NCBI GenBank assembly: GCA_004195615.1
Contig: PSPW01000008.1
Location: 1-48,124, forward strand
DNA from: Methanobacteriota archaeon
GTDB taxonomy: Archaea; Thermoplasmatota; Poseidoniia; Poseidoniales; Thalassarchaeaceae
Direction of reading: 5' to 3'
DNA: 48,124 nt
Shown here: piece by piece, positions 1 through 48,124 of the stretch
Layout of the letters: every line of letters begins with the position of its first letter
How positions within the stretch are numbered: the stretch's first letter is position 1
Position numbers and translations under genes: made by a program
The notes under the pieces: generated by a model
The model's database searches: none
Told to the model about the DNA's origin: nothing
Seen by the model: the letters and a program-made list of their open reading frames with translations, nothing else

Positions 1-1
1 A

Positions 2-214
2 TTCTACTACTCCAACAACGAGGATGGGATGACCGCAGAGGCTAACTTCCCCATCATCAACATGACCGAGGCAGTGGACCCAGATGGTGGAGGTGACGGA
101 GACAATGACGGAGGGAGCCTACCTGGCGGTCTTCCTGGATTCGGGTTGATGGCGGGTCTCGGGGCACTAGCAATTGCAGCCGTGGCTGCAAACCAGAGGA
201 CAGATCAGGAATAA
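2..214 (+). CDS. C-terminal part of a secreted PGF-CTERM-like surface protein (5' end outside window)
   Basis: The reading frame is open from the left window edge, so only the last 70 residues are visible. They begin FYYSNNEDGM, continue through an acidic Gly/Asp linker, and end in LPGFG, a hydrophobic segment rich in Ala and Gly, and a short charged tail. This is the tripartite layout of PGF-CTERM sorting signals, which in Euryarchaeota are processed by archaeosortase A. The visible part matches the tail of the next gene (YYSNN block, acidic linker, GLPGFG), so the two are tandem paralogues on the same strand 72 bases apart. No archaeosortase gene lies in the window. The function of the mature protein is unknown. 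Confidence 0.75.
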   Translation, partial: FYYSNNEDGMTAEANFPIINMTEAVDPDGGGDGDNDGGSLPGGLPGFGLMAGLGALAIAAVAANQRTDQE

Positions 215-286
215 CCGCTAGAAGTCTATTTTCCAGCTACTTATCTAGGATAACCTCAAACTGAACGATTACCCCGCGTTTATTCA

Positions 287-1090
287 ATGGCGAGGAGCGT
301 ATTGGCCCCGATCATCCTAGCTCTGCTTTGTACGTCTAGCATGACTCCCATTACTTGGGCTCAGTCAATAGATCCAGAACAGCCTTCGCAAATCAACAAT
401 TTTCTGCACTTCTGGGGCAACGAAGAACTGTCCGACTGCTGGGAGAGCTTCGATGGGGACGGCTCTGGGGGATCGACCGACCAGGGATATGGGGAAGAGG
501 TGGACGGAGGTGATGCACAGAGGCTAGAGGTGGACATAACCTGCAGAATGAAGTACGATTTCGATGAAAACGTCTATCTCAAGGCTGGGATGAAGATCTC
601 GTTGGAGTTCGGTCTGAGAGTTGATCACGCAGAAGCAGAATCCGAGGAGGACGAGGACCTCACAATCACACTGATGAGGGGGTCTACGGTTGTGGACAGT
701 AGGTCGTTCCAAGACATCGCAACCGACCAGGACATTCAGTTGAAATGGGAATTGGATGTTATCGAGAACTCGACATGGTGGAACGCTAGTGATGGAGAAC
801 CGAGTGTTAGGTTCCAGATTTCGAAGGCGGGATGGGATGCCTCCGGCACCCCCTGCAGCGGACCGTTGCAGATACTGAAGTGCGGGGGCTTCTTCAGAGT
901 CTACTACTCTAACAATCAAGAAGGATTGAGGACGCAGATCCAGTTTCCAATAGGAGAGACCCCTGAGATAGTCATTGAAGAGGAACCAGAAGACAAGGGA
1001 TTACCAGGATTCGGGTTCCTGACCGGCCTTTCAGCGATGGCAATGGCAGTCATAGCGACTCGAAGGGAACCTCGGACTCCTCGCCTGTAG
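287..1090 (+). CDS. Secreted PGF-CTERM-like surface protein, tandem paralogue of the preceding gene
   Basis: This 267-aa protein has an N-terminal signal peptide (hydrophobic core LAPIILALLC, likely cleavage after TWAQS) and an acidic ectodomain with several Cys residues and a likely beta-sandwich character. It ends with an acidic linker (EEEPEDKG), GLPGFG, a hydrophobic segment and RREPR. That tail is the PGF-CTERM arrangement for anchoring to the archaeal cell surface. Its last 70 residues resemble the truncated gene just upstream, which indicates a duplication. I recognise no enzymatic motif. The 3' end overlaps the convergent hisS gene by 41 bases. The start at 287 is the only one giving a signal peptide. 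The exact role (adhesin, binding protein or S-layer-associated) cannot be told. Confidence 0.8.
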   Translation: MARSVLAPIILALLCTSSMTPITWAQSIDPEQPSQINNFLHFWGNEELSDCWESFDGDGSGGSTDQGYGEEVDGGDAQRLEVDITCRMKYDFDENVYLKAGMKISLEFGLRVDHAEAESEEDEDLTITLMRGSTVVDSRSFQDIATDQDIQLKWELDVIENSTWWNASDGEPSVRFQISKAGWDASGTPCSGPLQILKCGGFFRVYYSNNQEGLRTQIQFPIGETPEIVIEEEPEDKGLPGFGFLTGLSAMAMAVIATRREPRTPRL

Positions 1091-2306
1091 CCAGATGCTT
1101 CACCTTGACCGTGCCCTTGGTCCACTCTTCTGGCATCACCATTACGAGCCTCTCCGCCCCGACCCTCTCGGCATGCCTGAAGACCCACTTCATGCGCTTG
1201 TCCTCCAAGACCAAATCCGCGCTCCTTCCACCGGACCTGATTGATGACACGACTTTCATTGCTGCTTCCCTGAGCTCTGGGCCCATCCCGAAGACGATGT
1301 CCTGGACGCCATTTGGTATCTCTGGGACTAGTCCTTTTGCCTGCAATAGCTCCATCACTACCATGTCCCCGAACCCGAACCCGGTTGCTGGCAGGTCCTT
1401 TCCGCCCAGAGTGCTGATCAGCCTGTCATACCTCCCTCCTCCACATACTGCTCTCAGCTCTCCTGCTCGATCGTGTACTTCGAAAACTGGTCCAGTGTAG
1501 TATGCCAGGCCTCGTACTACTGAGGCATCGAGCTCTATCCAGTCGCCGAAACCATATGACTCAGCCAGAGAGACTATCGCCATCAGCTCTGAAATTGCCT
1601 CGCTGGACTGTCCCAGAGCGGCCTCCATATCGTTCAGATTAGTGATACTTAGCACTGACTGGATAGTGGAAATTGCCTCTGAGTCAAGGCCCAACTCAGC
1701 CAATTGGGTTTCTATGACGTCTTCTGGGAGCTTGTCCATCTTGTCTATCACAATGCAAGTCTGGGAGAATCCCTCTCCAGAGATTCCCAGAGACCCGAGG
1801 ACTTCTTCCAGAACCTTCCTGCTGCTGACCCTGATGACCAGGTCATCGGATGATAGTCCCACGCTGCGGAAGAAGTGCACAAGGACGGAGATTAGCTCCG
1901 CATCCGCCTCCACACCCTCTGCGCCCCAGATGTCGACGTTCCACTGGTAGTGCTCACGGCCTCGCCCCCTCTGAGTCCTCTCGTAACGCCAGCATTGGGG
2001 GATGGAGTACCATTTGATTGGCAGGGCCAGTGCGCCGGATCTGGCCATGACCATTCTAGCAAGGGTTGGGGTCATCTCGGGCCTGAGGGCTACCTTGCGA
2101 CCTCCTTTGTCCTCGAAGTTGTATAGTTGCTGAGTAATCTCCTCGCCTGACTTCCTAGTGTAGAGCTCCTCGGTCTCCAATACAGGGGCATCGTACTCCT
2201 CGAATCCGTGGGAAAGAGCAGCGTTGTGGAATCTCTCGAACAGCCAGTTTCGCACGCGCATGTCTTCTGGGTAGAAGTCGCGGGTGCCTCGAACGCCCTT
2301 AGTCAC
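1050..2306 (-). CDS. hisS: Histidine--tRNA ligase
   Basis: Class II aminoacyl-tRNA synthetase that charges tRNA-His in the cytoplasm. The 418 residues carry the usual landmarks: N-terminal RGTRDFYPEDM (6-16), LRPEMTPTLARM (74-85), motif 2 with WRYERTQRGRGREHYQWN (106-123), the histidine-binding GLAYYTGPVFEV (266-277), GRYDRL (291-296) and a motif 3 region beginning GFGFGDM (309-315). The C-terminal 100 residues form the anticodon-binding domain. Translation starts at a GTG just upstream of the conserved TKGVRGTRDF segment. It is the last gene of a minus-strand run and its stop lies inside the tail of the convergent surface-protein gene. Length is normal for the family. Confidence 0.97.
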   Translation of the reverse strand: MTKGVRGTRDFYPEDMRVRNWLFERFHNAALSHGFEEYDAPVLETEELYTRKSGEEITQQLYNFEDKGGRKVALRPEMTPTLARMVMARSGALALPIKWYSIPQCWRYERTQRGRGREHYQWNVDIWGAEGVEADAELISVLVHFFRSVGLSSDDLVIRVSSRKVLEEVLGSLGISGEGFSQTCIVIDKMDKLPEDVIETQLAELGLDSEAISTIQSVLSITNLNDMEAALGQSSEAISELMAIVSLAESYGFGDWIELDASVVRGLAYYTGPVFEVHDRAGELRAVCGGGRYDRLISTLGGKDLPATGFGFGDMVVMELLQAKGLVPEIPNGVQDIVFGMGPELREAAMKVVSSIRSGGRSADLVLEDKRMKWVFRHAERVGAERLVMVMPEEWTKGTVKVKHLATGEESEVPFESL

Positions 2307-2330
2307 GGTACCGCCAAGAACGGGACCACT

Positions 2331-2822
2331 TCAAGCCCTACGCCGATTTCGGAACTCTTCGACTCGTTCTTTGCGGGTGATGCGTCCATCGGAGAGGGGG
2401 AAGGCGAACATCCTCAAAAGAACGAATGCTATGAAGCCGAAGGCTGCAGTGTTTGCTGCCCACGAGTAGTAGTGGTTGAATCCGAGAGTGTCTGCGAAGT
2501 AGGCTGTCGAGATGGTAGAAATAATCAGTAGTGCGACGTAGATTGTCATCATCACAGCTAGGCTCTTCTTGTAACTGGTAAGGGACTCGAAGGTTAGCCA
2601 GCGATGGAGATAGTGAGCCATGATTGAGCTCGCGAAGTAGGAAATTGCCCATGCGGATGCAGCAGGGTACTGATCAGAGAGTTGTTCCTTGTATAGGAAA
2701 TAGTACATTGCGAAGAAGACTACTACGTTGAAGCAACCTATTGTGCAGTACATCACATATTCGCGTAGAAGCTTGCCCCAGGGGTAATCCTCACTGACTA
2801 GCATCATCGCACCACTATCCAC
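2331..2822 (-). CDS. GtrA-like four-helix membrane protein
   Basis: A 163-aa protein with four predicted membrane helices, near residues 22-44, 55-70, 88-110 and 122-141. The pattern YCTIGCFNVVVFFAMYYFL in helix 1 and HRWLTF after helix 2 fits the GtrA/DPMS family (PF04138). These proteins often move lipid-linked sugars across the membrane or assist glycosyltransferases. The frame opens with GTG at 2822, but an ATG at 2807 overlaps the stop of nnr as ATGA and is an equally good start. It sits between nnr and hisS in one minus-strand unit, with no glycosyltransferase beside it, so the substrate is unknown. Confidence 0.75.
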   Translation of the reverse strand: MDSGAMMLVSEDYPWGKLLREYVMYCTIGCFNVVVFFAMYYFLYKEQLSDQYPAASAWAISYFASSIMAHYLHRWLTFESLTSYKKSLAVMMTIYVALLIISTISTAYFADTLGFNHYYSWAANTAAFGFIAFVLLRMFAFPLSDGRITRKERVEEFRNRRRA

Positions 2823-4267
2823 TCGGAGAGGGTGTGGGCGATATGAACGGGCACGTCATCGGCTAGGAGACCCGGGCCCTTTTCTTGGGCGGCTCTGGAA
2901 CCTGCCTCCCTGAGGACCGCGCAAGCCAGTCTGGCTGCGGGCCAAGGAGACATCCCTTGGGCAAGGAACCCTCCGATGATCCCTGCAAGGAGGTCTCCCG
3001 TGCCACTGACGGCCATCCTAGGGTGTCCTCCAGTAGCGTGGCAATGCCTTCCCTGGGGACCGAATATCTCATCCTCGAATCCTGTAACCACTATGACCGA
3101 TTCCTCTTTGATGCAATCCGCTAGTGCTTGCTGCGGTGACGTTTCGGACAGCCATCTCTCGGCCTCTCCCGAATGCGGGGTTGCTACGCCGATTAGCCCA
3201 TCCGGCCATTTTCCTACTGGGAGCGCTGAAATCGCATCTGCATCGATTACGAGTGGAAGTGAATTGCTGACTGAGAGGGAAATGATCGCCCTGACAACCT
3301 CCATGCTTTCCTCTTCTCTCCCTATGCCCGGACCTATCACAATCGCATCAGGTGACCTTCCCGAATCGATGAAGTCTGACAACGCCCCTATAGAATCGGG
3401 AGTCAAGAATTCCCTGTCGGGGAGTTTCTCAGGAATCAGGCTGGCAGGCCACTGCGACCTGCTGGATGCGGTTGCTGGCATGGCGACGTGAACCAAGTCG
3501 CACCCACTCCTGGCTGCTGCCATCCCAGAAAGCAACGGCGCCCCATGGTACGGCCCGCCCCCCACTACGAGCAGTCGGCCCCTGTCTCCCTTACTCGCAT
3601 CCAATTCCATTGACGGGTACCTAGAGGCGTCTCCGACTCCGCAGTTTCTGACCTCGGTTGGCCAAGGAAGTTCTGAGACCACTATCTCTCCACACTCGGA
3701 CTCCGACATGCCCATCTTGGGAGAATGGAACGTGACTGTGCGAACGGGTTTCAGGGCATCTGGACCTCCCAGACCAGTTGGTATATCGCAGGACAGAATC
3801 GGTAATCCGGTTGACCTAGCCCAAGACGAAACCTCTCTAATCGAGGATCTGAGCTCTGATCCCGAGCCTGCTCCTCCTGACCCAAGGAGGCAATCAACAA
3901 TCAGTGTCCAATCCCCTTGGGGAGTATCCGGCCAGACGTGGATTTGCAATCCCTTGGCTGCCATGTCTCTGGCACGCGATGAAATCTTTGTCTTCGATGA
4001 CTCGTGGCTTGACAATACCGAGGTTTGGATACCAGCAAGGGAGCATGAGCTTGCAGCTACGAAGCCGTCACCCCCATTGTTACCGGGTCCACAGAGGAAT
4101 AGGACCTCCGCGCCACCTGAGGCCTCCGCGACCTCGTGTGCCAGCGCCTCTCCCGCGGCTGTCATGAGTACAAACTCATCCACGCCGAGACTGGCAGAGT
4201 TGATATCGAAAACCGCAACTTCGTCCCAGTGCATCTCCCAGCGTGTTCCCTCGCTGACTCCCTTCAT
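2804..4267 (-). CDS. nnr: Bifunctional NAD(P)H-hydrate epimerase / ADP-dependent NAD(P)H-hydrate dehydratase
   Basis: Repairs hydrated NADH and NADPH. The N-terminal YjeF_N domain (about 1-210) epimerises R-NAD(P)HX and carries the nucleotide-binding GPGNNGGDGF at 60-69. The C-terminal YjeF_C/carbohydrate-kinase-like domain dehydrates S-NAD(P)HX and carries GPGIGRE, VIDADAI, TPHSGEAERW and the catalytic-loop SGTGDLLAG (421-429). At 487 residues it has the normal two-domain length. The annotated ATG at 4267 has an AGGCTGGAAG Shine-Dalgarno-like stretch before it; a start 11 codons later (MHWDEV) is possible. It overlaps the GtrA-like gene downstream by 4 to 19 bases depending on that gene's start, and lies 9 bases after the symporter gene. 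Confidence 0.93.
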   Translation of the reverse strand: MKGVSEGTRWEMHWDEVAVFDINSASLGVDEFVLMTAAGEALAHEVAEASGGAEVLFLCGPGNNGGDGFVAASSCSLAGIQTSVLSSHESSKTKISSRARDMAAKGLQIHVWPDTPQGDWTLIVDCLLGSGGAGSGSELRSSIREVSSWARSTGLPILSCDIPTGLGGPDALKPVRTVTFHSPKMGMSESECGEIVVSELPWPTEVRNCGVGDASRYPSMELDASKGDRGRLLVVGGGPYHGAPLLSGMAAARSGCDLVHVAMPATASSRSQWPASLIPEKLPDREFLTPDSIGALSDFIDSGRSPDAIVIGPGIGREEESMEVVRAIISLSVSNSLPLVIDADAISALPVGKWPDGLIGVATPHSGEAERWLSETSPQQALADCIKEESVIVVTGFEDEIFGPQGRHCHATGGHPRMAVSGTGDLLAGIIGGFLAQGMSPWPAARLACAVLREAGSRAAQEKGPGLLADDVPVHIAHTLSEWIVVR

Positions 4268-4276
4268 CTTCCAGCC

Positions 4277-5980
4277 TCATGCCAGACCTAGTTCCTCGAT
4301 GACGTGGTCTGGAAGCTCGTCGCCCACTTGGAAGATATGAGGGTCTGATCCGCCAGGGAGCATGTCGATCGAGGTTTCCGCGCCCTCTGGGACGTTCCTA
4401 AACAAGGGTCTTGAGATTAGTACCTTGTTGAATCCGACGAACAGGGATGCTGTGACTCCCCAGAAAAGCAGAATTATAGAAATTCCATGGGGATTCGCTG
4501 GATTCCAGGGGTCGTCTACATTGGCTAGCAGATCCGCGAAGTACGAGAGCATCAGGACGGAGAACATCAGTGGGAATCCGAGATACATGATGTAGTCCCA
4601 CCAGCGGCCAATCCACCAGTCATTGTCTCCAGTGTTGATGTAGTCGTCACGGAAGGCGGAGACCCCGTGATCTAGGTAGTCCCTGAGGTTGAAGCCCTCA
4701 ACCCCATTGTCGCTCTGCCATGCCTTGTACCTCGACCACCCGTACTTCCAGATGGTATATGCCATGAATAGTCCGCTGAACATCAACCCGTAGCCCCAGA
4801 TGTGATCCTGAACCTCGAGGAACTGCGGGAAGGCTACTCCAGTGGAAGGATCAATCTTGATCCACAGGACTGCGCTGGGGATACCGAAGAGGAAAATCGC
4901 AACGCCGGTCAGAGCGACCGACTTTGAGCGGTCGAAACCGTGATCGACGAAGTTCCGGACGCAGAGCTCGACAGTGGATATCATAGATGTCAGGGCAGCG
5001 AAAGAGAGTGCTAGGAAGAAGATGGCGACCATGGCGAGCTGGACAATTGGACCGCCCGGTGCCTGGGCGAAGACCTCAGGCAGAACTAGGAAGGTGATTG
5101 CCGAACTGCCCCCACTTACTGCTCCCAGAGGATCAGGCGAAACCGAGAACACCGCCATCATCACAGTGAGTCCGGCGATAATGCTGATGCTGTTGTTCGC
5201 AAGGCACATCGTGGCTGCGTTCAGAGTGGTATCCTCGTCCTTCCTCATGTACACGGAGTATGTAATCGCCATACCCATCCCTGCAGAGCAGGACCAAGCG
5301 GACTGGGAAAGGCCGTTTATCCAAGTCTCCGGCTGGACCAGATACTCAGGCTGAATGCTAAACATGTAGATGAATCCGTCAAGGCTTCCGTCCTTGACGT
5401 CCATTACGAATGATAGGAATAGAGCTGCGAATAGCAGGACGAATAGCGACACCATCAGAGTGACGTTCGCCTTTTCGATCGCCCTGGCACCGCCCCATAT
5501 GGCGGCTAGAGTAATCAAAACGGTAATCATCTGGAAGAAGATGACCTGCCACGGAGACTGGAGGAATGAGTTCCAGACCTCGGTCGTGTCAACCTCTTGA
5601 GAGAGGCCCCCTCTGATAGCAATCTGGAAGTAGTTCAAGCACCATCCTGTGACCACGGCGTAGTAGAATCCTATTGCACAGTTTATCCATGCAGTCCATA
5701 GGCCCATCCATGCGAACCTTCGACCGGCGAATATTCTGAATGTTCCAACGGTTCCGACCCTGCTTCTCTTGCCCAGTGCGAACTCGGCAATTATCAGAGG
5801 GATCGACCAGAGGAATAGGAAAATCAACCATGGAATGAGGAATGAGCCACCGCCGTTGGCACCCACCATCCGAGGGAATCTCCAGATATTTCCAGTCCCG
5901 ATGGCTGCACCAATGGTTGCGAAAATGAGACCTAGCCTACCACTGAACTGGTCGCTTGACTCCTCCGTCTGCGAATCCAA
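4277..5980 (-). CDS. Sodium-dependent amino-acid transporter, SNF/NSS family
   Basis: A 567-aa multispanning symporter of the neurotransmitter:sodium symporter family (LeuT fold), which couples Na+ entry to uptake of amino acids or similar amines. Helix 1 shows the family signature: RLGLIFATIGAAIGTGNIWRF then P near 15-36, with the unwound GxGNxWRFP segment that binds substrate and Na+. About 12 helices follow, ending with an acidic cytoplasmic tail. It probably starts with TTG at 5980, because an AGGCGA Shine-Dalgarno lies just before it and no ATG precedes the conserved helix. Only 9 bases separate it from the M14 carboxypeptidase gene upstream, so the two are probably co-transcribed. The exact substrate cannot be read from the sequence. 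Confidence 0.93.
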   Translation of the reverse strand: MDSQTEESSDQFSGRLGLIFATIGAAIGTGNIWRFPRMVGANGGGSFLIPWLIFLFLWSIPLIIAEFALGKRSRVGTVGTFRIFAGRRFAWMGLWTAWINCAIGFYYAVVTGWCLNYFQIAIRGGLSQEVDTTEVWNSFLQSPWQVIFFQMITVLITLAAIWGGARAIEKANVTLMVSLFVLLFAALFLSFVMDVKDGSLDGFIYMFSIQPEYLVQPETWINGLSQSAWSCSAGMGMAITYSVYMRKDEDTTLNAATMCLANNSISIIAGLTVMMAVFSVSPDPLGAVSGGSSAITFLVLPEVFAQAPGGPIVQLAMVAIFFLALSFAALTSMISTVELCVRNFVDHGFDRSKSVALTGVAIFLFGIPSAVLWIKIDPSTGVAFPQFLEVQDHIWGYGLMFSGLFMAYTIWKYGWSRYKAWQSDNGVEGFNLRDYLDHGVSAFRDDYINTGDNDWWIGRWWDYIMYLGFPLMFSVLMLSYFADLLANVDDPWNPANPHGISIILLFWGVTASLFVGFNKVLISRPLFRNVPEGAETSIDMLPGGSDPHIFQVGDELPDHVIEELGLA

Positions 5981-5989
5981 AATATCGCC

Positions 5990-8194
5990 TCACTTTCCCT
6001 TTCCGGGATTGATTACTGCGAGGATTGGTATTTCTTCGGGGGGCATTCCTAAAATCCTCTCGTCATCCGAGAACATCTCCCTAAGAGTGAACCCAAGGCC
6101 ACCCCACACGAAGGTGGCAATGACGAGAAACATCAGGGTGCTGAGGATTGCGTCCCCAAACCCTGCTCTGTATGGTATTGACAATTCGTAATAGTTTCCA
6201 CCATCTTCTACAGTCGGGTAAGTGAATGGGAAAGCGCCGTTGGTGGTTCCAAGCATTGCCTTGTACTGGATCTTTCCTACCGAGGTGTCTGGCAGTGGGA
6301 TGAGACTGACCAGTCGGGTTCCGTTAGAGCCATCCAGTAGAGTGCACTGAACGGATGTCTCGTTAAATCCGGATCTCTCCCATGGAACTTCTATCCAATC
6401 AGTCGGGCCGAAGTCGTTCTGTTGCCTGGTTGGCTCCACAAAACGCCACATGAGGTGCGTCATTTCCACATCTGGGCTAAAGGGGAACATCGGGTCTAAG
6501 CAGAGTCCGACAGGTATGTCGCCGTCAGATGGAACAGAAACATTTGTTGGGTATTCCAACCACTGTGTAGAAGTGGTGTTCTCAATACCCACAATGGCTC
6601 TGTATCGGGGGTCATCTGCCATCTCAATCATGTAGAATGGGACCCCGAGGTTTCTCACAGAAATGTGGGCAATGTCCTCCGGGTTCTCGTGGAACGCGTT
6701 TCCAATCTCAATTGTGTAGCAGTATGAATTGTGAACACCGTAGTGCCAGTCGCAGAAATCTCCAGTCGTGGGGTAGAGATCTGAAGATTGCATTGGAGCG
6801 TAATCAGTCATCTGCCCCATCATCTGGCCGTGATATACCAGATACTCGTCGTCTGGGGAGTAGCAGTTCGTACAGTGTCCCCATGGCCAGAGGACCAGTT
6901 CGGAGAATGAGTGCCACGTAAGTGTGGACTTGAAGTCCGAGGCCCCGTCCATGTCATCGTCGTTCATCTCAGTGAGATCTTGGATGAACTTGGTCTCTGG
7001 TTCGGTATTACCACCCCACCAATCCTCATCCGTCTGACCGTCTGCATCGTCGTCCTTGCCGTCAACGTGGTCCTCGTTAATCTGACCGTCGCCATCGTTG
7101 TCCTCAGTGTTTGCAGGTCCGTTGTAAACGTCGTTATTGGGTCCGTCGGCATAGCAGAACCCTGGGAAAAGAGGGCCTGTCGCACCCAAAGGTGCACCCC
7201 ACTCGAACTGATAGTTTCGATTGAGGTCAACACCATCGCATCCTTCATCGACAGCCTCGTCGATATCAGGAATTGGGGTCACCCCGGTGTGGGTGTTGTC
7301 GCGTAGGTTCTTCCTCCATCCACTCTGATAGCAGTTCTCCCATGCGGTTTCTCCACAGAATTCCTCCCTGTCGTACCTATTGCCATCTACGTTAAGCATG
7401 GGAATGAGATAGATCTCTCGGGTATTGACCATGTCGGTGATGAACTGCTCGCTGAAGTCCTCATCGACACCCAAGTCACCGGGACCGCAGGGGTTACCGT
7501 CTCCATTGCTGTCTTGGAATGAAGAGTTCAGCATCAAGCAGTCGCCATCGTTGTCTATGCCATCCCAACCGTCTTCGTCGATCAAGCCGTCTCCATCATT
7601 GTCTACGCCGGCCTTACCATAGTAGAATGCTATGGTTTCCAGAAAAAACATCGGGACCTCGTATGACATCCACTCCCTAGCATGGTGGTTGCCCACCAGC
7701 ATAACGTCTGGGCGATCGGCATAATTTCCATCGTCTCCATTGAAATCATTGTACGAACCGCCCTGAACATTTCCAGTAATCTTCATCCACGGACTAGGGT
7801 GGTTGTAGTACCATCCCTCATACTCGCCAGACGTCATTACGTCTCCTCTTGCATTAAATCCGCCGAGAAGTCCTTCATTGAATTGAAGGAAATCGGGGTA
7901 GTACGCGGCTAGTGTCTGCATCCTTTGTTTCAAAGAGAAATAATCGTGATATGATTGGAACTGAAGTTGGTCGGAGTCTCCATGCGATCCCCACGGGAAA
8001 ATCTGGTTTGCATACTCGATCGACCAGATGTCTTCGGGAGATGTTCCGGAATCGGATTCTTGGGCTGTTGTTATTGGAGCTAGTGCAACCGGAGAGAGCA
8101 TGCTCAGAAGGAATGGTAGTAGTATCGCAGTGACTGGTGCACCGGGATTGGAAAGTCTCTTTCTTCCCGGATTAGAAGAGGGTTGACTAGCCAT
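5990..8194 (-). CDS. Secreted, membrane-anchored M14 zinc carboxypeptidase with calcium-repeat insertions
   Basis: The 734-aa protein has a signal segment (about 19-45), an M14 peptidase domain and a C-terminal membrane helix (about 690-712). The catalytic set is complete: zinc ligands H171 and E174 in HHAREW, H428 in TWHSF, substrate-binding N325/R326 in GVDLNRNY, and the general base E496 in CYTIEIG. M14 enzymes remove C-terminal residues from peptides. Two loops of the catalytic domain (about 196-246 and 360-422) hold Asp-rich DNDGDG/DDDADG repeats of the EF-hand-like or thrombospondin-3 calcium type. After the domain come roughly 170 residues of beta-rich sequence. It is followed after 9 bases by an SNF symporter, which suggests release and uptake of amino acids. 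Confidence 0.92.
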   Translation of the reverse strand: MASQPSSNPGRKRLSNPGAPVTAILLPFLLSMLSPVALAPITTAQESDSGTSPEDIWSIEYANQIFPWGSHGDSDQLQFQSYHDYFSLKQRMQTLAAYYPDFLQFNEGLLGGFNARGDVMTSGEYEGWYYNHPSPWMKITGNVQGGSYNDFNGDDGNYADRPDVMLVGNHHAREWMSYEVPMFFLETIAFYYGKAGVDNDGDGLIDEDGWDGIDNDGDCLMLNSSFQDSNGDGNPCGPGDLGVDEDFSEQFITDMVNTREIYLIPMLNVDGNRYDREEFCGETAWENCYQSGWRKNLRDNTHTGVTPIPDIDEAVDEGCDGVDLNRNYQFEWGAPLGATGPLFPGFCYADGPNNDVYNGPANTEDNDGDGQINEDHVDGKDDDADGQTDEDWWGGNTEPETKFIQDLTEMNDDDMDGASDFKSTLTWHSFSELVLWPWGHCTNCYSPDDEYLVYHGQMMGQMTDYAPMQSSDLYPTTGDFCDWHYGVHNSYCYTIEIGNAFHENPEDIAHISVRNLGVPFYMIEMADDPRYRAIVGIENTTSTQWLEYPTNVSVPSDGDIPVGLCLDPMFPFSPDVEMTHLMWRFVEPTRQQNDFGPTDWIEVPWERSGFNETSVQCTLLDGSNGTRLVSLIPLPDTSVGKIQYKAMLGTTNGAFPFTYPTVEDGGNYYELSIPYRAGFGDAILSTLMFLVIATFVWGGLGFTLREMFSDDERILGMPPEEIPILAVINPGKGK

Positions 8195-8270
8195 GTTATG
8201 TTTTGCGGGGAAACCCTATGTATTGAATCGTACGGAGAACGGTCCATTATGACAAAGAATACTTATTGAG
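8195..8270. promoter_or_regulatory. Divergent promoter region between the M14 peptidase and MscS genes
   Basis: A 76-base AT-rich gap separates two divergently read genes and must hold both promoters. On the minus strand, TTCAATACATA lies about 30 bases before the peptidase ATG, the distance expected for an archaeal TATA box with a very short leader. On the plus side only a weak TACTTATTG-like stretch is visible. No palindromic operator stands out. Assignment is by position and composition only. Confidence 0.35.
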
Positions 8271-9389
8271 GTGAACCTTCTCGGAAAAGGTATGACAATC
8301 GGGTCAGAAATTGCTAAATCATTAACGGGGGAGGAATTATTTTTCGGTTTTTCCACATTTGGAATTGGCTTACTTGTAATGCTAATTGGGGTTTCGATGA
8401 GTGCTGGACTAATCTCCAGGAGACTCCTATTCCCTAGACTAATGGACCTCCTCTCGAAGACTGAGAGGATTGACGGAAAGACGCTGTTCGCACCTAAATC
8501 CCTTGGATGGATGATTGGTTTACTGGCGATGTGGCAGTCTGTGGACTGGGTTCTGGAGAACGTAAGTGCGGCAAATGGCGAGTATATCTGGGAGGCTGGT
8601 TTGATGCAGGATATTGGGCAGTTATGCAGAGCTGGATTTGTGATACTCATGCTAATCGCGGCATACAGACTAGTCGACTACTTGGATGCGTTCATCGTTG
8701 TTGAGGGGGACAACATGGCATCAAGGAGGTCTCTAGCTAGTGTTGCAGAGGCCCTCGGAAGACTAGTAGTGGTGATAGTTGGAATCTTCGTATTGGCAGG
8801 ACTAGTGGGATTGAATCTCAATGGTATGATTGCGGGTCTGGGAATCACTGGTCTAGCACTGGCTCTTGCAGCAAAGGATTCTGTGGCAAATGTCTTCGGA
8901 GCGATTTCGATAATTATCGATCAGCCGTTCAATGTCGGAGATTGGATTGTCGTAGATGACGTTGAAGGCGAAGTTATCAGCATTGGACTTAGGACCACTA
9001 TGATCAGAACCGGCAACGATACGATTGTAACTGTGCCCAATTCCTACATCACAAGCGAGCCCGTGGAGAACTTCACCATGAGGAGGTTCAGGAGAATCAG
9101 GCCTTCATTTGAGTTCGAGGAGAATAGTGATGAGGGGAATCTGAAGAAGTTCTGCGATTCTCTCTGTGAACGGGTTCTTGCCGACCCTAGAGCGACCAAG
9201 ACGGGGGATTCCTGGGTGAAAATCACAAACAGCCTCCCTCCGAAGATTACTGTTTCATGCAATTTCTACTGCGAGTCTAGCGGCAGCATCCAGAGAGAGT
9301 TTACCGAGGATATTCTGCTAATGGGTAGAGCCGAGGGATTGGAGTGTAAACTGAGTTTCCATGAGCCTAGACGTAGAGCCCAACTCTAG
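8271..9389 (+). CDS. Small-conductance mechanosensitive channel, MscS family
   Basis: A 372-aa membrane channel that opens on membrane tension and protects against osmotic downshock. Several hydrophobic helices come first (about 24-48, 83-100, 123-142), then the MscS core. The pore-lining helix reads LNGMIAGLGITGLALALAAK (about 184-203) and is followed by SVANVFGAISIIIDQPFNVGD, the hallmark of the family. The beta-domain contains VVDDVEGEVISIGLRTT and TVPNSYI, and the cytoplasmic alpha/beta domain follows. The frame opens with GTG at 8271; an ATG at 8292 is an alternative that removes seven residues. The 3' end overlaps the longest frame of the next gene (dPGM). Confidence 0.92.
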   Translation: MNLLGKGMTIGSEIAKSLTGEELFFGFSTFGIGLLVMLIGVSMSAGLISRRLLFPRLMDLLSKTERIDGKTLFAPKSLGWMIGLLAMWQSVDWVLENVSAANGEYIWEAGLMQDIGQLCRAGFVILMLIAAYRLVDYLDAFIVVEGDNMASRRSLASVAEALGRLVVVIVGIFVLAGLVGLNLNGMIAGLGITGLALALAAKDSVANVFGAISIIIDQPFNVGDWIVVDDVEGEVISIGLRTTMIRTGNDTIVTVPNSYITSEPVENFTMRRFRRIRPSFEFEENSDEGNLKKFCDSLCERVLADPRATKTGDSWVKITNSLPPKITVSCNFYCESSGSIQREFTEDILLMGRAEGLECKLSFHEPRRRAQL

Positions 9390-9999
9390 GTGTTTGACAT
9401 TGGCAAAACTGATTTTGATCCGTCATGGACAATCTGTTTGGAATGCTGAGAATCGATTCACCGGATGGATCGATGTTGATCTATCTGAGAAGGGGATTCT
9501 GGAGGCGGAAGAAGCCGGTCAGGAACTCAGAAACCAAGGAATTAACGTAGTCCATACAAGCGATCTGATTCGTGCACAGAGAACTGCTGAGATTGTCATT
9601 CGGGCTAATGATTCCTCGAACGAAACTGTGACTAAGTCCGATTGGAGATTGAACGAGAGGAATTACGGCGTGCTCCAGGGACTAAACAAGGCAGAAACGG
9701 CTGAGAAGCATGGGCCGGAACAGGTCCATATCTGGAGAAGATCTTTCGATGTGGCTCCTCCGGATGGAGAGAGTCTGGAGATGACTGCAGAAAGGACAAT
9801 CCCCTACTTCGAAGAAGAGATACTGCCTGATCTTGAGGCGGGGATGGATGTCCTAGTTTCAGCGCATGGAAACTCTCTAAGGTCAATTGTGATGCATATC
9901 GAGGAGATATCCTCGGAGGACATAGTTTCATTCGAGATCCCGACTGGAGTGCCTAGGTACTACGAGTTCATAGAGGGCGAAATCAAACTAGTCGATTGA
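9361..9999 (+). CDS. gpmA: 2,3-bisphosphoglycerate-dependent phosphoglycerate mutase
   Basis: Interconverts 3- and 2-phosphoglycerate in glycolysis and gluconeogenesis. The histidine-phosphatase motif ILIRHGQSVWN places the phospho-accepting His at residue 22 of this frame. ENRFTGWIDVDLSEKG, WRLNERNYGVLQGLNKAE and the second catalytic His in SAHGNSLR follow, all typical of the cofactor-dependent enzyme rather than the general phosphatase family. The ATG at 9361 lies inside the MscS gene. TTG at 9394 or 9400 would give the usual MAKLILIRHG start and about 200 residues, and is probably the true start. Many archaea use the unrelated cofactor-independent type, so a bacterial-type enzyme here may reflect old transfer. 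Confidence 0.92.
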   Translation: MSLDVEPNSRCLTLAKLILIRHGQSVWNAENRFTGWIDVDLSEKGILEAEEAGQELRNQGINVVHTSDLIRAQRTAEIVIRANDSSNETVTKSDWRLNERNYGVLQGLNKAETAEKHGPEQVHIWRRSFDVAPPDGESLEMTAERTIPYFEEEILPDLEAGMDVLVSAHGNSLRSIVMHIEEISSEDIVSFEIPTGVPRYYEFIEGEIKLVD

Positions 10000-11353
10000 A
10001 TGGAACCTCGGGCGAGGGGGACATCTTACGATAAGTCCTCATCAGAACTATGCTGGCAATAAAGCACAGGGATGGTATGGTAATTTCCTGTAGTGATGAG
10101 GGAAATGAGACATAAAGTGTGGATATCCCAAATAATCCAGCCATTATTGACAAAGCCCCTATGGTTCTATTGTTGAACATCTTCTTCTGAAAACTAGGAA
10201 CGAATTCGATTAGTCCCACTGCAGGCTGAGGAGGTCCCGATTGATGGGATGTGGCCTCGATTACATCGAGCAGGCACTGTTCGTACTCCCAGATGGCTAG
10301 ACCTCCTCGATGGGAGTAAAACACGTTCTCAGAAGCCCACTTACTGGGAGCAGTTTCCCTCCAGCCATCAATCAGTGAGAGTCTGAGACCAACAATGTCT
10401 AATTTTGTTCCTGAGCTATAGTGCAGTCTGGACAGATCATGGATCAATGAAGCAAGGTCCCTGATAGCTGGAAAACCGCAATCAGGTGGATGGAGTGCAT
10501 CGGATAATCTCGGTCTTCCGATTCTTATGGAATCGCCTCTGAAGTCGTCTAGTCTGACGTCTCCAATCGAAAGCATGCAATCTGAATCTCTTGAATATGG
10601 GGTCCTCCAAATGGAACGGGCACGGAGAGCCTCCTCTATTTCTGCCACCCTAGCGTTCCATCTCTTGGGATCAGGGGGTGTGACTCGGATTTCCTCGACG
10701 TGGTTATGCAGGGCTCCTAGCAGCCTACCGCATTGCCTGAGAATCTCGTCTGATTTGCCCTTGTTTCCATTTTTCAATGCATCAGATAGTAGTTCTCTGG
10801 AGTTGGCGAACTGGCTTATTTCCTTCCTAATCAAGATGATATCGGAACCCTTCCAAGAATACCCCCCACATGGCAAATCACAAGATTCTGAGTAGGAGTT
10901 GACTCTCTTCCTGAGTAAACCATCGGACCCCCATGGAAGAAACTCGGCTATCCATTCCGTCTCTGAACCGAGATGCGCCACCGGGCCGCGACTATTTTCA
11001 GAAATTGAGACTTGATCTATCGAATTAGGTTCGGGGACCTCGCCCCAAGCATCCAGTTCCGAAACAATATCAATCCAATCGGACGTTTTACTCAACTCGG
11101 AAGGCTGAATCATCGAGCAGGAAAATACAGATAACGGCCCCTTTCCAGAGAATTCTAGGATCTCGAATCCACGTGGAGCGATTTCGATGTGTTCAATTTG
11201 AGGCAGCGCCCCGGGCATCCAAGATCCAACCCCCTCCGACATCTTCATCGGGACTTGGAAAAGGTCCAAGACTTCATTGAATCGGTCTGCGAAGGCTTTG
11301 AATTGTAGTGGCCCAAGCGAATGCTGTGGGGCAGAGTGGTTCCGAAATCCCAA
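9983..11353 (-). CDS. Membrane-anchored protein resembling a degenerate kinase fold (aminoglycoside phosphotransferase-like)
   Basis: I do not recognise a named family. The 456-aa protein ends in two hydrophobic segments (about 397-416 and 423-441). Its middle follows the order of an APH/lipopolysaccharide-kinase-like C-lobe: CGRLLGALHNH (208-218), IGDVRLDDF (263-271) where active kinases have HGDxxxxN, GRPRLSDAL (279-287) where they have the metal-binding D, then DLASLIHDLSRLH (299-311). The catalytic Asp survives in the first motif but the Asn and the following DFG-like Asp look altered. This suggests a pseudokinase or a highly diverged kinase. The frame opens with TTG and overlaps the divergent HAD gene by 46 bases; the first ATG (11248) would avoid the overlap. 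The fold assignment is inference. Confidence 0.55.
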   Translation of the reverse strand: MGFRNHSAPQHSLGPLQFKAFADRFNEVLDLFQVPMKMSEGVGSWMPGALPQIEHIEIAPRGFEILEFSGKGPLSVFSCSMIQPSELSKTSDWIDIVSELDAWGEVPEPNSIDQVSISENSRGPVAHLGSETEWIAEFLPWGSDGLLRKRVNSYSESCDLPCGGYSWKGSDIILIRKEISQFANSRELLSDALKNGNKGKSDEILRQCGRLLGALHNHVEEIRVTPPDPKRWNARVAEIEEALRARSIWRTPYSRDSDCMLSIGDVRLDDFRGDSIRIGRPRLSDALHPPDCGFPAIRDLASLIHDLSRLHYSSGTKLDIVGLRLSLIDGWRETAPSKWASENVFYSHRGGLAIWEYEQCLLDVIEATSHQSGPPQPAVGLIEFVPSFQKKMFNNRTIGALSIMAGLFGISTLYVSFPSSLQEITIPSLCFIASIVLMRTYRKMSPSPEVPFNRLV

Positions 11354-11871
11354 TTGCAGTCGATATGGATGGGACGCTGATCCTCACTGACATGAGCTGG
11401 GTAAGCATTCGAAGGGTAATACTCAGACGACCGTGGACAATAATGGGAATGCTGGTGAAGGAGTTCACGGGGAGGAGGGCTCAATGGAAGAGGGATCTAG
11501 CGGAGAAGCTGATTTTCGATCCCTCCGAATTGGAATATCATGAGGGTTTTCTTGATTGGCTGACTGGGGAGAGAGCAAAGGGCAGGACCTTGATTCTAGC
11601 CACTGCATCTGACAGACTAATTGCAGAGCAAGTAGCCGGTTACGTCGGACTATTCTCGGATGTAATGGCCTCGGACTCATTATTCAATCTAAGAGGAGAA
11701 AAGAAGGCTGAGGCTCTAGTATCTAGATTCGGCGAGGGAGGATTCGCTTATGCGGGCAACAGCAAGCATGACTTGCCAGTTTGGCAACACTCCGGGGAAG
11801 TGATTGTAGTAAATCCCGAGAGTGGGCTTCTGGATAGAATCGGGGATTCGGTTGACATTATTTTCGAATAG
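11308..11871 (+). CDS. HAD-family phosphatase like the HAD domain fused to UbiA prenyltransferases
   Basis: A 187-aa haloacid-dehalogenase-fold protein. Motif I is VDMDGTL (nucleophile D19, acid D21). Motif II is in LATASDR, and motif III/IV lies near GEKKAEAL and YAGNSKHDLPVW. The pattern IAVDMDGTLI...LATASD...YAGNS.HDLPVW is the one I know from the N-terminal HAD domain of UbiA fusions that make decaprenylphosphoryl-ribose type lipids. Here the domain stands alone and lies 47 bases upstream of the cis-prenyltransferase gene, so a lipid-linked phosphate is a plausible substrate (inference). The start is uncertain: GTG at 11308 or GTG at 11326, both overlapping the divergent gene on the other strand. 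Confidence 0.78.
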   Translation: MAQANAVGQSGSEIPIAVDMDGTLILTDMSWVSIRRVILRRPWTIMGMLVKEFTGRRAQWKRDLAEKLIFDPSELEYHEGFLDWLTGERAKGRTLILATASDRLIAEQVAGYVGLFSDVMASDSLFNLRGEKKAEALVSRFGEGGFAYAGNSKHDLPVWQHSGEVIVVNPESGLLDRIGDSVDIIFE

Positions 11872-11918
11872 GCCATTTCTGGTTAGTTGTCTTAACGTTT
11901 GTACCTCCCGGGACAAAT

Positions 11919-12800
11919 ATGAGAAGGAGGGGGCAGAGGCTTGGTCGAGGAATCGACAGAGTTGCAAAACGACTTCTAAAGTACAGAGTTTTCTCAATTC
12001 CAGCAAGAGTGTTGTCTAACTCATGGTTAGCTTGGAGTTTCGTTTCAAGATTAGATAGAGTTCGTGCTAGAAGGAAGCGCGACAGAGTTACCAGAAGTGA
12101 GTTGCCCCGACATATCTCCATCATCATGGACGGCAACCGAAGATTTGCCTGGAGTCTGAGTCTGGGTACGGAGATTGGCCATAGGCATGGTAAGGAGAAG
12201 TTGAGGGAAGTAATGGACTGGGTAATTGATCTGAGGATACCTTATCTAACAGTTTATGCGCTTTCAACCGAGAACCTATCAAGTAGGGACTCAGATGAGT
12301 TGGAGGCTTTATTCGACCTATACGTTGCCGGCCTAGATGAAATCTCGGAAGACGAGAGAATCCACTCCATGGGAGTCAGGGTCAGGGTTATCGGCAGGAC
12401 TGAAGAGCTTCCGAATAGGGTTAATCAGGCAATCGAGAATGCGCAAGAGAAAACCAGTGGCTACTCCAACTTCACTTTCACTGTATGCCTTGCATACGGA
12501 GGAAGGGAAGAGATAGTCGACGCTGTGAAGGGGATTGCCTCTGATCACGCTTCTGGGGCTCTATCTCTGGAACAGATTGACACTACTGAGATTTCCAATC
12601 GCCTGTACGATGCGGGTATCCCAGATCCAGATTTGGTAATCAGAACTAGTGGAGAGGAGCGGGTCTCGAACTTCCTACTTTGGCAGATTGCATACTCTGA
12701 GCTATACTTCACTGATGTCCATTGGCCTTCTTTCACGAAGTCGGATTTGTATGATGCGATAGAAACCTATCAGATGAGGAGGAGGAGATACGGTGAATGA
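11919..12800 (+). CDS. uppS: Cis-prenyltransferase (undecaprenyl/polyprenyl diphosphate synthase)
   Basis: Condenses isopentenyl diphosphate onto an allylic primer in cis to build the long polyprenyl (dolichol-type) carrier used for glycan assembly. Catalytic D71 lies in IIMDGNRRFAW. The substrate-binding stretch ALSTENLSSR, the conserved GREEIVDAV and the C-terminal RTSGEERVSNFLLWQ with AYSELYF are all present. Bacterial enzymes have GNGRWA where this has GNRRFA, the usual archaeal/eukaryal style. About 60 basic residues precede the domain and may hold the protein at the membrane. It follows the HAD gene by 47 bases and overlaps the Nudix gene by 8, so these form one unit. Confidence 0.95.
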   Translation: MRRRGQRLGRGIDRVAKRLLKYRVFSIPARVLSNSWLAWSFVSRLDRVRARRKRDRVTRSELPRHISIIMDGNRRFAWSLSLGTEIGHRHGKEKLREVMDWVIDLRIPYLTVYALSTENLSSRDSDELEALFDLYVAGLDEISEDERIHSMGVRVRVIGRTEELPNRVNQAIENAQEKTSGYSNFTFTVCLAYGGREEIVDAVKGIASDHASGALSLEQIDTTEISNRLYDAGIPDPDLVIRTSGEERVSNFLLWQIAYSELYFTDVHWPSFTKSDLYDAIETYQMRRRRYGE

Positions 12801-13206
12801 ACGTTTTCGGAACCCTTCGCTTGCGGTGGACGCGATTTGTCTCAGAAGAGATCTTGGAGAGGTTCTCCTAATCAGAAGAGGGTTTTCTCCATGGAAAGGG
12901 AAGCTGGCATTCCCTGGAGGGTTCGTCGACTATGGTGAGGATCCTGAGACCGCTGCATTACGAGAACTTCTGGAAGAAACCGGGGTAGAAGGTTGGGGCC
13001 CCCGGGTGTATGCAGTGAAAGGTAGACCAGAGAGGGATCCGCGAAAACACGTAGTATCAATCTTCTACATAGTTCAGGTTGACGAAGAATCAGCACCCGA
13101 GGCTGGAGATGATGCTGCAGAAGCAGAATGGGTGAAGCTGGATAGCATTGTTTCAGGAGATGTGGCAGGGGACCATTTCGAAGTCATTGAGCAACTACGC
13201 ATGTAA
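12793..13206 (+). CDS. Nudix hydrolase, ADP-ribose pyrophosphatase-like
   Basis: A compact 137-aa Nudix hydrolase. The complete Nudix box runs from GGFVDYGED through RELLEETGV, matching GX5EX7REUXEEXGU with all metal-binding glutamates. These enzymes cleave nucleoside diphosphates linked to another moiety. The PGG before the box and the PRKHVVSIFYIV segment resemble the archaeal ADP-ribose pyrophosphatase group, though the substrate cannot be fixed. It starts with GTG preceded by GGAGGAG, inside the last eight bases of uppS, so translation is probably coupled. The intact box here is a useful comparison for the degraded Nudix domain of Spt5 further along. Confidence 0.9.
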   Translation: MNERFRNPSLAVDAICLRRDLGEVLLIRRGFSPWKGKLAFPGGFVDYGEDPETAALRELLEETGVEGWGPRVYAVKGRPERDPRKHVVSIFYIVQVDEESAPEAGDDAAEAEWVKLDSIVSGDVAGDHFEVIEQLRM

Positions 13207-13208
13207 CG

Positions 13209-13216
13209 CTATACAC
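13209..13216 (+). promoter_or_regulatory. Possible TATA box for a leaderless ridA transcript
   Basis: The octamer CTATACAC is centred about 25 bases before the ridA ATG at 13236, the spacing expected for an archaeal TATA box and a leaderless or near-leaderless mRNA. No Shine-Dalgarno sequence lies before that ATG, which fits. The box overlaps the end of the Nudix gene region. Supported by position only. Confidence 0.3.
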
Positions 13217-13235
13217 CCAACCCCTTAGCAAAGAC

Positions 13236-13652
13236 ATGAGTAGAAAGTTGAAGATTGATACCGGAGAAGCGAAATTCGGACCGTACAGCCCGGGAATATG
13301 TGTGAGAGACCATATCTGGCTATCCGGTCAAATCGACGTAGACTCGGGGGATGAAATTGAGTCCCAGACGATTGGCACGTTGGCCAAGATTGACGATTTA
13401 CTTGCGACTGCAAATAGTTCGAAAGCTGATTTGGTAAAGGTCACTATTCTAATGACTGATATCGATTATTATGGAAAGATTAACGAGATTTATGGAAAAT
13501 GGCTAGGAGATATTATCCCACCTGCTAGGGTCGCATATTGCGTTTCAAAATTACCTCTTGGCGCGCTAGTGGAGATTGTGTGTGAGGCGTTTAGGAGCTC
13601 TGGAGACTACAGGACAGATTTTCCTCCGGAGCTAGAGGAGGCTTTGGTATAG
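13236..13652 (+). CDS. ridA: RidA family reactive enamine/imine deaminase
   Basis: A 138-aa YjgF/YER057c/UK114 protein. Family members hydrolyse reactive 2-aminoacrylate-type enamines released by PLP enzymes. The N-terminal GPYSPGICV, the central DLVKVTILMTDI, and the C-terminal PPARVAYCVSKLP-GALVEI block are all present. The Arg of PPARV corresponds to the residue that binds the substrate carboxylate, and a Glu is kept in VEIVCEA. A short C-terminal extension of about 15 residues follows the domain. Its stop shares one base with the GTG of the cupin gene (TAGTG). Confidence 0.9.
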   Translation: MSRKLKIDTGEAKFGPYSPGICVRDHIWLSGQIDVDSGDEIESQTIGTLAKIDDLLATANSSKADLVKVTILMTDIDYYGKINEIYGKWLGDIIPPARVAYCVSKLPLGALVEIVCEAFRSSGDYRTDFPPELEEALV

Positions 13653-14014
13653 TGAAATTGGATGATATTATTGTGAAAAGATTCGAGACGCCGGATGAGG
13701 TTAGGACCTTCGAGAAAGGCAAATTTGAGCTTGTTCACTTTGAGGGTATGACGATTGGCAGAGCAACTTACTACCCTGGGTGGAAGTGGTCGGATGATGT
13801 TTCTCCTATTTCGGGGACTGACTTCTGTGAAGTAGAGCATTTGGGAATGGTAATCTCTGGTGTCGCAACGTGTGCTTTCAAAGATGGGGGAGTTCACGAA
13901 TTGCGAGCAGGGGACCTATTCTACATAGGACCAGAGTCTCATGATAGTTGGGTAGTTGGTGGCGAGGATTACATCTCTCTGCATTTCCATGGGGCAGAGA
14001 ACTATGCAAAATGA
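13652..14014 (+). CDS. Single-domain cupin protein
   Basis: A 120-aa small beta-barrel protein with the cupin pattern: PGWKWSDD before motif 1, EHLGMVISGVATCAF in the core, and motif 2 in LRAGDLFYIGPESHDSWV with H near 102. Cupins of this size bind a metal or small ligand. His and Glu are present in both motifs, so a metal site is possible, but the substrate is unknown. Translation starts with GTG overlapping the last base of the ridA stop, which indicates translational coupling with RidA. Confidence 0.82.
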   Translation: MKLDDIIVKRFETPDEVRTFEKGKFELVHFEGMTIGRATYYPGWKWSDDVSPISGTDFCEVEHLGMVISGVATCAFKDGGVHELRAGDLFYIGPESHDSWVVGGEDYISLHFHGAENYAK

Positions 14015-14064
14015 GAAATTTCAAAAGAAAAACAAGATAGTACAATCGAAATGGGAGCATCGGT

Positions 14065-15450
14065 ATGAGTGTATTCAAGGCCTATGACATCAGAGGAATT
14101 GCGGGGGATGAATTAGATGTTGAATTCTCGGAACGACTAGGCCGGGCGATTGCTACCCATCTTGATGCAAAAAGTGTATCCTTGGTTCGAGACATCCGTG
14201 AGTCGAGTCCGAGTTATCACGAGGCCTTCGTGAAGGGGCTTAGATCTGCGGGTGCGGATGTTATTGATTTAGGGATCTCAACAACGGGGGTTCTCTACAG
14301 GTCCACCGTTGATCTGCCTGTAGATGTCGCTGTGGCGATTACTGCTAGTCACAATCCACCCGAATACAATGGTTTCAAAATCTGCCAAGGAAAAATGCCA
14401 GTGGGCGGAGAAAACTTGCAAGATATCAGAAGAACCTTTGAGGCTGGTGAATTCAGAAGGGGTGATGGTGCTTACCTCTCTATGGATGACTACGAGGATT
14501 CCTACATAGGAGCAATTGAGGAAAGCGTAGGGAAGCCTTCGAGAGAAGTCAGAGTAGTACTGGACTGTGGGAATGCTGTACCGGGCCCTCTGGCATTTAG
14601 GACTCTTGAGAAACTAGGAGTAGATGTGATACCCATCTACTGCGACTGGGATAATTCGTTTCCAAATCATCCGCCAGATCCAACGAGGCAGGAGAACATG
14701 ATTGACCTTGGAAAGGCAGTGGTCGAACACGGTGCAGAATTCGGGATTGGTATGGATGGTGACGGTGATCGTCTAGGAGTGGTTGACGAAAATGGCAATT
14801 TCATCCATCCTGACAGGTTGATGGGAATATTCGTCAAAGATGTACTGGAAAATATCGAAGAAGGTGCTTCTGAAGAGGAGAGAACCATCTTCTTCGATGT
14901 AAAGTGTAGTATGGCTCTGGAGGAATCAATTCTTCGATTGGGTGGAGTTCCCAAGATGGTCAGAACCGGTCATACTTTCATGAAACTGGAGTTGAAAGAG
15001 AATCCTGGTTCTCCGATGGCAGGAGAGATGTCGGGCCACTTCTTCATGAATGACTGCTGGGATGGTTTTGATGATTCAATTTACAATGCTGCTAGACTTC
15101 TGGAGATTGTCAGCAGGGATAAGTCCCCAGACTATGGAGGTGTGAAATTCTCAGAGCGGTTCGAGTTCATGCCAGAGTACCCATCTACAGACGAGGGAAA
15201 GGTCCCATTAGTCGGAGACAGGGAGGATGTTATGGCTGCGGTAAAGAATGCGTATGCAGACATGGAGTTCTCAGAAGTTGATGGGGTCCGAGTCAGATAT
15301 GATAGAGGTTGGTTCCTCTGTCGTCCAAGTAACACAGAACCGATTCTGGTGATGAGGGCTGAGGCCAAGGATCGGACCTCTTTGGAAGAAATTCTGACGG
15401 ACATAGAAGCCAGGATAGGACATGTCGCAGACATTGGAAAACTAAAGTGA
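14065..15450 (+). CDS. manB: Phosphomannomutase/phosphoglucomutase
   Basis: A 461-aa alpha-D-phosphohexomutase that interconverts hexose 6- and 1-phosphates and supplies activated sugars for glycan synthesis. The phospho-serine S95 sits in TASHNPPEYNG. The metal loop DGDGDR is at 231-236, the sugar-binding GEMSGHFF is near 314-321, and the phosphate-binding RPSNTEP is near the C-terminus. Length and domain order are normal. It begins at ATG 14065 with GGGAG eleven bases upstream, 50 bases after the cupin gene. It ends a plus-strand run that includes uppS, so polyprenyl-linked sugar assembly may be the shared theme (inference). Confidence 0.95.
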   Translation: MSVFKAYDIRGIAGDELDVEFSERLGRAIATHLDAKSVSLVRDIRESSPSYHEAFVKGLRSAGADVIDLGISTTGVLYRSTVDLPVDVAVAITASHNPPEYNGFKICQGKMPVGGENLQDIRRTFEAGEFRRGDGAYLSMDDYEDSYIGAIEESVGKPSREVRVVLDCGNAVPGPLAFRTLEKLGVDVIPIYCDWDNSFPNHPPDPTRQENMIDLGKAVVEHGAEFGIGMDGDGDRLGVVDENGNFIHPDRLMGIFVKDVLENIEEGASEEERTIFFDVKCSMALEESILRLGGVPKMVRTGHTFMKLELKENPGSPMAGEMSGHFFMNDCWDGFDDSIYNAARLLEIVSRDKSPDYGGVKFSERFEFMPEYPSTDEGKVPLVGDREDVMAAVKNAYADMEFSEVDGVRVRYDRGWFLCRPSNTEPILVMRAEAKDRTSLEEILTDIEARIGHVADIGKLK

Positions 15451-15483
15451 GTCACTGAGAATTGCCCAACGATTTCACCGATT

Positions 15484-15491
15484 CTCTTATG
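15484..15491 (+). promoter_or_regulatory. Possible TATA box for tRNA-Thr
   Basis: The stretch CTCTTATG lies about 30 bases before the mature tRNA 5' end, a usual place for an archaeal TATA element. It follows the manB stop by 33 bases. The match to the consensus is weak, so this rests mostly on position. Confidence 0.3.
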
Positions 15492-15517
15492 TCAGTATCG
15501 AAGGTGGGCGCTTCGCT

Positions 15518-15594
15518 GCCACTGTAGCTTAGCCCGGTAGAGCGTCTGATTCGTAATCAGAAGGCCGAGAGTTCGAATCTCCCCAGTGGCTCCA
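15518..15594 (+). tRNA. tRNA-Thr (anticodon CGT)
   Basis: A full cloverleaf can be drawn. The acceptor stem GCCACTG pairs with CAGTGGC, the D stem is GCTT/GAGC with one T-G pair, and the anticodon stem TCTGA/TCAGA carries loop TTCGTAA, giving anticodon CGT that reads ACG. The variable loop AGGCC and T arm GAGAG-TTCGAAT-CTCCC follow, then discriminator T and an encoded CCA at 15592-15594. The second pair of the T stem is an A-C mismatch. No intron is present. The CCA directly abuts the stop codon of the convergent phosphoglycerate kinase gene. Confidence 0.95.
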
Positions 15595-16860
15595 TCACGA
15601 TGCTAGTCCCATACTCTCTATTGTATCGCCATACTTTCTAGATGAGTCTTTCAGCGAAGCTATTACGGGCATTGGATCACCAGATAGGAAACTCATTGTT
15701 GAGCCGCCACCGGTGCTGTTGTGGGAAATGAGATTCGAAGCACCTCTGCTGTTTACCAAAGCACTTGTGTGACCCCCGCCAATAATAGTCATCGCATTCG
15801 TCTCTGTGCACATATTGAGTACCTCGATAGTTCCGAAAGCAAATTCGGGGAGTTCGAAGTATGATGCTGGGCCGTTCCATAGAATGCATCTGGCATTCTG
15901 TACCAACGGTTTGAGTGATTTTAGAGTCTCGATACCAACGTCGTATATTGGATTCTCAGTAGGTAGGTCATCTATTGACAAAGGGATTCTCTTTCCATTC
16001 GACTCGACTGCAACATCTACTGGGAGAAAGATTTTTTCTGGATGTTCAGAAATTATTCTCTGAGCCATCTCCCATGCTATTTCGAAGTCATCGCCAAGTG
16101 AATTGCGGATGAAATCCTTATTTCTTTCACCAATGTCATTGCCATCAATCCAGAGCATCAAGTTGCCTGTTACTCCGACAAATGCTATTCTGTCTACTTG
16201 TCCCCTTGAAAAGAGATTCAATGCGACCCTGACTGAGTCATCGCATTTTGCACCTCCAAGTATTGCTAGATATGGTCTGGGAGGATTCCTCAATGCTGTT
16301 CTTAGACTTCGAATCTCCTTCTCCATTAGAGTTCCAGCAATACAAGGAAGTGAGTGGGTAAATCCAGTTAGGGTGGGTGATCTTCGATGGGCTGCGGCAA
16401 ACGCATCTGTGACAAATACGTCTGAAACCGAGGAAAGAGTGGTGACGATATCGGTGTCTTCTGTGTCCTTGTTTGAACTGTACTTTACCCCGTACTCTTC
16501 TTCATTTTTTCTTACGTTGTCCAGAAAAATGATCTCCCCCTCGGACATGTTTCTAATCTCGTCGATAGCTTCGTCCCCGCAGACATCTGGAACAAATTTA
16601 ATTGGTCGCCCTAATATCTGAGAAAGTCTCTTACAATGCTTTGACATACTGGTGAAATCGGATTTACCTGGTCTAGATTGGTGTCCAATAATTACCACTC
16701 GTGATGACTCAAGACCATTTAGAGTGGGGATAATCCCTCTCAGCCTTCCATCATCCAGCAACCTTCCAGTAGAAGGTTCTAGAGGGGAGTTTACGTCGAC
16801 TCTGTACAGAACGGTTCTCCCTCTGAGGTCGACGTCTTCGAGGGTCAGAACCCCTTCCAC
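15595..16860 (-). CDS. pgk: Phosphoglycerate kinase
   Basis: Transfers phosphate between 1,3-bisphosphoglycerate and ADP in glycolysis and the reverse in gluconeogenesis. The N-terminal domain shows YRVDVNSPLE, DDGRLRGIIPTL and a GHQSRPG loop in place of SHLGRPxG. TDAFAAAHR and LAILGGAK follow. The C-terminal domain has LWNGPASYFE for the nucleotide region and GGGHTSAL near the end. I place the start at GTG 16860, giving 421 residues and the usual TLEDVDLRGRTVLYRVD beginning. The frame stays open to 17058, but that longer version would overlap the divergent M24 gene by 100 bases and add 66 residues unlike other PGKs. The stop touches the tRNA. Confidence 0.93.
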   Translation of the reverse strand: MEGVLTLEDVDLRGRTVLYRVDVNSPLEPSTGRLLDDGRLRGIIPTLNGLESSRVVIIGHQSRPGKSDFTSMSKHCKRLSQILGRPIKFVPDVCGDEAIDEIRNMSEGEIIFLDNVRKNEEEYGVKYSSNKDTEDTDIVTTLSSVSDVFVTDAFAAAHRRSPTLTGFTHSLPCIAGTLMEKEIRSLRTALRNPPRPYLAILGGAKCDDSVRVALNLFSRGQVDRIAFVGVTGNLMLWIDGNDIGERNKDFIRNSLGDDFEIAWEMAQRIISEHPEKIFLPVDVAVESNGKRIPLSIDDLPTENPIYDVGIETLKSLKPLVQNARCILWNGPASYFELPEFAFGTIEVLNMCTETNAMTIIGGGHTSALVNSRGASNLISHNSTGGGSTMSFLSGDPMPVIASLKDSSRKYGDTIESMGLAS

Positions 16861-16958
16861 GGCTCGTCCACTAGGAGAGTGGTTTTGGCCGTTGTGGATG
16901 ATTTTCTGAATACTTTGGACCCAAAACTCCTTTCTGTTATGGCAATTCAAGACCGTAT

Positions 16959-18212
16959 GTGGAATGGGATACATCGACTTTGGTTGGGCCCGATGGGCAA
17001 GACTGGAGGGTCCCTGTTTCAGAATTAGAGAGCAGACAAGAAAGGATGTCAAGTGCATTGGCAGAGGAAGGTATCGAGTCTGCGTACATTGAAGACCCTG
17101 TAGAGTTGTATTGGCTTACAGGTGGTCGCCAAAACTCTGCTTTTCTAATTGGAGCCGAGGGTGCTGACATCCAATCAAGGCACTTGGTTCGCAGATCGGT
17201 TGCAAGGGCTGCTTTCGAAGGAGGGGAGGGGGATTGCCCTCACCTCACAGAGAAGCACCCTCGGATGGGTGAATTGTCGATGATGTTAGCAAAGTACGGA
17301 TGTATCCGGAAACCTGCAATGACAGAACGGAAAGTTCCGCAAAGCCGGTGGAGTTTCATTAGTGAGAAAATGGAAGGATTGGAGGAGCCCTCTCAAGATT
17401 GCACCGACCTACTATACAAATTGCGAGAGGTGAAATCAGAATGGGAGGTGTCAATGATGAGAGAGAGCGGTGAAATCAACCACTCCATGTTCGAATCTAT
17501 TCGTGAGTCTGGGGGGCTTGGGAAAACTGAGTTGGAAATAGCAGGAGTTGCGGAAGAGGTCAGTAGGGCTTCTGGATTCGGTGGGAGAATTAGAATGAGG
17601 AAGTGGCCTATGGATTGTGACAGAGTTGTAATTGCTGCAGGTAGATCAGGAGGGGTTCCTTCATACTTTGACTCCGCTGTAGGGGGTGTTGGTGGGAGTC
17701 CAATTTCACCACTTGGGGCGGGATTCTCCAGAGTCAAAGAGGGCGACCCTGTTCTCATTGACATTGTTCACGTTCACAGAGGTTACGTTTCTGATTGCAC
17801 CAGAATGTTCTGTTCTGGAAAACTAGACAGAGAATGGGAGAAAAGGTTGGATGACATGATTGAAATCGGTGCATTAGTCAGGAGATTCTTGGGGAGAGGA
17901 GAAGATTGCTCGACTGCTTGGAGAGCTGGTAGAGAGGCTGCTGAAGAAATGGGTCATGGTGAAAATCTAATGGGAATTAGACCTGAACAGGCGAGTTTTC
18001 TGGGACATTCGGTAGGATTGGAGCTTGATGAGACCCCAGTAGTGGCCAATGGGTTCGATCGCCCCCTACATTTGGGAGGAACTATGGCAATTGAGCCAAA
18101 GGTGATTCACAGAGATGGAGCAATAGGGATAGAAGACACCTGGACTAGGACCTCCGAGGGCATGGAATGTCTTACCTCGGGAGATGGGCTTCCCAATCTG
18201 ATACGGTGGTAA
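16959..18212 (+). CDS. M24 family metallopeptidase (Xaa-Pro dipeptidase-like)
   Basis: The 417-aa protein has a creatinase-type N-terminal domain (RMSSALAEEGIESAYIEDPVE.LYWLTGG) and a C-terminal pita-bread peptidase domain. The five metal ligands can be matched: D in VLIDIVHVHRG, D in GYVSDCTRMF, H in LGHSVGLELDE, E in MAIEPK and E in GIEDTW. Such enzymes cleave X-Pro bonds in short peptides in the cytoplasm. It starts with GTG at 16959, divergently from pgk, and no clear Shine-Dalgarno precedes it. It fits the peptide-degrading theme of the window. Confidence 0.9.
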   Translation: MEWDTSTLVGPDGQDWRVPVSELESRQERMSSALAEEGIESAYIEDPVELYWLTGGRQNSAFLIGAEGADIQSRHLVRRSVARAAFEGGEGDCPHLTEKHPRMGELSMMLAKYGCIRKPAMTERKVPQSRWSFISEKMEGLEEPSQDCTDLLYKLREVKSEWEVSMMRESGEINHSMFESIRESGGLGKTELEIAGVAEEVSRASGFGGRIRMRKWPMDCDRVVIAAGRSGGVPSYFDSAVGGVGGSPISPLGAGFSRVKEGDPVLIDIVHVHRGYVSDCTRMFCSGKLDREWEKRLDDMIEIGALVRRFLGRGEDCSTAWRAGREAAEEMGHGENLMGIRPEQASFLGHSVGLELDETPVVANGFDRPLHLGGTMAIEPKVIHRDGAIGIEDTWTRTSEGMECLTSGDGLPNLIRW

Positions 18213-18273
18213 ACACATGGAAATCGTACTATCTTTCAGTTAGTCCTATTTCCGGTTTCGTTCACGACGATTC

Positions 18274-18567
18274 ATGAGTGGGGGCTCCGGTGTTGTTCAT
18301 AGAATTGTAGCGAGAACCCTGAGGAAGCGAAATGATCCGCATGGAAAGTTGATTGTTGATCCATCAATTCTGAAGGGAGTGGAAATAGATAATTCAGGAA
18401 TTGTAGAGCTTTGGATAAAGCCCAGTAATCCACACTGCCCTTGCTGTCTTGATGATCTGATCGACTTGAGGAGCCTGTTGAAGAAGCAACGAGGGGTTCT
18501 TGCATGTCATATCGAAATTGTGGGAATTCCTCAATCAGATAGGTGGACTGCAGCCATCAACGAGTAG
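18274..18567 (+). CDS. Small MIP18/DUF59-like protein (possible Fe-S assembly factor)
   Basis: A 97-aa protein. The C-terminal 60 residues follow the MIP18/DUF59 pattern: a beta strand VELWIKPS, then NPHCPCCLDDL where the family has its conserved CP, a helix, LKKQRGVLACHIEIVG and a terminal W. DUF59 proteins (SufT, PaaD and CIA2 relatives) help insert iron-sulfur clusters. The N-terminal part is short and lacks the usual DLGLV stretch, so this is a diverged or shortened member. The CPCC cluster could bind metal. ATG 18274 follows the M24 gene by 61 bases. Its 3' end lies one base from the end of a convergent 44-aa membrane-peptide gene. Confidence 0.5.
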   Translation: MSGGSGVVHRIVARTLRKRNDPHGKLIVDPSILKGVEIDNSGIVELWIKPSNPHCPCCLDDLIDLRSLLKKQRGVLACHIEIVGIPQSDRWTAAINE

Positions 18568-18568
18568 T

Positions 18569-18703
18569 TCAGGGTTTTTCTTCGTCCCATTTGTTTCTCT
18601 CTCCGACCTCAATGAGTTTCTGAGAGATTTTGGTGTAAAGCCACCAGGACATTACTGATATTCCGATTACGGACACTGTGAGGGAAACCATGAAATCGGA
18701 CAT
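18569..18703 (-). CDS. Small single-pass membrane protein, 44 aa
   Basis: A short frame below usual size cut-offs. It begins MSDFMVSLTVSVIG, has one hydrophobic helix (about 5-23, ending SVMSWWLY), and finishes with a basic/acidic cytosolic tail that ends WDEEKP. It starts 7 bases after the stop of the HhH/zinc-ribbon gene upstream. GGAGGACCGGTGA before its ATG provides a Shine-Dalgarno, partly inside that gene. It fills what would otherwise be an empty 143-base gap exactly, ending one base from the convergent gene. These facts support a real gene; no function is recognised. Confidence is moderate because of its size. Confidence 0.6.
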   Translation of the reverse strand: MSDFMVSLTVSVIGISVMSWWLYTKISQKLIEVGERNKWDEEKP

Positions 18704-18710
18704 TCCGAAT

Positions 18711-19799
18711 TCACCGGTCCTCCCACCGAGCCCATCTTCCAGTTTGCTTGTTGAACCTCAGTCCGGCCTTCTTCATCCACTTGTTGAACTTTGTAGCCCC
18801 TGCACCTGTGGCGATGATGAATTCCTCCCTGTCCTCTTGCGCCTGGATGTACCCCTTGGCCGCGATTGTCTGATCTATCCACTCGTCTATACTCATTAGT
18901 ACCCCCGAAAGTGTGCTGGCCTCCAATGCCGCTTCCAGTTCCTCTGCCGAAGCTCCGGCAGACTCCAGATCCCTCATCAATAGGTCTGTGATTGAACGGG
19001 ACTTATCCTTCTTTGGAGGCTTGATAACTGGGAGACGAGGTTTAATCTTCGGATCTATTGTTATCCTAGAGCCGTTGTTCAATCTACTCTCAACTGACTG
19101 AGCCATGGCAGCGTGGAACTCCTCCTCACAGTCCCAGCAGATGAATGAGAAATCCGAGGGGCTTTCCATGACGTTGCTCCCTCTCGGATCCATCTCCTCC
19201 CCGCAATGTGGGCAGGCGTGAAGACAGAGTGTCGGGGCAATCTTCCTGCGGAAGTCAACAATATCTTGGGGAGTTCCGGAGAGTTCGAGCATTTCGTGAT
19301 CCCTAGCTGCCTCTAGGCCTCTAGTCTCTAGTTGGTCCCTTATCTTTGATCTCTGCTCATCCTTAGATTCGTCATCTAGGTTATTCTCTAACTTCACAAT
19401 CAACTCGACCGTTTTGCCTAATCGGTTCATTACTAGCTTCTTGTTCCTGAAGTCCTCTACCCGTACTAGACGAAGTTGCTCCTTCTTCTCCTGCAATTCT
19501 GCGTGGATGTCTTTCTGCTCACGCTTGAATCGAGTCTCCTCGATCTTGTCTACCTTCTTCTTGTTGTCCGACAGAACGTCGGCTAGGAACCTCTGTCTGC
19601 CTGATGATCTTGGACCTGCCTTTACTGCATCCAAGACTGAAACGGCTACCTCTTTCTTGATTCCGTAGTTGTTGATTAGGGTGACAGCATCTAGCTTCTT
19701 AAGATCCCCAATCTTGATTCCTCCGTCTGCGAGAATCTGAGCAGTCGTCTCATCGATTCCCCTCCTCAATAGGGCGAGATAGGTGTCCTTCTTTGCCAC
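18711..19799 (-). CDS. Helix-hairpin-helix / coiled-coil / zinc-ribbon protein of unknown function
   Basis: This 362-aa protein is not a family I recognise. The N-terminal 60 residues look like a helix-hairpin-helix pair (ETTAQILADGGIKIGDLKKL, then NNYGIKKEVAVSVLDAVK). A long Lys/Glu-rich coiled-coil region (about 75-165) follows. A zinc ribbon has CPHC and CWDC pairs near residues 195 and 222. A basic segment and a C-terminal helical domain (about 290-362) with TGAGATKFNKWMKKAGLRF complete it. HhH and zinc ribbon together suggest nucleic-acid binding. It starts with GTG at 19799 after GGGAGGG and leads directly into the 44-aa membrane peptide gene. Confidence 0.75.
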   Translation of the reverse strand: MAKKDTYLALLRRGIDETTAQILADGGIKIGDLKKLDAVTLINNYGIKKEVAVSVLDAVKAGPRSSGRQRFLADVLSDNKKKVDKIEETRFKREQKDIHAELQEKKEQLRLVRVEDFRNKKLVMNRLGKTVELIVKLENNLDDESKDEQRSKIRDQLETRGLEAARDHEMLELSGTPQDIVDFRRKIAPTLCLHACPHCGEEMDPRGSNVMESPSDFSFICWDCEEEFHAAMAQSVESRLNNGSRITIDPKIKPRLPVIKPPKKDKSRSITDLLMRDLESAGASAEELEAALEASTLSGVLMSIDEWIDQTIAAKGYIQAQEDREEFIIATGAGATKFNKWMKKAGLRFNKQTGRWARWEDR

Positions 19800-19895
19800 T
19801 AAATCCCTCCCATTGACTCAGGCAACTTCTCCACCTAAGTTGACCCTCGGAAGGGGGGGGCCTCTATCAAGTCGATGTCAAATTGTCCAAAATTG

Positions 19896-20804
19896 CTATT
19901 CTGAAGAGATTTCATTGACTATTGTTATCCAATCAATCGGCTCTAGATTCTCTGGTCTCAGATCGGCCCAGCCATCTTCCAAATCTAGAGACTTTGAAGA
20001 GAGTAGTTTTGTAACGGATTTCGCCCATCTCTCCCTGTGCCATCCAGAAACGCGAGAGATTCTGGATGGAGGTTTGGATAGTAGGGTCCTCATCTTTCTC
20101 CTTCTGTTAAAGAAGCAGTGCTTGGTGATAATTCTGAACAGTTGCTTGTTCGTTCCTTCTGCCTCGGACCTAATGGCTGGCTTTAGGACTACGAGCCTAG
20201 ATTGTACACGAGGGGAGGGGCTGAAGGAACTTGGAGAAACTCTTCTATCTAGGGAGACATCGAAGTCGAGCCACAGATTCAGACCCAATGGTCCAATGTC
20301 ATAGGGAGCGGAGAACATTGCCATCCTGTGGGCGAATTCCTCTTGGACTAAGAGAATGGAAAGCTGTATTGGTTCAAAATGATGATATTTCGTGATTCTA
20401 TCAATTATCGGACTTGAAATCTGATATGGGAGATTAGATATCACGTGCGTAATCCCTTTTGGCCATCTTTCTGAGACTGCGTCGGCTTCTTCGAGAATTA
20501 GAGTGCATTTTCTTTCTCCAAATACTCGTTCCAAGTGTTCCACTGACTGTTTATCAATCTCTATAGCTGTGACATTGGAATGGCTCCTTAGTAATTCTAG
20601 GGTTAGTGATCCTGGGCCTGGTCCAACCTCTAGAACATGAGAATTACTCGAAAGAGGGGAGTTGAATTCTTCTGTGAGACGCATGGTCCTCTCAATTACT
20701 TCCTCATCGACCAAGTAGTGCTGTCCAAGTGATCTGCTGGGATTAATTCGATCTCGGAGGAGGTCGACAAGGAGTCGGGTATCAAGACCTTCCAGCGACT
20801 CCAT
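19896..20804 (-). CDS. ksgA: 16S rRNA dimethyladenosine transferase
   Basis: Dimethylates the two adjacent adenosines in the 3' terminal hairpin of 16S rRNA during small-subunit maturation. SLGQHYLVDEEV opens the domain, the SAM-binding loop is LEVGPGPGSLTLELL, the acidic motif is TAIEIDK, and the catalytic NLPY motif appears as ISNLPYQISSP. At 302 residues the length is normal. ATG 20804 lies 1 base after the DUF655 stop. The order L21e-RpoF-DUF655-KsgA is a conserved archaeal informational cluster. Confidence 0.95.
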   Translation of the reverse strand: MESLEGLDTRLLVDLLRDRINPSRSLGQHYLVDEEVIERTMRLTEEFNSPLSSNSHVLEVGPGPGSLTLELLRSHSNVTAIEIDKQSVEHLERVFGERKCTLILEEADAVSERWPKGITHVISNLPYQISSPIIDRITKYHHFEPIQLSILLVQEEFAHRMAMFSAPYDIGPLGLNLWLDFDVSLDRRVSPSSFSPSPRVQSRLVVLKPAIRSEAEGTNKQLFRIITKHCFFNRRRKMRTLLSKPPSRISRVSGWHRERWAKSVTKLLSSKSLDLEDGWADLRPENLEPIDWITIVNEISSE

Positions 20805-20805
20805 G

Positions 20806-21387
20806 TCACTGCTCTGTGCGGACTAGCAAATCAAGTAAGCGGGGAGTCTGGGCAACATCCTCCATCTCCTTCACATACCGTTCTGCGAGAAGTTGGACTG
20901 ATTCTATGCCACAAGCCTCGTCTATATCTTCAAAGGTTTGCCATCCTGCAATACCTCTCTTTTGGACCATCTGTATAGCTTTAGAGTTGCCAATACCTGC
21001 TAATAGTTGGAATGAGTGGAATTTTAGAGACATTGGGCCAGCACTGTTGTAGAATGAGATATGCCTATCAGAATCAGATCGAATTGAATGGGAAAGGGCG
21101 GTGACTAACTCTTGTTGTGAGGTTCCGCTAAGATCCTTGAGACGCACTTCCGAGAGTGGGCCGACATTTTCCATGGGGATTTCGATTGCCTCACTTGCAG
21201 AAAAACCGGTTATGTCTCTTACTCTTGCTCTGAGTAAATACAGCGAAGGCTCGCTAACACACTGAATCTCGTAACCGATTGGTCTTCTTTCCTGGATGTC
21301 AAGAATTCTTAGTCTGACCTCTTCTTGAAAGGGGTCATTTTCCTCTCCGTCAGGGTCTTGGGCGTCCTTGGGCTGCATAATCTTCAA
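20806..21387 (-). CDS. DUF655 family protein (archaeal, HhH-containing)
   Basis: A 193-aa member of the archaeal DUF655 family, identified from gene order (between rpoF and ksgA) and its two-part structure. An OB-like N-terminal half reads RPIGYEIQCVSEPSLYLLRA, and a C-terminal helix-hairpin-helix part reads LKFHSFQLLAGIGNSKAIQM. RNA or DNA binding is expected but the function is not established. An acidic leader of about 20 residues precedes the domain; M4 would also serve as start. The stop lies one base before the ksgA ATG. Confidence 0.85.
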   Translation of the reverse strand: MKIMQPKDAQDPDGEENDPFQEEVRLRILDIQERRPIGYEIQCVSEPSLYLLRARVRDITGFSASEAIEIPMENVGPLSEVRLKDLSGTSQQELVTALSHSIRSDSDRHISFYNSAGPMSLKFHSFQLLAGIGNSKAIQMVQKRGIAGWQTFEDIDEACGIESVQLLAERYVKEMEDVAQTPRLLDLLVRTEQ

Positions 21388-21442
21388 TCGACCCAGAATG
21401 GTTCTCCCTGATGAATGAGTTGATTGAAAGCGGTTAGAAGCA

Positions 21443-21805
21443 CTATAGGACGTGTTGACGAATCACGGTGATTACTTCCTCGATTTCCGAGGTGTCCATG
21501 GCAATCCTCTTGCTAGCGATGATAACCCTAACATCAGAAACTGTGAGAGGAGCGAGTTCAGCTATCTTGGAGGAAACTTCAGGGTACTGCTTCAGTTTCT
21601 CGTTTTCCATTAGAGCAGTGAATAGGCCAGTGTAGACGGCAGGATCGGTCTTGATGTCCCCCGACGGATGACCACTAGCACTGGCCTTCCATTCTGCGTG
21701 TTGTAGTGCCATTGTCTGTTCATAGGAAATCTCTCCCCTTCTCTCGATTGCCTCGAGAAGCTTATCTCTAACGGTAGCGAAGTCCACAAATTCTCTTTCA
21801 GTCAT
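21443..21805 (-). CDS. rpoF: DNA-directed RNA polymerase subunit F (Rpb4 homologue)
   Basis: A 120-aa helical protein of the RpoF/Rpb4/RPC9 family, which with RpoE forms the stalk of archaeal RNA polymerase. The C-terminal HRDC-like part is clear: LKQYPEVSSKIAELAPLTV, then SDVRVIIASKR. Its place between L21e and DUF655 is the standard archaeal one. The ATG at 21805 is preceded by GGTGG, 8 bases after the L21e stop. RpoE is not in the window. Confidence 0.9.
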   Translation of the reverse strand: MTEREFVDFATVRDKLLEAIERRGEISYEQTMALQHAEWKASASGHPSGDIKTDPAVYTGLFTALMENEKLKQYPEVSSKIAELAPLTVSDVRVIIASKRIAMDTSEIEEVITVIRQHVL

Positions 21806-21813
21806 TTTTCCAC

Positions 21814-22107
21814 CTACTCTATCGGTTTGAGATGCTCAGGTCGGGCAACTACTGTCTTCATCATGTTGCCATCAGCGACCCTGATTACGTATGCCCTTCC
21901 CTGTGAGCCTGATATTACTCCAGTTCTCCCTTGGAAACGTCTGTGTGGCATCCCCTTCTGCTGAGCTCCATCGAGTACGATTGCCACCTTGTCTCCTTCC
22001 TGGTAAGTGTGCATTGACCTGCCAATGAACAGTCTTCTACGTTCCCTCTTGTTCTTCCTTAGGATGCTTCTAGTTCCCTGTCTAGACCCCTTTGTCCTAG
22101 TGACCAT
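21814..22107 (-). CDS. rpl21e: Large-subunit ribosomal protein L21e (eL21)
   Basis: A 97-aa ribosomal protein of the archaeal/eukaryal L21e family. It starts with the conserved basic region TKGSRQGTRSILRKNKRERR, and then has an SH3-like part with YQEGDKVAIVLDGAQQKGMPHRRFQGRTG split around the KGMPHRRF core. GRAYVIRV and KTVVARPEHLKP close it. Length and position upstream of rpoF are standard. Confidence 0.95.
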   Translation of the reverse strand: MVTRTKGSRQGTRSILRKNKRERRRLFIGRSMHTYQEGDKVAIVLDGAQQKGMPHRRFQGRTGVISGSQGRAYVIRVADGNMMKTVVARPEHLKPIE

Positions 22108-22182
22108 AATCTCACTGCTCCATTATTACGAATTCGGGCGACCTGTGGGACGTTCTTAAGGACTCGGATGTCAGTTTTCTGT

Positions 22183-23727
22183 CTAGTCAGCGTGAATCTC
22201 AAGTACATCGAGCCGGATGACTTCACAATCTTTTCCTAGAACGCTCTGAACAGAGGGGGTGGTTCGGCCTTCATCGGAGTGCACCAATTCCTTGATGTAG
22301 GTTCCTGCTTCACACCTCAGAGTGATTTCGACCTCTTCACCTTCGAAACTTACTTTGTCGATAGAGGTGATTTTTCTCCTTCTCGTCTTTGCAGCTCTCC
22401 TGTGTGAGACTCTCTTTGGAGTTTCTTGATCGATAACTTGACCTTCGAGGGAAAGTATTGATTGCTCTGCAATTTCATTGTCATCGAGACCCTCTGCTCT
22501 GAATCGAATCATATAGGTCTTCTCTGACCTAGACTGCTTGACCTCGTGGATCTCCTTTTTTGAACACCACCTCAGGTTGTCAACCTCAACTTTCTCTGGA
22601 GCATTTCTTTTTACCATCTCAACTAAGTCTTCGACTGGGAATTGCCTTCTAGATGGCCTCTTGACTTCCAAGACAAAAGGCCTACCGGACCCGAGGCATC
22701 TGACGTCGATGTCTTCCCTTCCCATTCCATGGAATGATGTGTCTTCTGCACCAAGAGCCTCTCTGATAGGTTCACCAATCAGATCTTGCACCGAGTCGAC
22801 GTATTGTAGACCTGTGCCCTCACAAGATTTGCAGCCTAGAGCCCTGCCCCTACAAGCTCTGCAGGGCCAACGTGTTTGTGGAATTCCACGTGATAGTTTC
22901 CTATACCTGCCGTACAGGAAGATTGGTCTTACATCCACGTCAACCCTGAGAGTTAGACCGTCAACTAGAATCATTACATCTGGCTTTTCCTTTACGAAAT
23001 CGACTTTCTTATCGAGTTCTCTGATTCTCTCGTGTATGGATTCTACGATGGCACCTTTGAGATGATATGAACCGGGTGCCCCATACTTGCTTCTGATTCG
23101 ATCCTCCTCTTGGAGGAGGTCCTTTGGCAAGTGGATTCCAAATTGCATAGTCGAGAAGTCTGTATCAGACAGCGTTTCGAACAATCTGTCCACAATATTC
23201 TCTATGTCGTCGAAAAGATTCTCGCAGAGAGGACAATAGTCCTGAATGATCTTTGACTGCAGTTCCCTGTCCCTCAATAATGCCTCCTCTCTGATTGCGG
23301 CACCTGAATCAGGGCCAGAACCTCTGGAACGAAAACCAGATATCCGGAACAGGCAATGGTTGCAAACTCCAATCTTAATCACATGAGCTATTCCCAAAGG
23401 AGCGGGGCAGGGTGGGGAGTTCCAATTCACAGTGCTGCCCTCAAAATCAAAATCGTCGCCGTCAAACCAGATCTCCCCTAGTTTGTCTCCTTCTGAGTTC
23501 TTTTCCTCGGCGTCTAATTCAGATGAAGCGTAGCCAGCTGAAGCATAGAGCTGCCACTCATCCTCCTCATCTAGTTCGTTTCCAGCACCTTCCGGTTCTC
23601 TATCTTGCATGTAAATCGCCACCGCAGCGCCGGGGAGGACCCGTTGCTTCGACATGGCTCGGTGTAGAAGTGAGGATTTGAGTGCTTCGTATTGAAAACT
23701 ATTCTCCGGGGGTCCCATGTAATTCAC
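22183..23727 (-). CDS. pus10: tRNA pseudouridine synthase Pus10
   Basis: Makes pseudouridine 54 and 55 in the T loop of archaeal tRNAs. CNHC and CPLC pairs near residues 123 and 185 form the N-terminal zinc site. The catalytic Asp is in GREDIDVRCLGSGRPFVLE, and CRACRGRALGCKSCEGTG holds a further Cys cluster typical of the family. An acidic stretch of about 55 residues (rich in E, D and G) is inserted before the first zinc pair. Start is GTG 23727 or ATG 23718; both lie inside the end of the DUF971 gene. It heads the L21e-rpoF-DUF655-ksgA group. Confidence 0.9.
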   Translation of the reverse strand: MNYMGPPENSFQYEALKSSLLHRAMSKQRVLPGAAVAIYMQDREPEGAGNELDEEDEWQLYASAGYASSELDAEEKNSEGDKLGEIWFDGDDFDFEGSTVNWNSPPCPAPLGIAHVIKIGVCNHCLFRISGFRSRGSGPDSGAAIREEALLRDRELQSKIIQDYCPLCENLFDDIENIVDRLFETLSDTDFSTMQFGIHLPKDLLQEEDRIRSKYGAPGSYHLKGAIVESIHERIRELDKKVDFVKEKPDVMILVDGLTLRVDVDVRPIFLYGRYRKLSRGIPQTRWPCRACRGRALGCKSCEGTGLQYVDSVQDLIGEPIREALGAEDTSFHGMGREDIDVRCLGSGRPFVLEVKRPSRRQFPVEDLVEMVKRNAPEKVEVDNLRWCSKKEIHEVKQSRSEKTYMIRFRAEGLDDNEIAEQSILSLEGQVIDQETPKRVSHRRAAKTRRRKITSIDKVSFEGEEVEITLRCEAGTYIKELVHSDEGRTTPSVQSVLGKDCEVIRLDVLEIHAD

Positions 23728-24022
23728 AAACTTCTCTAAGATGTGAAAAGGAGTGTATGCCGCTTGAACATCCAGAGGGCCACTCTAGTTGTACCCCGTA
23801 TCGGCCGACAGGGGAGGCCCTTGGCTTCTCAAGTCTCAAACGCATTATCTCTTCCTCAAATTCTATCTTTCTTTGTTCGTTTTCCTGACGCGGTTTGCAT
23901 TTTGCACATTGGCAGTTAGATCGGATTTTCAAGTAGCTAATCCTAAACGAGTTGCCATCTGCGAATCTCATAATGCAATACTCATCGCTCCTCTCTAATT
24001 CTGTCAGTAATTCTCTTGACAT
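23699..24022 (-). CDS. DUF971 (GBBH-like N-terminal domain) zinc-binding protein
   Basis: A 107-aa protein matching DUF971, the small domain found at the N-terminus of gamma-butyrobetaine hydroxylase and as a stand-alone protein beside Fe-S genes. FADGNSFRISYLKIRSNCQC followed by AKC gives the metal-binding CxCAxC. VGRYGVQLEWPSG and IHSFSHLREVC match the second half. A helical insertion (about 48-67) separates the halves. ATG 24022 is preceded by GAGGCG. Its end overlaps the pus10 start by 29 bases, so the two are likely translated together. Confidence 0.78.
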   Translation of the reverse strand: MSRELLTELERSDEYCIMRFADGNSFRISYLKIRSNCQCAKCKPRQENEQRKIEFEEEIMRLRLEKPRASPVGRYGVQLEWPSGCSSGIHSFSHLREVCELHGTPGE

Positions 24023-24109
24023 GATTTCGCCTCTGTAATATGACTTAGCAGAGACTGCTCCATATCATTGTATTTCATGATAGGTGCGTGGAGAAATATA
24101 TAGCCCATA

Positions 24110-27100
24110 TCAAGCGATAGATGCGTCATTCTCGATTGGTTTACTATCTCGATATGCGAGACTCAGAGCGGCTGGTGTGAGGATTAGACTTGCCACAAGA
24201 GATAGGCCGATCATGATGGCACAGAAGAGTCCGAACGTGGAGAAGAACCCCATTTCTGACTGGTTAATTATTGCAAAACCAGTGATATCGGAAACCGCTG
24301 AGCCGAATAGCGCGATACCGGATGCACCTCCTACTGCCTCAATCGATTTCATAGTACTCACTCCCTTCTCCTTCTCTTCTCTGAATCTCTCAATAATGTG
24401 GATTACGTAGTCTATTCCAACACCAAGAGATATGGCGGCGATGGACACTGTGACCATGTTAAGGCCATAACCTGCTATTCCGACAATCGCGTACAACCAG
24501 ACAATCATCAAGAAGATCGGAGCAGTGGTAATCGTTGCCATTACCAGAGGCCTAGTACCCCAGAGGATTGAGAAGACCACGGTTAGTAATACGAAAAGAA
24601 TCGCGTAATCGGGTCCTGCTAGGAAGTAAGAAATAATTGACATTGTTAGCACATTAAGCACTATTCTTGGGACTAGTTGCAGAGGCTCTCTCCATCCATC
24701 TTTCAGCCTAGTTAACGCCGAAGAGTCCTCTCGGAAACCCCACCAGAGTACCATGATACAGAAAACCAAACCTAGTAGAAGTGTGTCTTGGAGGTCATTC
24801 TGCATAGAGTCAGCAGCAATGAATCTGATTACAGGCTCACCGGTTGGTATTGCCCATGTTACTGGATGTTCCTGGTCGACAAATGCTGACTGCAAATCTC
24901 CTCTCTCTCGATTTGGCGTCACAGAGAGATTCTGAATTGGAGATAGATCCTCCTCCAACTGTTTCAGTGCTGGTTCTACTAGAGCAAACTGCTCGGGGCT
25001 TGAGATCCCCAAGCGCAGCGAGGTTCGTGGAAATCTAAGGTCATCTCCTGACTTTGTCAACCAAGGTCTTTCAAAATCAATCTCACCTTCCACTTGGATG
25101 AACTCTCCGACGATACTGGTGGAAAGGGAGGGATAACCACCACTAGCCGGAACCCCTCTTGTCAACATGAATCCATAAAGGAAAGATAGGCACCTGCTGT
25201 CATCAAGCGAAGGAACAGAAATGAATTCCATCTCTCTGTTGGGAACTTGGAGGGTCTTGCACCCAATTCCTCCGTCGTTAGAATCGAAGTCCCACCCAGC
25301 TTGTTCGAAAGGGGTTTGATTCCATGCCATTGCACCTCTAGTGTACCAAAGCATCAGATCTATTCCGATAAGTTCCACGTCTCCATTGGGCATTCGAGAA
25401 ATCTGGTCCGGGTCATCAGGTCCGTGAGAGTTCATGTTTCTACGGAGTTCATCAATTGCATCCAAGACAAGGGGATTGGAAATATTACCCTCTATCAAGA
25501 TGTAAGCTGGTTCGCCTTCATCGCTGAAACGCTCATTGATCAGGCCGACTCCTACCGCTAAATCTGAATCTGCTTCGATGAAGTCTTCAACTTGGAAGTC
25601 CCCCTCTAAAGACAACATGATGGGAGTAGCGAGGGCTGTGATAAGTAGTGAAACTATCAAAACTACTGGGGCGAATCTTGCTGCCTGTGTAGAAACGGAA
25701 GATAGCCAAGAGCTAGGAATCATGTGAATGATGTCCTTGCGTTCTTCATCCAGCCTTCCTCTAGTTTCCAACCATAGATCGATGTCAAGTCTAGCTAGTG
25801 GCACCCATAATCCCGTTAGGAAGAAGGCGCAGAATACACCGATTCCGGCCTCGATTCCAAACGATCTGAGTGCTGCGATACTCGAGGTCATGTTGGCCAT
25901 GAAGGCTACAATGGTAGTCACTGAGGTGAGCATTATCGCTAGTCCGACCTTGCTAATTGCCTTGTGAACTGCCTGTTCTGAATTGGACCCCAATCTACGT
26001 TCCTCTTTGTATCTGTGAAGACTATGGAGGCTATCATCGATTTCTAGAGCCAGGATTAATATTGGTAAGAGATTTGAGAATTGGGAACGGAAAATTATCT
26101 CATTCCCGGACCACTTCCCTAGGATAATTGCCCAACCGATTAATCCGTACATCCAAACCAGGGATAGAACAAGGCTAGTGGCTACTATTCCTACGTCCGA
26201 GACCCTTCTTAGGCTAGCCCAAAGAAGAATCAATATGGCAAATCCCATCAATAAAATCAGGAATGCGCTAGAGATTAGTTCTCGGTTTATTTCTACATTT
26301 ATCGACTCAGCGAACATGAGAGAGATGATCATCTCGTCACTCTCTCTGAGGTCCTCCTCCAGCGAGAGGTACAACCACTCGACAGAACACAAAGGTTGTC
26401 CAACTTCCTCTCTCTGTCTACAAACCTCAACTGAGTTATGGATTGGTTTTGTCTTTAAATCAAGTCCATTCCATTCGTAGCCGAACTCTGAGCTTGCATT
26501 TTTCCATGTGAATGTCCAACCATTCTGTTGCATTTCGTCTCTATTGAAATTGATAATCATCCAAGCTGCTGATGCTGACCACCTCCCCCTTTGCCAATTA
26601 TCAGAAATCAATGAGCCATTCGCAGAGACTTGGTGGCCTACTGGACCCACTACAGCACCCTTCTCATCTGGGAGGAATGCGCGATCATTCGAGAGGAATC
26701 TGAGGAAAGCTCCATTGCTGTTATTTGCCATCCTGTGCGCTGCCAAGTCTATGTGGTCCTGAGTCACGTTTGGGTCTTCGAAAGAGAGGCAATCTAATTG
26801 TCCACAGTTAGTCCAGTTGGTAGGAGCCGGGTCGGTTGATGCGTTAATGTCCAGAGTCGCAGCAAGCTTGTAGGGGTTAATTCGAGGAGCAGTCAAAGAA
26901 GACTGATTTGCCATAAAGGTGCGAAATTCTGTTGCCAAATCCAGTATCCCGTATGCTGAATAGCCTGAGATCTCAGATGCTAGTGGAAGGTAGAATTCTG
27001 AGATTTCACTCTCCCTCATTGTACTTGCATCATGGTCAATTTCCCTGAGAACAGTGAGGTTCAGGATTCCTCCCCTCGGCTCAGATATTCCTTCCTTCAC

Positions 27101-27442
27101 ACCAGGAAATTCGGCGATCATCGTTACATCGGAATCTGGTTCTCCGAAGTGTGATGGATCTCTAACAAAAATTCCGAAAGCCCAGATGTTGCCTGCTGTA
27201 GTGAATTCTTCCCTTAGAACTTGATTAGCGTCGAGTTCTGGAGACTCCATATCATAGGACTCAATATCAATCGGTTCGAATGACGCGATTATCCCAGGAA
27301 TCATGAGTATTGAGACCACTATTATGGTGAAATGGATCTTTTTTCGACGTGGTATCAAGTAATCAGCAAGACTCTCGAAGTCTCTCACGGTCCAATCGCA
27401 GACAATTGAATATTTGATTGATTGTGTCCGTTTACAGGCCAC
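24110..27442 (-). CDS. RND-superfamily membrane protein (MMPL/SSD-like exporter)
   Basis: At 1110 residues this is a duplicated RND protein. A first membrane helix (about 35-55) is followed by a large exterior domain (about 60-375). Next comes a six-helix sterol-sensing-like block (about 385-570, with LEIDDSLHSLHRYKEE), a second helix and exterior domain (about 610-890), and a second block (about 895-1100, with ISLGVGIDYVIHIIERFREE). The GxGIDY/LEIDD motifs in helix 4 are those that carry the proton-relay Asp in RND pumps. Members export lipids or drugs; the cargo here is unknown. The GTG start overlaps the dnaJ stop region by 11 bases. Confidence 0.88.
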   Translation of the reverse strand: MACKRTQSIKYSIVCDWTVRDFESLADYLIPRRKKIHFTIIVVSILMIPGIIASFEPIDIESYDMESPELDANQVLREEFTTAGNIWAFGIFVRDPSHFGEPDSDVTMIAEFPGVKEGISEPRGGILNLTVLREIDHDASTMRESEISEFYLPLASEISGYSAYGILDLATEFRTFMANQSSLTAPRINPYKLAATLDINASTDPAPTNWTNCGQLDCLSFEDPNVTQDHIDLAAHRMANNSNGAFLRFLSNDRAFLPDEKGAVVGPVGHQVSANGSLISDNWQRGRWSASAAWMIINFNRDEMQQNGWTFTWKNASSEFGYEWNGLDLKTKPIHNSVEVCRQREEVGQPLCSVEWLYLSLEEDLRESDEMIISLMFAESINVEINRELISSAFLILLMGFAILILLWASLRRVSDVGIVATSLVLSLVWMYGLIGWAIILGKWSGNEIIFRSQFSNLLPILILALEIDDSLHSLHRYKEERRLGSNSEQAVHKAISKVGLAIMLTSVTTIVAFMANMTSSIAALRSFGIEAGIGVFCAFFLTGLWVPLARLDIDLWLETRGRLDEERKDIIHMIPSSWLSSVSTQAARFAPVVLIVSLLITALATPIMLSLEGDFQVEDFIEADSDLAVGVGLINERFSDEGEPAYILIEGNISNPLVLDAIDELRRNMNSHGPDDPDQISRMPNGDVELIGIDLMLWYTRGAMAWNQTPFEQAGWDFDSNDGGIGCKTLQVPNREMEFISVPSLDDSRCLSFLYGFMLTRGVPASGGYPSLSTSIVGEFIQVEGEIDFERPWLTKSGDDLRFPRTSLRLGISSPEQFALVEPALKQLEEDLSPIQNLSVTPNRERGDLQSAFVDQEHPVTWAIPTGEPVIRFIAADSMQNDLQDTLLLGLVFCIMVLWWGFREDSSALTRLKDGWREPLQLVPRIVLNVLTMSIISYFLAGPDYAILFVLLTVVFSILWGTRPLVMATITTAPIFLMIVWLYAIVGIAGYGLNMVTVSIAAISLGVGIDYVIHIIERFREEKEKGVSTMKSIEAVGGASGIALFGSAVSDITGFAIINQSEMGFFSTFGLFCAIMIGLSLVASLILTPAALSLAYRDSKPIENDASIA

Positions 27443-28385
27443 TATCTTTGAGTGAATTCAGTGCTTCTATCTGTGACTTGGTAAGTTTCTCAGGCTCGGC
27501 TAATGTGAACTCGATGTCCAACGCCCCCCCGGCATGTCCATGTCCCTGTAGACGTCTTCTATCTCCAATCCTAGTCCCACTGGGAATCTCGATCTGCAAT
27601 CTCTTTCCGGAGGGTGTTGAAATTCTCACATTACCCCCAAGAGCCAGTATAGTGTAAGGGAGTCTGACTTCTTGGATTAGGCGACCTTCTTCCCAGTGAC
27701 GCCCCTCCTTGGCATCGAGTCGTACAGTGATTAGTAGGTCTCCTGATTCTCCCTCTGGGTGCTCGTGTCCCATTCCCTTCAGACGGAGCAAGTGACCGTG
27801 CTCAGCTCCTTCAGGGACCCTTACCGTAATGGTGCTACCTTTTGTGGTGACACCGGAGCCCTGACACGTTGAACATCGTCTAGATGACCTGAAGCTTGAG
27901 CCGTCACAATCCAAACACCTTCTCATTCTTCTATGGCTAAACTTGACTTCAGTACCACTCAATGCCTGTTCGAGAGAGATATCCAAACCTGCTTGAATAT
28001 CGGCTCCTCTGGAAGCCTTCTGTCTAGGACTCGAGCTTCGTCTAGAGTCTCCGAATCCAGGTTCAAATCCGGGGTGTTGATTTCCTCTCCCTCCTATGAA
28101 TTGCGAAAAAATATCACCAAGGTCTGCACCTCCGAATGGAGAACGAGTCCTGCCTCCTTGGAACATTTCCTCCATTCGTCTCTGCTGATCATGCTGACTT
28201 CTTCCTTCGGCGGTTCCAATAGAGTCGTAGGCTGATTGTATGGCCTTGAATCTCTCCTCGGCGGCGGCGTCTCCCGGGTTTCTATCTGGATGGTACTGTC
28301 TGGCTAGCTTACGATATGCGCGCTTAATTTCAGCGTCCGAAGCATCCTTTGAGACGTCTAGTGTTCGATAGGGGTCTTCGGACAC
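27432..28385 (-). CDS. DnaJ-type co-chaperone with a reduced zinc finger
   Basis: The protein has a J domain with helix II KRAYRKLARQYHPDRN (HPD at 32-34 here), a Gly/Phe-rich linker, then the substrate-binding region. The zinc region holds only two repeats, CLDCDG and CSTCQGSG, where canonical DnaJ has four. The C-terminal beta domains are kept (VRVPEGAEHGHLLRLKGMG, GDLLITVRLDAKEG, SGTRIGDRRRLQGHG). I choose GTG 28385, with GGAG before it, because it gives SEDPYRTLDVSKDAS as in other DnaJs; the frame also opens at TTG 28415. No dnaK or grpE lies beside it, and the stop overlaps the RND gene. Confidence 0.88.
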   Translation of the reverse strand: MSEDPYRTLDVSKDASDAEIKRAYRKLARQYHPDRNPGDAAAEERFKAIQSAYDSIGTAEGRSQHDQQRRMEEMFQGGRTRSPFGGADLGDIFSQFIGGRGNQHPGFEPGFGDSRRSSSPRQKASRGADIQAGLDISLEQALSGTEVKFSHRRMRRCLDCDGSSFRSSRRCSTCQGSGVTTKGSTITVRVPEGAEHGHLLRLKGMGHEHPEGESGDLLITVRLDAKEGRHWEEGRLIQEVRLPYTILALGGNVRISTPSGKRLQIEIPSGTRIGDRRRLQGHGHAGGALDIEFTLAEPEKLTKSQIEALNSLKDSGL

Positions 28386-28473
28386 AGGGGTACTCCGGGG
28401 GGCATTGTCCTTCAACCTGATGAGAAGGTACAGCCACCGGTGTGCTAATCATCAGTGCCTTACTGGGAGTGCC

Positions 28474-29073
28474 ATGGGAGTTGGATGGGCGGTCTTCAGA
28501 AACTACGCTGGGCATGCACAGGAGATTCTTGGGGATGTGACCGACTATCCTCGTTTCTTCCTTATGCCTCCATCGGCCATGGTAGAGGCCTCCAATGAAG
28601 GGGCAAATGTTGTTACCCTTCTTGAACCAGATGAGCGTATTGACCACGAGGTGGAGATGGTCTTCAGACTAGGTGATAACTTGTCTCCAATCCAGATGTG
28701 TGTGGGGATAGACACCACAAATAGAACGCGCCAAACCATGGCTAAGAAGGAAGGTTGGCCGTGGTTAGAGGGCAAGGGTTTCAGAGGTTCTGGAGTCCTT
28801 GGAACATGGTCTGATTGGGATGGGCGAGACGTTGAGATTTGCCTGTCTGTAAATGGGAAAATGAGACAGAGGGCCTCAACCAAGTTGATGGTGCATCCGG
28901 TAGAGTCGCTGATGTCTCATCTCACTAACTGGTATGATCTCGAGCCAGGGGATCTGGTATGGACAGGAACCCCCAAGGGAGTTGGTCAGATGAAGCCAGG
29001 CGATATCATTGATGCATGGATGAAGAACTCTGAAGGAGAAACCATTAGCGTACTAAATGCAGTATGCGAGTAG
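28474..29073 (+). CDS. Fumarylacetoacetate hydrolase (FAH) family protein
   Basis: About 200 residues with the FAH fold. The metal-binding acidic motif is in HEVEMVFRLG, and GIDTTNRTRQ, KEGWPWLEGKGFRGSG and LEPGDLVWTGTPKGVGQMKPGD follow. Members cleave or decarboxylate beta-diketo or acylpyruvate-type substrates using Mg2+. The start at ATG 28474 gives MGVGWAVFRNYAGHAQE; the frame is open back to 28405 but that would overlap the divergent dnaJ end. It ends 19 bases before an amidohydrolase gene, a likely catabolic pair. Confidence 0.85.
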   Translation: MGVGWAVFRNYAGHAQEILGDVTDYPRFFLMPPSAMVEASNEGANVVTLLEPDERIDHEVEMVFRLGDNLSPIQMCVGIDTTNRTRQTMAKKEGWPWLEGKGFRGSGVLGTWSDWDGRDVEICLSVNGKMRQRASTKLMVHPVESLMSHLTNWYDLEPGDLVWTGTPKGVGQMKPGDIIDAWMKNSEGETISVLNAVCE

Positions 29074-29092
29074 TTAGAATAGAGGCGCTGAC

Positions 29093-30346
29093 ATGGACTC
29101 CGGAACTAGGAGAGTGATAGATACTTGGTTGCTCGATGACGACATGTTGGTGCACAAAGGGGACTTCCTCCTGCATGAAGACGGGTCTTTCTCATCTAGT
29201 AAAGGTGACGAGGACGTCATGGAAGTCATTGACGGTTCGATGCGACTTGTGACCAGATCATTTCAGAACTGGCATACGCACATGGCCATGGTTCTAAACA
29301 AGTCAATGGGCGAGGGATTGCCCCTGATGGAATGGCTAGATACCTCAATTTTCCCAGTAGAGAAAAACCTCTCTGAGGAGCTCGTAGAGAATGGAACTAG
29401 AGCTGCCGTTGCAGAAATGATAGCGACTGGTACAACATTTGCTTGCGACATGTATTATCACCCTGAGGTTGTGGGAAGAGTGGTTGCTGACAGTGGAATC
29501 AGAGCAAAGATTTGTGGCCCGATAACAGATTTCCCCACACCATCCTATCCCGAAGGGGCCGGACAGGCGCTAAAGAAAATCGAAGGTTTGCTTGCTGTGG
29601 GTTCTCCTGTGCCTGAGAAAATAGAGTATGGAATTGGGACTCATTCGATATACACCTGTTCAGAGGAAACTTTGTTGAATGCATCCGAGTTGTCTCGAAA
29701 AACTGGTTGCACCCTTAGTATCCACACATCCGAAACGAGAGGTGAGGTTGCTGACTGCCATGCAAAACACGGAATGTACCCTATAGAGTACTTGGACTCA
29801 ATTGATTACTTCACCGAGGGAACGATTTGTGCCCACTGTGGGTGGGTTACTAAAAAGGAAATGAGGATACTTTCGGGTCATGGAGCGCATGCAGTTCACT
29901 GCCCCACAAGCAATCAGAAGCTTGCTTGCGGAGGCACAATGTCCTATCCTGCTATGATGGAGGCGGGTGTTGATGTCAGGCTTGGCACGGATGGTGCAGC
30001 CAGCAATAACTCGCTAGATATGAGGTCTGAGGCGAAGGCAGCTAGTCTGGTCCAGAGGCATGATCACTGGGATGCTAGGATTCTCGGACCGGAAGAGACG
30101 TGGTCCCTAGCAACCAAAGGATCAGAGGATTGGGTTTCTTGGGATTTGTCTGATATCAGAATGAGGCCATGGGGGAGGGACGGGAGGAGGTTGCTGCCCA
30201 ACCTAATATACTCAGGGGCAAGAGTTCTGGATGTTTTCGTGGGTGGGGAAGCTATACGCAGGGATGGAGTGACCTTGACGGTGGATGAGGCAGGAGCATC
30301 CCGTGAATTGGAATCCTCAGTAGAAGAATACTATCGCGAGTTGTAA
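29093..30346 (+). CDS. Amidohydrolase of the TRZ/ATZ/MTA-SAH deaminase group
   Basis: A 417-aa metal-dependent amidohydrolase. HTHMAM (61-66) gives the first two metal ligands. Two more appear in LSIHTSETRGE and ICAHCGWVTKKE, and the catalytic Asp is in LGTDGAASNNSLDM. The HTSE and GTDGAASNN motifs resemble methylthioadenosine/S-adenosylhomocysteine deaminases and related chlorohydrolases. In the C-terminal part the typical ATxxGA segment appears as ATKGSEDW, so the assignment to one substrate is open. ATG 29093 with GAGGCG upstream; 19 bases behind the FAH gene. Confidence 0.88.
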   Translation: MDSGTRRVIDTWLLDDDMLVHKGDFLLHEDGSFSSSKGDEDVMEVIDGSMRLVTRSFQNWHTHMAMVLNKSMGEGLPLMEWLDTSIFPVEKNLSEELVENGTRAAVAEMIATGTTFACDMYYHPEVVGRVVADSGIRAKICGPITDFPTPSYPEGAGQALKKIEGLLAVGSPVPEKIEYGIGTHSIYTCSEETLLNASELSRKTGCTLSIHTSETRGEVADCHAKHGMYPIEYLDSIDYFTEGTICAHCGWVTKKEMRILSGHGAHAVHCPTSNQKLACGGTMSYPAMMEAGVDVRLGTDGAASNNSLDMRSEAKAASLVQRHDHWDARILGPEETWSLATKGSEDWVSWDLSDIRMRPWGRDGRRLLPNLIYSGARVLDVFVGGEAIRRDGVTLTVDEAGASRELESSVEEYYREL

Positions 30347-30348
30347 GT

Positions 30349-31473
30349 TCACGGATGAAATAGGAAAGCAGCTCCAAGAACAGCGTATGCTGACAATAGC
30401 ATTGCTCCCTCTAACCAGTTTGACTTTCCATCTGCTGCAGTGGAATTGACAATCATTACAGCTAGGAAGGCAGAGACTGTCTCAAGCATACCAAATTCGA
30501 AGGTCAAAGGGACGCCGACGACCCATGCGAAAACAACCATTAGTGGAGCTACGAAGACTGCTATCTGGGTCGATGATCCCATTGAAATTGCGAAGGATAG
30601 GTCCATCTTGTCCTTGGCAGCAACTGAGACAGCGGTAAAGTGCTCAGCAGCATTTCCGAAGAGAGGGAGCAGGATTACTCCGATGAACAGATGTGACAGT
30701 CCCATATCTGCGGCCGCCGAATCGACGGAATGTACGAGAATCTCTGCCATCCAAGAAACCATTATCGTAGCCACAACTAGGAGTATTACTGAATCTCGCT
30801 GAGTCATTTCAGGATCCTCGTGATGAGTCCCATCTGTGGCAAAAAGGTGCACGTGGGTTCGGAATTGGAAAAGGAGGAATAACCCATACATCATCAGGAG
30901 TATTATCGCAGCAATATGACTCAAATCTTGAACTCTCAAATCTCCCACATCCCCTCCTACGATCGAGTGGAAAACTGTGGGAATCACAAGGACAATCATT
31001 GAGAGGAGGAGAAGTGAGCCGTTTGAACTGACTTGCGTCTCAGAGTACCTCTGCTCAGAATGATGGATTCCACCCCATACAAATGCCAGACCCATGACCA
31101 ACAGTAGATTTCCAAGAATGCTTCCAATTAGGCTTGCTTGAACGAGATGGATGTAGAATGATTGGGTTTCTAAATCAGCAACATTGGATGCTTGTAAGAT
31201 TAGTAGCATGGCGATAATGAGTTCGGCTGCATTTCCAAACGTCGCATTTAGTAATCCGCCAAGAGACTCAGAGGTACGTAGGGCGATTTCCTCGGTTGCA
31301 CGTCCCATTAGGAATGCAAGTGGCATTATGGCTACCAATGAAGAGAAGAATGCCATGGAATAATTGTGATCTACATAATTGAAATAGACTGTTGCGGGAA
31401 CTGCAATTAGTAAGATGTTCAGCTTTGTGTCTCTGGGATTCATTGCTCTCAGCCAGCTCACCGACTCTGTCAT
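30349..31473 (-). CDS. Calcium/proton antiporter, CaCA family
   Basis: A 374-aa membrane antiporter with about 11 helices in two homologous halves. The alpha-repeat motifs are intact: LLNATFGNAAELIIAMLLI in the first half and PLFGNAAEHFTAVSVAAKDK in the second, each with the ion-binding Glu. This is the VCX1/ChaA (CAX) type, which exports Ca2+ against protons. Only 2 bases separate its stop from the convergent amidohydrolase gene. Start ATG 31473. Confidence 0.93.
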   Translation of the reverse strand: MTESVSWLRAMNPRDTKLNILLIAVPATVYFNYVDHNYSMAFFSSLVAIMPLAFLMGRATEEIALRTSESLGGLLNATFGNAAELIIAMLLILQASNVADLETQSFYIHLVQASLIGSILGNLLLVMGLAFVWGGIHHSEQRYSETQVSSNGSLLLLSMIVLVIPTVFHSIVGGDVGDLRVQDLSHIAAIILLMMYGLFLLFQFRTHVHLFATDGTHHEDPEMTQRDSVILLVVATIMVSWMAEILVHSVDSAAADMGLSHLFIGVILLPLFGNAAEHFTAVSVAAKDKMDLSFAISMGSSTQIAVFVAPLMVVFAWVVGVPLTFEFGMLETVSAFLAVMIVNSTAADGKSNWLEGAMLLSAYAVLGAAFLFHP

Positions 31474-31555
31474 ATTCGAAGTGGCATCAGTTTTCTAGGT
31501 CAATGTTGCGCCTCGGCACGGAGCGTTCTTGTCATCTTTGCAATACGGGAAGTCC

Positions 31556-32098
31556 ATGGAGGGGGTATTCAGATTGGCATTGACAGGTTCTCCAGGGACT
31601 GGGAAGTCCACGATTTCGTCATTGCTGGGGAATTTTGGTTTTTGCATTGGAACGGTAGAGGGTCTTGCTGAAGAATTAGATTGTATAGAGGAAGCCGATC
31701 CAGAGGATGGAGCAAGACCAATCGATGTTGAGGATTTGCTAATCAAACTGGAATCTGCGTGGAAAGAAGACCCCAAAGAGACAACCATCATTGATGGTCA
31801 TCTTTCTCACTTATTACCCGTCGACAGCGTAGTCATTCTGAGATGTCGTCCAGCTGAGTTACAAGAGAGGCTTATTGAGAGATCTTACTCCAATCAAAAA
31901 ATCGCAGATAATGTCGATTGGGAGATTCTCGGTGGACCATGGGCGGAGAATGGAGATTTAGTTCCAACAATAGAGTTTGACACATCGTCCGAAGATGCCG
32001 AGTCCATAGTTACGGCAATTATGGAATGGATAGCAGATGACTTCAAGCCAAGAATGCCGCTCAATCCAATTGACTGGGTGGACATAGGAGAGGCCTAG
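31556..32098 (+). CDS. Adenylate kinase AK6/Fap7 family
   Basis: A small P-loop NMP kinase of the AK6/Fap7 (hCINAP) type. The P-loop reads LALTGSPGTGKST, followed by TIIDGHLSHLLP and the lid-region RPAELQERLIERSYSNQKIADN, which is distinctive for this family. In archaea and eukaryotes Fap7 acts in small-subunit maturation and has ATPase/adenylate kinase activity. I choose ATG 31556 (MEGVFRLALTG); the frame opens earlier at TTG 31529. It ends one base before the ATG of the phosphatidyltransferase gene. Confidence 0.9.
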   Translation: MEGVFRLALTGSPGTGKSTISSLLGNFGFCIGTVEGLAEELDCIEEADPEDGARPIDVEDLLIKLESAWKEDPKETTIIDGHLSHLLPVDSVVILRCRPAELQERLIERSYSNQKIADNVDWEILGGPWAENGDLVPTIEFDTSSEDAESIVTAIMEWIADDFKPRMPLNPIDWVDIGEA

Positions 32099-32099
32099 A

Positions 32100-32777
32100 A
32101 TGTTCGAAAAGATGAGAGAGAGGTGGACTAAGGTGATTACACCTCTGGTTCATAGAATGGAGGGAGTTGATCCCAACACACTTACTTGGGCCAGTCTCGC
32201 TCTCTCCCTGCTAGCATTCTATCTGTTAATCACTGCTGAAAGGAATACTGATGGGGCGATACACATCATCGGAGGAGTCGTAATTATCCTCGTAGCAGGA
32301 GTTCTGGATGGTTTAGATGGCGCTCTTGCAAGACATCAGGGAACTGACAGCCCGTATGGGGACTTCCTTGATCACACAATTGACAGAATTGTAGATGTTG
32401 GCATCCTTGTGGCTATTGGAATGAATGCGGGCTTCGTGGACAATACGAGCTCTGGATATGTTGCTGGACTACTGACTCTCTTCGGATCTTACATGGGAAC
32501 CCAAGCTCAATCTGTCGGACTAGGCAGGATTTACGGTGGGTTCTCCAGAGCAGACAGGATGGTGCTAACACTAGTTGCTCTAATTATTACGGCATGGCAG
32601 GCACACGGAGAACTCTCAGGGGTATCTATCGAAGGTTTTCACTGGTTGGCAGATTGGGTCTTACTGGGTAACGGTGAGTTGAATGGTATGACATTCGCGT
32701 TGGCCATTTCTGCATGGGGTGGAGTGTACACATTCCTAGTCAGATTCATCAGAACAAGAAATGGCCTGATAGCATAA
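32100..32777 (+). CDS. CDP-alcohol phosphatidyltransferase (archaeal phospholipid synthase)
   Basis: A 225-aa integral membrane enzyme with the family signature D-x2-DG-x2-AR-x8-G-x3-D-x3-D, seen as DGLDGALAR and then SPYGDFLDHTID. It joins CDP-activated lipid to an alcohol to make the polar head group. The archaeal members include archaetidylinositol phosphate synthase and archaetidylglycerol phosphate synthase; I cannot tell which. Six membrane helices are visible. The start overlaps almost directly with the Fap7 stop. Confidence 0.9.
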   Translation: MFEKMRERWTKVITPLVHRMEGVDPNTLTWASLALSLLAFYLLITAERNTDGAIHIIGGVVIILVAGVLDGLDGALARHQGTDSPYGDFLDHTIDRIVDVGILVAIGMNAGFVDNTSSGYVAGLLTLFGSYMGTQAQSVGLGRIYGGFSRADRMVLTLVALIITAWQAHGELSGVSIEGFHWLADWVLLGNGELNGMTFALAISAWGGVYTFLVRFIRTRNGLIA

Positions 32778-32832
32778 GTGAAAACTTAGCTGAATAGTAA
32801 AAACCCTCTTCTTTCTAGTCTGGAGTGGGGCA

Positions 32833-33984
32833 ATGGTTATCCTCTATTCAATTCGCCTGAGGGATGTGAAGCACCTTATTGAGAGAGTTCTAGAACTCCA
32901 GGACGATGAGTCACCGTCTCCAATGATGCCGGAGGTTGAAGAGGTCCCGGATCTAGAGAATCTACTGAAGTCCCTTCAGCCGAAGATTAGAGTCTTCGGT
33001 TGTGGAGGGTGCGGATCCAACACAGTCGCCCGATTAGAGCAAGAGGGATTGTTTGATGAAGAGTATGTCAAGGGGATGGCAGTAAACACCGATGCTCAAC
33101 ATCTGTTGAGAGTGAACGTGGAGAACAAGGTACTGATTGGTCGTTCCGCCCGAGGCAGGGGGGCGGGAGGCGACCCGGAGAAAGGAGAACAGGCAGCATA
33201 CGAATCGGAACGTGTGCTGAAAACAGAGGTAGAGGAATGCGATCTAGCATTCATCACCGCGGGCCTCGGTGGTGGCACTGGAACAGGGAGTGCACACGTC
33301 GTCGCTAGGCTCGCAAAGGCGGCCGGGGCTCTAACAATTGCAGTTGTTAGTTATCCATTTGTTTCCGAGGGGGCTGTACGCAGACAAAATGCTGAATGGG
33401 GCCTAGAGAGACTTAGAGAAGTGTGTGATACAGTAATCGTCCTCCCCAATGAAAGATTGCTAAAAGTTGAGGGGGTGAGGGATTTACCTCTCGACGCAGC
33501 ATTCAGAGTGGCAGACGAATTGCTAATGAGGAGCATATCTGGAGTCTCAGAGATGATCGCGAAGGAAGGAGTGGTCAATCTTGACTTCCAGGATCTACGA
33601 TCAGTAATGGAGAACGGTGGGGGAGTAGCGATGATTGGTCTAGGTGAGGCGACTGTCGATGAGGGTGCAGAGAAGGCAACCATGGAAGCATTGCAGTCAC
33701 CCCTGCTTGACATCGACATCTCTGATGCTAGGGGCGCACTGGTAAACGTAGTCGGCGGTCCAGGACTGACTCTCGGAGAAGCCGAGCAATGTGCGAAGAT
33801 AATCCGAGAGAGCATCAATCCGTATGCCAGAATGATTTGGGGAGTGACCACAGATGATTCGATGGGGAGCAACATCAGGGTCCTTCTGGTTCTAACTGGA
33901 GTTAAGAGCGAGCAGATCCATGGGGCTTCGCTCCATACACAGATGAGAAATCTCAGAAACAGAACTGTGGAATTCGTAAGTTAG
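32833..33984 (+). CDS. ftsZ: Cell division protein FtsZ
   Basis: Tubulin-like GTPase that forms the division ring. The 383 residues include GCGGCGSNTV (56-65), NTDAQHL, the tubulin signature GLGGGTGTGSA (144-154), and the T7 loop near NLDFQDLRSVM. About 50 acidic residues come before the domain, and the C-terminus ends soon after the core with only a short basic tail (MRNLRNRTVEFVS). It starts at ATG 32833 with GGAGTGGGG upstream, after a 55-base gap that probably holds a promoter. In Euryarchaeota ftsZ often precedes secE and spt5, as it does here. Confidence 0.96.
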   Translation: MVILYSIRLRDVKHLIERVLELQDDESPSPMMPEVEEVPDLENLLKSLQPKIRVFGCGGCGSNTVARLEQEGLFDEEYVKGMAVNTDAQHLLRVNVENKVLIGRSARGRGAGGDPEKGEQAAYESERVLKTEVEECDLAFITAGLGGGTGTGSAHVVARLAKAAGALTIAVVSYPFVSEGAVRRQNAEWGLERLREVCDTVIVLPNERLLKVEGVRDLPLDAAFRVADELLMRSISGVSEMIAKEGVVNLDFQDLRSVMENGGGVAMIGLGEATVDEGAEKATMEALQSPLLDIDISDARGALVNVVGGPGLTLGEAEQCAKIIRESINPYARMIWGVTTDDSMGSNIRVLLVLTGVKSEQIHGASLHTQMRNLRNRTVEFVS

Positions 33985-34075
33985 TTTCATTTCAAATTGA
34001 ATGGGAATAGAACTTCTGCTTCCCGTCGTCCTTAAATGGAATCTGTGGGTCGTCGTGGTGCTTCTAGGTGGTAAC

Positions 34076-34339
34076 ATGGCGGTTGAGAACTCCAAGGTAG
34101 GTCCGATTGAAGAGATTGCGCAGTCTTGGCAAGACGAGATTGAAGGCCGTGTGAAGGGGCTTCAAACGGGTTCCTACGCCAGAATTCTGAAAATGGCTAA
34201 AAAGCCCTCGAAGCAAGAATTCAGGCAGACTGTGATAGTTTGTGGAATTGGAATGTTCGTGCTTGGAGCGATTGGTTTCGTTATTCTAGCGCTAATGGTC
34301 AACGTTTTCCCCCCATTCTTCCAATGGCTGATAGGTTGA
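34076..34339 (+). CDS. secE: Protein translocase subunit SecE (Sec61-gamma)
   Basis: About 87 residues with one C-terminal membrane helix, part of the SecYEG protein-conducting channel. The family signature GSYARILKMAKKPSKQEF appears just before the helix, which has VIVCGIGMFVLGAIGFVI. I choose ATG 34076, preceded by AGGTGGTAAC; the longer frame from 34001 would add 25 residues not seen in the family. The stop lies 10 bases before the spt5 ATG, which has the same AGGTGGTAA sequence ahead of it. Confidence 0.92.
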   Translation: MAVENSKVGPIEEIAQSWQDEIEGRVKGLQTGSYARILKMAKKPSKQEFRQTVIVCGIGMFVLGAIGFVILALMVNVFPPFFQWLIG

Positions 34340-34349
34340 GGTGGTAATA

Positions 34350-35216
34350 ATGTCAGAAGCTTATACAGTATATCTCCGAAGCGGAGAGAAGGTTCTGTTG
34401 ATGCAGCGATCGGATGAGGTCGCTGACTTCTCTGGAGCATGGGATGGAATTTATGGAGTAGGTAATCCCGATGACCACGATTCTGTAGTCTCAAGGGTTG
34501 CAGAGTGTACTGGAATAAGCCCAGAAAAGATGGAATTGGTTCGTTCCGGAACGGCCAGAGGACTTGCCTATGGGAATCGTCTTAATGACGTGACTCCGAT
34601 ACTCTTCGTCACCGAGGAGACGGAGATTATCCCAAGCGCATTATACAAGAACAGCGAATGGGTTGACCCCGGAGTGATTCAGACCAAAGACTACGCCACC
34701 CCTCAACTCAAGGAGATGTATGGCGATGTGGCTTCATATCTGTACATACTCAAGACCTCAATCGGTCAAGAACAAAACGTAGCTGGTGAAATCAGGGCCA
34801 GATTATCTGGAACCGGTTCTCTCCAGGATATCCAAGACAAGATCTTCGGAGTCCTCAGTCCACACTACATGAAGGGTTTCATCTTCATTGAGGCTACGGC
34901 AATGCACCATGTCCAGAAGTTGATTGGACGAGTTGGAGTAGGAGTAACCCCTCTAAAGAACTGCAGCAAGGTGTTGGGCGGAGCGGCTCCTCTTGAGGAC
35001 GTCCTTCCCTATCTAGAGCCGAAAGCAGCTACTTCTGGCATTGAGGAAGGCTGTATCGTCGAGATCTCAGGGGGGGCATTCAGAGGGCAGGCAGCAAGAG
35101 TGACCAGAGTTGCCGAAACCAAGGAAGAGGTTACTGTGGAGCTGTTCGAAGCGGCTGTACCAGTTGCGCTTACTGTTCGGGCTGACCAAGTGAGGGTCAC
35201 TCAGAGGGTGGAGTGA
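34350..35216 (+). CDS. spt5: Transcription elongation factor Spt5 with an N-terminal Nudix-like domain
   Basis: Residues 131-212 form the NGN domain (YILKTSIGQEQNVAGEI, MKGFIFIEA) and 232-288 the KOW domain (EEGCIVEISGGAFRGQAARV, KEEVTVELFEAAVPVALTVR), a standard archaeal Spt5 that clamps RNA polymerase and pairs with Spt4. In front is an extra domain of about 128 residues that reads like a Nudix fold: VYLRSGEKVLLMQRS, DFSGAWDGIYGVGNP, SRVAECTGI, then SEWVDPG. In the Nudix box the canonical REUXEE is replaced by SRVAEC, so catalysis is probably lost. The start at ATG 34350 has GAGGTGG upstream. Usual archaeal Spt5 is about 150 aa; this one is 288. Confidence 0.93.
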   Translation: MSEAYTVYLRSGEKVLLMQRSDEVADFSGAWDGIYGVGNPDDHDSVVSRVAECTGISPEKMELVRSGTARGLAYGNRLNDVTPILFVTEETEIIPSALYKNSEWVDPGVIQTKDYATPQLKEMYGDVASYLYILKTSIGQEQNVAGEIRARLSGTGSLQDIQDKIFGVLSPHYMKGFIFIEATAMHHVQKLIGRVGVGVTPLKNCSKVLGGAAPLEDVLPYLEPKAATSGIEEGCIVEISGGAFRGQAARVTRVAETKEEVTVELFEAAVPVALTVRADQVRVTQRVE

Positions 35217-35299
35217 CCCAAGAAGGGTCATTTTTCAGTTTACATCATTATCAAATAGGGAGAACAGGTCGGCGAGTTCCGCGATAAGAGGTCATTTTC

Positions 35300-35578
35300 A
35301 TGTCAGCACGCAACGAAACCCCCCACAAAGTGATTCAAACACTGGGGAAGAAAAAGTGCAATGGATCATGGGAAGCCTCTACGGAAAACCTGACCATGGA
35401 TCAGGTCAAGGAAATAGCTGAGGATCAGAAGGCCCGACTCACTGGAAAGTCAATTTACGCGCGATGCCGAGAAGTAATGGGTACTTGTGTTTCTATGCGA
35501 GTTCGAGTCGAAGGCATGGAGCCAAAGGTGGCTCTGAACGCTATGAGAGAGGGGGAGTTTAGCGAACATTTCAGCTAA
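35300..35578 (+). CDS. rpl11: Ribosomal protein L11 (uL11) reduced to its C-terminal RNA-binding domain
   Basis: The 92 residues align with only the second half of L11. TPHKVIQTLGKKKCNGSWEA corresponds to the PPxSxLIKKxxGIxKGS linker, then ENLTMDQVKEIAE and the CTD core GTCVSMRVRVEGMEP, which binds the GTPase-centre rRNA. The N-terminal domain of about 65 residues is missing. The start has GAGGT 8 bases upstream and an in-frame TAA lies at 35285-35287; the 83-base gap after spt5 is too short to hide the missing part. It is in the normal L11 place between spt5 and L1. In other ribosomes the lost half contacts translation factors. Confidence 0.82.
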   Translation: MSARNETPHKVIQTLGKKKCNGSWEASTENLTMDQVKEIAEDQKARLTGKSIYARCREVMGTCVSMRVRVEGMEPKVALNAMREGEFSEHFS

Positions 35579-35591
35579 ATTCACACGAATT

Positions 35592-35620
35592 GCGGGAGAG
35601 GCGTGAGCCTCGCGAACCGC
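35592..35620 (+). promoter_or_regulatory. GNRA-capped hairpin before the L1 gene, candidate L1 operator
   Basis: The RNA would fold into GAGGC-GTGA-GCCTC (35598-35611), a perfect 5-bp stem with a GTGA tetraloop. A lower GCGG/CCGC stem (35592-35595 with 35617-35620) closes an asymmetric internal loop of GA on one side and GCGAA on the other. It ends before the Shine-Dalgarno GAGGTGA of L1. Some archaeal L1 proteins repress their own operon by binding an rRNA-like motif in the leader, so this is a natural candidate. Binding is inferred, not shown. Confidence 0.5.
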
Positions 35621-35633
35621 AGAGGTGAGAAAA

Positions 35634-36278
35634 ATGAGAGAAAAACTGCAAACTGCGATTCAACAGGCAATCGATGAGGCTCCGGAGAGGAGCTTTGTCG
35701 AATCCATCGAGATTTCGTTCACAATCAAGGATGTTGATCTGAAAATACCGACAAATAGGATTCAGGAAGAGATTAGACTTCCCTCTGGGAGGGGGAAGCC
35801 TGTCAAGATTGCAATGTTCGCTGGAGGCGAGATGGCATCCAAGGCGAGGGCTGGTGGTCTCGAAGTGATTGACCCTTCCACGATTGAGGACTTAGGGGGA
35901 AACCGGCAAAAGGCTAGGAAGATGGCCAATCATTACGACTTCTTCCTCTCGGAAATTCCGCACATGGGAACAGTTGGTAGGTTCTTGGGAGGAGTACTGG
36001 GACCAAGGGGGAAAATGCCTCGACCAGTTCCGCCTACTCTTGATCCATCTGCTCTGGCGTCCGGACTGAAGAACGCGGCCATGGTCCGTTCAAGAGACAG
36101 GATAACCTTCCACACCGCAGTGGGTTCCAGAGAACAGAGTATTGACGACTTGACTGCTAACGCTGTAGCCGTTTGGGATAGGGTAACCGGGAAGCTTGAG
36201 AGGGGGTCCGGGAACATTCGATCTTGCTTTGTCAAGACCTCCATGGGGCCATCCATTAGAGTCGAGGTGATCTTGTGA
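35634..36278 (+). CDS. rpl1: Large-subunit ribosomal protein L1 (uL1)
   Basis: A 214-aa protein of the L1 stalk, which helps release deacylated tRNA and, in several archaea, represses its own operon. The core VGRFLGGVLGPRGKMPRPVP is the classic L1 segment. RSRDRITFHTAVGS and FVKTSMGPSIRVEV complete the fold. I choose ATG 35634, preceded by GAGGTGA; a GTG at 35625 would add three residues. Its TGA overlaps the L10 start as GTGA. Confidence 0.95.
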   Translation: MREKLQTAIQQAIDEAPERSFVESIEISFTIKDVDLKIPTNRIQEEIRLPSGRGKPVKIAMFAGGEMASKARAGGLEVIDPSTIEDLGGNRQKARKMANHYDFFLSEIPHMGTVGRFLGGVLGPRGKMPRPVPPTLDPSALASGLKNAAMVRSRDRITFHTAVGSREQSIDDLTANAVAVWDRVTGKLERGSGNIRSCFVKTSMGPSIRVEVIL

Positions 36279-37288
36279 TTCCAAAGGTAGCTGGATGGAA
36301 GAAGGATCGAGTGTCTGAGTTAACGGAGATTTTCAGCAGCGATGGCGTTGTGGCTGTCGTCGATGTCTCGGGAGTTCCTGCAAGCAACATGATAGATATG
36401 CGGAACACCTTGAGAGAAAGAATGAGTATCACTATGGTCAAGAAATCATTGATGAAGATCGCTTGGTCAAAAGCTGGTAGACCGGAGAATGAGATAGCGG
36501 CTCTTCTAGAAGGGGCTCATCAGCCCTGTGTGATTCACAGCGACTCAATGAATGCATTCGAGATTTTTGGAGAGATGGAGAAGACCCGCCAAGGCCGTGC
36601 AGCCAAGGCGGGAGAAACATTTCCAGAAGACGTTACAATTCCTGCAGGGCCCACAGAATTCGGACCCGGGCCAATTGTGGGAGAGTTCAATGCAGTAGGC
36701 ATCCCTGCTAAGATTGCCAAGGGAAAAGTAGCGATCCAGAGGGACACCACCTTCTCCCAGGGAGAAGAGATTTCTGCGGACTTGGGGATAATGCTAGCAA
36801 AGCTAGGCATCAACCCGATTGAGATTGGTTTAATCCTAATAGGGGCCATCGAAGGAGGTCACTTTTTCCATTCCTCTGATCTAGACCTTGACACAGACGG
36901 GTTGAGGAACGATATAGTGAATGCGACTTCTATTACTTTCAATCTGGCTTGTAACGTACGATGGTTCTCCTCCACAACTACTCCGACTCTTATTTCCAAG
37001 GCTGCTTCAGAGTCTCTGTCTGTTGCTTTGGAGGCTGGAATCGTCAACGACGCGACGGCATCAGCCATACTATCGAAAGCACGCTCACGTGCTCTGTCCC
37101 TAGCTGGACAATTAGATTCCTCAGCTCTTGATGAAGAGTTACGGGCTGCTCTAGGAGCAGCATCTCAGAGTGCTGAAGTCGCCCCCTCCGAGGCGACTGA
37201 AACGGAAGAAGCCGCTGAGGCTGAAGCCGCTGAGGAAGAGGAGGAAGAGGGTGCAGGGTTCGGTGGACTCGGCAATCTCTTCGGATGA
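36275..37288 (+). CDS. rplP0: Large-subunit ribosomal protein L10/P0 (uL10)
   Basis: The 337-aa stalk base protein, which anchors L12/P1 dimers. The rRNA-binding N-terminal domain has [17 protein letters not shown] and [15 protein letters not shown]. The archaeal/eukaryal insertion and [19 protein letters not shown] follow. The C-terminus carries helices for L12 binding (about 245-310), an acidic Glu/Ala hinge and the end [10 protein letters not shown], the factor-recruiting tail shared with L12. Translation begins with GTG overlapping the L1 stop. Confidence 0.95.
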
Positions 37289-37305
37289 AAAAAAAGGTGA
37301 ATGAA

Positions 37306-37620
37306 ATGGAATATGTATATGCTGCAATATTGTTGCATTCTGCAGGAAAGGACATCGATGACAAGGCCGTCGGCTCAGTGCTGAAGGCTGCTGGAGTCGA
37401 GGCGGACGGGGCCCGAGTTAAGGCCCTAGTCGCCTCTCTAGGCTCCGTTGACATCGATGAGGCCATGGCGACCGCGGTTGCTGCCCCAGTGGCCTCGGCT
37501 GCTCCGTCTGCTTCTTCCGGTGGAGCTGCCCCAGCGGCTGCTCCAGCTCAGGAAGAAGCTGTTGAGGAGCCCGAGGAAGAGGCAGGCAGTTTCGAAGGTC
37601 TTGGCTCCCTATTCGGCTGA
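37306..37620 (+). CDS. rpl12: Large-subunit ribosomal protein L12/P1
   Basis: A 104-aa acidic stalk protein. The N-terminal dimerisation part begins [18 protein letters not shown], then comes an Ala/Pro/Gly-rich hinge and an acidic end with FEGLGSLFG, the tail that recruits translational GTPases. I choose ATG 37306 with GGTGA upstream, because the earlier ATG (37285) adds MKKKVNE not seen in the family. The tail matches that of L10 just before it. It ends the ribosomal operon. With L11 shortened, this tail is one of the remaining factor contacts at the stalk (inference). Confidence 0.93.
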
Positions 37621-37653
37621 AGCAAAGATTGGAACGAATGACGCGAAGCCGCT

Positions 37654-38151
37654 ATGGGCGAGGGCCTCGAGGGTGATTTGAGACAAATGGAGCGGATGCT
37701 TGAGATTCCAGTCAGTATAGTGCCCACAGAAGCAATCAGAGCTATGCGGATAATCGGCGAAAGTCGAGGATGGGAAATGGGTCGCTTCGAGGAGACAACA
37801 TTGGTCCAAAGGTGGGCAATAATTGTACCAATTGCCAAGAGAGCTAGGGTCCTTGGATTGAAGGTAATTGGGGGAGAAGCAGAAGGTCTAGCGATTCGAA
37901 CGTGGAGCTATGTGCCCGGTTCTTCTGGAAGGATGTCGTTCGTTTCCTTCAGGATTCCAGAGTTGTTTGACAACGAGAAGTGGAGAGAATTCTTGGTTGA
38001 TTGGTCGAGAAACCTTCCAAGGTGTCCGTGGAAATGGACTTTCATGGAGAGATCAGTAATCGGTTATCTTCTACCTGAATTCAGAAAGTCACGAAAGTTA
38101 TTCTCCAAGGAAGGGGTCGAAATAGACGGTTGGGAAAGTTCGCAAGATTGA
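37654..38151 (+). CDS. Uncharacterised 165-aa protein downstream of the ribosomal stalk operon
   Basis: No family recognised. The protein is soluble and compact, with two likely alpha/beta parts: an N-terminal helix-rich part (about 1-45) and a middle beta-rich part (VQRWAIIVPIAKRARVLGLK, then IRTWSYVP). The C-terminal part is Trp-rich (FLVDWSRNLPRCPWKWTFME). It contains no membrane segment or signal peptide. It begins 33 bases after L12 on the same strand and may be read through from the operon. The start ATG 37654 has GCGAAG upstream but no strong Shine-Dalgarno. Confidence 0.65.
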   Translation: MGEGLEGDLRQMERMLEIPVSIVPTEAIRAMRIIGESRGWEMGRFEETTLVQRWAIIVPIAKRARVLGLKVIGGEAEGLAIRTWSYVPGSSGRMSFVSFRIPELFDNEKWREFLVDWSRNLPRCPWKWTFMERSVIGYLLPEFRKSRKLFSKEGVEIDGWESSQD

Positions 38152-38225
38152 TTGATTGCAGATGCTATTGGACAGATAGAGAGAGCATTTGATATGGTGC
38201 TCTGAGAGCGAAGAGCGGAACGGCC

Positions 38226-38897
38226 ATGGACTTCCAAGATCTTGTAGACACGCCTCAGAAGGTTAAGACGCTGGCAGGAACCTTGATTTTCCTAGTTGTA
38301 TTCCCTATCTACTTCGAAGTTCTGCCATCCTTGATAGATGATGATTCCTCTGGGAGTGGTTCTTCCGGGCTTTCGGGTTCACTACTGGTTAGTTTCGAAG
38401 AGAGTACGACCTCCCTTAGTGAGTCGGTGTCCCTTAATGATGGAGAAAGTCACGATTCTTTCTTCGATGTGATTGTTGAGACGGATTTAAGCATTGGATT
38501 TGTAGAATTGCAAGTGTCTTGCTTCGATAATGATGATCCTGGTCCTGGTTTCACTGACAGTGTAGATGGAGTGAGTGATCTCAGTGATGTCGAAGGAATT
38601 GACGATCAGAGTGCAGATGGAGATTGCTCTGGAGGGGGAAATGGTGGATTTACCATCCGATGGGATGTTACTGCAGGTTACACTGGAGATGAATTCACCG
38701 AAGAGGAAATGGATGAGAATGAGATTAGGGAGATGTGGAATGACGGGGAGATTGGCAGGGGAGTCTGGATTGCCACGATTACCGCTACAATAGAAGCAGC
38801 TCCAATCGCAGGAGGGTTAATTGATAACGATGAGGACTTTGAAATCACTTGGACCGCTGTTTTCTATGAGTTGATAATTGAGGCTGCCAGTGGCTAA
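38226..38897 (+). CDS. Acidic membrane-anchored protein of unknown function
   Basis: A 223-aa protein with an N-terminal membrane helix (about 17-37, LAGTLIFLVVFPIYFEVLP), then a Ser/Gly/Asp-rich exported or cytosolic part. Two Cys (about 98 and 135) could form a disulfide. A beta-strand pattern (FFDVIVETDLSIGFVELQVS, WIATITATIEAAP, WTAVFYELIIEA) suggests an Ig-like sandwich. There is no catalytic motif. Its stop overlaps the end of the convergent YchF-like gene by 4 bases. Orientation across the membrane cannot be decided, since charges flank both sides. Confidence 0.65.
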   Translation: MDFQDLVDTPQKVKTLAGTLIFLVVFPIYFEVLPSLIDDDSSGSGSSGLSGSLLVSFEESTTSLSESVSLNDGESHDSFFDVIVETDLSIGFVELQVSCFDNDDPGPGFTDSVDGVSDLSDVEGIDDQSADGDCSGGGNGGFTIRWDVTAGYTGDEFTEEEMDENEIREMWNDGEIGRGVWIATITATIEAAPIAGGLIDNDEDFEITWTAVFYELIIEAASG

Positions 38898-40177
38898 GTC
38901 TTTGCTTGGATACTTACTACATCTCCGTCAGCTAGTTCATGATCAGCTCCTATCACCATTCCCGATCTAGCATCAATGGCTCTAACGAATCCTTCCCCAA
39001 GGTCAGAATGAACCTGAAACGCTAGACCCTTCGCAGTAGTTCCTCTTTGTATCAGAATCGCGTCTGGAAGGGTTTTGCCATCCCCATCAACCCAATGGGT
39101 CTCGTCCTGAACTGGGTATGCGACGATTCTGGATAGTTGTCCGAACACCACTTCCGACAGAAGACCGACAAGGCCCCCGCCCTCCCAAGAAGATAGGGTA
39201 CTAGAAATTGACTCTAATGCTGTCTTCTGCTTCTCGGTCAGGTTCTCTTCCCCATCATCTGTGAGTTCAAAGTCTGAGTCTCCTAGTTGGTAGGAAATCA
39301 TTCCAGAGGAGGATGCTCGACGAAGGGCGAGCTCGGCCTCGGCACTAGTGAAGACTACTGTGCCCCCGTTAGACTCGACTTCGGATGATAACTCGGATCC
39401 ATGATAGCTCCTGTTGTCAGTCTTGTTGGCTGCTACTGAGATTGGGAACAGCGACTTCCTGACAGCAGTAGCCAAAGTTCTGAGCTCTTCTGGCCCCCAC
39501 AATGCAGGATCTGTCGAAGATTGGTGTTCTCTCTCGACTGATGAAAAGCCTGCAGCAACGTGATACTCTGTCGCACCAATCCCCGTTAATCTCTCGAGAA
39601 AGTGCTCGCGAATCGCTCGAACCCCTTCGGCTTGCGCCTTTCTAGAAACTCGGTCCAATCCTTTTACCATTATTCCCATAATCCATGAGTCTAATTCTCC
39701 GAGTAGGAAGCGGTGTTCATCAATTGGTTCTGAGCCTCCTGAGCCAACTGGGTTTCCCTCCAAGTCAGTGGAACCAGATACATCAACTACCTGAATTAGG
39801 GCATCACATCTTGAAAGGTCAGAAAGAAACTGGTTCCCCCTACCTCTGCCTTCGTGGGCACCAGGAACCAAGCCGGCTACGTCAACTAGAGTTACAGGGA
39901 CCACCCGCTTGAATCCGGAGCATGAGCCAGAATTGGGAACGCAGATGCTGCCTACTCTGGGATCTGCAGCTTCGGTACTCTGAAGCCTACCAGATGACTC
40001 TCTCCGTTCCCTTAGACTCAAACAAGCACAACTCTCTGGTAATGGAATCCAAGTCACTCCAACGTTTGGGTCAATGGTTGTGAAGGGGTAGTTTGCAATG
40101 TCAACCGGCATTTGAGTTAGTGCAGAGAATGCCGTTGACTTTCCCACATTCGGCTTCCCGACCAGACCGATCCTCAT
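38894..40177 (-). CDS. OBG/YchF-family GTP-binding protein
   Basis: A 427-aa P-loop protein. G1 is GLVGKPNVGKST (4-15), and NYPFTTIDPNVG forms the switch I region. G3 is VDVAGLVPGAHEGRGRGNQF, distinctive of the OBG/YchF/DRG group, and the base-specifying motif is AANKTDN. The C-terminal part ends in a TGS-like domain (DAILIQRGTTAKGLAFQVHSD... then ADGDVVSIQ). Archaeal YchF relatives associate with ribosomes. Whether it prefers ATP, as bacterial YchF does, or GTP cannot be decided; the NKxD motif suggests guanine. Start ATG 40177. Confidence 0.9.
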   Translation of the reverse strand: MRIGLVGKPNVGKSTAFSALTQMPVDIANYPFTTIDPNVGVTWIPLPESCACLSLRERRESSGRLQSTEAADPRVGSICVPNSGSCSGFKRVVPVTLVDVAGLVPGAHEGRGRGNQFLSDLSRCDALIQVVDVSGSTDLEGNPVGSGGSEPIDEHRFLLGELDSWIMGIMVKGLDRVSRKAQAEGVRAIREHFLERLTGIGATEYHVAAGFSSVEREHQSSTDPALWGPEELRTLATAVRKSLFPISVAANKTDNRSYHGSELSSEVESNGGTVVFTSAEAELALRRASSSGMISYQLGDSDFELTDDGEENLTEKQKTALESISSTLSSWEGGGLVGLLSEVVFGQLSRIVAYPVQDETHWVDGDGKTLPDAILIQRGTTAKGLAFQVHSDLGEGFVRAIDARSGMVIGADHELADGDVVSIQAKT

Positions 40178-40227
40178 GCTATCCCGATAGTGGCAGAACC
40201 TATCGACCCATTGACTATGTGGTCATA

Positions 40228-41889
40228 TCATATCTCAGTAGCGTTACCTGAGAGATCGGTACTAGATTCGGGAATTACTACTGTGTCGAGTTTTCCCTCT
40301 CTCTGAGCTAGAATCTTCCTCACAGTGGTCTCCTTGGTTAGCTTGTAGGGACTGGATATTGAAGTTGAAGATTGGTTTAGTCCTTCACTAGCAAGGGCCC
40401 CTCTAAATGAGCCACTGATTATGTTGAGTGCATGATAGATCGATCCGAGTACGGTTCCGTAGAAGAGTACTGAGCCCAAAACTCGTATTCGGTTTGACGT
40501 TGAGTTCTCTTCTTCGACTGCGGCTTCTAGAAGCGCCATGTCTGAGAAGTCGGCCATCATTGTGAATGCCAGACCAGAGAATGCTCCACCTGCCATCAAC
40601 CAGAAGGCCCATCTAGAGCGATTTACAGAAAGGACGTGTCTTCCAGAGACCTCGGGAAAGATGGACAATGCTGACCCGAGGGATGCAGGGACGAACACCA
40701 CCCACACGCCCATCAAAACTAGAGATGTGTGAATTCCTGTGAGCTCATTGGTTCCCGTCAGATAATCCGTGAGTACGAAAAGTCCACCGATGGCGATGGG
40801 AACTGCCATGAAAGCTGCCAGATTTATCTCGGGCATCCCCGGAGAGTCTGGATTCTCAATAAACACGTCATCCCCTCTCATTGTTGCCAAGACATTTGCA
40901 GAAAGCGCAATGATAGGGATTAGTGAAAGAGCCAGCAGGAATGAGCCAGCGACAATGTCGTTTCTCGAAGGTTCGAATGCGGCAGTACTAATTCCAAGGA
41001 AGTCAGAGGCTATCTCACCTTCTATTAGTCCAGATGGATTGATTGTTAATATCGCCCCAACCATGGTCACTGCTGCAAGAGACCTAGACCAAAGTGGATT
41101 CCCGCTTCCTCTGGAAGCACCGTATAATATCGCACCCGACATCATCAGGAAGAAAGCCGTACCACCTATTCGAGTGGCTAGCCACTGTCCTGAACCGGAG
41201 TCTAGAGAGCCAGTGATTGCTAGGACCACGATGGAGACGGGTGCGGAGATCATTCCAATTATCATCATCCATGCTGGTAGAGGCATCTTCTTCGTTCGAG
41301 AAGCGGCCGTAAGGAGCATGTTGACAATTACTGCAATTAGAGCGAGGTTGGTTAGAAGAGTAGCAACTGGCATAATCCTAATTCCTACAATCTCTGGCTT
41401 ATTTGCCGCAATGAACATGACTATGACGGCTAGAGTCCAAACGAAGGACATCAGAGTGGCATTCTTCTCGGTTGCGAGCGTTGTTCCGCCCAGTTCAGGG
41501 ACAATGTGCATGGAAGATCCGATTAGTAACATTCCAACCGAGCCGTAAACTGCAACTAGGAAACCCGATGTAATCAAAGAAGATGAAGTTGGATTGAGGC
41601 CCCATGATGAAAGACTATGAAGTGCTTCTGGATCATGTGAAAGCCATAGTCCACAGAAAGTGATTATCGATGCAGGGACAATCCAGATGGCACCCTGTAT
41701 AATCCAAGTAGTTGCAGCAGAGCCATGCTTCCCATCTACAAAATCTATTAGCGGGCCTAGGGCTTTCTCTAGCATGAACATGCTCATGCTCTTGGAAACA
41801 TCAGTGAAAACCCAGATTCCCCTATTGACTAGGATGAAAACGACTAGAATTGCCAACCAGAAAACGGCCATGGAAGTAATTAGTCCCAT
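40228..41889 (-). CDS. Multispanning membrane protein resembling heme-copper oxidase subunit I, without its metal ligands
   Basis: A 553-aa protein with about 13 membrane helices. Several stretches follow the oxidase/NO-reductase subunit I pattern. GSSMHIVPELGG (124-135) sits at the end of a helix. GIHTSLVLMGVWVVFVP...LSIFPEVSGRHVLS (385-421), RSRWAFWLMAGGAFSG and FTMMADF run in the order of helices X-XI and their loops. However, the family's six invariant histidines are not there: membrane-embedded His are limited to about H128 and H387, and no HPEVY or HH motif exists. This would be a non-catalytic relative. The assignment is inference. The start has GAGGTGA. A small two-helix gene lies 9 bases upstream. 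Confidence 0.5.
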   Translation of the reverse strand: MGLITSMAVFWLAILVVFILVNRGIWVFTDVSKSMSMFMLEKALGPLIDFVDGKHGSAATTWIIQGAIWIVPASIITFCGLWLSHDPEALHSLSSWGLNPTSSSLITSGFLVAVYGSVGMLLIGSSMHIVPELGGTTLATEKNATLMSFVWTLAVIVMFIAANKPEIVGIRIMPVATLLTNLALIAVIVNMLLTAASRTKKMPLPAWMMIIGMISAPVSIVVLAITGSLDSGSGQWLATRIGGTAFFLMMSGAILYGASRGSGNPLWSRSLAAVTMVGAILTINPSGLIEGEIASDFLGISTAAFEPSRNDIVAGSFLLALSLIPIIALSANVLATMRGDDVFIENPDSPGMPEINLAAFMAVPIAIGGLFVLTDYLTGTNELTGIHTSLVLMGVWVVFVPASLGSALSIFPEVSGRHVLSVNRSRWAFWLMAGGAFSGLAFTMMADFSDMALLEAAVEEENSTSNRIRVLGSVLFYGTVLGSIYHALNIISGSFRGALASEGLNQSSTSISSPYKLTKETTVRKILAQREGKLDTVVIPESSTDLSGNATEI

Positions 41890-41898
41890 ATTTTCACC

Positions 41899-42177
41899 TC
41901 ACTCGCTGGTTGCCTCAGTAAGCATTGTCCCCAATATTGCGAAAACTCCTATCATTGCTCCAAGGATGAAGAACCAAATTCCAGAATCGAAGACACCGTC
42001 GAATACTGGAAGAACGCTAGAGATGACGGGAAGATCGCTACTTGGGAACAGGATACCGTACAATATCAGGAACACCATGGTGGAAACAAAGCCCATAACT
42101 AACATTACCCATGACGACGAGGGTTCTCCCTCGCCTTGTAGGAACTCTCCAATCAAAGTGGACCCGTCATCGGACAA
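41899..42177 (-). CDS. Small two-helix membrane protein, partner of the oxidase-like protein
   Basis: A 92-aa protein with an acidic N-terminus and two membrane helices (about 24-43, VMLVMGFVSTMVFLILYGIL, and 67-86, GIWFFILGAMIGVFAILGTM). It begins with TTG at 42177, preceded by GGAGTGA. It ends 9 bases before the oxidase-like gene, with GAGGTGA between, so both form one operon. Size and position recall small accessory subunits of terminal oxidases, but no family motif is visible. Confidence 0.65.
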   Translation of the reverse strand: MSDDGSTLIGEFLQGEGEPSSSWVMLVMGFVSTMVFLILYGILFPSSDLPVISSVLPVFDGVFDSGIWFFILGAMIGVFAILGTMLTEATSE

Positions 42178-42262
42178 TCAATCACTCCGGAATTGCACAA
42201 TTCCGACTCTACCACCGGAGATTTGCCCTTAAGCATTGGGCGAATACAGTTTGTCAATAGCA

Positions 42263-43396
42263 TCAAGGAGCACGAACAAGGTCTGTCGGATTTCCTCGTC
42301 GGAATGTGCCATATCCCAGGGTAATGGGGAGGCTGAGATCGTTTTCCAGCTCAGCTCTCCAATGGGCCTCACAAGAGCATTCTAGGTGATTGAACTCCTG
42401 GGTTTCTCCAGATACAGAGTACCTCTCTATTGCGGCAACAACATCGGAGTCGCATGTTCCGCAGTTGTGGGCTCCACGAATCTTGCCACCTGCTGTCGGA
42501 TGAACAATGATTCGACAACTGGAGTCATTTAGGTGTTCATGAGCTCGTTTGATCATCTCCACCAATGACCATAGCCACGGTGTTCTGTATTCCTTATTTC
42601 TGAACAGTCTGTCAACTATCGTGTTCTTCTGTATATTCATGGGGTTAACTGAGACTTCATCGGAGAAGGGAGCCACATCAATGAGCCACGAAGTGGTATG
42701 GTTGAGTGCATCTCCCTCTGACATGAAAGGCGGTTTGAACAAGAGGTAGGTCTTGACACGCAAGTCATTCTCTCTCAGCATTTCGACTGCCTGATGCCAC
42801 TGTTTGGTTGTGAATCCCTTATTGACGTGGAACCTTAGAACACGGTCGTCGTAAGCCTCTAGACCAATTGCAACGGTGCATCCGGGATGTCTTGCAGCAA
42901 CCCATTCAATCTTCTCTGGGGTGCACATCTGGGCCTGAGCCTCGACCACCAAGTGAAGCCCCATATCAGCAGTCTCCTTCAGAACCGCCTCCTGCCACTC
43001 GGGTGGATTCTCCCTATCCTCGAAGAATGTGCCCGAGGTGTACACCTTGATCATTTGGCATCCTTCAAATTGATTGGTTGATTTCTTTGCATATTCCCAT
43101 TGCGAGAACATGTCCTCGGCAGAAACATCGTCTCTAACATCATTGAAGTATCCGCAGAATGTACAGCCTGACTTCCACCACCAAGCACACCCCTTAGACC
43201 TTAGAATAACAGTAGCAGCGGTGCATGGAGTTCCATCTGGGAGGTTCTCGGGAGTCTTGTACACCGTTACTGGCCTACTGGCGTCCCAAGATTCTCTGAA
43301 TGAGATGGACTCGGGAGTGTTCTCGGGAGCCTTGACCAAATGGTGAATCTTCACGGCCTTGGAGTCGTTTCCCAATATTCCGCAAGAGTTCGCCAT
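42263..43396 (-). CDS. raSEA: Archaeosine biosynthesis radical SAM enzyme (RaSEA type)
   Basis: A 377-aa radical-SAM protein of the TIGR01210/RaSEA group. RaSEA works with ArcS to convert preQ0-lysine-modified G15 of tRNA to archaeosine. The cluster-binding Cys are C70, C78 and C81 in RSKGCAWWWKSGCTFCGYF, with the wide spacing typical of this group instead of CxxxCxxC. MIKVYTSGTFFED and AIGLEAYDDRVLRFHVNKGF follow. A second Cys set near the C-terminus (NCGTCDSD, HLECSCEAHW) may bind zinc. ArcS is not in the window. Start ATG 43396, divergent from the transporter gene. Confidence 0.88.
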   Translation of the reverse strand: MANSCGILGNDSKAVKIHHLVKAPENTPESISFRESWDASRPVTVYKTPENLPDGTPCTAATVILRSKGCAWWWKSGCTFCGYFNDVRDDVSAEDMFSQWEYAKKSTNQFEGCQMIKVYTSGTFFEDRENPPEWQEAVLKETADMGLHLVVEAQAQMCTPEKIEWVAARHPGCTVAIGLEAYDDRVLRFHVNKGFTTKQWHQAVEMLRENDLRVKTYLLFKPPFMSEGDALNHTTSWLIDVAPFSDEVSVNPMNIQKNTIVDRLFRNKEYRTPWLWSLVEMIKRAHEHLNDSSCRIIVHPTAGGKIRGAHNCGTCDSDVVAAIERYSVSGETQEFNHLECSCEAHWRAELENDLSLPITLGYGTFRRGNPTDLVRAP

Positions 43397-43507
43397 GTTA
43401 CGCGCTCTACTCTTTGCACTTGAATTGACGTGTTACTCGACGGTCTTTCTCACTAGATGTTTTGGAATACACTAAACCCCTGTAATATCTCCGAAAGGAG
43501 AGTTAGT

Positions 43508-45316
43508 ATGAGTTTTGGAACTATAGATGGAATGAGCGATGAGGAGAGCAAGTCTCTGAAGGGCTGGTACTGGTATGATTGGGCGAACCAAGCTTTCGCT
43601 CTAACCGTGCTAACCGTCCTAGTCCCTCAGCTAATGTCCAGTATGTTCGAATTGGCAACTGGAGGTGGCACCGAAGTAGGTAGCCTAGTAGTCACAGGGG
43701 ATGCATTCTACGCTATAATTCTGGGAGCTGCAAGTCTTTTCGTCGCAATCGTAAGCCCGGTAATCGGAGCAATAGCTGACAGGATGCCAATCAAGAAACG
43801 GATTCTTTGGGTGTACACAATAGTAGGGGTGATTTTCACTGGAATGATGGGAATCGCACCACATCTTGGCTCTGGATCGGATTACAAGTTCCTCGCATTT
43901 TGCCTAGTAATTGGAAACATAGGATTCTCCGGTGGGAATGTGATTTACTACGCATTCATGCCCTATCTTGCTGAAAAGGCACAGATGGATCATGTGTCAA
44001 GTTGGGGTACTGCATACGGATTCTTCGGAGGATCTACCATTCTAATTGGACATCTAATTGTTGGAGAAACAGGATTCTTCGGGATGTCTACAAAATGGAG
44101 CCCATGGGTTCTAAGTTTCGTATTCATGACTACTGCGATGTGGTGGCTAGGTTTTGGGATGGCCCTCTTCAGGAACACATCAGAGCCTGAGATTCCTAGG
44201 CCCAAGGAGTATGATTCGGTCAAGGATGCGATATTAGATGGGATAAAGGAAGTGAGGAAGACTTTCGGAGAAATCAGGAAATTCAAGATTTTGGCCATAT
44301 ACCTGCTTTCCTTCCTCCTATTCTTTGATGGAATCAACACAATTGGAGGGATGGCATCGGCCTTCGGAGACTCTGTCCTAAGAATCAATCCGTCAATGAA
44401 TTTCGTTTTACTACTGATGGTGAATATTACCGCTATCCCGGCGACTGTGGTCGGAGGAAAGCTTGCAGATAGGTTCGGGACAAAGAGAGTACTGAGTTGG
44501 TCACTTGGAGTATATTCAGTAGTGGTCATCCTTGCTGCGGGATTTGCCCCTCTGGAATTAGAGGATGATCACGAGAGGTACGACTTCCAGTACGACTTCG
44601 ACGAGGATAGGGGAGAGTACGGATTAACTGTACTTTACGATAAAGACGGTAGCGTCAAGGGATGGGTGAGTAAGACTGGTGATGGGGATCAGTCATTCAG
44701 AAACGCATTCTTCGAATTCATGATTGTGTCATCCACTGATAGCGACAGGTGGAGTGATGATGACGTGGTTAGGGAATACCTGAATCCCGAACAGGCTAGT
44801 GGACTAGTGAGTAAGATGAACGAGGTGAGCGATCACAGATTCTCATTCTCATTTAGAGGAGGAGGTATGGATGGGAGCAGGTCCGTTGGAGAAGAGCACC
44901 CGACAATCATAGAGGGTGACCTGGTGGACTGGTGGCCAAATCTGCTGAGAGACAACCTATGGAAGCCTCTAAACTTAGGAGTTAGCCTTCAGTGGGTTCT
45001 CCTCGGCATGATGGTAGGCGTTGTGATGGGCACTGCCTCGGCCCAAGCTCGTAGTTTGATGGTGTTCATGACTCCGAAATCCAGAGTAAGCGAGTTCTTC
45101 GGATTCTTCGGATTCATAATGAAGGCTGCAGCAGTATTTGGCCCCATCGTGTATGCAATCAGTGCGGCCACAATGGGTAGCAGGATGGCAATAGTCAGTG
45201 TCCTAGTAGTCATTATGATTGGATGGGCTCTTTTCCCTCATATTGACGTTGAAGAGGGTATCAGAGTAGCGAATCAGGAAGACATCGATGCGGGTTTCGT
45301 TTCCGAGGAGGAATAG
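43508..45316 (+). CDS. UMF1-type major facilitator transporter with a large exterior insertion
   Basis: A 602-aa MFS protein of the UMF1 (YxiO/Atg22-like) family, recognised by YWYDWANQAFALTVLTVLVP at the start and ADRMPIKKR and ADRFGTKRV, the MFS motif-A loops in each half. About 12 helices are present. After helix 8 or 9 there is an insertion of about 137 residues (350-486 in this frame), acidic and non-membrane, before the last helices resume at LNLGVSLQWVLLGMM. The start at ATG 43508 has GGAGAG upstream; the frame opens earlier at 43457. Substrate unknown. Confidence 0.88.
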   Translation: MSFGTIDGMSDEESKSLKGWYWYDWANQAFALTVLTVLVPQLMSSMFELATGGGTEVGSLVVTGDAFYAIILGAASLFVAIVSPVIGAIADRMPIKKRILWVYTIVGVIFTGMMGIAPHLGSGSDYKFLAFCLVIGNIGFSGGNVIYYAFMPYLAEKAQMDHVSSWGTAYGFFGGSTILIGHLIVGETGFFGMSTKWSPWVLSFVFMTTAMWWLGFGMALFRNTSEPEIPRPKEYDSVKDAILDGIKEVRKTFGEIRKFKILAIYLLSFLLFFDGINTIGGMASAFGDSVLRINPSMNFVLLLMVNITAIPATVVGGKLADRFGTKRVLSWSLGVYSVVVILAAGFAPLELEDDHERYDFQYDFDEDRGEYGLTVLYDKDGSVKGWVSKTGDGDQSFRNAFFEFMIVSSTDSDRWSDDDVVREYLNPEQASGLVSKMNEVSDHRFSFSFRGGGMDGSRSVGEEHPTIIEGDLVDWWPNLLRDNLWKPLNLGVSLQWVLLGMMVGVVMGTASAQARSLMVFMTPKSRVSEFFGFFGFIMKAAAVFGPIVYAISAATMGSRMAIVSVLVVIMIGWALFPHIDVEEGIRVANQEDIDAGFVSEEE

Positions 45317-45317
45317 A

Positions 45318-46025
45318 GTGAAGTCCTTCGAAGTAGTTCAGAATGTCCTCACGGTCATAGTGATGATCTTATTCGGAGGATTGTTTGGATTGGCGATTAT
45401 GCCCTCCTACTTCCTATTCATGGAAGTGACTGATTTGACCAACGGCAAGGGCGATCTGGTAGAGGCTGCTGGTTTCTGCATCAGTCTCGGACTGGGTTAC
45501 ATAATCTGGGGGGTTGTTCTTCTATTGATTTGTGGAACTCTGGGGAGTATATTCAGAATCAGGAAAGAGGAAGGGAGGTACCCACTCAGATCCTTCATCA
45601 CTATCCAATGGGCCTTCTCGTTGGTTTCTCATAGAGCAGCGAAGATGTTCCTAGGACTGGTTATTCCTTCATTCTTAGCAACAATGTACTACAGGATGAT
45701 GGGGGCAAAGATTGGGAACAGGGTTCAACTAAATTCGATCAATATAAATGACGCGTCGATGATTACGATTGGCGATGGGGTCGTTGTAGGGGGTGATGCG
45801 ACGATTAACGGGCATCTTGTAGAGAGTGGAGAAATTGTCCTAGCACCAGTCAATATTGGAGATGGGGCACTGATTGGCGGAGGGAGCATCGTTCAACCTG
45901 GATGCACAATCGGCAAGGGAGCGGTCGTGGCAACAAGAGCAGTATTGCCGAAGTGGACTGTGGTTCCGGATGGTGAAGTCTGGGGAGGAATTCCGGCTAG
46001 ATTCATCAAGAAGACGGGCGAGTGA
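45318..46025 (+). CDS. Membrane-attached hexapeptide-repeat acyltransferase-like protein
   Basis: A 235-aa protein with N-terminal membrane helices (about 8-34 and 53-78), an amphipathic stretch (RAAKMFLGLVIPSFLATMYY), and a C-terminal left-handed beta-helix of hexapeptide repeats (GAKIGNRVQLNSI, VNIGDGALIGGGSIVQPGC split by repeats, GKGAVVATRAVLP). These domains are found in acetyl/acyltransferases. The layout resembles the C-terminal domain of Pls/epsilon-poly-lysine-type synthetases. I choose GTG 45318 with GGAGG upstream, one base after the UMF1 stop, so the two are co-translated. Confidence 0.78.
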   Translation: MKSFEVVQNVLTVIVMILFGGLFGLAIMPSYFLFMEVTDLTNGKGDLVEAAGFCISLGLGYIIWGVVLLLICGTLGSIFRIRKEEGRYPLRSFITIQWAFSLVSHRAAKMFLGLVIPSFLATMYYRMMGAKIGNRVQLNSININDASMITIGDGVVVGGDATINGHLVESGEIVLAPVNIGDGALIGGGSIVQPGCTIGKGAVVATRAVLPKWTVVPDGEVWGGIPARFIKKTGE

Positions 46026-46030
46026 CTATT

Positions 46031-46669
46031 CTACTCATTCTCCGATGAGGATTCTTTCGTCTCAACCTGGCCTTCGTCCTCTGATGCCATCTCCTTGATT
46101 TCTTCTATGACTGCCTGCTTCTGGGCCTGGAAGGATTCCTGCTTAGAGTGTATGTCCTTGGCCGTGGCAATGGCCCTGTCAATCATGTCGTGACGAGTCT
46201 GTATTGCCTCATTGAGTTCCTCGAATAGTTGCATGTGCTGGACGTACCAATCATCCCTTGCGGCGAGCTCTGATTGTGCAGCTTGGTTTGACTCATCTAT
46301 CTCCTCGGCGACTGTGAGTACCTGTCCGAGTCTTGCCTTCTCCCTATCTAGCAATTCCTCTGTCTTCTCGAGTTTGCTCTCCAGGTATGGGATCTTCGTG
46401 TCCGCCTTGGCAAGATCGACTTCCATCTCGTCCTTCTGCCTACGTAAATTTGAGAGAAGGTTGTTGATCCCCTCCTTCTCTGTCTCCTTGTCGATAAGCT
46501 CTCGGTTCATGGTCTCTACCTGGGCCTTCATCTCACTGATATCGGCCTCTTGCGACTGATATGCCACTAGGAGTTTATCCAGTGCCTCCTTATCCTTGGC
46601 AGCCTGCTGCTCGAGTTCTTGGATAGTCTGCTGAGGGTCTGCTCCGGCTGAGTCGTCTTGGTCCATCAT
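46031..46669 (-). CDS. Coiled-coil protein of unknown function
   Basis: A 212-aa protein that is almost entirely a long coiled coil (about 12-120, with heptads such as NNLLSNLRRQKDEMEVDLAK), followed by a second helical part (about 125-195) and an acidic tail. No transmembrane segment, no P-loop and no zinc ligands. It could be a structural or scaffold protein, or a DNA/membrane tether, but nothing settles this. Two ATGs overlap at the start (GGAGGATGATGG). It converges on the acyltransferase gene, 5 bases apart. Confidence 0.75.
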   Translation of the reverse strand: MMDQDDSAGADPQQTIQELEQQAAKDKEALDKLLVAYQSQEADISEMKAQVETMNRELIDKETEKEGINNLLSNLRRQKDEMEVDLAKADTKIPYLESKLEKTEELLDREKARLGQVLTVAEEIDESNQAAQSELAARDDWYVQHMQLFEELNEAIQTRHDMIDRAIATAKDIHSKQESFQAQKQAVIEEIKEMASEDEGQVETKESSSENE

Positions 46670-46735
46670 CCTCCATGGTGCGCAGGTGACCCCGATATAA
46701 CCTCGGCGGCACCTAGGTCGCGAAGAAACGGCTAA

Positions 46736-48124
46736 TCAGGGGTTTCCGCAAATAGCTGAGATTGTTGCAGAAAGAGCGACTGTCAGCCTCTTTGAGGAGG
46801 GGATGTGTAATTTCTCATCGGGACCATGGGCGTTGTTTCCAGGGCCCGAGGTGCCGGTGCACAGGAACATCGTTTTGGGATATTTTCCCTGCATCATAGC
46901 CATGAATGGTATCGTCCCACCCGTCCAAGTTGCCAATGGGAGGATACCTGTTAACTCAGTTGAGGCAACATGGATTGCATCCAAAACACTTCCATCGAGT
47001 GGAGGGGCGTGGAATCCGTCTGCACATGAGTCTGGGGTGAATGTGACCTCGGCCCCGTATGGGGGGTTGTCCTCGAGGACGGACTTGGCTCTTGCTAGTG
47101 CGACCTCTGAGTCGACTCCTGGTGGTATTCTGAAGCTTAGTTTTAGGTCGGTATTAGTTCGAAGGACGTTTCCTGCAACCTGTACCGATGGCATCCCGTC
47201 CGCTCCAATTATCGAAAGTGTTGGCTCCCAATTCATTGCGATAATCATGTCCTCTGTAGTTTCCGAGACCCGCTTTAACGAGTCGACGGTTGGAAACTGA
47301 TCCCAGATGCTGTCTCCCACTATTTCTCTGAGTGCAATGGCCTTGTCCCTCACTTCTTGAGGGATTTTGACATGCATCTCAGGGATTAGCACTCGACCAG
47401 TGGCTGAGTCTTCGACTCGGTCTAGGAGGATCCTCTGAATTCTGAATGATGAGGGGATTGAGCCTCCTGAGTTGCCAGAGTGAATTCCCTCGTGAGAGAC
47501 TTTCACTGAGAGTGTGCCCGAAACCAATCCCCTTAGAGCCTCTGTCATCCACACATGGTCATAATCCGGTCCCCCACTGTCCATGACGACTACCATGTCC
47601 GGATCCCCGAGTTGATCTGTCAGTGCCTCTAGGTATGGGGGGAGGTCAAATGACCCCGATTCCTCGCAGGTTTCAATGATCATTGTACAGCGTGGATGTG
47701 GTTCTCCTGCCTCTTGTAGAAGCCGGATTGAGGTGGCACAGAGATACCCTCCGTATCCATCGTCAACAGAACCTCGACCAAAGAGCCATGGATCCCGCCT
47801 GACGGCTCTCAAGGGGTGTAGTCCTTCTGACCACAACTCTGGCTTTGATGGCTGCTTGTCGAGATGGGAGTAGAAGACTACCTCCCCGGGTCCGGTGCCC
47901 TCGATAGTGACTAGTAGGACCGGAGAAAGGTCGTCGATTCTATGAGTCTCATATGACATCCCATTGATTCCTTGTTCATCCAACCATTTACAGAACAGTT
48001 TGATGGTAGCATCTAACTCGCCCAAATCAGCCCAATCTGGCTCAAATAGAGGAGAGAGTGCCTTGATTTCTATGAATTCAGATAGGCTGGGTAGAATTGA
48101 GTTCTCCCATATCTCATCACTTCT
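46736..48124 (-). CDS. M20 family peptidase/dipeptidase (5' end outside window)
   Basis: The reading frame continues past a TTG at 48025 to the right edge, and the extra 33 codons look like the M20 N-terminus (SLSEFIEIKALSPLFEPDW), so the gene is cut by the window. Metal-site motifs are VFYSHLDKQP (catalytic SHxD), GRGSVDDGYG, TCEESGS with the general base Glu, VVMDSGG and the C-terminal NAHGPDE with the last His. Such enzymes hydrolyse dipeptides or N-acyl amino acids with two zinc ions, and resemble the CNDP/PepV-like group. It would complete peptide use begun by the M14 enzyme. Confidence 0.9.
   Translation of the reverse strand, partial: RSDEIWENSILPSLSEFIEIKALSPLFEPDWADLGELDATIKLFCKWLDEQGINGMSYETHRIDDLSPVLLVTIEGTGPGEVVFYSHLDKQPSKPELWSEGLHPLRAVRRDPWLFGRGSVDDGYGGYLCATSIRLLQEAGEPHPRCTMIIETCEESGSFDLPPYLEALTDQLGDPDMVVVMDSGGPDYDHVWMTEALRGLVSGTLSVKVSHEGIHSGNSGGSIPSSFRIQRILLDRVEDSATGRVLIPEMHVKIPQEVRDKAIALREIVGDSIWDQFPTVDSLKRVSETTEDMIIAMNWEPTLSIIGADGMPSVQVAGNVLRTNTDLKLSFRIPPGVDSEVALARAKSVLEDNPPYGAEVTFTPDSCADGFHAPPLDGSVLDAIHVASTELTGILPLATWTGGTIPFMAMMQGKYPKTMFLCTGTSGPGNNAHGPDEKLHIPSSKRLTVALSATISAICGNP

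Follow-up and report, generated by a model that had tools for sequence, protein, structure and literature searches.

Archaeal Spt5 is usually drawn with two domains, and in the known Spt4/5 structures the NGN domain grips the polymerase clamp; the usual setting of the archaeal gene has FtsZ and SecE upstream and the ribosomal proteins L11, L1, and L10 downstream. In the sections of PMC13289920 drawn on here, Spt5/NusG is described as the sole transcription elongation factor present in all domains of life. Among proteins with a Nudix-type domain, NrtR uses ADPR as the effector of its Nudix-like domain (according to excerpts of PMC10311068), and CFIm25, having lost the box Glu residues, shows no hydrolysis yet binds nucleotides and RNA (according to excerpts of PMC3695940).

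The window (the whole stretch of DNA analyzed, 48,124 nucleotides) contains at 34350-35216, on the + strand, a single uninterrupted frame of 288 amino acids in which a Nudix-fold domain (residues 1 to about 128) leads through a short helix into an archaeal Spt5 part with NGN and KOW. The gene is preceded by those of FtsZ and SecE and followed by those of L11, L1, and L10. The features referred to below are as follows.

34001..34339, + strand: SecE, the upstream neighbor (Pfam PF00584)
34338..34343, + strand: GAGGTG, which probably serves the fused gene as its ribosome-binding site, read in the sequence ahead of the ATG at 34350
34350..34733, + strand: Nudix-fold N-terminal domain of Spt5, residues 1-128 (AlphaFold2 and Foldseek, profile relatives)
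34455..34517, + strand: Nudix box in degenerate form, residues 36-56 (seen by aligning 100 distinct fused proteins and 20 separate relatives)
34494-34496, + strand: codon of R49, which replaces the Glu found in 20/20 separate relatives examined
34740..34928, + strand: Spt5 NGN domain, residues 131-193 (Pfam PF03439, E 1.6e-9)
35055..35141, + strand: Spt5 KOW motif, residues 236-264 (Pfam KOW, E 0.052, below the cut-off; inside the TIGR00405 match and the alignment with Spt5 of the PDB)
35300..35578, + strand: ribosomal protein L11, C-terminal RNA-binding domain only, the downstream neighbor (Pfam PF00298 only)

An ad hoc pattern, applied without a chance control to 80 related loci, found an SD-like motif ahead of the Nudix start in 60 of them, and in none ahead of the codon that precedes YGDV shortly before NGN.

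The Spt5 part turned out to be complete from residue 131, as the earlier note had claimed. Pfam places NGN at residues 131-193, and NCBIfam TIGR00405 covers residues 132-286 (E 4e-30, 104.7 bits versus 69.95), so that NGN is followed by KOW as in archaeal Spt5, with PF03439 above its cut-off and KOW by itself below. Residues 128-288 match archaeal Spt5 in the PDB (9bct, 3p8b, 4zn1) with an E of 3e-22 across both NGN and KOW. Most other Thermoplasmatota score higher against TIGR00405 (mostly 1e-35 to 1e-58) than do complete copies from Poseidoniales (E about 1e-24 to 1e-34), although the ranges overlap. Spt4 (PF06093) was present in all 40 Poseidoniales searched, and Spt4/5 should therefore form normally. 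A second Spt5/NusG paralogue, of 157 amino acids and without a Nudix domain, was seen in 1 of 116 Poseidoniales genomes (G266, L229:171-644; E <= 1e-15), where it adjoins a subtilase-like gene, named by reading its sequence; it could be an operon-specific elongation factor.

We then determined whether the 128 or so residues in front are, as had been proposed, a degraded Nudix domain. Single-sequence searches gave little: Pfam NUDIX matched residues 1-128 weakly and below its cut-off (E = 0.029), the full-length fused protein had no Pfam Nudix match at E <= 1, and the NCBIfam search and PDB phmmer with residues 1-128 gave nothing at E <= 1. Against PDB sequences the fused-domain profile gave an E of only 0.08, which does not decide the matter. 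The AlphaFold2 model of the domain (71 aligned sequences; pLDDT 88.2, pTM 0.83) has the strand-helix order of a Nudix domain and is the alpha/beta/alpha Nudix sandwich on whose presence the proposal had been made to depend. Foldseek returned 353 PDB matches for it at E <= 0.001, the best being 3grn (E 1.6e-7, probability 1.00), and all of the 50 listed (TM 0.58-0.80 by query) are Nudix-fold proteins, among them MutT, Ap4A hydrolases, RppH, and NrtR; IPP isomerase and the MUTYH C-terminal domain, also among the 50, we take to be of that fold.

Profile searches agree with the predicted fold. A profile of 28 fused-domain members retrieves separate Nudix genes of other Thermoplasmatota, the best per-genome E in an open frame being about 3e-16; the five such relatives that were tested match Pfam NUDIX at 1e-12 to 1e-18, and 15 of the 28 members themselves match it at E <= 1 (best, 2.3e-4). 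A chance resemblance to Nudix, which was considered, is ruled out by the fold, the profile relatives, and the tree. The full-length model is only fair (pLDDT 75.1, pTM 0.58), its PDB matches being led by Spt5/NusG chains, with Nudix proteins starting at rank 32; in it helix 120-127 runs into the NGN strand at 130-135, which implies a short linker.

The fate of the catalytic residues was followed in an alignment of 100 distinct fused proteins (130 loci, with 30 repeats dropped) and 20 of the 58 separate relatives. The box of an active Nudix hydrolase, an enzyme acting on NDP-X (box GX5EX7REUXEEXGU, with its metal-binding Glu residues) is absent from the fused domain: in the window it reads SRVAEC at residues 48-53, with E52 as the single Glu left, just as the earlier note had read it, and the loop is shortened. 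The protein at 12793-13206 of the window, to which that reading had been compared, does have an intact box (Pfam NUDIX, E 5e-26). All 20 separate relatives have Glu at positions 39, 49, 53, and 98, the last being the Glu of a DWEH motif, and 19 of them have Asp at 96. Of the 100 fused proteins, 99 carry Arg at position 49 and 81 carry Asp at position 39; Glu never occurs at position 53, which holds C, S, A, V, or T, position 98 has L, I, R, or V, and R, G, or K predominate at position 96. E52 is retained in 92, with D, Q, or S in the other 8. Two positions have become invariant in the fused form, namely, Tyr99 (100/100, versus His in 18/20 separate relatives) and Asp32 (100/100, versus Ala in 15/20), while L16, R20, W31, G36, and Gly55 are common to all rows, fused and separate. 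The alignment thus shows a fused domain that has lost the metal-binding box residues, the box Glu being kept by the separate relatives. A tree built from 15 fused and 20 separate rows unites the fused copies in a single clade (support 100/100), whose stem is long, at 2.44 changes per column; this is consistent with a single origin and rapid change. The outgroup row is very long, and the deeper branching order is not settled by this tree.

The distribution of the fusion was determined next. The full protein was matched in 58 of 60 genomes (among them the window's own), over both parts in 55 and partially in 3, and the 2 without a match are 62-63% complete. A further search of 116 Poseidoniales genomes that were at least 80% complete used a core-only query (an NGN-KOW paralogue without Nudix) and the N-domain profile. 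The Spt5 core was found in 108 of them, its main copy lying in frames of 288-382 amino acids, and the N-domain profile matched 111, including all 108 core-positive ones. By eye comparison of frame lengths and adjoining coordinates, N-domain and core share one frame in 107 of the 108; a separate or absent N-terminal frame in related genomes, which the earlier note had held to speak against its proposal, is thus confined among them to G238. There, profile positions 1-94 of the N-domain lie in a frame of 470 amino acids and the core in a separate one of 306 (G238:C19:30768-31927); this would be a frameshift or an assembly error. A split gene as the rule is ruled out by the same count. The core query missed 8 genomes. 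Fragments exist in six of these, five lying at or near a contig start (G052, G055, G057, G291, G314) and one being a short piece (G213); in G307 and G328 the core query and the N-domain profile matched neither part.

When genomes were drawn from across the phylum, the N-domain was detected in 51 of 53 Poseidoniales and, at E <= 0.01, in 58 of 143 genomes outside the order; by eye, none of these 58 has it in an Spt5 frame. Fusion elsewhere in the phylum was accordingly rejected: 18 of the 58 matches lie in frames of at least 263 amino acids, 17 of them away from the Spt5 of the same genome and the other in a genome with no Spt5 match (G121), and the remaining frames are, by eye, too short to hold both parts. 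Through its named loci, family f1 corresponds to Thalassarchaeaceae; GTDB taxonomy suggests that f2 is Poseidoniaceae, f3 Marine Group III, and the phylum Thermoplasmatota, and the sister family (f3, in the same class) is thus probably Marine Group III. In all six of its Spt5 genes that were read, the protein has only a short acidic tail and no Nudix domain. One Poseidoniales frame (G266, L221:1282-2367, start codon putative) has about 70 extra, largely acidic residues before the Nudix domain, which resemble that tail. The roughly 150 extra residues on some other Thermoplasmatota Spt5 proteins were considered as the same fusion and rejected, since the sequence read differs. The Spt5 proteins of many other Thermoplasmatota have a different N-terminal stretch of about 100-170 amino acids with a motif like APEW...APKGARYGD (L056, L058, L059, L060, L062, L063, L078, L087-L091, and L094-L099); the two tested by Pfam gave matches confined to the NGN/KOW part, and that the stretch is an Ig-like sandwich is a guess.

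That a dead Nudix domain is fused to the front of Spt5 across Poseidoniales we consider practically certain. The distribution and the tree suggest that the fusion occurred once, in the ancestor of the order.

We also compared the selection acting on the two parts. By NG86, applied to 50 ungapped loci with 128 and 91 usable pairs that share sequences between them and have a dS near 1, the median dN/dS was 0.077 for the domain (quartiles, 0.053-0.217) and 0.010 for the Spt5 core (0.005-0.047). The N-domain thus evolves about 8 times faster than the core by this median and is under purifying selection, although less constrained. Its net charge has a median of -11 (range, -19 to -5) at a pI of 4.4, whereas the core has -2 and the 20 separate relatives have -4.5. 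Such strong acidity speaks against the binding of RNA in general and would be unusual for a polyanion binder, although a local basic pocket may lie within the acidic domain; a small pocket and protein docking are both compatible with it.

The L11 encoded at 35300-35578 has 92 amino acids and is reduced to its C-terminal RNA-binding domain, and five further short L11 copies were read. The N-terminal domain of L11 is its factor-binding domain; L11_N (PF03946) was found in 0 of 25 Poseidoniales, an order-wide loss, but in all 14 controls and in 72 of the 73 other Thermoplasmatota searched. Archaeal NusA (TIGR01952; whole genomes and loci L244, L245, and L247) was matched in 0 of 20 Poseidoniales and 0 of 3 genomes of the sister family, compared with 53 of 58 genomes outside the class, and none was seen at the S12-S7 locus in G000, G037, or G062, which are 3 of 5 such stretches; a divergent NusA below the threshold is possible. 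In G000 and G037 a UbiD-like gene, named by reading its sequence, is found upstream of S12 in divergent orientation. The losses of L11_N and NusA do not track the fusion exactly and are context for it. Loss of the RNA polymerase stalk was not supported as a reason for the fusion, Rpo4 having been found, often weakly, in 17 of 20 Poseidoniales (missed in G000, G017, and G041).

Our preferred reading, to which we assign a probability of about 0.45, is that the N-domain is a pseudo-enzyme whose cleft has been re-tooled into a binding module reporting to the elongating RNA polymerase. The loss of metal ligands, the newly fixed Arg, Tyr, and Asp, and the purifying selection fit a re-tooled site better than decay: Arg49 appears to have replaced a catalytic Glu and Tyr99 the motif His, and Asp32 stands beside the invariant Trp31. 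Judging from the box register, which would put Arg49 in the cleft, these new invariants may line one pocket. Such a cleft would bind a ligand without hydrolyzing it, most likely one bearing phosphate (a nucleotide, a dinucleotide, or a single RNA end). The last Nudix helix is predicted to pass almost straight into NGN strand 1, and, NGN being the part that sits on the clamp, binding of a ligand or partner could shift the hold of Spt4/5 on the clamp or change which factors are recruited to the elongating polymerase. The earlier note had suggested a nonhydrolyzing nucleotide sensor; the loss of the catalytic motif stands, and the idea is plausible and fits the re-fixed R49, Y99, and D32, while the ligand role is only putative, the domain is strongly acidic, and docking does nearly as well. 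Spt5 as a ligand-gated elongation factor, with the dead pocket sensing a nucleotide-type signal and tuning elongation directly within a wider remodeling of gene expression (archaeal NusA undetected, the N-terminal domain of L11 absent), strikes us as speculative and, on balance, unlikely.

A dead Nudix fold can serve as a protein-protein module, for which TIRR (NUDT16L1) is the precedent, and the acidic N-domain may likewise bring chromatin, the ribosome, or a factor particular to the lineage to RNA polymerase, in place of the short acidic tail of the sister family. Protein docking of this kind explains the data nearly as well as a nucleotide sensor does. Besides the acidity itself, the tail at the same place in the sister-family genes read and the acidic stretch before the Nudix domain in G266 speak for it; the new invariants, however, include R49 at a position of the box register, which points to the cleft, and we hold docking to be a serious contender, though less likely than the preferred reading. 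A nascent-RNA binder of the CFIm25 type, partly taking over the role of the archaeal NusA-like KH protein, would have a precedent in CFIm25 down to a Lys in place of three box Glu residues in Entamoeba (according to excerpts of PMC3695940), and the lack of a TIGR01952 match in Poseidoniales and of NusA beside S12 in the three genomes read favors it. The net charge of -11 does not, and the link between NusA and the fusion is loose, since the sister family has neither a NusA match nor the Nudix domain and 5 of the 58 other genomes likewise have no NusA; we regard an RNA binder as rather improbable.

Some Nudix proteins with altered boxes remain active, and with E52 retained in most fused copies the domain might still be an enzyme that hydrolyzes a nucleotide on the polymerase through an unusual metal site. 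With Glu gone at 49, 53, and 98 and Arg fixed at box position 49, this is very unlikely. The faster change of the domain relative to the core and the out-of-frame N-domain of G238 could be taken to mean a functionless vestigial passenger or an assembly artifact, a view that is scarcely credible against a median dN/dS of 0.08, residues invariant over two families, and one frame in nearly all core-positive genomes.

Poseidoniales are among the commonest archaea of the ocean, and a third Spt5 domain, with a dead active site, has been kept across the whole order. Should the pocket of the preferred reading take up a metabolite, metabolism would directly control elongation itself in archaea; should the domain bind RNA or a partner, it would illustrate how the elongation machinery was rebuilt in a lineage in which no NusA is detected. 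The fusion had been put forward as undescribed, and its apparent novelty is supported: titles and abstract openings of the papers listed in searches on Spt5/NusG, Nudix, and Poseidoniales elongation factors hold no report of a Nudix-Spt5/NusG fusion, subscription papers being mostly outside this scope. Parts of PMC9258230 and PMC8576121 were also covered, and the word Nudix is absent from the main text of PMC13289920.

Compared with known systems, CFIm25/NUDT21 also has a Nudix fold with lost box Glu residues within an RNA-processing factor (PMC3695940, in the excerpts used), but it has no Spt5 fusion and is absent among the 50 Foldseek matches listed. Binding of UGUA RNA is a further mark of CFIm25. 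NrtR likewise uses a Nudix fold as a transcription sensor (PMC10311068, in the excerpts used) and appears among the Foldseek matches (3gz8); it pairs its Nudix-like domain with a C-terminal HTH-like domain, whereas the C-terminal part of the fused protein is NGN-KOW, which sets the latter apart from NrtR. The DWEH-type Nudix proteins of other Thermoplasmatota (L201-L220; most of about 135-180 amino acids, some in longer frames) are homologous to the fused domain over its whole length, L16, R20, W31, G36, L85, and W104 being common to all 20 examined and to the fused domain; the box Glu is retained in them, as is the DWEH motif (with its Glu in 20/20), and the fused domain has lost both. In L217:2004-2876 a DWEH-type domain is fused to an aconitase X swivel domain (PF01989), and in L211 the gene lies near a probable isopentenyl phosphate kinase (named by reading its sequence), which together hint that the intact family acts in archaeal mevalonate metabolism. 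The genes around L211 and L215, read for a clue to the ancestral substrate, gave no firm pointer to it. Archaeal Spt5 (TIGR00405; 3p8b, 4zn1, 9bct) has the same NGN and KOW, Spt4 in the same genomes, and a gene beside secE and ribosomal genes, and the Poseidoniales form differs from it by the extra Nudix domain in front.
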